Source: Halorussus ruber
GTDB lineage: Archaea > Halobacteriota > Halobacteria > Halobacteriales > Haladaptataceae
DNA length: 49,349 nt
Direction: 5' to 3'
Assembly (NCBI RefSeq): GCF_004765785.1
Contig: NZ_ML219768.1
Coordinates: 293,226 to 342,574, forward strand
Shown: piece by piece, positions 1-49,349 of the stretch
Numbering within the stretch: the stretch's first letter is position 1
Layout of the letters: every line of letters starts with the position of its first letter
The notes under the pieces: model-generated
Told to the model about the DNA's origin: nothing
The model's input: the letters and a program-made list of their open reading frames with translations, nothing else
The model's database searches: none
Translations under genes and position numbers: made by a program

Positions 1-14
1 CCCCCCCCCCCCCC
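1..14. other. Poly-C run at the window edge, probable assembly artefact
   Basis: Fourteen C residues open the window and are not part of a plausible codon series for the argH gene that follows. A comparable homopolymer mixture closes the window. I read both as contig-end artefacts, not biology. Confidence 0.7.
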
Positions 15-536
15 GCGTGGGTGCCATTCGCCCCGTGCTGGGACGGGGCCGCGGTCGCCGCGGGTGCCGCGGCGACCGCCGACTGGGACGAGGAGGCGCT
101 GGCCGAGGCTGCTGGCGAAGGATTCTCGACCGCGACCGGCGTGGCCGACCTGCTGGCGATGGCCGGAGTCCCCTTCCGGAAGGCACACGAGATGGTTGCC
201 AAAAGCAACGAGATTGTTGCGATAGACAACGAGAACGTTGCTCAGGACGGAGTGAAGCAGGCCTATCTGGACGCGCTCGACGCGGCGGCCGAGGAGATTC
301 TCGGCGATTCCCTCTCGGCCTACGTCGAGCGCGCGGCGGTCGCCGACGCGCTCGACCCCCAGACGAGCGTGGCGTCGCGCGACTCGACCGGCGGCCCAGC
401 CGCCGAGGCAGTCACAGAGGGCCTGACGGTTGCCGAGTCGGGCATCGCCGACGACGAGGACGCGCTGGCCAGCGAGCGCGAGAAACTGGCCGCGGCAGGC
501 GACCGACTTCGAGAGGAGGTGAGTCACCGTGCCTGA
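3..536 (+). CDS. argH: Argininosuccinate lyase, C-terminal part (partial at window edge)
   Basis: Argininosuccinate lyase splits argininosuccinate into arginine and fumarate, the last step of arginine synthesis. Only the C-terminal ~170 residues are present. The recognisable part is the FSTATGVADLL stretch followed by GVPFRKAHEMVA, which belongs to the C-terminal helical domain of the fumarase/aspartase superfamily. The catalytic signature (GSSxMPxKxN) would lie upstream, outside the window. The first few residues after the poly-C run match the family poorly and may be damaged by the assembly edge. An intergenic gap of about 170 bases with a TATA-like box separates argH from lysW, so the downstream genes form their own transcript. 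Context with argF and the LysW genes supports the call. Confidence 0.88.
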   Translation, partial: PPPPAWVPFAPCWDGAAVAAGAAATADWDEEALAEAAGEGFSTATGVADLLAMAGVPFRKAHEMVAKSNEIVAIDNENVAQDGVKQAYLDALDAAAEEILGDSLSAYVERAAVADALDPQTSVASRDSTGGPAAEAVTEGLTVAESGIADDEDALASEREKLAAAGDRLREEVSHRA

Positions 537-674
537 CCCACGGCCGGTCCCGTCCGGGACCGCATTTATATACTCTCGAAGTGTGAGAACGACTTCGGAT
601 TGACGCGGTATTTGCCTTTTCACGCCGTTAGAGCCGACTTTGTGCAATGAAAAAATCTTGACACATTCGATGGA

Positions 675-682
675 TTTAAGTA
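675..682 (+). promoter_or_regulatory. TATA-like box of the lysW-arg operon
   Basis: TTTAAGTA is centred about 30 bases before the lysW ATG at 708. In haloarchaea the TATA box lies about 25-30 bases before the transcription start, so the transcript would be leaderless or nearly so. Confidence 0.5.
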
Positions 683-707
683 TTACACCGAAGTAAGAGA
701 GAGTGCT

Positions 708-872
708 ATGACCGAATGCGTGCAATGCGGGGCGGACGTGACCCTGCACGACGACGCCGAAGTGGGAGAGATAGTCGACTGTACGACCTGCGGCGCGGAA
801 CTGGAAGTCGTCGAGCGAAACCCGCCAGTCCTCGACCGAGCCCCGGAGCTCGAAGAGGACTGGGGGGAGTAA
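708..872 (+). CDS. lysW: LysW/ArgW amino-group carrier protein
   Basis: LysW is a small acidic carrier whose C-terminal glutamate is joined to the amino group of alpha-aminoadipate or glutamate, protecting it while the side chain is processed to lysine or ornithine. This 54-residue protein has the expected features: an N-terminal zinc-ribbon with two cysteine pairs (CVQCG near residue 4 and CTTCG near residue 31), and the diagnostic C-terminus EDWGE ending in the acceptor glutamate. It is the first gene of the operon, one base ahead of argX. The ATG lies about 30 bases after a TATA-like box, so no leader is needed. Given the argF/argH context, arginine is the surest pathway; a role in lysine is possible. 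Confidence 0.95.
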   Translation: MTECVQCGADVTLHDDAEVGEIVDCTTCGAELEVVERNPPVLDRAPELEEDWGE

Positions 873-873
873 A

Positions 874-1767
874 TTGCAAGTTGGACTACTCTACTCCCGA
901 ATCCGTAAAGACGAGAAGCTGCTGCTGGCCGAGCTCCGCGAGCGCGGCCACGACGTGGTCAAAATCGACGTGCGCGACCTCCAGTTCGGGCTGACCGAAG
1001 CGCCCGAAGTCCTCGCGGACCTCGACATCGTGGTGGACCGCTGTCTCGCCACGAGTCGGAGCCTCTACGCCACCAAGTTCTGCGAGGCCTACGGCGTACC
1101 CGTGGTCAACTCCGCGGACACCGCCGAGACCTGCGCCGACAAGGTCCAGAACAGCCTCGCGCTGGCTGGCGCTGGAGTTCCCACGCCCGCGACCGACGTG
1201 GCGTTCACCAAGGAGTCGGCCATGGAGAGCATCGAGACGTTCGGCTATCCCTGCGTCCTCAAACCCGTCGTCGGGTCGTGGGGTCGCCTGATGGCCAAAA
1301 TCGACTCCAGAAGCGCCGCCGAGGCGATTCTGGAACACAAGGCCACGCTGGGTCACTACGAACACAAGGTGTTCTACGTCCAAGAGTTCGTGGACAAGCC
1401 CGGCCGCGACATCCGCGTGCTGGCGACCGACGGCGAACCCGTCGCCGCGATGGTCCGGTCGTCGGACCACTGGCTGACCAACGCCGCCAAAGGGGCCGAA
1501 ACCGACGTCTTCGAGCTCGACGCCGAGGCCGAGGAGCTCGTCCAGCAGGCCAGCGACGCTGTCGGCGGCGGCCTGCTCGGAATCGACCTGATGGAAGTTA
1601 GTGGCGAGGAGGACACCAACTACACCGTCCACGAGGTCAACCACACGGTCGAGTTCAAGGCCCTGAACGACGCCGCCGAAACCGACGTGCCCGCCGAAGT
1701 GGTCGATTGGCTCGAAGCCAAGGCCGCGAAAGCCGCCGAGGACGCCAAGCAGGAGGTGTTCGCCTGA
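874..1767 (+). CDS. argX: LysW-glutamate/aminoadipate ligase (ATP-grasp)
   Basis: ArgX/LysX is an ATP-grasp ligase that uses ATP to attach the amino group of glutamate (or aminoadipate) to the C-terminal glutamate of LysW. The 297-residue protein has the family N-terminus (VGLLYSRIRKDEK), the ATP-grasp segment CVLKPVVGSWGR and the C-terminal metal/ATP site HEVNHTVEFK. The start is TTG at 874, one base after the lysW stop. It is the only in-frame start that gives the standard N-terminus, so translation is probably coupled to lysW. The C-terminus is an alanine/lysine-rich helix. Substrate choice between glutamate and aminoadipate cannot be read with confidence here. It overlaps argC by three bases. 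Confidence 0.93.
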   Translation: MQVGLLYSRIRKDEKLLLAELRERGHDVVKIDVRDLQFGLTEAPEVLADLDIVVDRCLATSRSLYATKFCEAYGVPVVNSADTAETCADKVQNSLALAGAGVPTPATDVAFTKESAMESIETFGYPCVLKPVVGSWGRLMAKIDSRSAAEAILEHKATLGHYEHKVFYVQEFVDKPGRDIRVLATDGEPVAAMVRSSDHWLTNAAKGAETDVFELDAEAEELVQQASDAVGGGLLGIDLMEVSGEEDTNYTVHEVNHTVEFKALNDAAETDVPAEVVDWLEAKAAKAAEDAKQEVFA

Positions 1768-2846
1768 TGCCCACCAGCGATTCGGCGGCCGAGATAGACG
1801 CCGCAAGCGAAACCCTCACCGCCACCGTCGTCGGCGCGAGCGGGTTCGCTGGCGGCGAACTCCTGCGCTTGCTGGCGGGCCACCCCAACTTCGACCTCGC
1901 GGGCGCGACCAGCAGAGAGTACGCGGGCAAGTCGGTCGGCTCTGTCCACCCGAACCTGCGGGGCACGGACCTCCGGTTTTCGGACCCGACCGACCTCGAC
2001 TCGGTGGACGTGCTGTTCGCCGCGACGCCCCACGGCGTCTCGATGAGCCAAATCGACCAGTTCTACGAGTCCGCCGACACCGTCGTGGACCTGAGCGCCG
2101 ACTTCCGGTTGAACACCGAATCGCAGTACGACGAGTGGTACGACGGCCACGACGCGCCCGAGTATCTGGACGAAGCCGTCTACGCCCTGCCGGAACTCCA
2201 CCGCGAGGAGCTACCCGGCGCGGACCTCGTCGCGGCGGGCGGATGTAACGCCACTGCGACGATTCTGGGTCTCTACCCCCTCTTCGAGGGCGACCTGCTG
2301 TCCGGCGGCGAGCAAATCGTCGCCGACGTGAAAGTCGGCTCCTCGGAGGGCGGCGCGAGCGCAAGCAAGGCCTCCAGCCACGCCGAGCGCTCGGGCGTCG
2401 TCAGGCCCTACGCGCCGACCGGCCACCGCCACGAGGCCGAAATCGAACAGGAACTCGGCACCGGAGTCGCCTTCTCGGCGCACGCCGTGGACATGGTCCG
2501 CGGGGCCGCGGCGACCTGCCACGTGTTCCCCGACGGGCCGGTCTCGACCGGCGACCTCTGGGGTGCCTTCCGCGAGACCTACGACGACGAACCCTTCGTC
2601 CGGATGGCCGCTGGCGGGTCGGGCGTCTATCGCTACCCCGAACCCAAGGCGGTCGCCGGGACGAACGTGGCGGAAGTCGGCTTCGAGGTCGACCCCGAAA
2701 ACGAGCGCCTCGTGGTCTTCAGCGCCATCGACAATCTGGTGAAAGGCACGGCCGGGCAGGCAGTCCACGCCGCCAACGTCGCGCTCGGCTTCGAGGAGAC
2801 CGCGGGACTCGAATTTCAGGGACTCCACCCGGTGGGAAGCCCATGA
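1767..2846 (+). CDS. argC: LysW-glutamyl/aminoadipyl phosphate reductase
   Basis: ArgC/LysY reduces the LysW-bound gamma-glutamyl (or aminoadipyl) phosphate to the semialdehyde with NADPH. At 359 residues it has the usual length. It shows the Rossmann dinucleotide motif GASGFAGGE at residues 23-31 and the catalytic cysteine in AAGGCNATA at residue 160. I chose the ATG at 1767, which overlaps the argX stop (TGATG) and is preceded by AGGAGGT at about 1751, in preference to an in-frame start 60 bases upstream inside argX. An acidic ~18-residue leader precedes the Rossmann fold. Its stop overlaps the argB start as ATGA, showing translational coupling through the operon. Confidence 0.93.
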   Translation: MPTSDSAAEIDAASETLTATVVGASGFAGGELLRLLAGHPNFDLAGATSREYAGKSVGSVHPNLRGTDLRFSDPTDLDSVDVLFAATPHGVSMSQIDQFYESADTVVDLSADFRLNTESQYDEWYDGHDAPEYLDEAVYALPELHREELPGADLVAAGGCNATATILGLYPLFEGDLLSGGEQIVADVKVGSSEGGASASKASSHAERSGVVRPYAPTGHRHEAEIEQELGTGVAFSAHAVDMVRGAAATCHVFPDGPVSTGDLWGAFRETYDDEPFVRMAAGGSGVYRYPEPKAVAGTNVAEVGFEVDPENERLVVFSAIDNLVKGTAGQAVHAANVALGFEETAGLEFQGLHPVGSP

Positions 2847-3808
2847 CAGACAGCTACACGAAAGACGAACTCGAAGACGCCCACAAACAACTCGTGGACA
2901 ACGACCTCGGCGACGACGGCCTCCGGACCGACGGAGGAGTCACCCGCGAGGACCAGAGCGCGCCCATCGTCGTCAAAATCGGCGGTGCGCGAGCCGTGAA
3001 CCCCGAGGGCGCGCTGGCCGACATCGCCCACCTCGTCGCCAACGGCGAGGAGGTCGTGGTCGTCCACGGCGGTTCGACCGCGGTGGACGACACCCTCGAA
3101 CGCCTCGGCGAGGAGCCGGAGTACGTCGAGACGCCCGGCGGCGTCGTCGGGCGCTTCACCGACGAGACCACGATGGAGGTCTTCGAGATGGTCCTGCCCG
3201 GCAAACTCAACACCGACCTCGTGGCCGACCTCCAGAACGAAGGTGTGAGCGCTGTGGGACTGTCGGGGGCCGACGGAAAGCTCCTGACCGGCCCGCGAAA
3301 GTCGGCGGTCAAGGTCCTCGAAGACGGTCGCAAGAAGATAAAGAGAGGCGACCACTCGGGCAAAATCGAGGCGGTCAACGACGACCTGCTGAACACCCTG
3401 CTGGCGGGGAGCTACGTCCCGGTCGTCACGGTGCCGATGCTCGCCGAAGAGAAATCCGGCGAAGGAACTGCCAGTGACTTCACGCCGGTCAACGCCGACG
3501 CCGACCGCGCGGCCGCCGCGATTGCTGGCGCACTCGGCGGCGAGTTGGTCGTGCTGACCGACGTGGAAGGGGTCTACGAGGACCCGGACAATCCGGACTC
3601 GCTCATCGAGAGCGCGGAGACCCCCGACGAGTTCGCCGCGGTCGAGGAGGCCGCGGAGGGGTTCATGACGAAGAAAATCATGGCGGCCGAGGAGGCCCTG
3701 AAGGGCGGCGCGGCCTCGGTGACGGTGGCGGACGCGAACAACCGCGACCCCATCACCGCGGCCCGGACCGGCCACGGGACCACCATCGAACCGGAGGCGG
3801 TCAGATAA
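2843..3808 (+). CDS. argB: LysW-glutamate/aminoadipate kinase
   Basis: ArgB/LysZ phosphorylates the side-chain carboxylate of the LysW-bound substrate, using ATP. The 321-residue protein belongs to the amino-acid kinase family: VVKIGGA near residue 43, VVVHGGST near residue 75, and VNADADRAAAAIAGALGGE later on. The first ~40 residues are an acidic, lysine-containing extension (MTDSYTKDELEDAHK...) not needed for the kinase fold, making it longer than the usual ~265-290 residues. I see no better internal start, and the ATGA overlap with argC supports the long form. It precedes argD with a TAATG overlap. Confidence 0.92.
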   Translation: MTDSYTKDELEDAHKQLVDNDLGDDGLRTDGGVTREDQSAPIVVKIGGARAVNPEGALADIAHLVANGEEVVVVHGGSTAVDDTLERLGEEPEYVETPGGVVGRFTDETTMEVFEMVLPGKLNTDLVADLQNEGVSAVGLSGADGKLLTGPRKSAVKVLEDGRKKIKRGDHSGKIEAVNDDLLNTLLAGSYVPVVTVPMLAEEKSGEGTASDFTPVNADADRAAAAIAGALGGELVVLTDVEGVYEDPDNPDSLIESAETPDEFAAVEEAAEGFMTKKIMAAEEALKGGAASVTVADANNRDPITAARTGHGTTIEPEAVR

Positions 3809-4944
3809 TGCCCAGTTTCGTCTACTCCGAGAAGCCCATCCAAATCGAGTCCGGCGAGGGGCCGTACCTCTACGACGACGCCGGAAACGAGTACCTCGAC
3901 TTCGGCGCGAGCTACGGGGTCGCCGCGGTCGGCCACTGCCATCCCGAGGTCGTCTCGGCGGTCCAGAGCCAAGTCGAGAAGCTGACCTTCGTGCAGGCCA
4001 GCTATCCCAACTCGGCGCGCGACGGCCTCTACGAGAAGTTGGCCGCGATTTCGCCCGGCGACTTGGAGAACGTCTGGCTCTGCAACTCCGGCACCGAGGC
4101 AAACGAGGCCGCGCTCAAGTTCGCCCGGAGCGCGACCGGCGAGTCCAAAATCGTCGCGGCCCAGCGCGGCTTCCACGGCCGGACGATGGGGTCGCTCGCG
4201 GCGACGTGGAAACCCAAGTACAAGCAGCCCTTCGAGCCGCTGGCGGGCGATTTCGAGTTCGTGCCTTACGGCGACGAGGAGGCGCTCGCAGAAGCGGTAG
4301 ACGACGAGACCGCCGCGGTCCTGCTCGAACCGATTCAGGGCGAGGGCGGCGTGAATCCCGCGCCCGAGGGCTACCTCCAGTTCGCCCGCGAGGTCACGGA
4401 GGAGACCGGATCGGCCCTGGTTCTGGACGAGATTCAGACCGGCTTGGGGAGAACGGGCGCGCTCTGGGCCTGCGAGAAGCGCGGCGTCGTGCCGGACGTA
4501 CTCACCTCGGCGAAGGGACTCGGCGGCGGCCTTCCCGTCGGCGCGACCCTCTGTGCGGACTGGATAGCCGAGAGCGCGGGACCCCACGGCTCGACCTACT
4601 CGGGCGGACCGGTGGTCAGCGCGGCCGCGGAGGCCACGCTGTCGGTCATCGCCGACGAGAACCTGCCGGAAAACGCCAGCAGGGTCGGGGAGCATCTCCA
4701 GTCGAAACTAAGGGGTAGTGAGTTACCAATCCGCACGGTTCGCGGCGAGGGCCTGCTCGTCGGCGCGGAGGTCAAGCGCGGCGCGAACCGCCTGCTGAAG
4801 CAGCTGGCGATGGACCACGGAATTTTGGCGCTCCCGGCGGGCCGGACCGTCGTTCGCCTGCTCCCGCCGCTGACCATCGAGAAGTCCCACGCCGACGAAG
4901 TCGTGGCGGCGCTGGAATCGGTCCTCGCGGAGGTGTCGCAGTGA
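3808..4944 (+). CDS. argD: LysW-ornithine/lysine aminotransferase
   Basis: ArgD/LysJ is a class III PLP aminotransferase that transfers an amino group from glutamate to the LysW-bound semialdehyde. The 378-residue length is standard. Visible motifs are CNSGTEANEAALK (residues 92-104), the PLP-contacting LVLDEIQTGLGRTG (205-217) and the Schiff-base lysine in TSAKGLGGG (K236). The ATG overlaps the argB stop (TAATG) and the stop overlaps the argE GTG start, as for the other operon members. Haloarchaeal ArgD proteins are often named acetylornithine aminotransferase, but with LysW present and no argJ/argA seen, the LysW-linked substrate is more likely. Confidence 0.93.
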   Translation: MPSFVYSEKPIQIESGEGPYLYDDAGNEYLDFGASYGVAAVGHCHPEVVSAVQSQVEKLTFVQASYPNSARDGLYEKLAAISPGDLENVWLCNSGTEANEAALKFARSATGESKIVAAQRGFHGRTMGSLAATWKPKYKQPFEPLAGDFEFVPYGDEEALAEAVDDETAAVLLEPIQGEGGVNPAPEGYLQFAREVTEETGSALVLDEIQTGLGRTGALWACEKRGVVPDVLTSAKGLGGGLPVGATLCADWIAESAGPHGSTYSGGPVVSAAAEATLSVIADENLPENASRVGEHLQSKLRGSELPIRTVRGEGLLVGAEVKRGANRLLKQLAMDHGILALPAGRTVVRLLPPLTIEKSHADEVVAALESVLAEVSQ

Positions 4945-6080
4945 GCGCGAGCGACGAGGCCGTGAGTAGCGAGGCGGCCCGCGAGTTGCTGGTCGACCTC
5001 GTGAAAATCTCCTCGCCGACCGGCGAGGAGGCCGAGTGCGCCGAGCGCCTCGCGGCCTTCTTCGAGGAGCGCGGCCGCGAGGTCTGGATAGACGAGGCGG
5101 GCAACGTCCGCGCGCCCGCCGACGACTCGGTCCTCCTCACGTCGCACATCGACACCGTGCCGGGCGACATCCCGGTGCGGGTGGAGGAAGCGAGCGAGAG
5201 AAATACAGCAACAGCCGAAGGAAATGAGAACGTTTCCGAAACAAATGAAGAGGAGTCTCCACAGCTCTGGGGCCGCGGGAGCGTGGACGCCAAGGGACCG
5301 CTCGCGGCGATGGCCGCCGCGGCGGTCGAGACCGGCGTGAGTTTCGTCGGCGTCGTCGGCGAAGAGACCGATTCCCGCGGCGCGCGCCACCTGATTGCGG
5401 ACCGGGAGGCCCCCGACGCGGTGGTCAACGGTGAACCCTCCGGCTGGGACGGCGTGACCCTCGGGTATCGGGGCTTTCTGGCTGGCGAGTACGCGACCAG
5501 CACCGACTCGACCCACACCTCCCGGCCCGAACCGAACGCGATTCAGGAGGCGATGGACTGGTGGCAGTCGGTCGAATCGGCGCTCGCCGGTTCGACCGGC
5601 GCGGGCGAAGGAGCAGAGAGTAGCGAGCAATCCGTCTTCGAGCAGGTCACGGCCAAACCGGTCGAGTTCTCGGGCGGCACCGCAGACGACGGCCTCTCGG
5701 TCGAGGCCAGCGCCGAGGTCCAGTTCCGGATTCCGCCCGGCGAGACCGCCGAGGAGATTCGGGAGACTGTCGAGGACGAGCTCGGTTCAGGGACAATCGA
5801 CTGGCAGGAGCCGATTCCGCCCGTGATGGAGACGCCCCGGAGCGAGGTCGGGCGAGCGTTTCGGCGAGCGATACGACGAGTCGGGGGCGACCCCCGACTG
5901 CTTCGCAAAACCGGAACCAGCGACATGAACCTCTACGCCGGAGCGTGGGACTGCCCGATGGCGACCTACGGCCCCGGCGACTCCGAGTTGGACCACGCGC
6001 CGAACGAACACCTCGACCTCGGGGAGTTCGACCGCGCCGTCGCGGTCCTCGAATCCGTCTCCGAGACCCTGCAAGAATGA
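4941..6080 (+). CDS. argE: LysW-ornithine/lysine hydrolase (M20 peptidase)
   Basis: ArgE/LysK hydrolyses the bond to the LysW C-terminal glutamate, releasing ornithine (or lysine) and free carrier. The 379-residue protein is an M20 zinc peptidase: LLTSHIDTVPG gives H69 and D71, D116 follows in WGRGSVDAKGP, and GEETDSRGA carries the general-base glutamate. The start is GTG at 4941 in a GTGA overlap with argD. Two low-complexity acidic inserts stand out: about residues 83-107 between the two metal-site halves (ASERNTATAEGNENVSET...), and about residues 215-233 (GSTGAGEGAESSEQ) in the lid region. The first lies where related proteins have a short loop. The stop overlaps the argF ATG. Confidence 0.92.
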   Translation: MSASDEAVSSEAARELLVDLVKISSPTGEEAECAERLAAFFEERGREVWIDEAGNVRAPADDSVLLTSHIDTVPGDIPVRVEEASERNTATAEGNENVSETNEEESPQLWGRGSVDAKGPLAAMAAAAVETGVSFVGVVGEETDSRGARHLIADREAPDAVVNGEPSGWDGVTLGYRGFLAGEYATSTDSTHTSRPEPNAIQEAMDWWQSVESALAGSTGAGEGAESSEQSVFEQVTAKPVEFSGGTADDGLSVEASAEVQFRIPPGETAEEIRETVEDELGSGTIDWQEPIPPVMETPRSEVGRAFRRAIRRVGGDPRLLRKTGTSDMNLYAGAWDCPMATYGPGDSELDHAPNEHLDLGEFDRAVAVLESVSETLQE

Positions 6081-7030
6081 GCAAACACGCCACCCAAACC
6101 ATGCCGAACCCGACCATCGAATCGCCAGCCGACCACCTCCTCGACGTCGACGACCTCTCTGACGACGAACTCGCGGAAGTCGTCTCGACCGCCGAGGAGT
6201 TGAAGCAGGCCCACCACGAGGGCGAACCCCACGCGGTCCTGCCGAACCAGAGCCTCGCCATGCTGTTCGAGAAGCCCAGCACCCGGACGCGAGTCTCCTT
6301 CGAGACGGGGATGACCCAACTCGGCGGCCACGCGGTCTACCTCGGGCCGGACACGACCCACCTCGACCACGGCGAACCGGTCGCCGACACCGCCCGCGCC
6401 CTCTCGCGCTACGTCGACGCCGTGATGGCCCGCGTCTTCGACCACGACGCGCTCGAATCCATGGCGGCCCACGCCTCGGTCCCGGTCGTCAACGGTCTCT
6501 CGGACGACGCCCACCCGTGCCAGACGCTCGCGGACCTGCTGACCATCTACGAGGAGTTCGGCGGGTTCGAGGACGTGTCGGTCGCGTGGGTCGGCGACGG
6601 CAACAACGTCGCCCAGTCGTTCGCCATCGGGGCCGCGATGGCCGGTCTCGACCTCACGATGGCGACGCCCGAGGGCTACGAACCCGACGAGTCGGTCCTC
6701 GCCCGCGCCGCCGAGAGAGGGTCCGCCCCCGAGGTCGGCCACGACCCGGAGGCCGCCGTCGAGGACGCCGACGTGGTCTACACAGACGTCTGGGTCAGCA
6801 TGGGCCAAGAGGACGAGCGCGAGGCCAAACTCGGCGACTTCGACGGCTTTCAGGTCAACGACGAGTTGCTCTCGGCCGCGCCCGACGCCGACGTGATGCA
6901 CTGCCTGCCCGCCCACCGCGGCGAGGAGATTACCGGCGAAGTCCTCGAAAGCGACCGCGCGCTGGTCTGGCAGCAGGCCGAGAACCGGATGCACACCCAG
7001 AAGGCGCTGTTGACGCACCTCCTCGGGTAA
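6077..7030 (+). CDS. argF: Ornithine carbamoyltransferase
   Basis: ArgF condenses ornithine with carbamoyl phosphate to citrulline, linking the LysW part of the pathway to argG/argH. Motifs: the carbamoyl-phosphate loop FEKPSTRTRVSFE (STRTR at 68-72), DDAHPCQTLADL, and the ornithine-binding HCLPAHRGEE near the C-terminus. The ATG at 6077 overlaps the argE stop (ATGA), matching the pattern of the operon, and gives 317 residues. A second ATG at 6101 would give a ~309-residue protein closer to the usual length, so the exact start is open. The gene ends the operon and converges with the EamA gene, three bases from its stop. Confidence 0.95.
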   Translation: MSKHATQTMPNPTIESPADHLLDVDDLSDDELAEVVSTAEELKQAHHEGEPHAVLPNQSLAMLFEKPSTRTRVSFETGMTQLGGHAVYLGPDTTHLDHGEPVADTARALSRYVDAVMARVFDHDALESMAAHASVPVVNGLSDDAHPCQTLADLLTIYEEFGGFEDVSVAWVGDGNNVAQSFAIGAAMAGLDLTMATPEGYEPDESVLARAAERGSAPEVGHDPEAAVEDADVVYTDVWVSMGQEDEREAKLGDFDGFQVNDELLSAAPDADVMHCLPAHRGEEITGEVLESDRALVWQQAENRMHTQKALLTHLLG

Positions 7031-7033
7031 CAG

Positions 7034-7960
7034 TCACCGAATACGCTCGACGCTTCGTTGCATCCGAGGGAACTCCTCTGCGATGGCCTCTCGCTTGATG
7101 AGGACGAATCCGACGAAGATGAGGACGAACCCGCCAATCGTGACCGAACCGATCTGCTCATCTAGAACCAACCATCCCGACACAGCCGCGAACACCGGTG
7201 CGACGTAGGAAACGAGGTTGATTTCTATCGGTCCGAGACGGTCGAGTAGGTCGAAGTAGATGAAATAGCCGACCGCGCTGGAACCGACGACGAGGTAGGC
7301 CAACGCCGTGATGCCCTGAACCGTCCACTCGATACTGCCAAACGACTCGCCGAGGCCGAGGCTCGTCGCGTGCAACATCACCGCCCCGACCAGACACGCC
7401 CATCCGGTCGTCCCCTCGGTCGAGAGTTCGTCGTCTATCAACTGGACGAAGACGCTCCCGAACGCGAAACTGGCCGCCGCGAGTAACATCAGGAGTTTAC
7501 CGAGGGTGTCGCCAGTAAAGAGGTTCGCAAGGTCGGGGTTGGAGACGAGTCCGACACCGCCGAAACCGACGAGCAGACCGAACAGACCCAATACAGTAAG
7601 TCGCTCGTCGGGGAGAATGACCCGAGAGAACACTGTCGATAAAACTGGATTGAGACTGACGATGATGGCCGCGACTGCGCTCGTGACGTGGAGTTCGCCG
7701 AGGAAGACGAATACATTGTACGCGCCAACTAGAAACAGGCCATCGACCGTCGCCGCTGTCCAGTCACTTCGAGTGCGGGGGATCCAGTTGTCAGTCACGT
7801 ACGCCGCGTACAATATCATGATGACCGCAGCAATATCGTACCGGATTGCGGCGAATAGAACAGGTGGGAAGAAAGCCAAACCTGCTTTAATCGCCATAAA
7901 GGCGACACCCCAGAGGGCGGCAAGCGCGACGAACAGAGTGAAGTTTCGGTGCCAGCTCAT
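7034..7960 (-). CDS. EamA/DMT-family transporter
   Basis: This 308-residue, very hydrophobic protein has about ten predicted membrane helices arranged as two similar halves (residues ~8-140 and ~155-300), the layout of the EamA (drug/metabolite transporter) superfamily. Family-like segments are the first-helix ALWGVAFMAIKAGL, the loop AAIIVSLNPVLSTVFSRVILPDERLT and, in the second half, LVSYVAPVFAAVSGWLVLDEQ. Substrate cannot be told from sequence; EamA members export amino acids, metabolites or nucleotide precursors. A TATA-like ATTTAAATAAAG (plus-strand sense) lies about 25-30 bases upstream of the start, so it has its own promoter although the cupin gene is only ~60 bases further upstream on the same strand. 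Confidence 0.85.
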   Translation of the reverse strand: MSWHRNFTLFVALAALWGVAFMAIKAGLAFFPPVLFAAIRYDIAAVIMILYAAYVTDNWIPRTRSDWTAATVDGLFLVGAYNVFVFLGELHVTSAVAAIIVSLNPVLSTVFSRVILPDERLTVLGLFGLLVGFGGVGLVSNPDLANLFTGDTLGKLLMLLAAASFAFGSVFVQLIDDELSTEGTTGWACLVGAVMLHATSLGLGESFGSIEWTVQGITALAYLVVGSSAVGYFIYFDLLDRLGPIEINLVSYVAPVFAAVSGWLVLDEQIGSVTIGGFVLIFVGFVLIKREAIAEEFPRMQRSVERIR

Positions 7961-8022
7961 TTAACCAGAGTATTGTTTATCTATTTAAATAAAGGTTGGT
8001 TCGTAGCGGGAGCGACAACGGC

Positions 8023-8499
8023 CTACCGTAGCATGTTCTCCTGACCGAGTCGGTCGCCCATGTCGAGTTCGCCGGACTCGATGATGCGACCATCCTCTCG
8101 GTAAATGTAACTACTGCCGTCTGGCAGGAAGAACGTCGGGGTACCGGAGAAGTACTTGTGCTGAATCGATTCCTCCTCGGCGACGTAGTTCCCGTGTCTC
8201 TCACCTGCGGGAATCATCTCGAAGCGACCCGCTTCCGTAGTCGAGCCGTCAGGGTGACGGAGTTTCCCTTCGGTAAGGTAGAGCGTCTGAAGCGAGGTGT
8301 GGTAGTGTGCCGGGAATTCGGCCCCTTCTTCGATCTTCACGAGTTCGAAGACCTCGCCCGAGACGGGGTTCGAGTAGAGGACCTTGTTGTACACGCCCTC
8401 GAAGTGTTCCTCGGGGAGCGGTACCCAATCGTACTCCTCGTGATTACCGAGTTGTGTGAATGCCTCTTCGAAGCCGGATTCGTTTGGTTGCGTACTCAT
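8023..8499 (-). CDS. Cupin-domain protein
   Basis: A 158-residue single-domain cupin. The core shows FPAHYHTSLQTLYLTEGKL (metal-type His-x-His at about residues 65-67 with a downstream glutamate) and a second conserved strand PAGERHGNYVAEEES with another histidine, so a bound metal ion is plausible. Family members range from enzymes to small-molecule sensors and the substrate is unknown. I took the ATG at 8499 (MSTQPNESGFEE) over an in-frame ATG 21 bases upstream, because the longer N-terminus MDCHLTC adds no conserved feature. It lies upstream of the EamA gene on the same strand, so a functional link is possible but unproven. Confidence 0.75.
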   Translation of the reverse strand: MSTQPNESGFEEAFTQLGNHEEYDWVPLPEEHFEGVYNKVLYSNPVSGEVFELVKIEEGAEFPAHYHTSLQTLYLTEGKLRHPDGSTTEAGRFEMIPAGERHGNYVAEEESIQHKYFSGTPTFFLPDGSSYIYREDGRIIESGELDMGDRLGQENMLR

Positions 8500-8805
8500 G
8501 CAGGTCAAATGACAATCCAAGGCAACTAATAGTTTTTGGTGACTACATAGACTAGGAATTTAGTTCTATATAGTAAGTAAACTTCTGTTTTGGGCGGTAT
8601 TGTCGGACAGAAAAAATCTAATCAATATCCTGAAAACGCATTATAGTTGGGATTCCTAGGTTATCGGTAGGCGAAGCGCCGGAGTGCTGTCAAGGGGGAC
8701 ATCCGGGCGGAATACCATCACTACCATTTCAACTAGCACCTTATGAATGTCAACAGCCAAAACGAACTCCGGGATGCCCGTGGTGTGTCCGTCCGGAGAA
8801 AACCG
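8500..8805. other. Intergenic region between cupin and Mn-catalase genes
   Basis: This ~300-base stretch holds the divergent promoters of the cupin gene (minus) and the catalase gene (plus). It is AT-rich around 8530-8640, with a GACTA direct repeat at about 8541-8554 (GACTACATAGACTA). An in-frame ATG at 8743 would extend the catalase by 21 residues. No further gene is evident. Confidence 0.4.
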
Positions 8806-9651
8806 ATGTTCTACCACGACAACGAACTCCAGTACGAAGTCGAGGTCGAGGAGCCAGATCCGTACTTCGCCAAGATGTTGCAGGAGGCCATCGGCGGCGT
8901 CGAGGGCGAGATGCGCGTCGCGCTCCAGTACATGTTCCAGGCGTTCGGGCAACCGAAGGAGAAACAGGAGTACCGCAACCTGCTGATGGAGACCGCGGCC
9001 GAGGAGTTGGGCCACATCGAGATGCTCGCCACCGCGGTCTCGAAGAACCTGCAGGACGCGCCCGAGGAGATGCGCGAAGAGGCCCGCGAAAACGACGCCG
9101 TCATCGACGCGATGTTGCGAGGCGGCCAGCCGCGACAGGCCCTCTCCGCCGGACTGCACGCCATGCCGGTGGACGCCAACGGCAACCCCTTCAGCGGGAA
9201 CTTCATCGTCGCCAGCGGGAATCTCGCGGCCGACATGTACGCCAACATCATGGCCGAGTCCACCGGGCGACTGCTGGCGACTCGACTCTACGAGATGACC
9301 GACGACGAGGGGATGAAGGACATGCTGGCGTACCTCATCGCCCGCGACACGATGCACCAGAACCAGTGGCACGCCGCCCTCGAAGAGCTGGGCGAGACCG
9401 TCCCCGTGCCAGCGAGTTTCGACCAACAGAAGGAGAATCAGGACTTCGACTACGAGTTCATGTCCACCTTCCGCGAGGAGCGCGAGAATCCCCACGAGCG
9501 CTGGACCGAGGGCGAGTCCATCGACGGGAAAGGCGAGTTCTCCTTCGGGAACCAACCCGGCGGCGGGAACCCGCAGTTGGAGAAGACCATCAAAGAGATG
9601 TACAACGAGGCCAGCGGCGGCCCCGAGGATTCGACCATCGAAGACGAGTAG
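8806..9651 (+). CDS. Manganese catalase
   Basis: Non-haem dimanganese catalases dismutate hydrogen peroxide in the cytoplasm. The protein has the family N-terminus MFYHDNELQYEVEV, the first helix GVEGEMRVALQYMFQAF supplying a metal glutamate (E35), the second AAEELGHIEML (E67, H70) and the C-terminal ARDTMHQNQWHAAL with the last His ligand. Length is 281 residues from the ATG at 8806, which has GGAG seven bases upstream and matches the usual family start. An in-frame ATG at 8743 would add 21 residues without similarity. The last ~30 residues are a Gly/Pro-rich acidic tail. It converges with the membrane-protein gene ending at 9655. Confidence 0.92.
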   Translation: MFYHDNELQYEVEVEEPDPYFAKMLQEAIGGVEGEMRVALQYMFQAFGQPKEKQEYRNLLMETAAEELGHIEMLATAVSKNLQDAPEEMREEARENDAVIDAMLRGGQPRQALSAGLHAMPVDANGNPFSGNFIVASGNLAADMYANIMAESTGRLLATRLYEMTDDEGMKDMLAYLIARDTMHQNQWHAALEELGETVPVPASFDQQKENQDFDYEFMSTFREERENPHERWTEGESIDGKGEFSFGNQPGGGNPQLEKTIKEMYNEASGGPEDSTIEDE

Positions 9652-9654
9652 CGC

Positions 9655-10134
9655 TTACGACCGGCGAGCGACCGCGAAGCCAGCGCCAAGAATCACGCCG
9701 AAGAGGACGTGCCCGGCGAGGCTTTCGGGACTCACGCTCGGAATCGGGAGAATCCAGAGCGTGTTCGCCAGCGCCCAGAACGCCACGGCGACGCCGGTTG
9801 CGACCGCCCAGAGGACGACGCCGTAGCCAGCGCCCAGCACCGCGCCGGTCGGCGCGCGCTCGGCGTAGTTTGCGAGGGGCGGCCAACTGCTCAGTTCGGC
9901 GTAGACCAGCGCGAAGACGAGACTGTGAAGCAGGTGGACCGCCCAGTCGGTCGCCAGCGACCCCACGCCGCTGGCGGCGCTCGTCGGGGGCAGGACGCCC
10001 GCGACGAACTGGAGGTAGAGGCCGAACGCGGCCCCGGCGGCGAGCCCCGCGACCGCCGCGTCGAGCCACCGATTCCCCTCGGGGCGCTCGCGTCGAACCG
10101 CGGTCTCGGTCTCCGCAGTCTCGGTTTCGCTCAT
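9655..10134 (-). CDS. Small membrane protein, paralogue 1 of 3
   Basis: Function unknown. The 159-residue protein has a charged 20-residue N-terminus (MSETETAETETAVRRE), then about four membrane helices: ~25-45, ~60-82, ~95-118 and ~135-155. Motifs shared with the proteins encoded at 10319-10807 and 13805-14308 are W-x-VHLLHSLVFAL, GAGYGVVLW and a final S-x-x-SLAGHVLFG-x-x-LGAGFA. The conserved HLxHS and SLxGH histidines could bind something in or at the membrane, but no function follows from sequence. It reads towards the catalase stop, three bases away. A TTTT-containing weak TATA-like site lies ~28 bases upstream of its start. Confidence 0.8.
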   Translation of the reverse strand: MSETETAETETAVRRERPEGNRWLDAAVAGLAAGAAFGLYLQFVAGVLPPTSAASGVGSLATDWAVHLLHSLVFALVYAELSSWPPLANYAERAPTGAVLGAGYGVVLWAVATGVAVAFWALANTLWILPIPSVSPESLAGHVLFGVILGAGFAVARRS

Positions 10135-10318
10135 ACGCTAGTTCGGACCGCCCGAGACAAAAGTAGAGACGTTCGTTCGCTACGGTTCAGCCAATCAGTC
10201 GCTGATTACGCCGGAATCGTGGCAGGTTACTAATAGCTCCTCGGCGGGCGAATCTCGCCGACCGAAGCGGTCGCTCGGGGGAACGACCGACAAGCACGCG
10301 ATTCGCGTCAGAAAAAGG

Positions 10319-10807
10319 TCAGCGCCGCCGGGCGAGCGCGAACACCGCGCCGAGGAGCGCACCGTAGACGAGGTGGCCGACGAGGCTGTTCACGTCGAGG
10401 TTCGGGATGGCTGGCGCGTCCATGCCGAGCGCGCCCATCCAGAGTGGCATGACGATTGCCGCCGCGAGGAGCCAGAGGACGACGCCGTAGCCCGCCCCGA
10501 GCGCGGACAGCGTCCCGGTTCCGGCGTCGTGGTAGTCGGTCCGGACCACCGCGCCCGCGAAGACGAGCGCGAAGACGACGCTGTGGAACAGGTGGGCGAC
10601 CCACCCGACCGCGACGCTCTCCATCCCGTAGAGCGAGGCGATGGCGGGCATCATGCCCATCGTCTGGAGCAGGACGCCGAAGGCGAGGCCGCCCGCGAGG
10701 CCGCCGAGGACCGCGCTCGACCACGTCCGCCGGACGGTCTCGCCGCCGACGATAGTCTCGTTCTCAGTCGTTGCATCTACCATGGTCTCTCGAGTCTCTG
10801 AAGCCAT
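10319..10807 (-). CDS. Small membrane protein, paralogue 2 of 3
   Basis: Function unknown; the second copy of a family found three times in this window. The 162-residue protein has a hydrophilic ~30-residue N-terminus and about four membrane helices. Shared motifs are WVAHLFHSVVFALVFAG, ALGAGYGVVLW, MPLWMGAL and VNSLVGHLVYGALLGAVFAL. A TATA-like ACGTATATCTCC (gene-strand sense) lies about 30 bases upstream of the ATG. It is separated from paralogue 1 by ~184 bases on the same strand, so this could be an old tandem duplication, with paralogue 3 displaced by the CapA and hydrolase genes. Confidence 0.8.
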   Translation of the reverse strand: MASETRETMVDATTENETIVGGETVRRTWSSAVLGGLAGGLAFGVLLQTMGMMPAIASLYGMESVAVGWVAHLFHSVVFALVFAGAVVRTDYHDAGTGTLSALGAGYGVVLWLLAAAIVMPLWMGALGMDAPAIPNLDVNSLVGHLVYGALLGAVFALARRR

Positions 10808-11461
10808 GGAACCCTAGATGTCGCCAGAGGAGATATACGTATCCGATGGAAACGGACAGGACAGAGCGCGAGACGGACGTTTGTCGAGAGAAACCGTGCG
10901 CCAGAGCGGCCCAAAGAGCGAGACCGGCCGCGAAGCGGCCGGTCGGCAGACAGGAATGTTACCGTAGGTCACGCGCTACGAAAATATTCTTAATTCTCTA
11001 AGCATTGTTTTTATTTCCTTGATATATAAATATATACGTTAAACCGAATTCTCGTGCGGCAATCAACGAGCGACGGCGGGCCGACCAACCGCCAGCAGGC
11101 GCTCGGTAAACCAACCGCCGAATACGCTCAACCGACAAACCGCCGGGATGCACTTGACTAAACAACCGATGGGCGGGATGAAGGGGCCGGTCGCTCGCGC
11201 AACGCTTGGTCGCTCGTCGGCCCCTATCCGTCGCAACTACGTCCGTCGGATATGTCGACGAGCGACCGCGAGCGACCGGGGGCTTCAAGAAGCGTTCACA
11301 GCCTCAGAGACGGTCGAGTCAGTAGCAGTACAAACCAGCCAGGGCTTCAGAAGACAACGCTACACCGATTCCGGCGGTCACGATGGAACTCGTTCGAAGA
11401 CGACCCCAAGCAGAGACTTTTGCCGGTGTATCTCCAAACGAAACGGAGGGGGTGCAAGCAC
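10808..11461. other. 654-base intergenic region with one strong hairpin
   Basis: I see no convincing gene. Positions 10923-10943 form a 9-bp perfect stem (ACCGGCCGC / GCGGCCGGT) with a three-base loop, not followed by a T-run. 10985-11040 is very AT-rich (GATATATAAATATATACG) and looks like a promoter core. A long in-frame upstream extension of the CapA gene from 11252 has arginine-rich, non-conserved sequence and is probably noncoding. Confidence 0.4.
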
Positions 11462-12529
11462 GTGCCACGACTCGGATTCACCGGCGACGTGATGCTCGGT
11501 CGGAAGGTAGACGAGCGCCAGCGGCACCGAAATCGGGCGACAGACGCGGTCTGGGGGAGCCTCGCCGAGCGCCTGCGGGCGCTCGACGGCCTGTTCATCA
11601 ACTTAGAATGCAACCTCTCGACGCGCGGCGAGCGGTGGACCAGAACCGAGCGGCCTTTCCACTTCCGGGCCGACCCCGACTGGGCGGTGCCCGCGCTCGA
11701 ATCCGTCGGGGTCGAGTGGGCCGGTCTCGCCAACAACCACATGCTCGACTACGGAGAGACCGCGTTACGGGACACCATCGACCACCTCGACGCGGCGGGC
11801 ATCGCCCACTCCGGGGCCGGGGAGAACGTCGAGGCCGCGCGCGAACCCGCGGTGGTCGATGTCGAACCGAACGACGGAAACGACTCGGACGCGCTCCGAA
11901 TCGCGTTCGTCTCGGCGACCGACAACACGCCGGAGTTCGCCGCGGGACCGACGGACCCGCGAGACTCGCCCTCGCGTTCGCTCGGCCTCACCGCCGCGGA
12001 CGAGACCAGTCCGGGCACCGCGTACCTCGATTTGGCCGACGAGGACGAGGCCCGCGAGGAGATGACGACGCTACTGACACGCGCTCGGGACGCGGACCCC
12101 GACCTCCTCGTGGTCTCGCTCCACTGGGGACCCAACATGGTCGAGGAGCCACCGGACCACTTCCGGTCGTTCGGCCGCTGGCTGGCCGAGCGCGGCGTGG
12201 ATTTGGTCCACGGCCACAGCGCCCACGTCTTTCAGGGCGTCGAGATACACGACGGGACGCCTCTCCTCTACGACTGCGGGGACTTCGTGGACGACTACGC
12301 GGTCGATGCGGACCTCCGCAACGACCGGGGCTTCCTGTTCGAGGCGGGCGTCGAGGACGAGAAAATCCGGTCGCTCCGTCTCGTCCCGACCGAAATCGAG
12401 GACTGTGCGGTCTACGAGGCGAGTTCGGAGACCGCGGCGTGGAGTCGCTCGCGGATGCGCGAGCTTTCGGCGGCGTTCGGGACCGAGTTCGACGAGGAGG
12501 ACGGCGCGCTCGTCGCGGCGGTCGAATGA
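11462..12529 (+). CDS. CapA-family phosphoesterase-like protein
   Basis: CapA-domain proteins belong to the calcineurin-like metallophosphoesterase superfamily and are linked to poly-gamma-glutamate capsule or other polymer metabolism. From GTG 11462 the protein is 355 residues and starts directly with the core motif LGFTGDVMLGRKVD. Further motifs: FINLECNLS, GLANNHMLDYG, VSLHWGPNMVEEP and VDLVHGHSAHVFQG, which supply the Asp, Asn and His metal ligands. I chose the GTG because the family fold begins there and a GGAGG lies 12 bases upstream. No signal peptide is visible, so it is probably cytoplasmic. The enzymatic substrate in haloarchaea is not known to me. Confidence 0.8.
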   Translation: MPRLGFTGDVMLGRKVDERQRHRNRATDAVWGSLAERLRALDGLFINLECNLSTRGERWTRTERPFHFRADPDWAVPALESVGVEWAGLANNHMLDYGETALRDTIDHLDAAGIAHSGAGENVEAAREPAVVDVEPNDGNDSDALRIAFVSATDNTPEFAAGPTDPRDSPSRSLGLTAADETSPGTAYLDLADEDEAREEMTTLLTRARDADPDLLVVSLHWGPNMVEEPPDHFRSFGRWLAERGVDLVHGHSAHVFQGVEIHDGTPLLYDCGDFVDDYAVDADLRNDRGFLFEAGVEDEKIRSLRLVPTEIEDCAVYEASSETAAWSRSRMRELSAAFGTEFDEEDGALVAAVE

Positions 12530-12642
12530 GATGCGGTGGTCGAGTGAGACGCGGCGGGCGAGAGAGTCCCGAAAATCGAGCGCGCGCCAGCGTATTCGCC
12601 CTGTGAACGACCCCCATAACATCAGCTAATTTACTGATTTCC

Positions 12643-12724
12643 GTTTTCAGTCAAGGTACCCTTTATCAATACCGTATTCCAACTAGAAATGTCTGTATTC
12701 TGTTTTCAGCTAAGGTACCGCTTA
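12643..12724 (+). repeat. Pair of imperfect 23-bp direct repeats upstream of the hydrolase gene
   Basis: GTTTTCAGTCAAGGTACC (12643-12660) and GTTTTCAGCTAAGGTACC (12702-12719) recur 59 bases start to start, each followed by a CTTTA/GCTTA tail; 19 of 23 positions agree. The repeats contain the palindrome GGTACC. They lie 100-185 bases before the hydrolase ATG and may be binding sites for a regulator. Confidence 0.5.
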
Positions 12725-12826
12725 ACATTCAAACTCGTCTTAGGTCCTGTAGTCCTATATTTTCCGTACTTCAGAGTGCGCAACTATATGGTAAATCTTA
12801 TGTAAGTAAACCTCAACCGACAGAAT

Positions 12827-13786
12827 ATGTCAGAACCACACCCCGACATCGAAGCGGTCGTCTCCGAAGTTCCGCCCCTGCACCGGCTCACCATCGAACA
12901 GGCCCGCGCGGGCTACGCCGACTTCCTGTCGGTAGAGCAGGACCTCGGAGAACTCGCCGACGTACGAGATAGCGTAGTACGCGGTCCCGACGGGAACAAC
13001 GTCCCGATTCGCGTGTACACGCCCGAGGGCGAGGGTCCCTTCCCGGTCCTCGTCTGGATGCACGGCGGCGGCTTCCTGCTGGGCGACGTCGAATCCTACG
13101 ACCCCGTCTGCCGTGTTCTCGCGGACGAACTCGACTGCGTCGTCGTCTCCCCCGACTACCGACTCGCTCCCGAACACAAGTTCCCGGCGGGCCTGCGCGA
13201 CTGCTACGAGGTCGTCGACTGGGCCGAGTCCCGCATGGAGATTCTGAACGGCGACCCCGACCGACTCATGGTCGGCGGCGACAGCGCAGGCGGCAACCTC
13301 GCGGCGGCGGTTTCGCTCATGGCCCGCGACAAGGGCGGCCCGGACATCGACTATCAGGTTCTCGTCTATCCGACCACTACCTTCTCCTACGAGTTCGCCG
13401 ACGAACCGAGCGGCGACGGCAGCTACTTCATCACCGAACCCGACCTCCAGTGGTCGTGGGACAACTACCTCGAGAACGAAATCGACGGCATGAGTCCCTA
13501 CGCCTCGCCCCTGCAGGCCAACGACCTCAGCGACCTGCCGCCCGCGACGGTTCTGACCGCCGAGTTCGACCCCCTCAAGGAGGAGGGCATCGAGTACGCC
13601 GAGCGCCTCGCCGACGCGGGCGTCTCGGTCGAACACACCCATTACGAGGACATGGTACACGCCTTCTTCACCAACGTCGCCGAACCCCGCGTCGAGCGTG
13701 CGTGGGACGCCATCGCGGAAATCGGTGCGAACATCGAAGCGGCCTTCGACGGCGAGAGCGAGGAAGAGGAACTGGTCGTCGCGTGA
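12827..13786 (+). CDS. Alpha/beta hydrolase, hormone-sensitive-lipase type
   Basis: A 319-residue esterase-like hydrolase of the HSL family. It has the oxyanion-hole motif HGGGF at residues 79-83, the nucleophile elbow GDSAGGN at 151-157 (Ser153), a likely acid residue in AEFDPLKEEG near residue 247 and the histidine in EDMVHAFFTN near residue 278. SPDYRLAPEHKFP is also characteristic. No signal peptide is visible, so it is probably an intracellular carboxylesterase. The substrate is unknown. The ATG at 12827 starts MSEPHPDIEA, and an AT-rich promoter region with two direct repeats precedes it. It converges with the third membrane-protein paralogue, 18 bases from its stop. Confidence 0.9.
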   Translation: MSEPHPDIEAVVSEVPPLHRLTIEQARAGYADFLSVEQDLGELADVRDSVVRGPDGNNVPIRVYTPEGEGPFPVLVWMHGGGFLLGDVESYDPVCRVLADELDCVVVSPDYRLAPEHKFPAGLRDCYEVVDWAESRMEILNGDPDRLMVGGDSAGGNLAAAVSLMARDKGGPDIDYQVLVYPTTTFSYEFADEPSGDGSYFITEPDLQWSWDNYLENEIDGMSPYASPLQANDLSDLPPATVLTAEFDPLKEEGIEYAERLADAGVSVEHTHYEDMVHAFFTNVAEPRVERAWDAIAEIGANIEAAFDGESEEEELVVA

Positions 13787-13804
13787 AGTCCCGTGGTTCT
13801 GAAC

Positions 13805-14308
13805 CTACAGGTTCTCGAGGGCTGGGAAGACGAGTCCGAGGACGAGTCCGTAGACGACGTGTCCGACGAGACTCAGGGGGTCGACGTTGGGGAACGGCGG
13901 GTTCGCGGGGGAACCGACCGCGCCGAGCCAAATCGGCATGACGACGGCGGCGAGGGCGGCCCAGAGGACGACGCCGTAGCCCAGACCGAGGAGCGTACTC
14001 CGGCCGACCGACTCGATACTTCGACTGCCCGAGGCGACACTCCCATCAGACTCGACGCCCGGGGCGACGCTCACGACGCTAGCGAAGACGATACCGAGGA
14101 CGACTGAGTGAAAGAGGTGGACTGCCCACCCGAGAGCGAGACCGTCGAGGCCGTACATCGACGGGATGGCGACTGCTATTACTGGTCTCATCTGCATCGT
14201 GAGCATCGCGCCCATCACGATACCGGCGGCGAGACCGGCGAGCGCGCCGCCGCGCCACGCGACCTGTTCTGAAGGCGTTTCGACTGCGGTTGTGGTCTCC
14301 GAGGCCAT
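13805..14308 (-). CDS. Small membrane protein, paralogue 3 of 3
   Basis: Function unknown. A 167-residue protein with about four membrane helices and the same motifs as the two proteins at 9655-10807: LGWAVHLFHSVVLGIVFAS, LGLGYGVVLW, MPIWLGAV and PLSLVGHVVYGLVLGLVF. Compared with paralogue 2 it has an insertion of about 15 Ser/Gly-rich residues after the second helix (VESDGSVASGSRSIESV). A TATA-like TTTAAAAG (gene-strand sense) lies ~20-25 bases before the ATG. Together the three copies suggest a lineage-specific expansion. Confidence 0.8.
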   Translation of the reverse strand: MASETTTAVETPSEQVAWRGGALAGLAAGIVMGAMLTMQMRPVIAVAIPSMYGLDGLALGWAVHLFHSVVLGIVFASVVSVAPGVESDGSVASGSRSIESVGRSTLLGLGYGVVLWAALAAVVMPIWLGAVGSPANPPFPNVDPLSLVGHVVYGLVLGLVFPALENL

Positions 14309-14454
14309 GGATTCCGGTACGCCGGTCTTTTAAATAGTAGTTCGTCGGCTGTGCAGCCGGAGCGCACAGCCCCAGAAGCGACTGTCGCCAGTATCCTATC
14401 GGCCGTTCTCCGCAGATATTTCATACAAATATTATATAACGCCTCCAAAGTTAA

Positions 14455-14464
14455 TTTTATATAG
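14455..14464 (+). promoter_or_regulatory. TATA-like box of the secreted peptide gene
   Basis: TTTTATATAG is centred 30 bases before the ATG at 14490, inside a 60-base stretch that is almost entirely A/T. This is the canonical position for a leaderless haloarchaeal transcript and supports the small gene that follows. Confidence 0.55.
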
Positions 14465-14489
14465 TTAGATATAATATTGTATTTTGTAC

Positions 14490-14642
14490 ATGCAGAAATC
14501 AACTCGGCTCGGACTGATCATGGTCGTTACCGCAACGCTACTGCTCGTCGCTTCCACCGGTACTGTCGCCGGTGGTGGCATGTGCGAGAGCGTCGGAGAC
14601 CTCGTCACGCAGTGTACTTGCGACCCGGCCACAGGTTGCTAG
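14490..14642 (+). CDS. Small secreted cysteine-rich peptide (50 residues)
   Basis: No family recognised. The 50-residue product has a Sec-type signal peptide: basic start MQKSTRLG, a hydrophobic core (LIMVVTATLLLVA) and a small-residue cleavage region STGTVAGGG at about residues 23-31. The predicted mature part is only ~20-24 residues and contains four cysteines in the order C-x8-C-x-C-x6-C, ending GC at the C-terminus. Two disulfides could form outside the cell. The gene has a strong TATA-like box at -30 and stands alone, with threonine synthase starting 72 bases downstream. A small secreted toxin (microhalocin-like), signal peptide-derived messenger or cell-surface factor are all possible. 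It could also be a chance ORF, but signal peptide plus promoter position argue against that. Confidence 0.6.
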   Translation: MQKSTRLGLIMVVTATLLLVASTGTVAGGGMCESVGDLVTQCTCDPATGC

Positions 14643-14713
14643 TGCACGGCCGCACGAGCGTAGTACTACCCCTAACCAACGGTTTTTATCCGTCGCTTCC
14701 CTCCCACAGAACG

Positions 14714-15982
14714 ATGAGTCTGAGCCTCTCCGGGGAGCGACCCGACCCGCCAGCGGACGCGGCCGACGGCGCTTGGTTGGCCTGTATCGAGTGCGGAGCG
14801 ACCTACGCGCCGTTCGAGGAGATTCGCTACACCTGCGACTCCTGCGACGGCCTGCTGGAAGTCAGATACGAAGACAATCCCGCGCTCGAAGACTTCGGAG
14901 ACGAGGGAGACCAGCGGGGCGTCTGGCGGTACGCCGACGCGCTCCCGGTCGAGTCCGGCGTCAGCATCGACGAGGGCGACACGCCCCTCTACGAGGTCCC
15001 GACCATCGAGGAGGAAGTCGGGGTCGCCGACCTCCGAATCAAACACGAGGGGATGAACCCCACGGGGAGTTTCAAGGACCGCGGCATGACCCTCGGCGTC
15101 CGAGTCGCCGAGAAACTGGGCGTGAACCGACTCGCGTGCGCCTCGACGGGCAACACGAGCGCGGCGCTCGCTTGCTACGGGGCTCGCGCGGGCACGGAGG
15201 TACTAGTGTTACTTCCCGAAGGCAAAGTCGCGGCCGGGAAAGTCGCGCAGGCCAGCCTCCACGGCGCGCGGATTCTGGAGGTAGACGGCAACTTCGACGC
15301 CTGCCTCGACATCGTCTCTGACTTGGCCGACCGGGGCGAGGCCTACCTGCTGAACTCGCTGAACCCCTTCCGACTCGAAGGCCAGAAGACCATCGGCCTC
15401 GAAATTCTGGAGCAGTTCCGCGACCAGACCGGCGACTTCCCCGACCGCATCGTCCTGCCGGTCGGCAACGCGGGCAACACCGCGGCGCTCTACAAGGCCT
15501 TCCGCGAGTTGGTCGCGGCCGGGTCGCTCGACCCCGAGGAGGTCCCGGCCCTGACCGGCGTGCAGGCCGAGGGCGCGGCCCCGATGGTCGAAGCCATCGA
15601 AGAAGGCAACGACGAAGTGCGCAGATGGGAGGAAGTCGAGACCCGCGCGACCGCGATTCGCATCGGGAACCCCGTCAACGCGCCGAAGGCCCTGCCGGGG
15701 ATTCGAGAGACCGGCGGGACGGCAGTCGCGGTCTCCGACGAGAAAATCACCGACGCCCAGCGCGCGCTGGCCAGAGACGGCGTCGGCGTCGAACCCGCGA
15801 GCGCGGCCTCGGTGGCCGGACTGCGCAAACTCCGCGAGTCGGGCGACATCGACGCCGACGAGCAGGTCACGTGTCTGACGACCGGCCACCTGCTGAAGGA
15901 CCCCGACGCCGCCGCGGCCGCCGGGGCCGACCCCGAACCCGTCCCGGCCGACACCGAGGGCGTGCTGGACCTCCTCGAGTAG
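14714..15982 (+). CDS. thrC: Threonine synthase
   Basis: Threonine synthase converts O-phosphohomoserine to threonine with PLP. The 422-residue protein has an N-terminal zinc-ribbon-like segment (CIECGATY near residue 24, CDSCDG near 41), then the fold-type II PLP domain with the Schiff-base lysine in NPTGSFKDRGMT (K121), substrate-binding CASTGNTSAAL and the phosphate-binding loop PVGNAGNTAALYKA. The ATG at 14714 follows ~30 bases after an unremarkable AT-poor stretch. An in-frame start far upstream (14477) would run through the secreted peptide gene and lacks similarity, so I rejected it. Haloarchaea often carry more than one thrC paralogue, so another substrate cannot be excluded. Confidence 0.9.
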   Translation: MSLSLSGERPDPPADAADGAWLACIECGATYAPFEEIRYTCDSCDGLLEVRYEDNPALEDFGDEGDQRGVWRYADALPVESGVSIDEGDTPLYEVPTIEEEVGVADLRIKHEGMNPTGSFKDRGMTLGVRVAEKLGVNRLACASTGNTSAALACYGARAGTEVLVLLPEGKVAAGKVAQASLHGARILEVDGNFDACLDIVSDLADRGEAYLLNSLNPFRLEGQKTIGLEILEQFRDQTGDFPDRIVLPVGNAGNTAALYKAFRELVAAGSLDPEEVPALTGVQAEGAAPMVEAIEEGNDEVRRWEEVETRATAIRIGNPVNAPKALPGIRETGGTAVAVSDEKITDAQRALARDGVGVEPASAASVAGLRKLRESGDIDADEQVTCLTTGHLLKDPDAAAAAGADPEPVPADTEGVLDLLE

Positions 15983-16079
15983 CGAGTCACCTCCAGTCGA
16001 AACGGCGTCGTTCCTCCGTCTGACGCGTCATCCCTTCGTCTGACGCGACTTTTTGGTACTCGATGACGTGTGTTTGTGC

Positions 16080-16568
16080 GTGAGCATCGAGACCCCCGAA
16101 TGCGCTCACGACCACGGCGAGGCCCACCGGGCCTCGAACGACGAGCGGGGAGGAACGACCCGCGAGTCCACTCGGCAGTCCCCCGCGAAGGAGGAGGACG
16201 GTTCGGACTGGAGGCCCGATACCGACGACGAACTGGTGGTGGTGGTCTGCCCGCAACGCATCTACGAACAGCTACAGCCCGACCTCGGCGAGTGGCGCGA
16301 GCGACTCTGTCGAGAGTACGAACGCGAGTACGAGGACCTGCTGGCCGAGCGCGCCCAACTCGAAGACGAGGTGGCGTGTCTCGAACGACAGTTGGCGCGC
16401 AAGGAGTCCCAACTCGACGCGGTCATCACGCGCAACGAGCAGATTCTGGAATCTCGCACCGAATCGTATCAGCGCCACATCGAGGGAAGAGAGGACGACG
16501 AGGCCGAGTGGACCGGAAGCAGACAGGAGTCCGGTCTACTGACGCGGCTGAAAAACTGGCTCGGATAA
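16080..16568 (+). CDS. Coiled-coil protein of unknown function
   Basis: No family recognised. From GTG 16080 the 162-residue protein has an acidic, disordered-looking N-terminus (~1-45), a short strand DELVVVVCPQRIYEQL, and a long charged helix from about residue 65 to 140 (REYEREYEDLLAERAQLEDEV...) with heptad-like leucines, i.e. a likely coiled coil. It ends with an amphipathic SGLLTRLKNWLG that could touch a membrane. I prefer GTG 16080 because TTTTGGTA sits 22-29 bases upstream, the expected TATA position for a leaderless transcript; a TTG at 16053 would overlap that box. It stands alone downstream of thrC. Confidence 0.65.
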   Translation: MSIETPECAHDHGEAHRASNDERGGTTRESTRQSPAKEEDGSDWRPDTDDELVVVVCPQRIYEQLQPDLGEWRERLCREYEREYEDLLAERAQLEDEVACLERQLARKESQLDAVITRNEQILESRTESYQRHIEGREDDEAEWTGSRQESGLLTRLKNWLG

Positions 16569-16802
16569 ATTCTGACCTTCTCTTTCCAAGCCATCTAATG
16601 AGACCGTCTATTTGTCACAGTCGGCATCTTTGCGGAAGAGGTCTCTCACTCGCCGAGAAACGTCTCTAACAGAGGGAATACTCAACTGTGGACTATTGGA
16701 AGCGCGAGCACCCATCTGCTTGGAGTCTTCGGGCATTTAAATCGCTCTGTGTTGGTTACGTGTTGGTCGAATAGAGGTATTAATGCTTTGGTGGCTCCGT
16801 TT

Positions 16803-17513
16803 TCAGAGCTTGTCGGTCATGCTCAATAGAGCCAAGGCGGCAACGGAGACGGTGACGACGATAAAGGAGACCTTTGGGATAAATTCCAAAAGTGGAGACG
16901 CGACCCCGAGTACGAGCATCACGACCCCGTAAATGGCCAACCACGTCGTGAGAGTTATCAGAAATGCATTAGTGGTAAGTTTGTCGTCGTTCTCGTTTAT
17001 CCAGTCGGCGTAGTAGCGAACCAGTTTCTCGTGATATTCCGGTTCATGGTATTTGCGGTTCTGAATGTCTTCTATGAGTCCAGAGCCGATACCGAGTTGC
17101 ATGGTGGAAGCGGTGTACGTCAAGCCAGCGCAAACTGTCGAGAGTAGTAACGAGAGTCCCCCGTACTTCGTGTAGAGATTGAGGAACTTCGAAGTATACT
17201 GTAATCCATCAGTTCCAGTGGTTCCTGCTGTACCAAAGTCGGTGACTACTGAGAAACCGGTGAGAAGTAATCCAATAATTACGAAATTGAATCGAAGAAT
17301 CCGCATCGATTTCCTATCGATTGCTCGAATCCAGCGAACTTGCTGGTCGAGTGTTCGTTGTGCCCGATTCTGAATCGTACAGAGTCGATTGACCTTCACG
17401 TCATCATCCGAGCTATTCTCGACCTGTCGTCGAGCAAGTTGACCATAGGGACTGTCCTGTGAGGACGATTGTCGAGAGAATTGTTCTTCGCTGGACGACC
17501 CATCAGCACCCAT
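16803..17513 (-). CDS. Four-helix membrane protein, family member A
   Basis: Function unknown. The 236-residue protein has a polar Ser/Gln-rich N-terminus (~1-60), two membrane helices (~72-95 and ~115-140), a soluble segment of ~50 residues and two more helices (~172-230). It is related to the proteins encoded at 25976-26500 and 26952-27599: the pre-helix motif IRAIDRKSMRILRF matches LADIDEKAMRTVRT and [13 protein letters not shown], and the soluble segment has RYYADWINENDDKL matching EVYGYWIQENGNDI. The layout recalls membrane effectors such as SLATT-type proteins, but this is inference. The TAGTC-N6-GACTA palindrome lies seven bases before the ATG. Base composition is lower in GC than its neighbours, consistent with accessory origin. 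Confidence 0.75.
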   Translation of the reverse strand: MGADGSSSEEQFSRQSSSQDSPYGQLARRQVENSSDDDVKVNRLCTIQNRAQRTLDQQVRWIRAIDRKSMRILRFNFVIIGLLLTGFSVVTDFGTAGTTGTDGLQYTSKFLNLYTKYGGLSLLLSTVCAGLTYTASTMQLGIGSGLIEDIQNRKYHEPEYHEKLVRYYADWINENDDKLTTNAFLITLTTWLAIYGVVMLVLGVASPLLEFIPKVSFIVVTVSVAALALLSMTDKL

Positions 17514-17520
17514 GACTTTA

Positions 17521-17536
17521 TAGTGTATATTGACTA
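17521..17536 (-). promoter_or_regulatory. Candidate operator TAGTC-N6-GACTA before member A
   Basis: On the gene strand TAGTCAATATACACTA: left arm TAGTC, AT-rich N6, right arm CACTA (one mismatch to a perfect palindrome). It ends seven bases before the ATG at 17513. The same motif precedes the two related genes at 25976 and 27599. Confidence 0.6.
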
Positions 17537-17577
17537 TAGAAATATCCTTCTGATTCGGTGAGAATCAGCGAGAATTT

Positions 17578-18816
17578 TCATCCAGTCCGCGCCAATCGAA
17601 CCACGATACCCGCGCTGACGAACAGGCAGGCCAACAGGCCCGCGAACGCCGCGGCGTAGGAGACTCGGCCCGCGACGAAGCCGACGTAACTCGGGCCGAG
17701 GCTCCCGAGACCGATGTAGACGGTCCGGGTCGCGCCGAGGTCCCCGCCCATGCTTCCGTCCGGGAAGGTATCCATCAACAGCGCCTGCATCACCGGCGGG
17801 TAGGCCATCAGACCCCCGGCGAAGGCGACGACTGCGAGGGCGACGAGGAGGGTGCCGGAGGCCGCGAGGAGACCCGCGAGCGCCGCGGCGGCGACGACCA
17901 GCGCGCCAGCGGCCACGACGGCGCGGGGGAGCCGGTCACCCAGCGACCCCGCGAGGGGCTTGACCGCCGCGCCGACCAGAAACAGCGCCGCGAACCCGCC
18001 GCTGGCGAGTCCGGCCGGAAACCCCTTCGAGACCCGGAGGAAGGTGGGCAGGAACCCGGCGGCGCTCTGCCACGTGAAGGCGTACAGCGCGTAGGCCAGC
18101 AGGAGCCACCGGAGTCTCGGGTTCTTCCAGAGCCGCCGCGCAGTCTGGCGGGCGTCGGCGAGTCCGGCGACGACGGCCTCGTGAGAGACGTTCGGCCGGT
18201 CGTACTCCTCGCGGCCCCAGACGTGGAGCGCCAGCGCGACACCTGCGAGGACTGCGAGAACGGGCGCGTAGGCCGACCGCCAGCCAGCGACCGCCAGCGC
18301 CGCGACTGCGAGTCCGGCCGCCGCCGCGCCGCCCACGTCACCCGAGGCGGTGTGGAGGCCGAACGCCTGCCCGCGGCGCTCGACGAACAGGTCAGAGACG
18401 AGCGCCCGCGCCGGGGTCGGGTAGAGACCCGCGCCGGTGCCGACGATAGCCGCGCCGACGAGAAAGAGGAGGTAGTCGGGCGCACTTGCGAGGACGGCGA
18501 ACCCCGCAATCACGAGCGAGAGTCCGGCCACGAGGAGGGATTTGCGGGTGAGATTATCTGAGAGCCGACCGCTCGGGTACTGACAGAGCGCGTACAGCCC
18601 CCAGAGAAGGGTAAACGCGAGTCCAGACTGGAACTCGGTGATGGCGAGGTCGTCCATCACCGCCGGGAGCATCGGCGAGAGGACGAGTCGGCCCGCCTGA
18701 ATCGCCGCCCACCCGAGCGAGACCGCGAGCAGGAGGCGGCCGGAGTAGCCGGTCAGCAGGCGCTCGCTCGACTCGTCGGAGTCTGGTTCGGACTCCTCGG
18801 CGCGGCCGTGGGACAC
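17578..18816 (-). CDS. MFS transporter
   Basis: A 412-residue major facilitator superfamily protein with about twelve membrane helices. The loop between helices 2 and 3 has the MFS motif A form YPSGRLSDNLTRKS, and the second half has a related PLAGSLGDRLPRAVV. The N-terminal ~25 residues are acidic and hydrophilic (MSHGRAEESEPDSDESSER). The overall sequence resembles the sugar-phosphate/nitrate/multidrug branch, but substrate cannot be assigned. Helix segments are very Ala/Gly/Val-rich and GC-rich, unlike the neighbouring member A gene, so this looks like core sequence. It has no close co-directional partner. Confidence 0.88.
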   Translation of the reverse strand: MSHGRAEESEPDSDESSERLLTGYSGRLLLAVSLGWAAIQAGRLVLSPMLPAVMDDLAITEFQSGLAFTLLWGLYALCQYPSGRLSDNLTRKSLLVAGLSLVIAGFAVLASAPDYLLFLVGAAIVGTGAGLYPTPARALVSDLFVERRGQAFGLHTASGDVGGAAAAGLAVAALAVAGWRSAYAPVLAVLAGVALALHVWGREEYDRPNVSHEAVVAGLADARQTARRLWKNPRLRWLLLAYALYAFTWQSAAGFLPTFLRVSKGFPAGLASGGFAALFLVGAAVKPLAGSLGDRLPRAVVAAGALVVAAAALAGLLAASGTLLVALAVVAFAGGLMAYPPVMQALLMDTFPDGSMGGDLGATRTVYIGLGSLGPSYVGFVAGRVSYAAAFAGLLACLFVSAGIVVRLARTG

Positions 18817-18929
18817 ATCGGAGCGAGGAGGCGGAGGTATTTGAGTGCGGGCTTTGCGGCAGGGGGCGTGGGACTCCGGAGGTTCGGTGTTCGACTACGG
18901 CGGCTTACATGACTATACAAGTCTTTAGA

Positions 18930-19256
18930 AATTGTGTAGTAGTCTTAAGAGTATAATTTCCTATCCGAAATACGCAAACAGGGAGCAACTCGGACTGAGT
19001 TCACCCACGAGTGCAGTCGTGGGATTCAGGCGGTCACAGACCGCGTTTCCTACGGCTTGGGGGGTGTTCCGAACTCGTGGTGGTTCGGTGCTGGCTGACC
19101 CAGTACGGCCACCGATGGAGACAGCGGGGTTGGTGGCCTTGCCTCCACCTCTGTACTCGAACCAAGAGGCGACATATAGTCAACATTTTGATTATCGTCG
19201 GCTTCATCCCACGGCTGAAGCCGTGGGCTTTCGCCTCGCTACCGCTGTAATACGAA
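18930..19256 (-). mobile_element. Remnant of an IS200/IS605-family element
   Basis: The segment ends with a hairpin CCCACGGCTGAAGCCGTGGG at 19209-19228, of the type found at haloarchaeal IS200/IS605 ends. On the minus strand an open frame finishes AVCDRLNPTTALVGE...LFAYFG and stops at about 18961; this resembles the C-terminal tail of some TnpB proteins, but the RuvC and zinc-finger parts are absent. A second hairpin-like element (CCCACGAGTGCAGTCGTGGG) is at 18995-19014. The whole looks like an internally deleted copy. Exact ends cannot be placed. Confidence 0.45.
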
Positions 19257-19270
19257 AATTAGTACAGACA

Positions 19271-19345
19271 GAAACAGACTGGGCGGAAGCGCCCAAACGC
19301 CTACGAGGAGTCGTCGGGCGCGTCTTCCGCCGACAGGCGCAGGCC
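19271..19345. repeat. Direct repeat copy 1: duplicated 3' end of a small membrane-protein gene
   Basis: Positions 19301-19345 are identical over 45 bases to 20270-20314, and similarity extends imperfectly left to 19271. On the minus strand this copy encodes SGLRLSAEDAPDDSS followed by a stop, i.e. the C-terminus of the gene at 20270-20425 without its body. A hairpin GGGCG-GAAG-CGCCC at 19281-19294 lies just after the stop (minus-strand sense). Confidence 0.8.
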
Positions 19346-19407
19346 GGAATTACCCACACCGACGAAAGGTATAACTGTCGTCTGTCGCAATATTGAACTG
19401 AACGAAG

Positions 19408-19527
19408 ATGGCGTTGGACCACATTCCGACAGTCGAGGACCTCGCGGAGACGACGGGTCAGACGAAGGAGCAACTTCGGAAGGACCGAGAGGCCGCCGCC
19501 GAGAGAAGCACCGAGAGCGACGAGTAG
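19408..19527 (+). CDS. Small acidic helical protein (39 residues)
   Basis: No family recognised. The product begins MALDHIPTVEDLAETTG and continues as a charged helix rich in Glu, Arg and Lys. PTVEDLAETTGQTKEQLRKD could form a short helix-turn-helix-like or dimerisation motif, but it is too short to call. It starts about 35 bases after a TATA-like GGTATAACT (19368-19376) and ends 13 bases before the HEPN-like gene, so the two are probably co-transcribed. A small protein directly upstream of a HEPN-type protein could be its antitoxin or regulator; that is inference from position only. Confidence 0.5.
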   Translation: MALDHIPTVEDLAETTGQTKEQLRKDREAAAERSTESDE

Positions 19528-19540
19528 GAAGCCCGCTTCC

Positions 19541-20203
19541 ATGGAATCCACCGGTTCGACGAACACGATTGACCAGTTACTGCGAGAGCAAAGCGGTCCC
19601 GGGCATCCAGTAACGGACCGTGACATCAAACGCGCTCGCTCGTCGGCGTACCTCGTTCACGGCAATTTCGACGCTCTCGCGCGGGCATGTGACGATATCA
19701 CTACGACTGGCCTCGTGAAAGTCGAGGGGAGTGCAGACGAGTCGGACGTTGCGAACGAGGTGTTTCGACTCGTTCACAACTACGTCTCGTCGCTGTATTC
19801 GTACAACGAACAGATACGGGATATCCTGACGAAGCGACTCGACCGAGAGATTACGAAGCACTCGTTTCTTCCAAACCGAAACGATGCCGGTGCGCCGGAG
19901 TATACCCGACGCCTCGCGTTTCTCTGGGGACTTCGGAACGACTTCCAGCACGGGGATTACTGGTGTCTCTCGGTCAAACTCGAAACGTCACGAGAGACGT
20001 TCGACTATTACCATCTCTACTTCGAGAAACAGGATTTCGAGGCGACTCCCGAAGGAAGTCTCGATGAATCGGGAGACTATCTGGCGCACGCTCCCGACAA
20101 CGACCAGCGGTATCCGCTACCGTACATCGGCGATTTTCATCGGAATCTGTTCACGGAATTCGAGCAACACTTTGAATCGTGGTGCAACCGGAATCAAGAG
20201 TGA
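19541..20203 (+). CDS. HEPN-like protein with R-x4-H motif
   Basis: I do not recognise a named family. The 220-residue mainly helical protein carries LRNDFQHGDYW (R132, N133, H137), matching the R-x4-6-H signature of catalytically active HEPN domains, in which the Arg and His cut RNA. The preceding helices (AFLWG, RLVHNYVSSLYSYNEQIRDIL) fit a HEPN bundle. HEPN proteins are common as toxins and in defence systems. The gene follows a 39-residue ORF after 13 bases and both lie inside a ~925-base segment bracketed by direct repeats, which suggests a cassette acquired as a unit. Its GC content is lower than the neighbouring serA gene. The C-terminal part (~150-220) is of unknown type. Confidence 0.65.
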   Translation: MESTGSTNTIDQLLREQSGPGHPVTDRDIKRARSSAYLVHGNFDALARACDDITTTGLVKVEGSADESDVANEVFRLVHNYVSSLYSYNEQIRDILTKRLDREITKHSFLPNRNDAGAPEYTRRLAFLWGLRNDFQHGDYWCLSVKLETSRETFDYYHLYFEKQDFEATPEGSLDESGDYLAHAPDNDQRYPLPYIGDFHRNLFTEFEQHFESWCNRNQE

Positions 20204-20239
20204 AAAGCGAGTTGCGTTACACGGTCGTAAGCACCGATA

Positions 20240-20314
20240 GAAACCGACCGGGCGGAAGTGCCGGGACCCCTACGAGGAGTCGTCGGGCGCGTCTTCCGCC
20301 GACAGGCGCAGGCC
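20240..20314. repeat. Direct repeat copy 2: 3' end of the small membrane-protein gene
   Basis: The right-hand copy of the repeat at 19271-19345, 969 bases away. It contains the true C-terminal codons and stop of the minus-strand gene at 20270-20425. The 45-base core 20270-20314 is identical between copies. Confidence 0.8.
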
Positions 20315-20425
20315 CGAAGGCCCGACCTTCAGGTCAACGCGGTCCCAACGCTTCGGCACGAACCGAAGGCTGAGAACTCCGACAGTTATCAGCGAAACCA
20401 GAACAAGTAGAGTTTCCCAGAACAT
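20270..20425 (-). CDS. Small single-helix membrane protein (51 residues)
   Basis: Function unknown. The product has one membrane helix (MFWETLLVLVSLITVGVLSL), a basic stop-transfer segment (RFVPKRWDR) and a ~25-residue tail ending LRLSAEDAPDDSS. I chose the ATG at 20425; a longer frame to 20482 would run through a conserved hairpin. That hairpin (20437-20458) lies 11 bases upstream of the ATG, and a TATA-like CTTAAATTG (gene-strand sense) at about 20483-20491 would start the transcript close to the hairpin. Fragments of relatives lie on both sides: a 3' fragment at 19301-19345 and a 5' fragment with its own hairpin at 20572-20628. So the gene has been duplicated and broken repeatedly. Confidence 0.6.
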   Translation of the reverse strand: MFWETLLVLVSLITVGVLSLRFVPKRWDRVDLKVGPSGLRLSAEDAPDDSS

Positions 20426-20436
20426 GTGTGTCTCAC

Positions 20437-20458
20437 GCGCGATGCTGCAACATCGCGC
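20437..20458 (-). promoter_or_regulatory. Hairpin in the 5' leader of the small membrane-protein gene
   Basis: GCGCGATG-CTGCAA-CATCGCGC forms a perfect 8-bp stem with a six-base loop. A second copy at 20607-20628 has the same loop and one compensated base pair, suggesting the structure is maintained. Confidence 0.55.
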
Positions 20459-20571
20459 AAAACATGGTTTGAAGACCGACAATTTAAGTGTTCAACATCT
20501 GCTTTCGTGTTATCGAACCCGTACTTTTATTGCGCAAGTCTGCATACTTAGGGGTGAAGGCTGGAACTCCA

Positions 20572-20628
20572 GTCAGCGAACCAGAACGTTTCCCAGAATA
20601 CTGGTGGCGCGGTGCTGCAACACCGCGC
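20572..20628 (-). pseudogene. 5' fragment of a second small membrane-protein gene with its hairpin
   Basis: CAGCGAACCAGAACGTTTCC and the following bases repeat the start region of the gene at 20425 (CAGCGAAACCAGAACA...GTTTCCCAGAACATG), but the ATG is lost (ATACTG in its place) and the frame stops at once. Hairpin GCGCGGTG-CTGCAA-CACCGCGC at 20607-20628 is the homologue of the one at 20437-20458. Confidence 0.55.
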
Positions 20629-20719
20629 ACGGTTTCTATCGGCCGATGATTCGTTAGTTAGCTCTGTATCTACTCGCTCGCAGTTGCATGCGGTGTCAGA
20701 AGACAGAGAGACCCGTGAC

Positions 20720-22306
20720 CTACTCCGTCCCGTTCAGTTCGATGTAGCGCGCTTCGATAATCCTATCGTCGTTCTCCAGCGCCTCCTTGGCTTCGTCGGG
20801 GACCTGCGCGTCGAGGGTGTAGACCGTCAGCGCCTCGCCGCCGATGGCCTCGCGGGCGTTGAACATCCCCGCGATGTTGACCTCGTGGTCGCCCAGCACG
20901 GTGCCGATGAACCCGATGACGCCCGGCGCGTCCTCGTTGCGGGCGACCAGCATGTGGCCGTGCGGGATGGCGTCGATGCGGTAGTCGTCCACGCGGACGA
21001 TGCGCGGGTCGTCGCCAGCGAACAGCGTCCCCTCGACGCTGATGGACTCGTCCTCACCCGAGACGGTCACACGAACGAGGCTCTGGAAGTCCTCGGTCTG
21101 GCGAGTCTTGGACTCGGTGACCTCGACCCCGCGCTCCTCGGCGATTTGGGGCGCGTTGACCGCGTTGACCTGCCATTCGAGGGGCTGGAACACGCCCTTC
21201 TGAGCGCTGGCGGTGACGAGTTCCACGTCCTCGTCGGCGATGTCGCCCTCGTAGTGGACCTCGATAGAGGAGATGCGCTCGTCCAGCAGTTGGGTCGCAA
21301 TCTTGCCCGCGGTCTCGGCCAGTCCGATGTAGGGTTCGACGCGGGGGAAGGCGCTCTCGTCGATGGAGGGCGCGTTCAGGGCGTTGACGACCGGCTCCTC
21401 GTTGAACGCCGCGACGACCTGATCCGCGGTGCTGGTGGCGACGTTCTCCTGTGCGGCCTCGGTACTCGCGCCGAGGTGGGGCGTGACGACCACGTCCTCC
21501 ACGTCGAGCAGGGGGTTGTCCGGCGAGACGGGTTCGTCGGCGAACACGTCCACCGCGGCACCCGAGAGGACGCCGTCTTCGACTGCCTCGGCGAGAGCCT
21601 CCTCGTCCACGACGCCGCCGCGAGCGCAGTTGACCAGATAGCCGCCTTCGAGTTGGGCTAGCTCCTCGTCGGAGATGAGACCCTCGGTCTCGGGAGTCAG
21701 CGGCGTGTGGACCGTCAGGAAGTCCGCGCGGTCGAGACACTCGTCTAAGTCCACCAGCTCCGCGCCGAGTTGGTTCGCGCGGTCCTCGCTGATGTAGGGG
21801 TCGTAGGCGACCAGTTCCATCCCCAGCGAGTTGAGTTTCTTGGCGACCTCTTGGCCGACCCGACCGAGGCCCACGATGCCGAGGGCCTTGCCGTTGAGTT
21901 CGGTGCCGAGGTAGTCGCCCTTGGCCCACTCGCCGTCGCTGAGTCTGGCGTGAGCCTGCGGGATGGACCGCGCGGTGGCGAACGCCATGGCGACGGTGTG
22001 TTCGGCGGCGGCCCGGACGTTGCCCTCCGGCGCGTTGGCGACGATGACGCCGTGTTCGGTGGCCGATTCGATGTCGATGTTGTCTACTCCGATACCCGCT
22101 CGGCCGACGATGACGAGGTCCGATGCGGCCTCGAAGACCTCCTCGTTCACGTCGGTGCCGGAGCGTACGATGAGTCCGTTCGCGTCCGAGACGGCAGACA
22201 GTAGCGCGTCCCCCTCTACCTCGTAGGCAGTTTCGACTTCGTGGCCAGCCTCGCGGAGTCGGTCCAGACCTGCGTCGGCGATGGGGTCCGTTACGAGAAC
22301 CTTCAT
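20720..22306 (-). CDS. serA: D-3-phosphoglycerate dehydrogenase
   Basis: SerA oxidises 3-phosphoglycerate to 3-phosphohydroxypyruvate with NAD, the first step of serine synthesis. The 528-residue, long-form protein has the substrate domain, the NAD-binding Rossmann motif GIVGLGRVG (residues 143-151), the active-site segment VNCARGGVVDEEAL, the catalytic His in VVTPHLGAS, an intervening domain (~320-450) and a C-terminal ACT domain starting about residue 455 (HMLVARNEDAPGVIGFIGTVLG), which usually binds serine for feedback control. The ATG at 22306 gives the canonical MKVLVTDPIADAG; upstream in-frame sequence is not conserved. Confidence 0.95.
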   Translation of the reverse strand: MKVLVTDPIADAGLDRLREAGHEVETAYEVEGDALLSAVSDANGLIVRSGTDVNEEVFEAASDLVIVGRAGIGVDNIDIESATEHGVIVANAPEGNVRAAAEHTVAMAFATARSIPQAHARLSDGEWAKGDYLGTELNGKALGIVGLGRVGQEVAKKLNSLGMELVAYDPYISEDRANQLGAELVDLDECLDRADFLTVHTPLTPETEGLISDEELAQLEGGYLVNCARGGVVDEEALAEAVEDGVLSGAAVDVFADEPVSPDNPLLDVEDVVVTPHLGASTEAAQENVATSTADQVVAAFNEEPVVNALNAPSIDESAFPRVEPYIGLAETAGKIATQLLDERISSIEVHYEGDIADEDVELVTASAQKGVFQPLEWQVNAVNAPQIAEERGVEVTESKTRQTEDFQSLVRVTVSGEDESISVEGTLFAGDDPRIVRVDDYRIDAIPHGHMLVARNEDAPGVIGFIGTVLGDHEVNIAGMFNAREAIGGEALTVYTLDAQVPDEAKEALENDDRIIEARYIELNGTE

Positions 22307-22551
22307 GATTGTGGAAAGTCGTGCCGCCGGGATAACCCTTTCTCCGCATGTATCTTTTGCCAGCGTTTGAACGAGTGGCAATCGTTCGTTTTTCTCGGGA
22401 GTATTTCGAGCGCGTCAGAAAAAGTTCCCAAAAGTTTAACACGCCATCGTAGCATATCCGTTACTGTCGGCAGACGACGATAGCTCGCTGACTTGAGCCG
22501 ACAACGGCCGATACGGTAATTCCGAAGAAAACGGGAAAGGTGGTTGGCGAG

Positions 22552-22674
22552 CTATCCTACGAGCCACATGCCGAAGCCAGCCCCCATGAGGGACCACCCG
22601 ACTGGCCTTCCACTTCCAAACAGGGTAGCTCCCCCAATAATGAGGGCCGCTGGCACTTCGTTACCGTCTTTCAT
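22552..22674 (-). CDS. Possible small hydrophobic protein (40 residues)
   Basis: The frame encodes MKDGNEVPAALIIGGATLFG, a short polar turn, then WSLMGAGFGMWLVG: two short Gly-rich hydrophobic segments, a pattern seen in small haloarchaeal membrane proteins. No clear TATA-like box is seen at -25 to -30, so expression is uncertain. It lies alone between serA and the PiT genes. It could be a chance frame. Confidence 0.35.
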   Translation of the reverse strand: MKDGNEVPAALIIGGATLFGSGRPVGWSLMGAGFGMWLVG

Positions 22675-22808
22675 TTCTCGGGCAGACGTTTCTTCGCACG
22701 TGACGATGCCCAGCGCCCCGTGCTACGAGCGTTGAAATGTCTTCTCCTGCATAATTTTTGCCTTATAGAACGAATAAGACTATATCGACTCGAAAGCTTC
22801 AATACGTC

Positions 22809-22943
22809 GTGGACAATGATGGATTTGCGAAGGAGACGACTACCGACCAGTCTAACGAGACGAGCGTGCCACCCGAGGTCGAGCGCCGCGAGATGCTGGC
22901 CGAGCGTCGTAGTCGAACCGCTCTACTGAGTACCACAATTTAA
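22809..22943 (+). CDS. Possible small charged protein (44 residues)
   Basis: A GTG-initiated frame encoding a polar, Thr/Glu/Arg-rich peptide (DNDGFAKETTTDQSNE... and VERREMLAERRSR). Its end overlaps the promoter of the first PiT gene. An upstream segment AAGACTATATCGACTC at 22776-22791 matches 13 of 16 bases of the palindrome before the gene at 27599. Evidence is weak; the frame could be spurious. Confidence 0.25.
   Translation: MDNDGFAKETTTDQSNETSVPPEVERREMLAERRSRTALLSTTI
22933..22943 (+). promoter_or_regulatory. Promoter box of PiT transporter 1
   Basis: CCACAATTTAA starts exactly 36 bases before the GTG start at 22969. The same 11 bases start exactly 36 bases before the second PiT gene, so the duplication included the promoter and its spacing has been kept. 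Confidence 0.6.
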
Positions 22944-22968
22944 GCGGTTCTCCGCCGATAGAGAAACC

Positions 22969-24114
22969 GTGACCAGTCTCCTCCTCGTCGTCGGTATCGC
23001 GGTCGCTATCTTCGTCGGCTTCAACATCGGCGGGTCGAACACCGGGGTCGCCTTCGGCCCTGCGGTCGGCAGCGGCACCGTCTCGAAACTCGGCGCGGCC
23101 GGTCTGATGAGCGTCTTCTTCCTCCTCGGTGGCTGGACCCTCGGACGCCGGGTCGTGGACACGCTCGGAAAAGGTCTCGTCGCGGGCGACCCGTTCACGA
23201 TGGAGGTCACTATCTTCGTCCTGCTGTTCATCGGGTTCGCGCTGTTCGTCGGCAACGTCTTCGGCGTGCCCGCCTCGACTTCCATGACCGCGGTCGGGGC
23301 CATCATCGGACTCGGTCTGGCGCTCGGTCGACTCAAGGTCGATGCCGTCGTGGAAATCGTCGGCTGGTGGCTCGTCGCGCCCATCGTCGGCTTCTGGGTC
23401 AGCGCGATGATAGGCCGGTACTGGTACGACGACCTCGCGGAGTACGTCGCCATCGACCAGACCGAAGGCCCCCTGCTCGAATTCGACCGGTCGGGCGCGG
23501 TTCCGCGCCCCGAACTCGGTCCGAACACGACCCAGCGCGAGTTCGGCGGCACCGCACTCGTGGTCGGCATCGGCTGTTACATGGCGTTCTCGGCGGGCAC
23601 GAGCAACGTGGCGAACGCGGTCGCGCCCCTCGTCGGCAACGGCGCGATTTCGATGAATCAGGGGATTCTGCTGGCGGCCGGGGCGACCGCGCTCGGGGCG
23701 TTCACCATCGCGCGCCGGACGCTGGATACGGTGGGCAACGACTTGACCGACCTCCCGCTGGTCGCCGCGCTCGTGGTCGCCAGCGTGAGTTCGACCATCG
23801 TGACCGCGCTCTCCGCGCTCAGCATCCCCGCGAGTTTCGTCGTCATCGCCACGATGAGCGTCGTCGGTCTCGGGTGGGGCCGGGCGACTGTCGCGGAACC
23901 AGTGCCCGACACGCCAGCGGTCCCCGCCTCGAGCGTCGGCGGCGCGGTCGAAGCCGACGACTCGTCGCGCGTGGTCGAACCCGACGGCGCACCCGCCGCC
24001 GCCGAACTCTACCAGCCCGCGACGACCGCGCGGGTCATCCTGCTCCAGAATCTCGTCCCCGGCGTGGCGACCGTGGCGGCGTATCTGGTCTTCCGGTACG
24101 CGCCGATTGTGTAG
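22969..24114 (+). CDS. pitA: PiT-family inorganic phosphate transporter 1
   Basis: PiT proteins move phosphate, usually as a metal-phosphate complex, with a proton or sodium ion. The 381-residue protein has two inverted PiT repeats. The first half has the signature GFNIGGSNTGVAFGPAVGSG and VFGVPASTSMTAVGAI. The second has AFSAGTSNVANAVAPLVGNG and RRTLDTVGNDLTDLPL. About ten membrane helices are expected, with a hydrophilic Ala/Asp-rich loop before the last helix (~310-355). The GTG start is fixed by the promoter box at -36 and by agreement with the paralogue next door. The gene is followed after 72 bases by a close paralogue in the same direction. Confidence 0.92.
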   Translation: MTSLLLVVGIAVAIFVGFNIGGSNTGVAFGPAVGSGTVSKLGAAGLMSVFFLLGGWTLGRRVVDTLGKGLVAGDPFTMEVTIFVLLFIGFALFVGNVFGVPASTSMTAVGAIIGLGLALGRLKVDAVVEIVGWWLVAPIVGFWVSAMIGRYWYDDLAEYVAIDQTEGPLLEFDRSGAVPRPELGPNTTQREFGGTALVVGIGCYMAFSAGTSNVANAVAPLVGNGAISMNQGILLAAGATALGAFTIARRTLDTVGNDLTDLPLVAALVVASVSSTIVTALSALSIPASFVVIATMSVVGLGWGRATVAEPVPDTPAVPASSVGGAVEADDSSRVVEPDGAPAAAELYQPATTARVILLQNLVPGVATVAAYLVFRYAPIV

Positions 24115-24150
24115 TCCCGTCCGACCGGAGGCCGCACGTCGGGCGAACCG

Positions 24151-24161
24151 CCACAATTTAA
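24151..24161 (+). promoter_or_regulatory. Promoter box of PiT transporter 2
   Basis: CCACAATTTAA again, starting 36 bases before the GTG at 24187; followed by AACGCGTTTC where copy 1 has GCGGTTCTCC. Second member of the duplicated promoter pair. Confidence 0.6.
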
Positions 24162-24186
24162 ACGCGTTTCGTGCGATGTATAGACC

Positions 24187-25392
24187 GTGATTAGCGTACT
24201 CCTCCTCGTCGGTCTCGCGGTCGCAGTCTTCGTGGGCTTCAATATCGGTGGCTCCTCTACCGGCGTCGCGTTCGGTCCCGCGGTCGGCAGCGGCGTCCTC
24301 TCGAAACTCGGCGCGGCCGGTCTGATGGCCGGGTTCGCGCTGTTGGGCGGGTGGACAGTCGGCCGGAACGTCGTGGCGACGATGGGCGGGAAAATCGTGC
24401 CCTCGGCGCTGTTCACGCTCCCCGCGAGCGTCGGCGTCCTGTTCTTCGTCGGGTTAGCCCTGCTGGTCTCGAACCTGTTCGGCGTGCCCGCCTCGACCTC
24501 CATGACCGCGGTCGGCGCAATCGCCGGACTCGGCGTCGCGGCGGGCGACATCGACTGGGGCGTGATGGGCCAAATCGTCTCGTGGTGGCTGGTCGCTCCA
24601 ATCGTCGCCTTCTGGGTCTGCGCGGTCATCGGGCGGTACCTCTATCCCTACCTCGACGTCTGGTTCCGCATCGACCGGTCCGAGGGACCGATGTTCGAGT
24701 ACAAACGTATGGCGTCGATTCCCTACCCGGCACCGAGCGCGACGACGAACCGCCGGGAGTTGATTAGCAGCGTCCTCGTGGTCGTCATCGGCTGTTACAT
24801 GGCGTTCTCGGCGGGCGCGAGCAACGTGGCGAACGCGGTGGCCCCGCTGGTGGGGAGCGGCGAGTTGGGCATCAATCAGGGTATCTTCCTCGCGGCGGGA
24901 GCCATCGCGCTCGGGGCGTTCACCATCGCGCGCCGGACGCTGGACACGGTGGGCAACGACTTGACTGACCTGCCCCTGCTGGCCGCGCTCATCGTCGAAG
25001 TCGTCTCGGCGTCGCTCATCACCTTCCTGTCGTACCTCGGGATTCCGGCCAGTCTCGCGGTCAGCGCGACGATGTGCATCATCGGCCTCGGGTGGGGCCG
25101 GGCGACTCGCGCGGTCAAAGTCCGCGACGCCGCGGCCGCCGCAGTCCGAGGAGACGGCGAGGAGGACGGCAAACCCAGAAGGGGCGAGTCGAAGATGTCG
25201 GTGGACGCATTGACGGCGGAACCCGAGGACGAGGTCCAGAAAATCGGCGAGGAGGACCCAGACGAACTCCAGACCAAGGACTTGTTCGACCCGGCTTCGA
25301 CGGGGCGGGTCATCATGCTCTGGATTCTGACCCCGAGCATCTCGGCGGTGGCGTCGTTCCTGCTGTTCGAGTTCTTCCCGATTTATCAGTAG
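24187..25392 (+). CDS. pitA: PiT-family inorganic phosphate transporter 2
   Basis: A 401-residue paralogue of the preceding gene. It shares GFNIGGSSTGVAFGPAVGSG, FGVPASTSMTAVGAI, AFSAGASNVANAVAPLVGSG and RRTLDTVGNDLTDLPL. It differs mainly in the hydrophilic loop before the last helix (~310-370), which is longer and mixed-charge here (DGEEDGKPRRGESK...VQKIGEEDPDELQT), a plausible site for regulatory differences. With its own copied promoter, the pair may respond differently to phosphate or have different affinities. The GTG start mirrors that of copy 1. Confidence 0.92.
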   Translation: MISVLLLVGLAVAVFVGFNIGGSSTGVAFGPAVGSGVLSKLGAAGLMAGFALLGGWTVGRNVVATMGGKIVPSALFTLPASVGVLFFVGLALLVSNLFGVPASTSMTAVGAIAGLGVAAGDIDWGVMGQIVSWWLVAPIVAFWVCAVIGRYLYPYLDVWFRIDRSEGPMFEYKRMASIPYPAPSATTNRRELISSVLVVVIGCYMAFSAGASNVANAVAPLVGSGELGINQGIFLAAGAIALGAFTIARRTLDTVGNDLTDLPLLAALIVEVVSASLITFLSYLGIPASLAVSATMCIIGLGWGRATRAVKVRDAAAAAVRGDGEEDGKPRRGESKMSVDALTAEPEDEVQKIGEEDPDELQTKDLFDPASTGRVIMLWILTPSISAVASFLLFEFFPIYQ

Positions 25393-25454
25393 CATCCGGG
25401 CGTCTCGGGGTGAAACAATAACTACTAACCATGTCGCGGCCGAACATCCGGGTG

Positions 25455-25844
25455 ATGCCTACCGTAGAATACCTCAACTACGAAGTGCTGGACGACCAGG
25501 GCTGGGACATGGACGACGACGACCTCTTCGAGCAGGCCGCCGACGCGGACCTCGGTGACGAGGACTACGGCAGCCTCGACGTCGCCGAAGGCGAGTACAT
25601 CCTCGAGGCCGCCGAGGCCCAGGGCTACGACTGGCCCTTCTCGTGCCGCGCCGGTGCCTGTGCGAACTGCGCCGCCATCGTCAAAGAGGGCGAAATCGAC
25701 ATGGACATGCAGCAGATCCTCAGCGACGAGGAGGTCGAGGACAAGAACGTCCGCCTGACCTGTATCGGTAGCGCGGCGACGGACGAGGTCAAAATCGTCT
25801 ACAACGCCAAGCACCTCGACTACCTCCAGAACCGCGTCATTTAA
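25455..25844 (+). CDS. fdx: Halobacterial 2Fe-2S ferredoxin
   Basis: The main haloarchaeal electron carrier, accepting electrons from 2-oxoacid:ferredoxin oxidoreductases. From ATG 25455 ([19 protein letters not shown]) the protein has 129 residues and matches the well-known halobacterial ferredoxin nearly throughout. The N-terminal acidic insertion (~residues 15-45, [15 protein letters not shown]) is the hyperacidic domain typical of halophiles. Cluster ligands are C64, C69 and C72 in [11 protein letters not shown] and C103 in RLTCIGSA. An upstream in-frame ATG at 25431 would add eight residues not found in the family. A T-rich stretch (GGATTTTTTGCG) at 25861-25872 could serve as terminator. 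Confidence 0.97.
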
Positions 25845-25860
25845 GCGCGTTTCCGGGTTT

Positions 25861-25872
25861 TGGATTTTTTGC
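25861..25872 (+). terminator. T-rich putative terminator after ferredoxin
   Basis: TTGGATTTTTTGCG follows 17 bases after the ferredoxin stop. Archaeal transcription often ends at such T-runs without a hairpin. Confidence 0.4.
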
Positions 25873-25940
25873 GAGAGCGTCTTTGGGTACTCGTAGGAGT
25901 CGCTATCTTCGATTTTCATCGAATACTTTAGGCCGATAAG

Positions 25941-25956
25941 TAGTCTTATGTGACTA
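25941..25956 (+). promoter_or_regulatory. Candidate operator TAGTC-N6-GACTA before member B
   Basis: TAGTCTTATGTGACTA is a perfect five-base inverted repeat with a six-base spacer. It is centred ~27 bases before the ATG at 25976, where a TATA box would be expected. A further GACTA follows at 25961. Confidence 0.6.
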
Positions 25957-25975
25957 TACCGACTACTCGGTGGTG

Positions 25976-26500
25976 ATGGAAGGTGACGCAGGAGAGCGAA
26001 GGCCGAAATCTGAGGACAGCGACTCCGACGTCAACGACGATGGCTGGAATTGCGAACGAAGAGAACTCACCTATCAGGAAGCACGAGCAGTACTCGAATC
26101 ACAACAGACGATACTTGCAGACATCGACGAGAAAGCGATGCGGACGGTTCGGACGACTGTCCTCCTTATCGGCGCAATCGCATCGGCAGTGAAAGTAGCG
26201 AAAATCGAGTTTCACGGCGGTCTGGCGGTTGCCGGTTCCGTATTTCTATTCGGTTCACTCGCGTTTGGTTTGACCACATACGATGAAGCTGACCCCTATT
26301 TGGGGCCGAATCGAGCGTATTTGGAGCAGCTCGCCGCGAACGAATTTCAAGGGACGTGGAAAGAAGACCTGATAGAAGTGTATGGATACTGGATACAGGA
26401 GAACGGAAACGACATCGAATTCAACAGCGTTCTCCTTCGAGCCACACAGATTCTCCTCTTTGTCGGACTCGGGTTCCTCTCGTTATCGCTCGTTTTTTGA
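25976..26500 (+). CDS. Four-helix membrane protein, family member B
   Basis: Function unknown. From ATG 25976 the protein has 174 residues; two GTG codons six and three bases upstream are alternatives. A polar ~55-residue N-terminus precedes LADIDEKAMRTVRT, the motif shared with members A and C, then two membrane helices (~68-90, ~95-112), a soluble segment with YLEQLAANEF and EVYGYWIQENGNDI, and a C-terminal pair of helices (~150-174). It is the shortest member, lacking the long N-terminal tail of A. The palindrome TAGTC-N6-GACTA covers the expected promoter. GC content is lower than neighbouring core genes. Confidence 0.75.
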   Translation: MEGDAGERRPKSEDSDSDVNDDGWNCERRELTYQEARAVLESQQTILADIDEKAMRTVRTTVLLIGAIASAVKVAKIEFHGGLAVAGSVFLFGSLAFGLTTYDEADPYLGPNRAYLEQLAANEFQGTWKEDLIEVYGYWIQENGNDIEFNSVLLRATQILLFVGLGFLSLSLVF

Positions 26501-26584
26501 GAATTTCACCTGCCTACCAAGACGCTCGTGAGAAGTGACTGATTCACCACTACCTTTTTACGGCCAAATCATGAGATAGTCAAT

Positions 26585-26689
26585 ATGGAAGATAAGAGAC
26601 CGATTCACCCTGCCGAAAAAGGGCAACGTAGCAACAAGGGGTCGGCATTTCTCTCGCGCCTCCTCGGTCGCCGCGACGACTCCGAGTAG
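26585..26689 (+). CDS. Small basic protein (34 residues), leaderless
   Basis: No family recognised. The product starts MEDKRPIHPAEKGQRSNKG and ends with an amphipathic segment AFLSRLLGRRDDSE. A TATA-like CTTTTTAC lies 25-32 bases before the ATG, the canonical leaderless spacing. A half-site TAGTCAATAT overlaps the start. The oppositely oriented ORF at 26769-26885 also encodes a short polar peptide with an amphipathic C-terminal LxxFVKRLL, so the two may be distant relatives or functionally paired. Confidence 0.45.
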   Translation: MEDKRPIHPAEKGQRSNKGSAFLSRLLGRRDDSE

Positions 26690-26768
26690 CGCCAGCTATT
26701 TCTCCTCGATAAGCGCCTCTACAGAACCCTACTCTGAGGATTTCGAAGCTCGAAAAGGCCGAAAACGT

Positions 26769-26885
26769 TCAGTCGAGTAGTCGCTTTACGAACTGGTAAA
26801 GAGAGGGTCCAGCCCATTCGCTGACGCCGTTCGATTCCACGTGAGCGTCTTCCGTGTCGGGCGTCGGTTGTTCCGTCGCGGCCAT
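26769..26885 (-). CDS. Small acidic protein (38 residues), leaderless
   Basis: No family recognised. The product starts MAATEQPTPDTEDAHVESNG and ends GPSLYQFVKRLLD, an amphipathic helix. A TATA-like CTTATAATG (gene-strand sense) lies 27-35 bases before the ATG, so a leaderless transcript is likely. It converges with the small gene at 26585-26689, leaving ~80 bases between stops. Confidence 0.45.
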   Translation of the reverse strand: MAATEQPTPDTEDAHVESNGVSEWAGPSLYQFVKRLLD

Positions 26886-26951
26886 CAGTATCGGAAACGT
26901 TCTATCGCTATCATTATAAGTGTTTTACCGTCGCTCTGTCTTTCCAATCTT

Positions 26952-27599
26952 CTATTCTGAGACCCGACCACGAACGAAATCGTACAAGAGATACGTAGCT
27001 AACAGCACGACTAGTGGACAGCCGAAACGAGTCGGAAGGTCGAAACGAGCGATGGGACCGACGAACGCAGTTCCAACGAGGAGATACCCGAGACTGAAGA
27101 AGATACACATCTTGCAGTTGAACAATCGGGTGTGGTCTTTCTCGATTTCTGTTTCGTTGTTCGAGACCCAGTTAGGCACTTTCTGGTTGATGTCTCGTTT
27201 GGCGTCTGTGATGGTAGTCTCGTCGGAGAACTCGTCTTCGAGATACTGGACGCTCGGTCCGCTAGCAATTTCGGTCCGATGGTACGCGAGAACCGCGTAG
27301 AGGAATCCTGCCGCCAAGAAAAGAACACTCAAAACGACGTACTCGTTGATGAAAAAGCCGAACTCGACATTGGTCGAAGGACTGAGACTGCGTTTTGCCG
27401 CGACGAGAAACGCACCGGAGTACACGCTCAGAATCACGCCAAGGAGACGAATTAGATGGGCCGATTTCTCGTTCAAACCGCGTGATTGCTCTTTCTGTCG
27501 GTCGAGAACGTCCGTGTTTAGTTCGTGAAGAAAATCGACGATGTGCTGTTCCCTTTCGGCGGCATCAGTGTCATCGCTCCCCTGCCTGTTCGGCGGCAT
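26952..27599 (-). CDS. Four-helix membrane protein, family member C
   Basis: Function unknown. The 215-residue protein has a polar N-terminus, the shared pre-helix motif [16 protein letters not shown], two membrane helices (~55-75 and ~92-112), a ~50-residue soluble part ([14 protein letters not shown]..., [15 protein letters not shown]) and two closely spaced helices (~163-205) ending in a short basic tail (DFVRGRVSE). Compared with member B the first loop is longer and polar. The gene is preceded by the best example of the palindrome (TAGTCGATATAGACTA), seven bases before the ATG, exactly as for member A. Codon and base composition are AT-richer than the adjoining peptidase gene. Confidence 0.75.
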
Positions 27600-27606
27600 C
27601 CGTTGA

Positions 27607-27622
27607 TAGTCTATATCGACTA
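27607..27622 (-). promoter_or_regulatory. Candidate operator TAGTC-N6-GACTA before member C
   Basis: On the gene strand TAGTCGATATAGACTA, a perfect inverted repeat with the spacer GATATA. It ends seven bases before the ATG at 27599. Confidence 0.65.
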
Positions 27623-27724
27623 CAAGAGATTAAAAAGAGTTCGTTATCCAGAAATCCGGACTTCTCTCCTCCTACATTTATATACGAAGCCGGAACAAAC
27701 CTCGCTCACGGAGAACTACTCGCC

Positions 27725-28735
27725 GTGGCTACCCCCATCGACGCCTCGATACCCGACCTGCTCAGACTGCTCGTCGTCCCCGTCTTCGGCTGGGCCGCGT
27801 GGCGCGACGTGAAGACTCGGCGCGTGCCGAACCGGACGTGGTACCCCCTCGCCCTCCTCGCGGTCGTCCTGTTGGCGGTCGAGGGCTGGCAGGCGTGGAC
27901 CGGCACGCCCTACGAGACCCGCGCGTTCGCCATCCGAACCGCGGTCAGCCTCGGCTTCGTCGGGCCGCTGGTCGTCGCGTTCTGGTGGTTCCGGGCGTTC
28001 GGCGGCGCGGACGCGAAGGCCTTCCTCGTGGTCGCCGCGCTGTTTCCGACGTATCCGACCTACGAGGTCCTGAACTGGGTGGCTCCCCACCAGCAGACCG
28101 CAGTCGGCGTGTTCTCGCTGACCATCCTGACGAACACGGTGCTTCTGGGCGCGCTCTATCCGCTGGCCGTCCTGCTCCGGAACGCCGCCACCGGGCGGTT
28201 CTCCTCGGTGATGTTCGTCGGCAAGCCCGTCTCGTGGGACGCGGTACCCGACGAACACGGCCGTCTGCTGGAGACGCCCGAGGGCGTGACTCGGAACGGC
28301 GTGGACTTAGACGCCCTCCGGATGTACCTCCGGTGGCGCGGCCTGACGCTGGCCGAGTTGCGCAAGGAGGCCGACCACTTCCGAAACCCCGCGACGCTGC
28401 CCGCCGACCCGAATCCGCCGGGCGACGGCTCGACTAGTGTCGAGGAGACCCGCGCCGACGGCGGGCAACTCGACCGCCGAGAGACCGTCGGCGAGGCCGA
28501 CGCCCCCGAAAACGACCCGTGGGGCGCGGCGGCCTTCTTGGACGACATCGACCACGGGGCCTACGGCACGACGCCCGAGGGCTTGCGCGACGGACTGGAG
28601 GTCCTCGCTCGGGAGGACGAGGTCTGGGTCTCGCCCGGTATCCCGTTCATCGTTCCGCTGTTCGTCGGAACCGTCGTGGCGCTGACCTACGGGGACTTGC
28701 TGTTCGGCGCGATGGGACTAGTGGGGCTTGCGTGA
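27725..28735 (+). CDS. Type IV prepilin peptidase (A24 family, PibD-like)
   Basis: A24 peptidases cleave the class III signal peptides of archaellins and type IV pilins at the inner face of the membrane. The protein, 336 residues from GTG 27725, has the two catalytic aspartates of the family: D28 in [11 protein letters not shown] and D96 in FGGADAKAF (GGAD replacing the usual GxGD). About six to seven membrane helices are expected, with a large cytoplasmic loop (~190-305) that carries a Pro/Asp-rich stretch, longer than in minimal family members. GGAG ten bases before the GTG and a TATA-like TTTATATACG further upstream support this start; an in-frame extension to 27395 runs through the gene on the other strand and is not conserved. 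Confidence 0.85.
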
Positions 28736-28813
28736 ATTGCAGATGATTCGTCTGCGGTGATTGTCGGCCCGCCGCCGCAGTCGAGAAGCCATCTTGGACC
28801 GAGACACCACTAT

Positions 28814-28859
28814 ACAATTGTTAAATAAATACAAGTTTTTGAGAACCATACACAATTGT
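28814..28859. repeat. Two copies of the palindrome ACAATTGT, 38 bases apart
   Basis: ACAATTGTT occurs at 28814-28822 and 28852-28860 in an AT-rich 60-base stretch between convergent genes. Function unknown; it may be part of a terminator or a cryptic promoter. Confidence 0.35.
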
Positions 28860-28921
28860 TTGTTACGTCCCTCGACTGGGCAATCAATCCCTACCGATGA
28901 AAAGAACCGAAGGAGAAGCGC

Positions 28922-29848
28922 CTACTCCTCTTCGCCCTCCGTTCCGGCCACCATCCCGCTCACGTTGCCGACGTTCATCGCCACCGCCAGCACGACCGCG
29001 ATGACGAAGACGATGAACGACGAGATGGCGTTCATCTTCGGTGCAGTCCCGTATTTTATCATCGAGAACATCGACGTGGTCAGCACGTCCATCGTGCCGC
29101 GGACGAAAAAGGCCCGGATGAAGTCCTCGAACGACCGAATCCACGCGAACAGGAAGCCCGCGCCGATGGCGGGCGCGACGATGGGCATCGTGATGTCGCG
29201 GAACACCGTCAGCGGGTCGGCCCCGAGGTCCCGCGCGGCCTCCTCTAAGGACTCGTCGAACGTGTAGAGGCGCGAGGTCACGAGGAGCAACACGAAGGGG
29301 TAGCCGTAGACGCTGTGCGTGAGGACGACGGTCCAGAACCCCGGCACGATTTGGATGCCGAACAGCTGGGGCAGGAGCGTCCGGAAGTAGATGAGCAACG
29401 CGATGCCCAGCACGACCCCCGGAATCACCATCGGCAGGATGCCGAAGGTCCGGTAGGTCTCCTTGAACGGGAAGGAGAACCGGGCCAGCGCGAAACTCGA
29501 CAGCACGCCGAGTACCGTGGCGATGCTCGCCGCGATAGTGGCGACTTGGACGCTGTGCCACAGCGAGGTCATGAGCGCGGCGTCGGCGAACGTCGCCCCG
29601 TAGTGGGCCAGCGTGAACCCCCGGAAGGGGAAGAACGTGCTGGCGTTCACCGCGAACGAGAGGATGATCATCACCGCGAGCGGAATCCACAGGAACACCA
29701 GCAGCGCGCCCGCGACGACGTAGAAACTCCTGCTGAGCAACCGCTCTTTGGTCTCGTGGTCGACGAGGCGGGTCCCCGTGCCGCGCTCGGTCACCGTCCC
29801 GGTTCCGGAGTCGGTCTCGTTGCCGGTTTCTGTCGCCATTTCAGACAC
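28922..29848 (-). CDS. potC: ABC transporter permease, PotC type
   Basis: Second permease of a spermidine/putrescine-type importer. The 308-residue protein has a Thr/Gly-rich hydrophilic N-terminus (~1-38), then six membrane helices. The ATPase-coupling (EAA) loop reads LEEAARDLGADPLTVFRDITMP, close to the canonical form. The start overlaps the end of potB by eight bases, so the two permeases are translationally coupled. Substrate is probably a polyamine or similar cation, but this branch of the family also includes thiamine, iron and 2-aminoethylphosphonate importers. It ends an operon potD-potB-potC on the minus strand. Confidence 0.88.
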   Translation of the reverse strand: MSEMATETGNETDSGTGTVTERGTGTRLVDHETKERLLSRSFYVVAGALLVFLWIPLAVMIILSFAVNASTFFPFRGFTLAHYGATFADAALMTSLWHSVQVATIAASIATVLGVLSSFALARFSFPFKETYRTFGILPMVIPGVVLGIALLIYFRTLLPQLFGIQIVPGFWTVVLTHSVYGYPFVLLLVTSRLYTFDESLEEAARDLGADPLTVFRDITMPIVAPAIGAGFLFAWIRSFEDFIRAFFVRGTMDVLTTSMFSMIKYGTAPKMNAISSFIVFVIAVVLAVAMNVGNVSGMVAGTEGEEE

Positions 29849-30776
29849 CTCCGAGGTCTTCGATGCTGACGTAGCGGAAGGCCACCGCGAACGCGACGAC
29901 GATGCTCAGGACGATGAACATCGACGCGGCACTTCCGTAGCCAATCGCGTAGAGCGAATTGATGCGCTCCTCGATGAGCTGGCCGATCATCAGGACCTTC
30001 CCCTGCCCGAGGAACCGAGGCGTGATGAACGCGCCCAGACTCGGCACGAACACGAACAGGCTCCCGCTGATGATGCCCGGCAGGACCAGCGGCAGGATGA
30101 TGTCCTTCAGCGCGGCTGTCCTCGACGCCCCGAGGTCCCGCGCGGCCTCGATGAGCGAGAAGTCGAGGCCGTCGAGGCTGGCGTACAGCGACAGCAGCAT
30201 GTACGGGAAGTAGGCGTGGGTCAACCCGATGATGATGGCCGGGACGCCGTAGTTGAACAGGCCGACCGGGCCGTTGACGACGCCGAGGCGCAACAGCGTG
30301 CTGTTGATGACGCCGCTCGGGCCGAACATCAGGAACCACGAGTAGGCCCGCACGAGGTACATCGTGAAGAACGGCAACAGCACGAGGAAGATGACGACTT
30401 TGAACGTCGTCCCGCCCTTGCGCGCCAGTAGGTACGCCAGCGGGAAGGCAAGCACCAGACACAGCACGGTCGTCACCGCCGCGATGAAGTACGACAGCGC
30501 CAGCGACTGGAAGAACGCGGTCTGCCAGAACGGTCCCTCTCCCGCGAACAACTGGTTGTAGTTCTCCACCGTCGGTTCCCAGATAATCTGGTAGGTGAAC
30601 GTATCGACGCTGGTGAAACTCACCGCGACCATGAACGTCAGGGGCGTGAGCAGCAGGAGGAACAACCAGATGAGCGCGGGTCCGGTCGTAATCCCCAGTC
30701 TGCTCGCCCGCGAGGTGAACGCGCCGACGAACCGCTCGCGCGCAGACCGACTGCGCTCGGACGTTTCGGTAGCCAC
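29841..30776 (-). CDS. potB: ABC transporter permease, PotB type
   Basis: First permease of the importer, 311 residues with six membrane helices after a ~25-residue basic/polar N-terminus. The ATPase-coupling loop is LIEAARDLGASRTAALKDIILP. It starts three bases after the potD stop and overlaps potC, so potD, potB and potC form one transcription unit. PotB and PotC normally form a heterodimeric channel with two PotA ATPases; here potA is encoded divergently from potD. Confidence 0.88.
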   Translation of the reverse strand: MATETSERSRSARERFVGAFTSRASRLGITTGPALIWLFLLLLTPLTFMVAVSFTSVDTFTYQIIWEPTVENYNQLFAGEGPFWQTAFFQSLALSYFIAAVTTVLCLVLAFPLAYLLARKGGTTFKVVIFLVLLPFFTMYLVRAYSWFLMFGPSGVINSTLLRLGVVNGPVGLFNYGVPAIIIGLTHAYFPYMLLSLYASLDGLDFSLIEAARDLGASRTAALKDIILPLVLPGIISGSLFVFVPSLGAFITPRFLGQGKVLMIGQLIEERINSLYAIGYGSAASMFIVLSIVVAFAVAFRYVSIEDLGGV

Positions 30777-30779
30777 GGC

Positions 30780-31928
30780 TTACGCGACCTTGATTTCTTC
30801 CCAAGCCTCTATCCACGAGCGCTCGTTCTCGACCGCTTTGAACGGGATGAAGCTCTCCAGTTTCGCGGGGTCAACCGACCCGTAGAGTTCGTTTTGCTCC
30901 TCGGTCAGGTGCTCTTGAGTCGCCGGATTGACGCTCGGCGAGTAGCCGACCTCCGCCAGCTTCGCGCCCCGTTGCGGCGAGATGTACTCGTTGATGACCT
31001 CCCACGCCTTCTGCTTGTTGTTGGAGGCCTTCGAGACGACGGCGGACTCGAACCACGCCAGCGCGCCCTCTTGGGGCACGGCCATCTCGGGCCAGTCGTC
31101 GCCGTTGTCCCACATCTCCACGATTTCGTTGCGGCCCGACTGGCCGACGAGGAAGTTGCCCTGTCGGAAGGACTTGATGTAGGTCGGGTCGGCGGCGATG
31201 TAGCCCTGAAGCAGGGGCTTTTGGTCTATCATCGTCTGCTTGACCTCCTGAATCTGGTCTTCCGACAGCGTCACGCGCTGGCCCTCGAAGGCGTCGCGCA
31301 TCCCGAGGTGGAGCGCCGCACCACTCATCGCCTTGAAGTGGTTGTCGTACATGATGATTTCGCCGCTGAGGTCCACCCCCTCGAACTCCTCGTTGAACAG
31401 GATTTCGTAGGTCGGTTCGTGTTCGGGAATCTCCCGCGAGTCGTAGGAGTAGCCGTACCAGCCGAACCGAATCGGGACGCCGTACATTTGCCCGTCGCTG
31501 GTGAACTGGTTGTCGGCGAACCCTTGGAACGTGTCGTAGATGTTGCTCTGGTGCGTGACCACGTCCTGGTTCACCGGGGCCAGCAGGTCGGCGTTCATCA
31601 TCTTCGGGACGTAGTTGTTGTTCGGGATAGCGATGTCGTACTGCTGGTACTGTCCCGCGTTCCACGACGAGAACATCTTGGCCGACGACGTGGACTTGGT
31701 GATTTTGAGGTTGACGCCGACCGTCTCCTGAATCGGATTGAGGAGTTCGGGGTCGCCGTACTCCTCCCACGTCAGGACGTTGAGCGTCGGGTTCTGTGCC
31801 GTGACCTCGCCGACGTAGCCCGACAGGCCGACGAGACTGGCCGCCCCCGCCGCGCCACCGGCCTTGAGGAAAGTACGACGAGAGTTTCCGCTCGTTTCGG
31901 TGCGACTGCCGTCCGCGTTTCGTGTCAT
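30780..31928 (-). CDS. potD: Substrate-binding protein of the Pot-type ABC transporter, Tat-exported
   Basis: Extracellular binding protein that delivers the substrate to PotBC. The 382-residue protein has a Tat signal: SRRTFLKAGGAAGAASLVG at residues 15-33 with the twin arginine at 16-17, as usual for haloarchaeal export of folded proteins. The mature part shows LNVLTWEEYGDPELLNPIQ, typical of the PotD/extracellular solute-binding class. No lipobox cysteine is visible after the signal. The ATG at 31928 is preceded by GGGGGACACC and, ~40 bases up, by a TATA-like TTTATGA. An in-frame extension to 32204 crosses the divergent promoter region and is rejected. Confidence 0.9.
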   Translation of the reverse strand: MTRNADGSRTETSGNSRRTFLKAGGAAGAASLVGLSGYVGEVTAQNPTLNVLTWEEYGDPELLNPIQETVGVNLKITKSTSSAKMFSSWNAGQYQQYDIAIPNNNYVPKMMNADLLAPVNQDVVTHQSNIYDTFQGFADNQFTSDGQMYGVPIRFGWYGYSYDSREIPEHEPTYEILFNEEFEGVDLSGEIIMYDNHFKAMSGAALHLGMRDAFEGQRVTLSEDQIQEVKQTMIDQKPLLQGYIAADPTYIKSFRQGNFLVGQSGRNEIVEMWDNGDDWPEMAVPQEGALAWFESAVVSKASNNKQKAWEVINEYISPQRGAKLAEVGYSPSVNPATQEHLTEEQNELYGSVDPAKLESFIPFKAVENERSWIEAWEEIKVA

Positions 31929-32181
31929 TTGGTGTCCCCCACCATACCGAGAGTCGAGATTATCAATCATAAACGTTCGTGTCGTTTGCCAGCTTCGCCC
32001 GGCGAAATTAGGAGAACGCGGCGCGTACGCTAACCCAGCCAAAACAGTCAATCCACCAACCTTTATCAGGCGGTCAGAAGAAGCGATTAGAGAAATTAAA
32101 GCATTTCTTAAAACAATTATAAAGTTGTCTCTAAGACAGTATTCTCGACCGGACCGCCCCGATTGAACGGCCCCATGCCGT

Positions 32182-32188
32182 TTTATAT
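32182..32188 (+). promoter_or_regulatory. TATA-like box of potA
   Basis: TTTATAT lies 22-28 bases before the potA ATG at 32210, fitting a leaderless transcript. With the potD TATA-like box at about 31968, the ~280-base divergent region controls both transcription units. Confidence 0.5.
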
Positions 32189-32209
32189 TGTGATACAGTA
32201 CCATGCGGT

Positions 32210-33325
32210 ATGGGAGTGGACGGGGAACTGATACGGCTGGACGACGTGCGCAAGGAGTTCGGCGACGTGACCGCGGTCGACGGCATCGACTTCCGCATCG
32301 AGCGAGGAGAGTTCTTCTCGCTGGTCGGGCCGTCGGGCTGCGGCAAGACGACGACGCTCCGAATGATTAGCGGCTTCGAGACGCCCACCGACGGCGACGT
32401 GGTCATCGACGGGCGGGACATGCAGGGCGTGCCGCCCGACGACCGCGACACGAATCTGGTGTTCCAGCACCTCTCGCTGTTTCCGCACATGAGCGTGGGC
32501 GACAACGTCGCCTACGGACTGAAGAAAATCGGCATCGACGGCGACGAGATTCCGGAGGGCCAGTCCGAGTCCGAGTACCGACACCGGAAAGTGAAAGAGT
32601 ACCTCGAACTCGTCGATTTGGGCGGCTACGAGGACCGCGACCCCACCGAGCTATCGGGCGGCCAGCAACAGCGGGTCGCGCTGGCCCGTGCGCTGGTCAA
32701 CGAGCCGAGCGTCCTCCTGCTGGACGAACCGCTCTCCTCGCTCGACCGGAAACTCCGCAAGCAGATGCAGGTCGAGTTGCGGAAAATCCACGAGAAGACC
32801 CAAGGCGCGTTCTTCTACGTGACCCACGACCAAGAGGTCGCCATGACCCTCAGCGACCGCCTCGCGGTCATGAACGAGGGACAACTCGAGCAGGTCGGAG
32901 CGCCCGAGGAGATTTACCGGAATCCAGCCAGCCCCTTCGTCGCGGACTTCATCGGCGACACGAACCTCCTCGACGGCCAAGCTCGCGCCGAGAACGGTCG
33001 AACCGTCGTGGAGGTCGGCGGCCGCGAGGGCATCCGCTTCTCGCCGAACGACGGCGTCGGCGAGGGCGACGTGACTGTCTCGCTCCGGCCCGAGGACCTC
33101 TCGCTCGCAAACGGCGCGAGCAACGCGAGCGCCGGGACTAGCGCCAATACCTTCGAGGGTGACATCGTGGAGCGGTACTTCCAAGGCGACCAGACCAACT
33201 ACGTGGTCGAGACCGGCGACGGCCTCGAACTGGAGGTCGTCATGCAGGGACGGAGTACGCCGGTCGAGCGCGGCGAGCGCGCCGCCTTCCGGTTCGAGGA
33301 CGACGCGCCCGTGGTGTTCGACTGA
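32210..33325 (+). CDS. potA: ABC transporter ATP-binding protein, PotA type
   Basis: ATPase of the importer. In the 371-residue protein the nucleotide-binding domain has Walker A GPSGCGKTT at 40-48, the signature LSGGQ at 148-152, Walker B VLLLDEP at 168-174 and the switch histidine in FYVTHDQEVAMTL. The C-terminal ~120 residues form a TOBE domain (VSLRPEDLSL). A seven-residue acidic/Gly-rich insertion, DEIPEGQSESEY, sits in the helical subdomain. The gene faces away from potDBC across a shared promoter region, so the four genes are probably regulated together though not in one transcript. It converges with the subtilase gene, 13 bases from its stop. Confidence 0.92.
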   Translation: MGVDGELIRLDDVRKEFGDVTAVDGIDFRIERGEFFSLVGPSGCGKTTTLRMISGFETPTDGDVVIDGRDMQGVPPDDRDTNLVFQHLSLFPHMSVGDNVAYGLKKIGIDGDEIPEGQSESEYRHRKVKEYLELVDLGGYEDRDPTELSGGQQQRVALARALVNEPSVLLLDEPLSSLDRKLRKQMQVELRKIHEKTQGAFFYVTHDQEVAMTLSDRLAVMNEGQLEQVGAPEEIYRNPASPFVADFIGDTNLLDGQARAENGRTVVEVGGREGIRFSPNDGVGEGDVTVSLRPEDLSLANGASNASAGTSANTFEGDIVERYFQGDQTNYVVETGDGLELEVVMQGRSTPVERGERAAFRFEDDAPVVFD

Positions 33326-33338
33326 AAAACGGGCCGGG

Positions 33339-34295
33339 CTACCGAGAGCGTAATGCGTCGAAGGTGGCAGACTCGGAGTACTTTTGCAGGTCACTTCGGT
33401 CAATCGGCTTCGATGCTTCAGTCACCGCCTGCTGAAGTTCCTTCGGCGAAGGCTGTTTCCCCTCTTCTATGATTAAATCACTAAGGATAGATACCAAGGA
33501 ACTCGTAACGAGAGGGGTGGCGAAACTTGTGCCCGACTGAAACGAAGCGTCCCGTTCCTGAGTGTCTCCGGAAGCACGAATCGCAGGAGCAAGTACGTCT
33601 GGTTCGGCATTGACGAACGGTGCGTTCCCGTCCCAAGGAACATCCTTTCTATTGTCCTCACAGTCTTGTCCGTTCTCGCACTTTCGCTGTCCGCAGAACG
33701 GTCCGTACAGTTCGTCGCCGTGTATCCAGTACTGGCTACCTTCTGTCGAATCGCTAACGTCGTTCGTACACAGCGAGATGAGTCCGCCGACGCCAATAAC
33801 CTCGTCGAGGAGTCCGGGGCAGGTAACGGCATCTGCCGTCTTTTCGTTTCCGATGGCTGTGACGATAGTTACGTCGTGTTCTTCGACGGCCCAGCGTGCC
33901 TCATCACCGATTCGGCAATGGCCGCCACAATCATATCCATCCTCCTCGTGGTGACAGACTCCAAGTGAGAGGTTAAGAACGTCAACACCGTGTTCGACGG
34001 CCGCCGCAATTGCTCGAACGACGTTAGAACGTTTCGCTTTCCCGTGACCCGTATCCGGTTCCTCAGCAATTACTCGATAGAAATTGTAAACTGCCTTCGG
34101 CGAGGTGGCGGTCGCGTAATCAAACACGGCGGTCCCGTGACCTGTCGTGTCCGGTTTCTCTGAGGCGACGTAATTTTCACGTCGGTTTATCTTGTACTGC
34201 GAGTCCACGTCCGATTCGGTAGGTAGCTGGTAAATCGAGTCTGCAATGCCGACCCTGACGAAATTACCGTCGTTTCGTGACCGTTCTACCTCCAT
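33339..34295 (-). CDS. Subtilisin-like serine peptidase (S8), no signal peptide
   Basis: A 318-residue S8 peptidase with the full catalytic set: Asp19 in VGIADSIY, His53 in TGHGTAV, the oxyanion Asn150 in AIGNEK and Ser257 in SGTSFATPLV. No signal peptide or attached propeptide is present; the enzyme begins just before the first catalytic strand. That suggests an intracellular protease, with control supplied by the small protein encoded 65 bases upstream. Two cysteine-rich inserts are unusual for haloarchaea: residues 114-127 (CHHEEDGYDCGGHC) and 201-212 (CGQRKCENGQDC), plus C159 and C176, eight cysteines in all. GC content is below that of the flanking pot and S9 genes, suggesting acquisition. 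Substrate unknown. Confidence 0.85.
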   Translation of the reverse strand: MEVERSRNDGNFVRVGIADSIYQLPTESDVDSQYKINRRENYVASEKPDTTGHGTAVFDYATATSPKAVYNFYRVIAEEPDTGHGKAKRSNVVRAIAAAVEHGVDVLNLSLGVCHHEEDGYDCGGHCRIGDEARWAVEEHDVTIVTAIGNEKTADAVTCPGLLDEVIGVGGLISLCTNDVSDSTEGSQYWIHGDELYGPFCGQRKCENGQDCEDNRKDVPWDGNAPFVNAEPDVLAPAIRASGDTQERDASFQSGTSFATPLVTSSLVSILSDLIIEEGKQPSPKELQQAVTEASKPIDRSDLQKYSESATFDALRSR

Positions 34296-34360
34296 AGAAA
34301 GAAGGTGAGACGAGAGAACGGCTTCTTGAAACGAGTATCCCGTTTCGAACCGCGAGGGAA

Positions 34361-34645
34361 TTACGAGTTTCCCGTATCAACACCGTCAGCGTGTGGTCGA
34401 ACGTCTGTCTCGTTCAGTTCAACCGACTTGAGACCCTCGAACTCACACACCTCGTCAACCCGGTTTTCGGGAACGGAAACCTCCAGAGTGGCACGCCCGA
34501 TTTGGTCGTGGACAGTACCGCCGAGTTCTCGAATACGCCGTTCAAGCGTGTCGGTCTCGCCGGAAACACCGAGCAACAGTTCAACCTGCGTCTCAGCGGT
34601 GCTATCCCGCAGGCTTCGAACTGTATGCTCGATGTAACTAGCCAT
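34361..34645 (-). CDS. Stand-alone subtilase propeptide/I9 inhibitor-like protein
   Basis: A 94-residue protein with a ferredoxin-like alternation of strands and helices: ETQVELLLGVSG, a helix DTLERRIRELGG, the strand ATLEVSVPENRVDEVCEFEG and a final LKSVELNETDVRP. The last part recalls the end of inhibitor I9 domains (VxxVExD), which fold subtilases and block their active site with their C-terminus. Here it is separate from the protease and starts the operon, with a TATA-like GGTTTTAAC 26-32 bases upstream of the ATG. The C-terminal VDTGNS tail could enter the protease active site. It could act as chaperone, inhibitor or antidote for the protease at 33339-34295. I9 assignment is by pattern only. 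Confidence 0.65.
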   Translation of the reverse strand: MASYIEHTVRSLRDSTAETQVELLLGVSGETDTLERRIRELGGTVHDQIGRATLEVSVPENRVDEVCEFEGLKSVELNETDVRPHADGVDTGNS

Positions 34646-34815
34646 TTCGCTCGGAGCTACTCCCTAGAGCGTTAAAACCATACCGGAAAATTACAGAATT
34701 TACATATTGCCTGAAACCTCTTCGATTCGGATTTAAAGAGTGGCGCTCCGATAAGGCACAAGAGTTGATATTTCGAATCGAAATCCTATTGTCGGTCGCT
34801 TCGCACTCGGTGAGT

Positions 34816-36906
34816 ATGGAAACGGTTCGTGCGAGCGACTACCACGACATCGTGCAGACCGGCGAGCCTCGAATCTCCCCCGACGGGGAGCGAGTCGCGT
34901 TCGTCCGGAAGGTACCGAGCGGCGACGAAGAGTACGAGGCGACGATTCACGTCGTCCCGGTCGGTGGCGACGAACCCCGGCAGTTCACCGTCGCCGAGGG
35001 CGTCGATAGCCAGCCTCGGTGGAGTCCGAGCGGCGACCGCCTCGCGTTCGTCAGCACCCGCGGCGCGGACGACGACCGACCCCAGTTGTGGGTCATGCCG
35101 ACCGACGGGGGCGAGGCACGGCAGGTGACCGACGTGGTCGGCGGCGTCTCGGGCATCTCGTGGTCGCCCGACGGGACCAGAATCGCGTTCGCCCAGCAGG
35201 CCACCGAGGAGGACCGCGAGGAGGAGCGGGACCTCGGTCTCGACGGCGACGAGTACGAACCCGAGGAACCCGACCCGCGGGTCATCGACCGGATGGTCTA
35301 CCGGGCGGGCCAGCGGTACTTCGACGGGCGGCGCTCGCACGTCTACGTCGTGGACTTGGAGACCGCGACCGGGGAGGACGACGACACCGGCGTCACCCGA
35401 CTCACCGACGGCGACTACGACTTCGCCGAACCCGAGTGGAGAGACGACTCGACGCTCTACTACAGCGCGCGCCGGACCGACGACCCCGACGACAACATCG
35501 TCATCGACATCGCGGAGTACGACCTCGACGCCGACGAGGAGACCGAGGTCGTCACCCAGACCACCGGCTGGATGGCGAGGCTGGCGGCCGCGAGCGACGG
35601 CCGACTCGCCTACGCCTACACCCCCGAGGAGAACGCCACGCTCCGCCAGACCGAAATCGAGGTGCTGGACCGCGAGACCGGCGAGGTCACGACCCCGACC
35701 GAGAGCCTCGACCGGACCCTCAGCGTCGATATTCCCTTCCAGTGGGGTCCCGACGAGGAGAACCTCTACTTCGTGACCCCCGACGAGGGCGAGTACGCAG
35801 TCTGGCGCGCTCCCGGCGACGCCTCCACCGACCCCGAGCGCGTGGTCGGCGACGGCAAAGTCGAGGATATGTCGGTCGGCGACGACGCCATCGCGTTCGT
35901 CCGGTCGGAGTGGGACCACCCCGGCGACGTGTTCGTCTCGACGCTCGGCGGTGCCGAGAGTCGGCGGCTCACCCGCGCCAACAGCGACTATCTGGACGAC
36001 CGCGCAATCTGTCAGCCCGAGGAAATCCGGTTCGAGAACGAGTCGGGCGACGAGATACAGGGCTGGGTGCTGACGCCGCCGGACTTTGAATCGGATGGAG
36101 ACTATCCCCTCGCGGTCGAAATCCACGGCGGTCCCCACTCGATGTGGACCACCAGCGGGACGATGTGGCACGAGTTCCAACTGCTCGCGGCGCGGGGCTA
36201 CGTCGTCTTCTGGTCGAACCCCCGCGGTTCGACCGGCTACGGCGAGGAGTTCATGGCCGAACTCGGCGGCGGCCAGTGGGGTCCGCCAGCCTACGAGGAC
36301 GTGATGGCCGGAGTGGACGAGGTTGCGAGTCGGGACTACGTGGACGAGGACAACATGTTCGTCACGGGCGGGAGCTACGGCGGCTACATGACGATGTGGA
36401 CCGTCGGGCACACCGACCGGTTCGAGGGCGCGGTCAGCCAGCGCGGCGTCTACGAACTCAACAGCTTCTACGGTTCGACCGACGCCTTCAAACTCGTCGA
36501 GTGGGACTTCGACGCCACCCCGTGGGAGGACTCGGAGTTCCTCTGGGAACAGTCCCCGACCGCCTACGCAGACCAGGTCGAGACCCCGACGCTCCTCGTC
36601 CACGCCGACGAGGACTACCGCGTCCCGGTGAACAACGCCGAGATGCTCTACCTAATGTTGAAGAAAAACGACGTGGAGACCCGACTGGTTCGGTACCCCC
36701 GCGAGGGCCACGAACTGTCCAGAAGCGGCGAACCCGGTCACGTCGTGGACCGCCTCGAACGCATCGTGCGCTGGTTCGACGGCTACTCGGACCACCACGA
36801 CGCGCCGAAGGCCCTCGAACGCGGCGACGAAGGGCTGTCGGCCGCTGAGGAAGACGACGAAGGGGACGAGGAAGGCGACGAAGACGAAAGCGGGGAAGAC
36901 GAGTAA
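34816..36906 (+). CDS. S9 family prolyl oligopeptidase / acylaminoacyl peptidase
   Basis: A 696-residue cytoplasmic serine peptidase with an N-terminal beta-propeller (~residues 10-410; repeated blades such as GEPRISPDGERVAFVRK, SQPRWSPSGDRLAFVS and GISWSPDGTRIAFAQ) and a C-terminal alpha/beta-hydrolase domain. Catalytic residues: Ser520 in GGSYGGYMT, Asp598 in HADEDYRVP, His632 in REGHELSR. HGGPHSMWTTSG forms the oxyanion region. A very acidic C-terminal tail (EEDDEGDEEGDEDESGEDE) extends past the domain. The ATG at 34816 gives METVRASDYHDIV, the usual family start; the upstream in-frame ATG at 34765 adds a hydrophobic, non-conserved leader. Confidence 0.92.
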   Translation: METVRASDYHDIVQTGEPRISPDGERVAFVRKVPSGDEEYEATIHVVPVGGDEPRQFTVAEGVDSQPRWSPSGDRLAFVSTRGADDDRPQLWVMPTDGGEARQVTDVVGGVSGISWSPDGTRIAFAQQATEEDREEERDLGLDGDEYEPEEPDPRVIDRMVYRAGQRYFDGRRSHVYVVDLETATGEDDDTGVTRLTDGDYDFAEPEWRDDSTLYYSARRTDDPDDNIVIDIAEYDLDADEETEVVTQTTGWMARLAAASDGRLAYAYTPEENATLRQTEIEVLDRETGEVTTPTESLDRTLSVDIPFQWGPDEENLYFVTPDEGEYAVWRAPGDASTDPERVVGDGKVEDMSVGDDAIAFVRSEWDHPGDVFVSTLGGAESRRLTRANSDYLDDRAICQPEEIRFENESGDEIQGWVLTPPDFESDGDYPLAVEIHGGPHSMWTTSGTMWHEFQLLAARGYVVFWSNPRGSTGYGEEFMAELGGGQWGPPAYEDVMAGVDEVASRDYVDEDNMFVTGGSYGGYMTMWTVGHTDRFEGAVSQRGVYELNSFYGSTDAFKLVEWDFDATPWEDSEFLWEQSPTAYADQVETPTLLVHADEDYRVPVNNAEMLYLMLKKNDVETRLVRYPREGHELSRSGEPGHVVDRLERIVRWFDGYSDHHDAPKALERGDEGLSAAEEDDEGDEEGDEDESGEDE

Positions 36907-37370
36907 CGGACGGAGACGATGAGTAGCGAGGAGATTTAAAAACTCGGCGCGCGCGAGCAACGCGCGCGAGGGAGTCGGCCGTCGGAGGCGGCCGACGAGG
37001 TTGGGGAGGCGTGAGGCTGTCGCGGGGCGGTGCGGGAGACTCCCGTGTTCAAGCCTGAAGCTAGCTTCTCTGAACAGACTACTTCAGAACCATCGAACGA
37101 AACGAGTCGGCCTGCTCCGGTCAACCTCCCTCTCACGTGGTCACTTTTCGCACACAAAGGTCGGCTTCGGTAGCGACTCTCACGACCAACAACCCGGAGC
37201 CGTCTTGCGTTCTTGTACCCGAAACGAGGGGGTTGCGGTCGCGGCGATACGAACCGATACGGACGACTTCCCGGAGCTATGGACCGCGATAGGGGTGCCT
37301 TTCGTCAGCAGACCCTGCACAGATAATCGCCCGCAGGCTCGGCGTTCTCCAGTCGATACGGAGGGGTTCG
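36907..37370. other. 464-base intergenic region with a GC-rich repeat-like segment
   Basis: No gene recognised. 36950-37065 is very GC-rich with local hairpins (CGCGCGCGAGCAACGCGCGCG at 36951-36971 and GTCGGCCGTCGGAGGCGGCCGAC at 36977-36999) followed by GAGGTTGGGGAGGCGTGAGG and CTGAAGCTAGCTTC. A loosely similar inverted pattern is seen at 44745-44830. It may be a dispersed repeat of the genome. Confidence 0.35.
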
Positions 37371-37598
37371 TCAGTCCACGATGATTTCGGACTCGCCGTC
37401 GTCGATGACCTCCCGACCCTCGTCCTCGGGTTGCATCTCGGTCTCGTAGCGGTCTATCCAGTCGGCGAAGCACTCGGGACAGAGCCGCTGGCTGTCGATC
37501 TGCGAGCGGTCCACGGTCAGGCGAATCGTGCGGGCCAGCGCGTCCGACACGGGGTCCCGGCAGTCGTCGCAGGGTTCGGTCTCCTCGGCGTCGGTCAT
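37371..37598 (-). CDS. Small zinc-ribbon protein
   Basis: A 75-residue acidic protein with two cysteine pairs, PCDDCRD at residues 9-12 and LCPECFADW at about 40-43, i.e. a probable single zinc site of the treble-clef/zinc-ribbon type. Small proteins of this kind are abundant in haloarchaea and mostly uncharacterised; they may bind nucleic acid or partner proteins. The ATG gives MTDAEETEPC. It is monocistronic as far as can be seen, ~180 bases from the nucleotidyltransferase gene on the same strand. Confidence 0.7.
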   Translation of the reverse strand: MTDAEETEPCDDCRDPVSDALARTIRLTVDRSQIDSQRLCPECFADWIDRYETEMQPEDEGREVIDDGESEIIVD

Positions 37599-37776
37599 GG
37601 TTCGGCGTGCGTAGCGAGGCTACATAGATTTTGGTTGTCGATTCGGCGTTTAGTCGGATTTCTGGATTTGCGCGTAGAGTCGGGGTATCTGGGGTCTGCA
37701 ATGTAGTAGTTCTCCTTAGGAAATTATATTCAATGTTTAAGAATTATAATTATGGTTGAGGCGTTCGAGAGGTGGA

Positions 37777-38187
37777 TTAGACACGAGAGGAGGTCGGTTG
37801 CCTCGTCGCTCCCGCGCTGAACTCGAACGTCGCGCCGGTCTCGGCGGCAGTCGCCACGATGTGGTTCGAGCGAGACGAAAATTCGCGGAATTCGTCAGGA
37901 CGGAGTGGAATCAAGTCGAGCGCCGGATACTCGTCGTGGTTCCAATCCCAGTCCCAGTAGTAGCGCCGTGCGTACACGTCGTCCTCCTCGAAATTGGGAC
38001 TTACGACGACGACATCCGCGTCGCTTGACGGCGATGGGTCGCCACTCGCGTAAGAGCCAAATACGACAACTGTGGTCGGTTCGATGCCATTCTGGCGACC
38101 GATGCGGGCGACCTCGCTAGCGATTTCGCTGGCGGAAGGGAGTTCTTCTCGGCGGTCGTTCGGCCCGCGGTCCACACCGGTACTCAT
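37777..38187 (-). CDS. mntA: MNT-type nucleotidyltransferase antitoxin (MntA-like)
   Basis: Minimal nucleotidyltransferases of HEPN-MNT pairs silence the partner HEPN RNase by AMPylation. The 136-residue protein has the family motif VVFGSYASGDPSPSSDADVVVV with GS at 44-45 and metal Asp residues D56 and D58, and a likely third carboxylate in PALDLIPL. The ATG overlaps the last codons of the HEPN reading frame (CGATGA), the typical arrangement. The partner HEPN gene upstream is interrupted by a transposon, so this antitoxin is probably an orphan. The C-terminus (~residues 110-136) is Ala/Thr-rich. Name by family resemblance only. Confidence 0.8.
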   Translation of the reverse strand: MSTGVDRGPNDRREELPSASEIASEVARIGRQNGIEPTTVVVFGSYASGDPSPSSDADVVVVSPNFEEDDVYARRYYWDWDWNHDEYPALDLIPLRPDEFREFSSRSNHIVATAAETGATFEFSAGATRQPTSSRV

Positions 38188-38236
38188 CGGAAATACTGTT
38201 CGTCGGCCCAGTTCTTCAGTTCTTCGACTGACTGAT

Positions 38237-38400
38237 TGACATCCTCCCCCGGCTAAAGCCGGAGGAATCCCGAGCGTTGGGATATTACGGTTTGCAGACT
38301 CCCTGTTCTCTCGGTGTGAACCGTCCGCTCTCGCGGTCGAACAGGACGACTCCGGGCTGTGCCAACCAGCCGTTACTCATATCCCCCGTCGGGGGACTCT
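38237..38400 (-). ncRNA. Possible omega/guide RNA at the 3' end of tnpB
   Basis: TnpB proteins use an RNA from the right end of their element, overlapping the tnpB 3' end, with a guide read from the flank beyond the element. Here the last ~115 bases of tnpB and the right-end hairpin would form the scaffold and bases 38236 downwards (TCAGTCAGTCGAAGAAC, minus strand) the guide. Limits are inferred from the family; the RNA itself is not visible in sequence. Confidence 0.35.
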
Positions 38401-39541
38401 GAGTCATCTTTCTGCGAATGTTCACCGCACCGTTCACGTCTGCGTTCATCGTTGTTTCGCACGACGAACAGACGTACAGCCCACGCTCCACGCGGTTCGC
38501 ATCTCGAATCTGCCCGCAACACGAACACGTCTTCGACGTGTTCTCCTCGTCTACCCGGTCAACGAGGATTCCGTATTCCTCGGCCTTATATTCAAGGAGA
38601 CGGACGAATCGGTCGAACTCCCAGCTGTGGAGTTTCTTGTTCCCCGACGTACCCCAGTTCCGAGACTCGCCGTTCTCATCCTCGCGGATGTCGCTAAGGT
38701 CGCCAACTGCTATCTTCTCCACACCTTCTTCGACACACCGTTGAACAATGTGTTTCGAGAGCGTATGGAGGAAGTGGTCTTTGCGTCGGGAGAGTTTCCG
38801 ACGAGCCTTCAACGCCTGCTTCGATGGCCCGTTCGCGCCTTCGGTCTGGTACTCCTCGCGGGTGAAGTAGTGCTTGTCTTCTTTCAGCGTGTTCCCCGGA
38901 TACAACTCCGAGGGGCCGTCCTCGTAGTCGATGGCGAGGTAGTTGCTGATGCCGAGGTCGATGCCCGCCGTGTTGTCGCCGGGTGCGTCCTCGACGGGAA
39001 TCTGTTTCTTGCAGACGAGGTGGAGTTCCCATTCGTCGCCGTTCCAGACACCACGCACCTGCTGGATGTTCTCGACTTCTACGTCGGGGCGGGTTTCGTA
39101 TTCCGCGAGGATGAAGTCAGACCGTCCGTCTTTCAGGTTGAACCCTTTCGAGAGGCGGAGTTGACCGTGCTTGTCGTCGTGCTTGATGCCTTTCTGTTTC
39201 CACGTCACGGTGGAACGTGGGTGGTCGTCGCCACGTTTCCGGTAGCCCGGTGGGTTGTTGCCGTCGTCGGAGTTGTACCAGCCGGTGAACGCTTCAGCAA
39301 GTTCTTCGAGAACTCGCTGACTTGACTGAGAATGCAGGTCACTATAGCGTTCGTGGTCTTTCAACTCCGACTTCAATTCGGCTTCGTCGGGTATCTCACC
39401 ATCTTCATCCCATCGGCCTTGGATATAGTAGCGTCCGACGTTCCACAGTTTCGAGGCGGAGAACCCGCACTGGTCGAAGTCGTCACGAACCTGCTGGTGG
39501 TTCGTGATACGTGCGACGTAGGTGCGGGTTGTCTCCAGCAT
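38285..39541 (-). CDS. tnpB: TnpB RNA-guided endonuclease
   Basis: A 418-residue TnpB. The RuvC-I Asp is D195 in AGIDLGISNYLAID. The second catalytic position falls in KIAVGDLSDIRED (D281 where many TnpBs have Glu), and RuvC-III is D368 in NADVNGAVNI. The zinc finger has C339/C342 (TCSCCGQ) and C358/C361 (CSSC). I chose the ATG at 39541 (MLETTRTYVARITNHQQV), the normal family start; the longer frame to 39658 reads through the left-end hairpin region. The gene appears intact. Sequence ends with a ~40-residue tail beyond RuvC-III. It lies in the same direction as the HEPN gene it interrupts. Confidence 0.92.
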   Translation of the reverse strand: MLETTRTYVARITNHQQVRDDFDQCGFSASKLWNVGRYYIQGRWDEDGEIPDEAELKSELKDHERYSDLHSQSSQRVLEELAEAFTGWYNSDDGNNPPGYRKRGDDHPRSTVTWKQKGIKHDDKHGQLRLSKGFNLKDGRSDFILAEYETRPDVEVENIQQVRGVWNGDEWELHLVCKKQIPVEDAPGDNTAGIDLGISNYLAIDYEDGPSELYPGNTLKEDKHYFTREEYQTEGANGPSKQALKARRKLSRRKDHFLHTLSKHIVQRCVEEGVEKIAVGDLSDIREDENGESRNWGTSGNKKLHSWEFDRFVRLLEYKAEEYGILVDRVDEENTSKTCSCCGQIRDANRVERGLYVCSSCETTMNADVNGAVNIRRKMTQSPPTGDMSNGWLAQPGVVLFDRESGRFTPREQGVCKP

Positions 39542-40005
39542 CGTACTGTCTTCATAACTATTTATGAAATAGAGGATATTAAAGGCTGTGTTCGGCGTGG
39601 AATATCCAGCCCTGTTAGTGTCGGTGGAATGTGTCACTGAGTGACGGCGCGTATCCACGGCCTGAAGGCCGTGGTATTGCGCCTACTCCGCGTATAACGT
39701 CTTCTGAAGACTTCTTTCGGGCGTAGTCTAAGTCGTCGGGGTATCGCCGGTCATAGACGGCATACAGGTACGAGAGAAGTTGCCGTTTGTCGCTCGGAAA
39801 ACGCGGGATGTCCCGTGCAAGTTGTGTCGTATCGTGGATTTCCGCAGGTGTGGTTCCTTTCGTGACTAGAATCGCCTTCAGTAGTGATTCTACGGCCAAA
39901 TGACACTCTTTTAATTTCTTCTGGGGTTGGCTGTTATCCCGTGCTGACTGAATATCGCGCTCGTACTTTGCCAGCCACTCGTCAACTGAGGCCATCGAGC
40001 GTAGA

Positions 40006-40021
40006 TAGCCAATATAGTCTA
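40006..40021 (-). promoter_or_regulatory. Degenerate palindrome before the HEPN gene
   Basis: On the gene strand TAGACTATATTGGCTA, of the form TAGNC-N6-GNCTA, ends ten bases before the HEPN ATG. It resembles the TAGTC-N6-GACTA sites at 17521, 25941 and 27607 in size, AT-rich spacer and position, but two arm bases differ. Confidence 0.3.
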
Positions 40022-40150
40022 ATACGACTTTCGGCAGACACATCTGCAACCGGAGGTTGAGGATATACTGAATTCAAAACCTGACAGTAAGGACTTAAAT
40101 TGACTCTCAGCGGCCGAACGCTTTTGCTCGCGGACGGTGTGCAACGACCA

Positions 40151-41008
40151 ATGGGGACCGAGGAGTCCTGTATCGCCGTCGCGGTCGGAAACCCGGACAA
40201 CGCAGAGCAGTTGACCCGGACCGCGGTGGACGTGGCCCGCGACAGAGGCGGCGAGGTCTTCGTGGTCGGCGTCGTCGTCACGCCGCAGGAGTCGCCGCTC
40301 GCGCTGTTCACCGACGAGGTCATCACCCGCGAGTTCGGCGGCGAGCGCCGGGCCGTCCTCGACCGGGCGATAGAAGTCGCCTCCGGCACGGGTGTCCCCG
40401 TGTCGGGGCGACTGTTCGTGGCCTCTTCGCCAGCTCGGGGCGTCCTCCACGCCGTTCGCGAGCGAGGGTGCGACGGGGTGGTGGTCGGGTGGGAGGACCG
40501 GACCCGCGAGTCCGCAGTTCTCGGAAGCAACGTGGACCGCATCGTGCGCCGGGCCGACTGCGACGTGCTGGTCGAGAAAATCGGAGCAGTCGCCGACGGC
40601 GTGGAGGCGGTCCTCCTGCCGGTCGCCGAGAGCCGACACACGAAACTCGCGGCGTCTGTCGCGCGAGCCATCGCGGCCAGCAACGACGCCCGCGTGGACT
40701 TGCTCCGGGTCGTGGAGTCCCAGAGCGCAGAGTCGGAATCGGCGGCCCGCGACCTGCTCTCGGAGACGGCCGACCACCTCGCGGGCGTCCCGGTCGAGAC
40801 CGAGGTCCGGACGGGCGAGGTGGCCGACGAAATCGTCGCGGCCTCGCGGTCCCGAGACGTGACGGTCCTCGGCGCGACCCGGACCGGCGCGATTCGGCGG
40901 CGCGTGGTCGGCTCGACTCCTCGGGCGGTGGGCCAGCGCGCGGAGGGGACCGTGATTATGGCGAAGAAGGGCGACGGGTCGATGCTCTCGCGGGTGTTTC
41001 GGTTGTAG
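40151..41008 (+). CDS. Universal stress protein, tandem UspA domains
   Basis: A 285-residue protein with two UspA-like halves. The first begins SCIAVAVGNPDNAEQLTRTAVDVA and ends DGVVVGWEDR...DRIVRRADCDVLVEK. The second begins VEAVLLPVAESRHTKLAASVARA and ends VTVLGATRTGAIRRRVVGSTPR, followed by a membrane-neutral tail. Both ends show the G-x2-G-x9-G(S/T)-type nucleotide-binding pattern in weakened form, so ATP binding is uncertain. The ATG at 40151 gives MGTEESCIAVAVG; a 17-residue in-frame extension is not conserved. No partner gene is evident; such proteins often accompany transporters or stress genes. Confidence 0.85.
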   Translation: MGTEESCIAVAVGNPDNAEQLTRTAVDVARDRGGEVFVVGVVVTPQESPLALFTDEVITREFGGERRAVLDRAIEVASGTGVPVSGRLFVASSPARGVLHAVRERGCDGVVVGWEDRTRESAVLGSNVDRIVRRADCDVLVEKIGAVADGVEAVLLPVAESRHTKLAASVARAIAASNDARVDLLRVVESQSAESESAARDLLSETADHLAGVPVETEVRTGEVADEIVAASRSRDVTVLGATRTGAIRRRVVGSTPRAVGQRAEGTVIMAKKGDGSMLSRVFRL

Positions 41009-41051
41009 GTCGTGCAAAACCATTTTATCGAGCAGACGTTATTGGGTGCTG

Positions 41052-41252
41052 ATGGGAAATACTGTCCGGAAGTTTTCGTCTCTCGGGGCTCGTGAACCCT
41101 GTAACAACGAGAAAGAAGAACAGCAAAAGCTTGGAGATTCGCTTGACAGTATCGAGACCGAAGAGGGGCTTGGAGACCGACTCACGGGGATGTTTGAAGA
41201 AGTAGATGTAGATTCGGTTGAAGCAGTCCGTGAGTTGCGAGAGGACACATGA
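41052..41252 (+). CDS. Probable VapB-type antitoxin
   Basis: A 66-residue acidic protein (MGNTVRKFSSLGAREP... ending VDSVEAVRELREDT) directly upstream of and overlapping (ATGA) a PIN-domain gene. The C-terminal part, about residues 33-66, is typical of small antitoxins that wrap around the toxin. The N-terminal DNA-binding motif is not obvious. A TATA-like TTTTATC lies ~25-30 bases before the ATG at 41052, fitting a leaderless transcript. A GTG at 41046 is an alternative start. The call rests mostly on context. Confidence 0.6.
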   Translation: MGNTVRKFSSLGAREPCNNEKEEQQKLGDSLDSIETEEGLGDRLTGMFEEVDVDSVEAVRELREDT

Positions 41253-41654
41253 GTAGACGACTTTTCCTCGACACCAACGTCTTCATCGCCTCGATTACTA
41301 AAGAATCGGAGAGAGTAGAAGTAGCCAAGAAGCTCCTAAATTCCGACTACGAGTTTTACACATCTTTGTTGAATTTATTAGAGCTACGAACGGTACTTGC
41401 GAAGAAGAAACGGCTAGAACGGGGCCAAGTCGAAAAAGCGATAGAGCGAATTTCCGAGGAAGTAGAGATTATTTGTCCACGAAACGTCTGACGTTCTTGC
41501 AACGAATCAACTCCAGCAGGAGACCCTTCTCTATCCGATGGATTGTCTCATTCTTGCCGCAGCCAAGGACGCTAATGCCGAGTTAGTCACCTTCGACGGA
41601 GAAATGCTTGAAAACGGGGCTACGTCGCCATCTGAAATTCTCGACAGAGAATAG
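41249..41654 (+). pseudogene. PIN-domain (VapC-like) toxin, frameshifted
   Basis: VapC-type PIN domains are Mg-dependent RNases. The frame opens MSRRLFLDTNVFIASITK with the first metal Asp at residue 8 and LLNLLELRTVLAKK with a Glu, but stops at 41491 after 80 residues. In the +1 frame it continues to 41654 with SDVLATNQLQQ, YPMDCLILAAAKDANAELVTFDGEML: the missing PIN C-terminus including the later metal Asp residues. A single-base indel near 41470-41490 restores a ~134-residue protein. The toxin is therefore probably inactive, unless the base is a sequencing error or frameshifting is programmed. It abuts the upp stop with no intergenic base. Confidence 0.8.
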
Positions 41655-42332
41655 TTATTGCGTCCGGAAGGCCCGGTCGCCAGCGTCGCCGAGGCCGGGG
41701 ACGATGAAGCCCTCGTCGTTGAGTTCGTCGTCGATGGAGACCGTCAGGAGGTCGGCCTCGTCGAACTCGTCGCCGACGCGGAGGAGGCCCTCGGGCGCGC
41801 TGACCGCCGAGAGGACGAACAGGTCCTCGGGGTTCGGTTGCTCGTTCAGCACCTCGTCGAGGACCGCGCACATGGTCGAACCGGTGGCGAGCATGGGGTC
41901 GGCCACGATGACCGTGTCCTTCTCTCGAATCTCGGGGAGTTTCACGTAGTCGATGGTGATGGGGAAGCTCCCGTCCTCGCCGCGGCCAGCCTCCTCGTCG
42001 CGGCCCGCGCTGATGACGCCCTGCTTGGCGCGGGGGAAGGCCTTGAGCAGGCCCTCCACGAAGGGGGTCGCGGCCCGGAGGACGTTGATGATGACCACGT
42101 CGTCAAGTCCTTTGACGCGCTGGCCGGTCGTCTCGGTCAACGGCGTCTCGATGGAGACGTACTCGGTCTCCATCGCGCCGTCGATAATCTCGTAGCCGCA
42201 GATGCGGCCGAGCTTGACGAGGCCCTTCCGGAACCCGACTTGTTCGGTCTCGACGTCCCGAAGCTTCGAGAGGGTGTCCTGTGCCAAGGCGTGCGTGAGG
42301 AGTTTGGCGTCCCCGCGGTCCTCGATGGTCAT
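41655..42332 (-). CDS. upp: Uracil phosphoribosyltransferase
   Basis: Upp salvages uracil by joining it to PRPP to form UMP. The 225-residue protein has the PRPP-binding loop [14 protein letters not shown] near residue 130-143, the flexible region with [10 protein letters not shown], and the C-terminal uracil-binding segment [15 protein letters not shown], all as in bacterial and archaeal Upp. The ATG at 42332 gives [23 protein letters not shown]-like ATTAAAAGATAAG lies ~30 bases upstream, overlapping the stop of a truncated gene. It ends flush against the PIN pseudogene on the other strand. Confidence 0.94.
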
Positions 42333-42362
42333 GTCTTATCCGTACTCGGGGCGCGCGAGGGC

Positions 42363-42515
42363 TTATCTTTTAATATGACCGGCCAGACCGAGAGTCAGAC
42401 CCACGGGCCAGCGTGCCAGTTTCAACCCGAGGACGCCGCCGAACAGCAGCCAGTGGGACGCGTCGGCGAGGACGTGGCCCAGAAAGTCCTCGGTCGGGTC
42501 CACCTTGTCCCAGTC
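42363..42515 (-). pseudogene. C-terminal fragment of a small membrane protein cut by transposon debris
   Basis: The frame ends DWDKVDPTEDFLGHVLADASHWLLFGGVLGLKLARWP...GHIKR: about 50 residues with a hydrophobic helix. Its upstream part is replaced by a transposon right end (hairpin CCCACGCCTTTAGCCGTGGG at 42521-42540). The missing N-terminus is not seen elsewhere in the window; the intact 59-residue membrane protein on the other side of the insertion appears to be a separate gene. Confidence 0.5.
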
Positions 42516-42520
42516 ATCTA

Positions 42521-43020
<500 letters not shown>

Positions 43021-43047
43021 GTCTGCCGTGGAAAATCGACGGTAGAA

Positions 43048-43227
43048 TCAACGAGTCACGAGATGCGTCACGACCATCAGGAGACCGGCGAGGAGCGCGA
43101 CGTTCTGCAACCCGAAGGTCACCATGTCGATGAACGCCAGCCCCCAAATCACGAGAGCCGCGAACGCCGTCGAGAGAACCAGATTCATCACGAACAGCAC
43201 GCGGGGGTCGCCCTGCGAGTTCGCCAT
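43048..43227 (-). CDS. Small two-helix membrane protein (59 residues)
   Basis: Function unknown. MANSQGDPRVLFVMNLVLST starts a first membrane helix (~10-32), a short loop with D follows, and LQNVALLAGLLMVVTHLVTR forms a second (~38-57). A TATA-like AGATAAG (gene-strand sense) lies ~25-30 bases upstream of the ATG at 43227. Such two-helix proteins are common and uncharacterised in haloarchaea. Its stop is ~28 bases from the TnpB remnant, so it seems to have escaped disruption. Confidence 0.65.
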   Translation of the reverse strand: MANSQGDPRVLFVMNLVLSTAFAALVIWGLAFIDMVTFGLQNVALLAGLLMVVTHLVTR

Positions 43228-43310
43228 GCCGGGCAGTCTCGGCCACAGCGACTTATCTCTTCCCCGACAGAGGCCAGCAGAGCGAAGGGTACGGAGCGCG
43301 AACAGCCGAT

Positions 43311-43625
43311 ATGCGACCGGTGAATAGACGCGGGACGCCGGTTGACCCGGTTCCCTTTCTGGTCGTCGCGGCGGCGGGGTTCCTCGGCTGTTACAGTTGC
43401 GGCCCGATTTACCTGATGGAGTTCGGCGTCGGACTGCCGAGCGCGCTCGCGGTCACGACGCTGGTATTTTTCGCCACGACCGTCCTCGCCTACTACCGGT
43501 TCGTCTGGACCGCGCGCCCGGACCTGCGGTCGGAGATTCCGGCGGGCCTCCGCCTGCGGCGCATCGTACTGGCCGGACTGGCGATCGGCGGACTGTTCGT
43601 CCTGCTGTCGCTTCCGCTCTACTGA
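43311..43625 (+). CDS. Small three-helix membrane protein
   Basis: Function unknown. The 104-residue protein starts MRPVNRRGTPVDPVPFLVVAAAG; three membrane helices are likely at ~13-30, ~38-60 and ~82-102, with a basic loop (RFVWTARPDLRSEIPAGLRLRR) between the last two. YSCGPIYLMEFG in the first loop is a recognisable conserved-looking segment. It is followed by the SRPBCC gene after 37 bases in the same direction, so the two may be co-transcribed. Confidence 0.65.
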   Translation: MRPVNRRGTPVDPVPFLVVAAAGFLGCYSCGPIYLMEFGVGLPSALAVTTLVFFATTVLAYYRFVWTARPDLRSEIPAGLRLRRIVLAGLAIGGLFVLLSLPLY

Positions 43626-43662
43626 GCGAAACACTTTCCTCGCGGGTTGCGTACTGCCACCA

Positions 43663-44070
43663 ATGCGCGAGGTCGAGGTCTCGGCGTTCGTGCCCGCGTC
43701 ACCCGTAACCGTGGAGCGCGCGCTCACGCCGACGGCAGTGGTCGAGTACGAGGGAAGTTTCGAGGTACGGGACGTGACCGACCGCGACGACGGGACGACC
43801 GTGACCGTCGGAGCGAGAGGACTGACGATGCGCCTCGACTTCGAGGAGCGCGAGGACGGCCTGTGCTACCGCCAGCGAGGCGAGGAGGGTCCCTTCGAGG
43901 CGATGGAGACCGAGTTTTCGGTCGCGGCCGAGGAGGGCGGGAGCAGGGTCACGGCCTCCTCGCGGGTGAGCCTCGGCCTGCCGGTGTCGGCACTCTCGGA
44001 CCGCGTCGCGGCGTGGAAGCGCCGGGGCGAACTCCGCCGGGCGCTCGACGCGCTGGCCGAGGACGTGTGA
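43663..44070 (+). CDS. SRPBCC-fold protein
   Basis: A 135-residue protein with the helix-grip (START/polyketide cyclase) pattern: VEVSAFVPASPVTVERAL at the start, alternating strands (YEGSFEVRDVTD, TTVTVGARGLTMRLDFEE, CYRQRGEEGPFEAMETEFSV), and a long C-terminal helix (LSDRVAAWKRRGELRRALDALAED). Such proteins bind hydrophobic ligands; the ligand here is unknown. It sits at the left edge of the non-autonomous transposon at 44140 and is intact. Confidence 0.75.
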   Translation: MREVEVSAFVPASPVTVERALTPTAVVEYEGSFEVRDVTDRDDGTTVTVGARGLTMRLDFEEREDGLCYRQRGEEGPFEAMETEFSVAAEEGGSRVTASSRVSLGLPVSALSDRVAAWKRRGELRRALDALAEDV

Positions 44071-44139
44071 GGCGGCGGAGGTGTCGAGTTTCCGGTAATC
44101 GGTCGTGCAGGCGCTGTTCACGACCGGCACGGGTTTTAT

Positions 44140-44707
44140 ACGCTGAATAGGCGCAATACCACGGCGTGTAGGCCGTGGATACGCGCCGTCACTAAGTGAT
44201 ACGTTCCACCGACAAGAGCCGAGTCCGAATTTCCAGTCTATACTTTCAAGTGGGAAGAATCGCTATAGAGGAGCAAGGTCAGGTCGGAACGGAGCGGATT
44301 CCGAACGACCGTCGGAGGCGGCCTGCCCGCCCACGTAACGAGGTCGTTCGAGACGGCTTCGCCGTCTCGTGATGACGAAAATCTCCGATTTTCGAACCAC
44401 AGTATCCGAAATACCGACGCGGTGAACGTGAATCCTCGAAGGGTTCGTCTCCGTGCCCGTCGGTTGAGCAAGCCGACGATACCTCCGAGTCCGGAGACGT
44501 GTCAGCGACTCCCTGCTGGCACAAACAACAGCTGGGAGTCAACGACACCGAGGAGAGGAGTAACGGCCATTTGGCATGGCCAGACAGCCACCGACCACGA
44601 TGGCAGGGTTAGATGCCGACTCCCGTGAAGTGGCGGCGTCCCTGGTTGCAGACCTGAAATTCCCACCGCTCGGGATTCCTCCGCGTTCACGCGGAGGAGG
44701 ATGTCAA
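44140..44707 (+). mobile_element. Non-autonomous relative of the IS at 38237 (568 bases)
   Basis: Both ends match the complete element in opposite orientation. Left end: ACGCTGAATAGGCGCAATACC, hairpin CCACGGCGTGTAGGCCGTGG, then GATACGCGCCGTCACTAAGTG, ending about 44215. Right end: CGCTCGGGATTCCTCCGCG, hairpin, GGAGGATGTCAA ending 44707. Target TTAT precedes the left end. The interior (44216-44665) has no intact tnpB; a short frame with NTDAVNVNPRR at ~44410 may be a decayed RuvC-III region, but this is weak. It is the size of a MITE-like derivative. Confidence 0.75.
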
Positions 44708-45073
44708 TGTATAGGCGTTTTAAAGAAGGGAGAGTACAGGAAGGCCAAAAGCTAGCTACTGCCGAAGCCTCGGCGTCACCGCAACCGCTCCGCACCGCTC
44801 CGCGTCTCGCAAGCCTCAGTCGTCGCTCCCTTCGGTCGCTCCTCCTTTCGCTACTCATCCACCGGCGGACAAACCGCGTCCTCCGAGCCTTCGGCTTCGC
44901 CGAAGACCTCGCACGCCGATGGCGCGGCCACTCCGGGCCGCGCCAGCGCGCGCCGAAGAGAAATATTCCCACTTCGGATTGGAAATCCACACTTCCAGAG
45001 CGGTACGTCCGAAAAACGGCGTCCGGGTTGCGCCCAGCGGCAACCTTTTATCGGCGGGGGGACTGTATGGGAA
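44708..45073. other. 366-base intergenic region with a GC-rich repeat-like segment
   Basis: No gene recognised. 44745-44830 is rich in CCGCACCGCTCCGC-type sequence and, on the minus strand, loosely resembles 36950-37065 (GAGGCTTGCGAGACGCGGAG, then CTAGCT). A hairpin CCTTCGGCTTCGCCGAAGA is near 44889. A TATA-like CTTTTATCGG lies ~25-30 bases before the gene at 45074. Confidence 0.35.
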
Positions 45074-45373
45074 ATGATGACACTTGCCGACCGAATCGAA
45101 TCCTACCGCGAACTCCTCGAGGAGTGGTTGCACGGCCTCTATCACGGGATGGTAGAGCATCCGGCCTACGAGCTCATCGAGCAGGAGGCAGAGGACTCCG
45201 AGGACGCCTTCATGTTCGCGTGCTTCTCCGATGCGTTCGGTATCCCGAGTCCCGTCTCCTACTACACCGCCGAACTGTTGCCCTACCTCGGCGAGGAGTT
45301 CCAGCACTGGGAGCGCCGGATGTGGGACCGCGAGTCGATGCTCGAACGCAAGGGCCACCAATATCACTTCTAA
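45074..45373 (+). CDS. Small acidic protein encoded with ArsA-type ATPase
   Basis: A 99-residue acidic, helical protein (MMTLADRIESYRELLEEWLHGLYHGMVEHP..., ending LEEF-type helix EEFQHWERRMWDRE). It is rich in His, Trp and Met, including HGLYHGMVEHP. I know no function. It ends one base before the ATPase start at 45375, so the two are co-translated and probably work together. ArsA/Get3-type ATPases bind clients or small partners, and this protein could be one; that is inference. ATG 45077 is an equally good start. Confidence 0.75.
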   Translation: MMTLADRIESYRELLEEWLHGLYHGMVEHPAYELIEQEAEDSEDAFMFACFSDAFGIPSPVSYYTAELLPYLGEEFQHWERRMWDRESMLERKGHQYHF

Positions 45374-45374
45374 C

Positions 45375-46400
45375 ATGAACAAGTTCGTCTTCTTCGGCGG
45401 CAAGGGCGGCGTCGGCAAGACCACCGTCTCGTGCGCCTACGGCTTGAAATGCGCCCGAGAGGGCCTGAAGACGCTGGTCGTCTCGACCGACCCGGCACAC
45501 AGCACCTCCGACGTGTTCGACCAGCAGTTCGGCGACGACCCCGAGCGAGTCGAGGCCTACGAGAACCTCTGGGCGATGGAACTCGACCCCGACGAGGAGG
45601 TCCAGCGCCACATGATGGAAATCAAGCGGACCATGAGCGACCAGGTGAGTCCCGCCATCGTCAACGAGATCGACCGCCAAATCGAGTTGGCTCACCGGAC
45701 GCCCGGTGCCCACGAAGCTGCGCTGTTCGACCGCTTTATCGACGTGATGCGCGAGGCGTCGGCAGACGCCTCGGAACGAGCGAGCGGGGAGGGACGACCC
45801 GCGAGCAACTCCGAGGAGTACGACCGCGTGGTCTTCGACACTTCGCCGACCGGCGGGACGCTCCGCCTGCTGTCGCTGCCGGACTTCCTCGAAGGCTGGA
45901 TAGAGCGTCTGCTGGAGAAGCGCGAGCAGAGCCTCGACCTCTACGAGAAGGCGGCCATCGGCAAGCGCGAACCCCGCCAGACGATAGAGCAGGACCCCAT
46001 CATCGCCCGACTGGTCGAGCGCAAGGAGATGTTCGAGTTCGCGGGCGAGACCCTGACCAACGACGCCACCTTCTTCCTCGTCCTCAACCCCGACGAACTC
46101 TCGATTCGGGAGACCAGTCGCGCAATCGAGGACCTGGACGAGTACGACCTCAACGTCGCGGGACTCGTGATTAACAAAATCGCGCCCGAACCCGACGAGG
46201 GCGAGGAGGGAACCGGCGCGACCTACCTCCGCGAGCGCCACCGGACCGAACAGGACCGCATCCGGCGCATCGAGGAGAAGTTCGCGGAACCGGTCGTGGC
46301 CCGCATCGTCCAGCGCGTCGAGGAGGTGAAAGGCGACCTGCTGGAGGAAGTCGCGGCCGAGTTGGACATCGAAGTTGCACCGGATTCTCCTCGGCCCTGA
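45375..46400 (+). CDS. arsA: ArsA/Get3-family ATPase
   Basis: A 341-residue P-loop ATPase with the deviant Walker A motif GGKGGVGKTT at residues 8-17, the A-loop/switch VVSTDPAHSTSDVF and the second switch FDTSPTGGTLRLL. The family includes arsenite-efflux ATPases and the tail-anchored protein targeting factor Get3. No CxxC or arsenite-binding cysteines are visible in the second half, favouring a Get3-like or other targeting role over arsenite efflux, and no arsB lies nearby. The insert QASADASERASGEGRPASN at ~135-153 is low-complexity. The ATG at 45375 follows the 99-residue partner by one base; a longer in-frame start inside that gene is rejected. Confidence 0.88.
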   Translation: MNKFVFFGGKGGVGKTTVSCAYGLKCAREGLKTLVVSTDPAHSTSDVFDQQFGDDPERVEAYENLWAMELDPDEEVQRHMMEIKRTMSDQVSPAIVNEIDRQIELAHRTPGAHEAALFDRFIDVMREASADASERASGEGRPASNSEEYDRVVFDTSPTGGTLRLLSLPDFLEGWIERLLEKREQSLDLYEKAAIGKREPRQTIEQDPIIARLVERKEMFEFAGETLTNDATFFLVLNPDELSIRETSRAIEDLDEYDLNVAGLVINKIAPEPDEGEEGTGATYLRERHRTEQDRIRRIEEKFAEPVVARIVQRVEEVKGDLLEEVAAELDIEVAPDSPRP

Positions 46401-46592
46401 GCGAGCCGGGCCTTCGCCACGACACCCGCCGAACCCGAAACATTCAGATATCCATCAATATATTACTTCCTTCATTTTTGGCTCCGGGAAGGTGTGTTAT
46501 ATCGTTCTCAGCGTGTCTACTAAGGATAATAAACATACATTATAAGCAAAAATAGGAACAATCTTTAAGTCGCTGTTTTCCGTTTCCCTGAA

Positions 46593-48437
46593 ATGAGGTC
46601 TCATACCATGGTGCAAGTAATCTGGCTGGTGGTCGCGGTACTCGTCCTGTTTAGCGCGGGGTATCTGGGATACTCCAGATACCTCTCCCAGTTCGTAGAA
46701 CTGGACGAGGACCGAACCACACCAGCACACAAGTACGACGACGGGCAAGAGTACGTCCCGTCGAAGAAGCCGGTACTGTTGGGGCATCACTATTCGAGTA
46801 TCGCGGGCGGGGCACCTATCGTGGGACCCATCACCGCCGCGGTCTGGTGGGGATGGGTCCCGGCGTTCCTCTGGGTCGCCATCGGCAACCCGCTTTTCGG
46901 GAGCGTCCACGACTTCATGTCGCTGACCTCCAGCGTCCGCCACGAGGGCAAGTCGATAGGCTACATCATCGGCGAGTACGTCGGCGAGCGCGGCAAGAAC
47001 ATGATTCTGTGGTTCGCCTTCCTGACCATCATCCTCGTGGTCGGGGTGTTCGCGCTGGTGGTGGCGCTGGTGTTCACCGCCTACCCGCAGACGGCGACCG
47101 CAAGCACCGTCTACATCCTGCTGGCGCTGGTATTCGGGGTCTACCTCTACCAACTCGACCTCCCCTTCCTGCCGGGGACCGTGACGTTCGTCGCCGCGGT
47201 GTTCGCGGGCGTCTGGGTCGGCGTCGAGTACCCCATCGCGCTGACCGCCGACGCGGGGTCGTTCGCTCCTTACCCCGAGGGAACCATCGTCCTGCTCAAC
47301 AGCAACCCGCTCCCGGTGGTTCTCGGAAGCGGGAACCTCGCAATGTGGATTCCGGTCGTGATGGTGTACGGCTTCATCGCCAGCGTGCTTCCCGTGTGGG
47401 TCCTGCTCCAGCCGCGGGACTTCCTCACGTCGAGTCTGCTCTACACGGGCGTCGGTGCCGTCCTGCTGGGCGTCATCGTCGGCACGTTCACGGGCGCTGG
47501 CGAGACGTTCGCCATCCAGATGGAGGCCTACAAGGGCTTCTTCGGCGACCCGCAGTTCACTACCGCGCCGCTGTTCCCCATCCTGTTCGTGACCATCGCG
47601 TGCGGGACGATCAGCGGGTTCCACTCGCTGGTCTCGTCGGGGACGACGGCCAAGCAACTCGACAAGGAGACCGACGCCAGACTCATCGGCTACGGCGGGA
47701 TGCTCGGCGAGGGCCTGCTGGCGACCGTCGCGCTGGTCACGGTGTCGCTGGCCGCACAGACTCCCGCCGGAAGCGGCATCGGCCTCGCGCTCCCCAACTT
47801 CGCGGCGGGCGGCGGCATCGTCATCAACACCGCCTTCGGCATCGGCGAGACCATCGCCGCGACGTTCATGGGCCTCGTGCTGGTGAGCTTCCTGCTCACG
47901 AGTACGGACACCGCGGTCCGCCTCGGTCGGTACATGATGGAGGAGATCGTCGGCACCCCCGAGACGCAGGTCGAGGAGGCCGCCGCGAACCGGTACGTCG
48001 CCGCGGGCATCCAGATTCTCCCGGCGTACCTGCTGGTTGCGACCGGTAGCTGGGCCGACCTCTGGCCGCTGTTCGGCGGCGCGAACCAGACGCTGGCGGC
48101 GCTCGCGCTGCTGGTCGCCACGCTCTGGCTGGCCAACTGGGACGACAGCAAGCAGTTGCTCAGCACGGGCGTCCCGATGGCCATCATGTTCTCGATGACG
48201 ACGCTGGCGTTGCTCTATCTGGCGTTCTGGCAGAACCTGAACAACAAACTTCTGAACTCCGAGTGGATGGCGGAGGCCGGGACACTCGACTTGGTGGCCA
48301 CCGTCCTCCAGATAGCAATCGCGCTCGTGTTGGTCTACATGGCCGTCTCGCTGGTCAGGATGGGCTACACCAACATCAAGAAGGTGAGAGGCGGCGAGAC
48401 GGTCGCCGCGGACGGCGGGGAGGTGGGAGACGACTGA
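46593..48437 (+). CDS. cstA: CstA-family (carbon starvation) transporter
   Basis: CstA proteins import peptides or pyruvate under carbon limitation. The 614-residue protein has about sixteen membrane helices and family motifs KPVLLGHHYSSIAGGAPIVGP, WWGWVPAFLWVAIGN, FGSVHDFMSLTSSVRHEGKS and CGTISGFHSLVSSGTTAKQL. The second half shows FLLTSTDTAVRLGRYMMEE and FGGANQTLAALALLVATLWL. The start is ATG 46593 (MRSHTMVQVIW); ATG 46608 is also possible and would begin directly with the first helix. It lies ~190 bases after arsA with a TATA-like sequence ~30 bases upstream, so it is probably its own transcript. Confidence 0.92.
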   Translation: MRSHTMVQVIWLVVAVLVLFSAGYLGYSRYLSQFVELDEDRTTPAHKYDDGQEYVPSKKPVLLGHHYSSIAGGAPIVGPITAAVWWGWVPAFLWVAIGNPLFGSVHDFMSLTSSVRHEGKSIGYIIGEYVGERGKNMILWFAFLTIILVVGVFALVVALVFTAYPQTATASTVYILLALVFGVYLYQLDLPFLPGTVTFVAAVFAGVWVGVEYPIALTADAGSFAPYPEGTIVLLNSNPLPVVLGSGNLAMWIPVVMVYGFIASVLPVWVLLQPRDFLTSSLLYTGVGAVLLGVIVGTFTGAGETFAIQMEAYKGFFGDPQFTTAPLFPILFVTIACGTISGFHSLVSSGTTAKQLDKETDARLIGYGGMLGEGLLATVALVTVSLAAQTPAGSGIGLALPNFAAGGGIVINTAFGIGETIAATFMGLVLVSFLLTSTDTAVRLGRYMMEEIVGTPETQVEEAAANRYVAAGIQILPAYLLVATGSWADLWPLFGGANQTLAALALLVATLWLANWDDSKQLLSTGVPMAIMFSMTTLALLYLAFWQNLNNKLLNSEWMAEAGTLDLVATVLQIAIALVLVYMAVSLVRMGYTNIKKVRGGETVAADGGEVGDD

Positions 48438-48465
48438 GGCGGTCGAGAAAGTCAGCGACAGGGCG

Positions 48466-49113
48466 CTAAATCTGGAACCGACGCGCGATTAACCTGAGCA
48501 GTCCAGGTCGCTCTTTTTCGATGGGGTCCCACAACCGGAAGGCCTCCTCGACGGTCGCCTCCTGACTCGCCACGATGTCGTCCTCGTCGGGCGCGACTGC
48601 GACCAGATTGATTTCGTAGTGGCCGTAGTAGCCGTACTTCAGCATGGTGCGGTCGCGGAAGTCGGCGACGAACTCGCGCAGGTCCGCCGAAATCGTGGGG
48701 ACGACGAGGACGAAGGTGAAGTCGGTGCTGTAGTGTTCTTCGTCGGCCTCGATCCACTCGTCGGCGAGGTCGTGGCCGAGTTCGACCAGTCGCTCGGCGT
48801 CGGCGACGCTCGCGCCGCCGGTCCGCCGGACGAACAGGTGTTCCTGCTGGTCGTGGTGGCCGAACGAGAGCGCGGGGTGGAAGAAGTGCTTCTCGCTGTG
48901 GACGACCAACTGGCCGTAGAGGGTGAACGCCTCGCCGCGGACCGTCCGGTCCTTTTCGAGGTCGAAGTTGTGCATCAGGCGGTCGCTCACCCGGTCTACG
49001 TACTCGTCGTCCCAGTCCGGTACGTCGGGCGCTTGGTCGTCAGCGATTTCGGCCTCGGCGGTCGTCTCGGTCTGCGCTGGCGAGTCGTTCGAGTCGGGGG
49101 TCGAGTCACTCAT
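48466..49113 (-). CDS. Haloarchaeal protein of unknown function
   Basis: A 215-residue, strongly acidic protein. After a ~30-residue low-complexity N-terminus (TPDSNDSPAQTETTAEAEI) comes a folded part with WDDEYVDRVSDRLMHNFDLEK, ALSFGHHDQQEHLFVRR, STDFTFVLVVPTISADLREFVADF and KYGYYGHYEINLVAVAPDEDD. The last ~25 residues are basic (IEKERPGLLRLIARRFQI). I know only that similar proteins occur in haloarchaea; no function can be given. It converges with cstA and is transcribed from near the window edge, just before the homopolymer artefact. Confidence 0.75.
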   Translation of the reverse strand: MSDSTPDSNDSPAQTETTAEAEIADDQAPDVPDWDDEYVDRVSDRLMHNFDLEKDRTVRGEAFTLYGQLVVHSEKHFFHPALSFGHHDQQEHLFVRRTGGASVADAERLVELGHDLADEWIEADEEHYSTDFTFVLVVPTISADLREFVADFRDRTMLKYGYYGHYEINLVAVAPDEDDIVASQEATVEEAFRLWDPIEKERPGLLRLIARRFQI

Positions 49114-49265
49114 GGGTAGGGGTATGGAGCGTCGTCGGTGGTTGGTTCGCCGAGCGTTCGCGCTCGGTGGTCTCCTCGGCGGTTCCGACGCGGTGTTTCA
49201 CGTGTGACCACAGCACACGGTGGGTTAAATACTCTCGGACGATTTGGCCGTCCGAACGTGGTCGT

Positions 49266-49349
<84 letters not shown>

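Follow-up and report, generated by a model that had tools for sequence, protein, structure and literature searches.

A conserved TAGTC-N6-GACTA palindrome at gene starts and replication origins of Halorussus, a candidate operator that may link gene control with chromosome copying

In bacteria, a single protein such as CtrA or DnaA binds the replication origin as well as many promoters; to our knowledge, there are few archaeal examples of a single cis-element serving both replication origins and gene control. Among haloarchaeal regulators, TrmB recognises a 19-bp motif in front of carbon-metabolism genes, according to the accessible part of PMC10817205. The symmetric motif of CdrS, a global regulator linked to cell division in Haloferax volcanii, has 18 sites, 15 of them 41-110 nt ahead of where transcription starts, and concerns ftsZ1, dacZ and proteasome genes (accessible part of PMC8406309). 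The haloarchaeal oriC elements described in the available portions of PMC3936714 and PMC3528665 are ORBs with a G-string and a G-rich inverted repeat, and the former adds a non-ORB element between ORBs that modulates origin efficiency. TAGTC-N6-GACTA is not mentioned in those portions of the two papers, nor is it described in the title or abstract opening of any article among the matches listed.

The palindrome analysed here shares with TrmB operators a partly palindromic site at many promoters, and is set apart from them by its targets alone: these are nuclease, membrane and uncharacterised genes, and the accessible part of PMC10817205 reports no TrmB origin sites. Membership of the CdrS regulon was rejected on position and targets, not on the letters of the motif, as our sites abut or overlap gene starts and precede other genes; none of ftsZ1, dacZ or the proteasome genes was seen behind the 13 exact sites of the genome. 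At origins, the element matches neither the ORB nor the G-rich inverted repeat, consisting of TAGTC/GACTA with an AT-rich spacer and recurring at promoters; it resembles the non-ORB element of PMC3936714, as known from the available portion, in lying within the origin interior.

The window is a stretch of 49,349 nucleotides from Halorussus ruber. The original prediction placed the palindrome in front of three related membrane-protein genes, and it was found at all three positions, twice perfect and once with a single mismatch. The features concerned, with gene starts and ORFs as called by us rather than taken from annotation, are as follows.

16608..16736, minus: small ORF after membrane gene 1, 42 aa
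16803..17513, minus: membrane protein gene 1, 236 aa, from a genomic family of 21 members
17521..17536, minus: palindrome 1, TAGTCAATATACACTA, one mismatch, 7 bp between its end and the ATG
25924..25930, plus: TATA-like TACTTTA ahead of palindrome 2, judged by eye
25941..25956, plus: palindrome 2, TAGTCTTATGTGACTA, exact
25961..25965, plus: third half-site GACTA, N4 from palindrome 2
25976..26500, plus: membrane protein gene 2, 174 aa if started at the ATG; GTG codons lie in frame at 25970 and 25973
26577..26592, plus: degenerate copy TAGTCAATATGGAAGA, two mismatches, overlapping the start codon of the small ORF of gene 2
26585..26689, plus: small ORF after gene 2, 34 aa, EKGQRSNKG type
26769..26885, minus: small ORF after gene 3, 38 aa
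26952..27599, minus: membrane protein gene 3, 215 aa
27607..27622, minus: palindrome 3, TAGTCGATATAGACTA, exact, 7 bp between its end and the ATG

The distance of exactly seven bases to the ATG holds for the sites at 17521 and 27607. The remaining site, at 25941, had been assigned to the expected TATA position but fits better about 14 bp downstream of TACTTTA, a placement that, judged by eye, would give membrane gene 2 a short leader. That three such sites are unlikely by chance is borne out by 100 dinucleotide shuffles of the window: two exact copies compare with 0.01 expected and seven copies with at most one mismatch with 0.97, values reached by none of the shuffles, and 23 copies with at most two mismatches compare with 13.3 expected, a count reached by one shuffle.

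Genome-wide, H. ruber contains 13 exact copies against four of the reversed pattern, the highest number among 141 sampled genomes of the class. Of the 13, L001 falls inside a coding frame, and behind L004 and L013 no ORF is convincing; near sites in this genome total 83, and the details given here rest on those listed. Beyond the GTDB family, exact copies are outnumbered by the control (72 vs 319 in 138 genomes), and the Haladaptatus-like genus g2 shows no genome-wide excess (27 forward vs 39 control copies in nine genomes).

All three window genes are members of a divergent membrane-protein family with 21 representatives in this genome, and an ORF of 28-60 codons follows 17 of the 21. When start and end regions were scanned, eight of the 21 genes had a site with at most one mismatch, five of them exact, three of the eight being the discovery data themselves; the other 59 permuted half-site palindromes gave means of 0.22 and 0.02 exact at the same genes (maxima 2 and 1). 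With the spacer set to 3-5 or 7-10, family genes showed no exact site and never more than one near site. In four cassettes of H. ruber the site falls between the two genes. Orthologue conservation was weak for this family: at 58 genes of other Halorussus genomes (60 matches minus two partial ones) there were six sites, two exact, against 0.68 and 0 for permuted motifs (maxima 4 and 0). No site with at most one mismatch occurred in the scanned regions of 13 of the 21 H. ruber genes, 52 of the 58 other Halorussus genes and all ten non-Halorussus homologues examined, so that the expectation of a motif shared by homologues held only in part.

Exact sites also lie just before ORFs of HNH/NUMOD3-type endonucleases (L003, L059, L060, L082, L099), of HNH-repeat type (L049, L074, L092), of PD-(D/E)XK type (L007, L091, L094) and of LAGLIDADG type (L057, L061), classes for which domains were searched at L059, L049, L091, L007 and L057 and assigned by visible similarity elsewhere; the exact sites described from relatives include only a few loci of genomes G021-G027. 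The frames behind L082, L074 and L005 are short and possibly broken. Moreover, a family-restricted gene, here termed gene A, has the site at its start in 21 of 25 genomes, 13 of them exact, against 0.05 and 0 for permuted motifs; the inner bases of the site vary between orthologues while the half-sites stay. In most gene A orthologues, and at some other genes, the start codon lies within the palindrome. A profile search run without a positive control did not find gene A in G016, G019 and G021, three genomes in which the origin site is retained within one mismatch, and gene A is therefore unlikely as the regulator and probably a target.

The same site sits in replication origins, in the AT-rich interior of oriC1 upstream of orc1/cdc6 genes and often in arrays. 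At oriC1, 16 of 17 Halorussus loci carried it with at most one mismatch and six exactly, against 0.153 and 0.017 for permuted motifs; these come from a set of 26 oriC1 loci, from which L274, L276 and L279 were dropped (start not recognised), with L281 and genome G015 (no match) outside the count. Among further orc/cdc6 loci, 12 of 24 had the site, three exactly, against 0.203 and 0.017; the 12 include two identical copies in one genome and all belong to one orc type, shared by 17 of the 24, and the set leaves aside other listed loci, mostly of genus g2, and G016:C4 (exact site, L093). At 17 orc loci outside the GTDB family, of other orc types, there were no exact sites and one with a single mismatch (0.02 and 0.37 expected), and thus the origin site is not general in haloarchaea. 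By eye, origin copies have conserved-looking flanks, GTTTGCGG-ATA-GGTTT-like and CTAGGACAAGAA, that were not noticed at promoters.

Since the site precedes other conserved genes and sits in origins, the view that it marks the membrane family alone was rejected. Both outcomes set in advance as counter-evidence, the motif ahead of unrelated genes and homologues that lack it, occur in part, but the conservation of the site before orthologues and in origins points to a wider regulon rather than noise. The original prediction of one regulator for the three genes stands as regards counts far above chance, sites beside further relatives, both in this genome and in those of sister species, and position ahead of the start codon; its restriction to membrane genes does not, the endonuclease genes, gene A and the origins carrying the same site.

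Promoter copies lie downstream of a TATA-like stretch and ahead of the start codon, where a repressor would sit. Across 38 sites, A+T rises at -16 and from -13 to -9 (0.84 at -13) and again from -3 to -1, in a sample chosen for preceding genes, with several orthologous members and with L142 counted in the wrong orientation. The spacing to the TATA-like stretch varies by several bases and is about 6 bp at the window site at 17521. As for an operator, the site recurs near gene starts far above permuted and shuffled motifs, keeps a consistent promoter position and is conserved between orthologues while its spacer drifts.

Some promoter copies, including that at 25941, have a third half-site; there the two elements form a perfect TAGTC-N4-TAGTC-N6-GACTA on the minus strand, a feature absent from the original prediction. 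Two further composite sites were located in the window.

8530..8554, minus: TAGTCTATGTAGTCACCAAAAACTA, one mismatch, before gene 8023-8499 (minus)
40006..40030, plus: two mismatches (one within 40015-40030), before the HEPN-domain gene 39615-39995 (minus)

By eye only, gene 8023-8499 looks cupin-like. When both sides of 82 distinct palindromes were inspected (164 sides), additional half-sites of like orientation occurred nine times at exactly 9 bp and no more than once at each other distance between 5 and 44; inverted ones are also present, at 7 bp on three of the 164 sides, and tell against the operator reading proposed below.

We propose, with a probability of roughly 0.6, that TAGTC-N6-GACTA is the operator of one predicted DNA-binding protein that represses promoters and also acts at origins. 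Such a protein of Halorussus and its GTDB family would be sequence-specific, probably dimeric and oligomerising. Its promoter sites lie about where transcription probably begins, downstream of the TATA-like stretch and ahead of the start codon, and a protein bound there would obstruct RNA polymerase. The genes so silenced would be a subset of the two-gene cassettes (a helical membrane protein plus a short ORF), the HNH, LAGLIDADG and PD-(D/E)XK endonuclease genes and gene A. The enrichment, position, conservation and array spacing of the site, like its location upstream of orc1/cdc6, are read directly from the DNA. From them we infer protein binding, one and the same protein everywhere, repression and a sensed signal. 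Origin copies lie 223-283 bp from the orc start (339-351 bp in g2), not at the orc promoter, and because of this distance a single repressor mechanism cannot explain both settings; the same protein may bind the sites, often arrays, of oriC1 and related origins and tie origin state to release of the repressed genes, thereby linking gene control with chromosome copying. A bolder version, which we consider speculative and rather doubtful, is a lineage-specific archaeal master regulator that binds arrays of the palindrome at origins and promoters, so that origin firing, stalling or titration of the protein directly releases self-targeting or defence nuclease and membrane-effector genes; it would be a new protein in a CtrA/DnaA-like layout, an analogy of layout alone.

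The distance from the orc start, together with the flanks seen by eye at origins and not at promoters, would also suit two systems using a similar word, namely an element serving an initiator or helicase-loading factor at origins and the operator of an unrelated promoter repressor. We regard this as unlikely, given that the half-site, the N6 spacer and the N4 third half-site are identical in both settings. Far less probable is that the palindrome is where mobile genes recombine, insert or home, so that the association with endonucleases and cassettes would reflect the place of insertion: the many sites before homing-type endonuclease genes and the patchy, multi-copy gene family invite such a reading, but the site lies between the TATA-like stretch and the start, falls inside four H. 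ruber cassettes between their two genes, and is conserved in place at gene A (21/25) and oriC1 (16/17).

Translational control through an RNA hairpin, located in the leader or around the start, is about as improbable, if not slightly more so. It would account for start codons within the palindrome, but the stem would be only 5 bp with a 6-base loop, the third half-site is a direct repeat that adds no stem, and the sites upstream of orc genes are far from starts. Chance or base composition is scarcely credible: the modest rise in two-mismatch copies in the window and the rarity of the exact motif outside the family would agree with it, but the permuted-half-site, reversed-pattern, spacer and shuffle controls within the genus speak against it, and the orthologue and origin counts already contradict it. 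The site is known down to single bases and comes with a spacing rule, a host genus (Halorussus) and targets open to testing, so that a single affinity pull-down could find the protein.

The site further brings into view a two-gene cassette without annotation, composed of a membrane protein gene and a short ORF, that occurs in several haloarchaeal genera. The three window proteins had no Pfam family above cut-off, a PDB fold search with the second gave no match with E <=0.001 among 542, an uninformative result, and the viral contigs searched yielded no confirmed relative, whether of gene A or of the window membrane subfamily. PADLOC profiles matched family members weakly: PycTM in five of 14 (best E 8.7e-6), a 2TM effector in two and RTasSLATT in one. 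With a helical model, these matches recall the membrane effectors of Pycsar (PycTM) and SLATT/CBASS, and the 21-member family may be weakly PycTM/SLATT-like; unlike those effectors, our proteins are paired with a short ORF, occur in 21 copies in the genome and lack a confident fold match, and no Pycsar cyclase was noticed in a visual check of the window ORFs. In one MAG (L252) the membrane protein and the short ORF are apparently fused, and the C-terminus of its membrane protein resembles the EKGQRSNKG-type small ORF of gene 2.

The palindrome TAGTC-N6-GACTA, which the original prediction had proposed as a shared control site of three related membrane-protein genes, was verified in the sequence in front of each of them:

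17521–17536, minus strand, palindrome before the first window gene
25941–25956, plus strand, palindrome before the second window gene
27607–27622, minus strand, palindrome before the third window gene

The window contains 2 exact palindromes and 7 with at most one mismatch, against means of 0.01 and 0.97 in 100 dinucleotide shuffles, in agreement with the proposal that such sites are improbable by chance. In the whole source genome (4.32 Mb, 31 contigs), 13 exact palindromes were found versus 4 copies of the reversed pattern, and 83 versus 46 when one mismatch was allowed. The palindrome is very probably a true operator, although the prediction had caught only a corner of a wider set. No account of the element appeared among the literature matches listed, as judged by titles and abstract openings.

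The source genome exceeded all others among 141 sampled genomes of the class, the next holding 5 exact copies. The palindrome outnumbered the reversed control in 17 other Halorussus genomes (54 versus 22), whereas it was the rarer pattern in nine genomes of a Haladaptatus-like sister genus of the same GTDB family (27 versus 39) and in 138 genomes outside that family (72 versus 319); therefore, the excess at genome scale is a trait of Halorussus. Sites at gene A, a family-restricted gene, and some origin sites reach beyond Halorussus within the family. One genome (G058) carried 17 copies of the reversed pattern, the others at most 8, perhaps reflecting another motif or repeat.

All three window genes are members of one divergent family, which has 20 matches per profile search in the source genome (21 in the union of both searches) and 60 matches in 11 of the 17 other Halorussus genomes. 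Pfam returned no family above cut-off for the three window proteins. Among 14 members, its best matches were weak (DUF2207_C in two, best E 2.2e-4), and PADLOC PycTM profiles matched five (best E 8.7e-6), with fewer matches to 2TM-effector and RTasSLATT profiles. For the second window protein, AlphaFold2 predicted a structure (mean pLDDT 77.4) with helices at residues 21–75, 81–104, 113–120 and 128–173, and a PDB fold search with this model gave no confident match. A short ORF of 28–60 codons lies after 17 of the 21 members in the source genome; those in the window are:

16608–16736, short ORF after the first window gene
26585–26689, short ORF after the second window gene
26769–26885, short ORF after the third window gene

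Across several genera, members of the second gene's subfamily keep a recognisable form of the short ORF (KGQRS/GQKSGKG type), and in one MAG (L252) a stretch resembling it forms the end of the membrane protein itself, an apparent fusion. Given this recurrence, conservation and apparent fusion, a PycTM/SLATT-like membrane protein and the short ORF look like a two-gene cassette, which is multi-copy in Halorussus. Such cassettes were noted in the window and in L026–L045 and L174, and several of them finish with a basic, helix-like segment following (K)GP.

Regions around the starts and ends of family genes were scanned for the palindrome and for 59 palindromes made from permuted TAGTC. Sites with at most one mismatch occurred at 8 of the 21 source-genome genes, three being the discovery data and five new, and exact sites at 5 (control means 0.22 and 0.02, maxima 2 and 1). 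The 58 family genes of other Halorussus showed 6 sites, 2 of them exact (controls 0.68 and 0, maxima 4 and 0). When spacers of 3–10 were compared, exact sites were found at spacer 6 alone. Most family members of the sister species lacked the site in the scanned regions, as did all 10 homologues examined outside Halorussus. Two placements occur, each in four cassettes: in the three window cassettes and L044, the palindrome lies 5' of the membrane gene, and in L026, L029, L032 and L033, it sits between that gene and the short ORF.

Exact palindromes in other genomes of the family repeatedly precede the same kinds of genes, whose domains were searched in representatives:

HNH endonuclease with NUMOD3 motifs
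HNH endonuclease with homing-endonuclease repeats
PD-(D/E)XK endonuclease
LAGLIDADG endonuclease
gene A, about 150 aa, without a Pfam match

Of the family's 28 genomes, 25 were found to have gene A. In a search of 145 class genomes, nine genomes matched at E <=0.01, two of them strongly and both within the family; the other seven, outside it, were weak (E 7.7e-4 to 0.0075), and one that was inspected resembles an antisense frame. Gene A was seen in a single haloarchaeal family only. Its start carries the palindrome with at most one mismatch in 21 of the 25 genomes, 13 exactly (permuted controls, mean 0.05); the start codon mostly falls inside the palindrome, whose inner bases vary. Across 21 aligned sequences, the invariant residues are L21, R23, P28, V56, W93, R115, V128, W130, Y172 and D173 (L234 numbering). 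Elsewhere in the source genome, a gene that by eye reads as ribbon-helix-helix antitoxin-like is followed by a short ORF whose initial codons are overlapped by an exact palindrome (L005, 1501–1516).

Alignment of 38 gene-proximal sites, a chosen and partly orthologous set with one mis-oriented member, revealed raised A+T at -16 and -13 to -9 before the palindrome and again at -3 to -1. Start codons range from within the palindrome to about 30 bases past it. This layout fits a location between the TATA box and the start. Among 82 distinct exact palindromes, with 164 sides in all, nine sides had an additional half-site in the same orientation at a distance of precisely 9 bases, and any other distance occurred once at most; inverted extra half-sites at 7 bases numbered three. 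The resulting array, TAGTC-N4-TAGTC-N6-GACTA, was found at origins, HNH genes and HNH-repeat genes, several of these array sites being orthologous oriC1 copies and hence not independent, and in the window as follows:

25941, perfect array
8530, one-mismatch array before a cupin-like gene
40006–40030, two-mismatch array before the HEPN-domain gene 39615–39995

The HEPN-domain gene is a possible further target with a weaker composite site in front.

The most interesting property of the palindrome is the link it makes between promoters and replication origins. Upstream of oriC1-type orc1/cdc6 genes, 16 of the 17 Halorussus loci that were examined carried it, 6 of them exactly (controls 0.153 and 0.017), 223–240 bp before the gene start and, by eye, between ORB-like repeats. 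Six oriC1 loci of two sister genera yielded it in three, one exact, the distance in the Haladaptatus-like genus being 339–351 bp. A further 24 orc loci contained it in 12, 3 exactly, at 262–283 bp (controls 0.203 and 0.017); all 12 are of one orc type, itself shared by 17 of the 24. Orc loci from other families had it in 1 of 17, against 0.37 expected, and the origin element therefore appears, from these sequence comparisons, to be lineage-specific. ORBs, AT-rich regions and a G-rich inverted repeat have been described at haloarchaeal origins (PMC3936714, PMC3528665); in contrast, TAGTC-N6-GACTA is absent from the portions of those accounts consulted.

We propose that a dimeric DNA-binding protein would read TAGTC/GACTA half-sites 11 bp apart, could accommodate another subunit or dimer at 9 bp, and might be one and the same at all sites. 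Bound at promoters, this protein would act as a repressor. Its role at origins may be to modulate unwinding or the access of initiators; alternatively, it may be titrated by the origin. Expression of the targets (nucleases, PycTM/SLATT-like membrane proteins and perhaps HEPN) looks costly, which makes a trigger that releases the protein plausible, possibly one linked to replication.

As a separate observation, the interiors of Halorussus oriC1 (L192–L194, L259–L273) contain additional conserved-looking blocks, GTTTGCGG-ATA-GGTTT-like and CTAGGACAAGAA, and the second origin type carries wording related to them.
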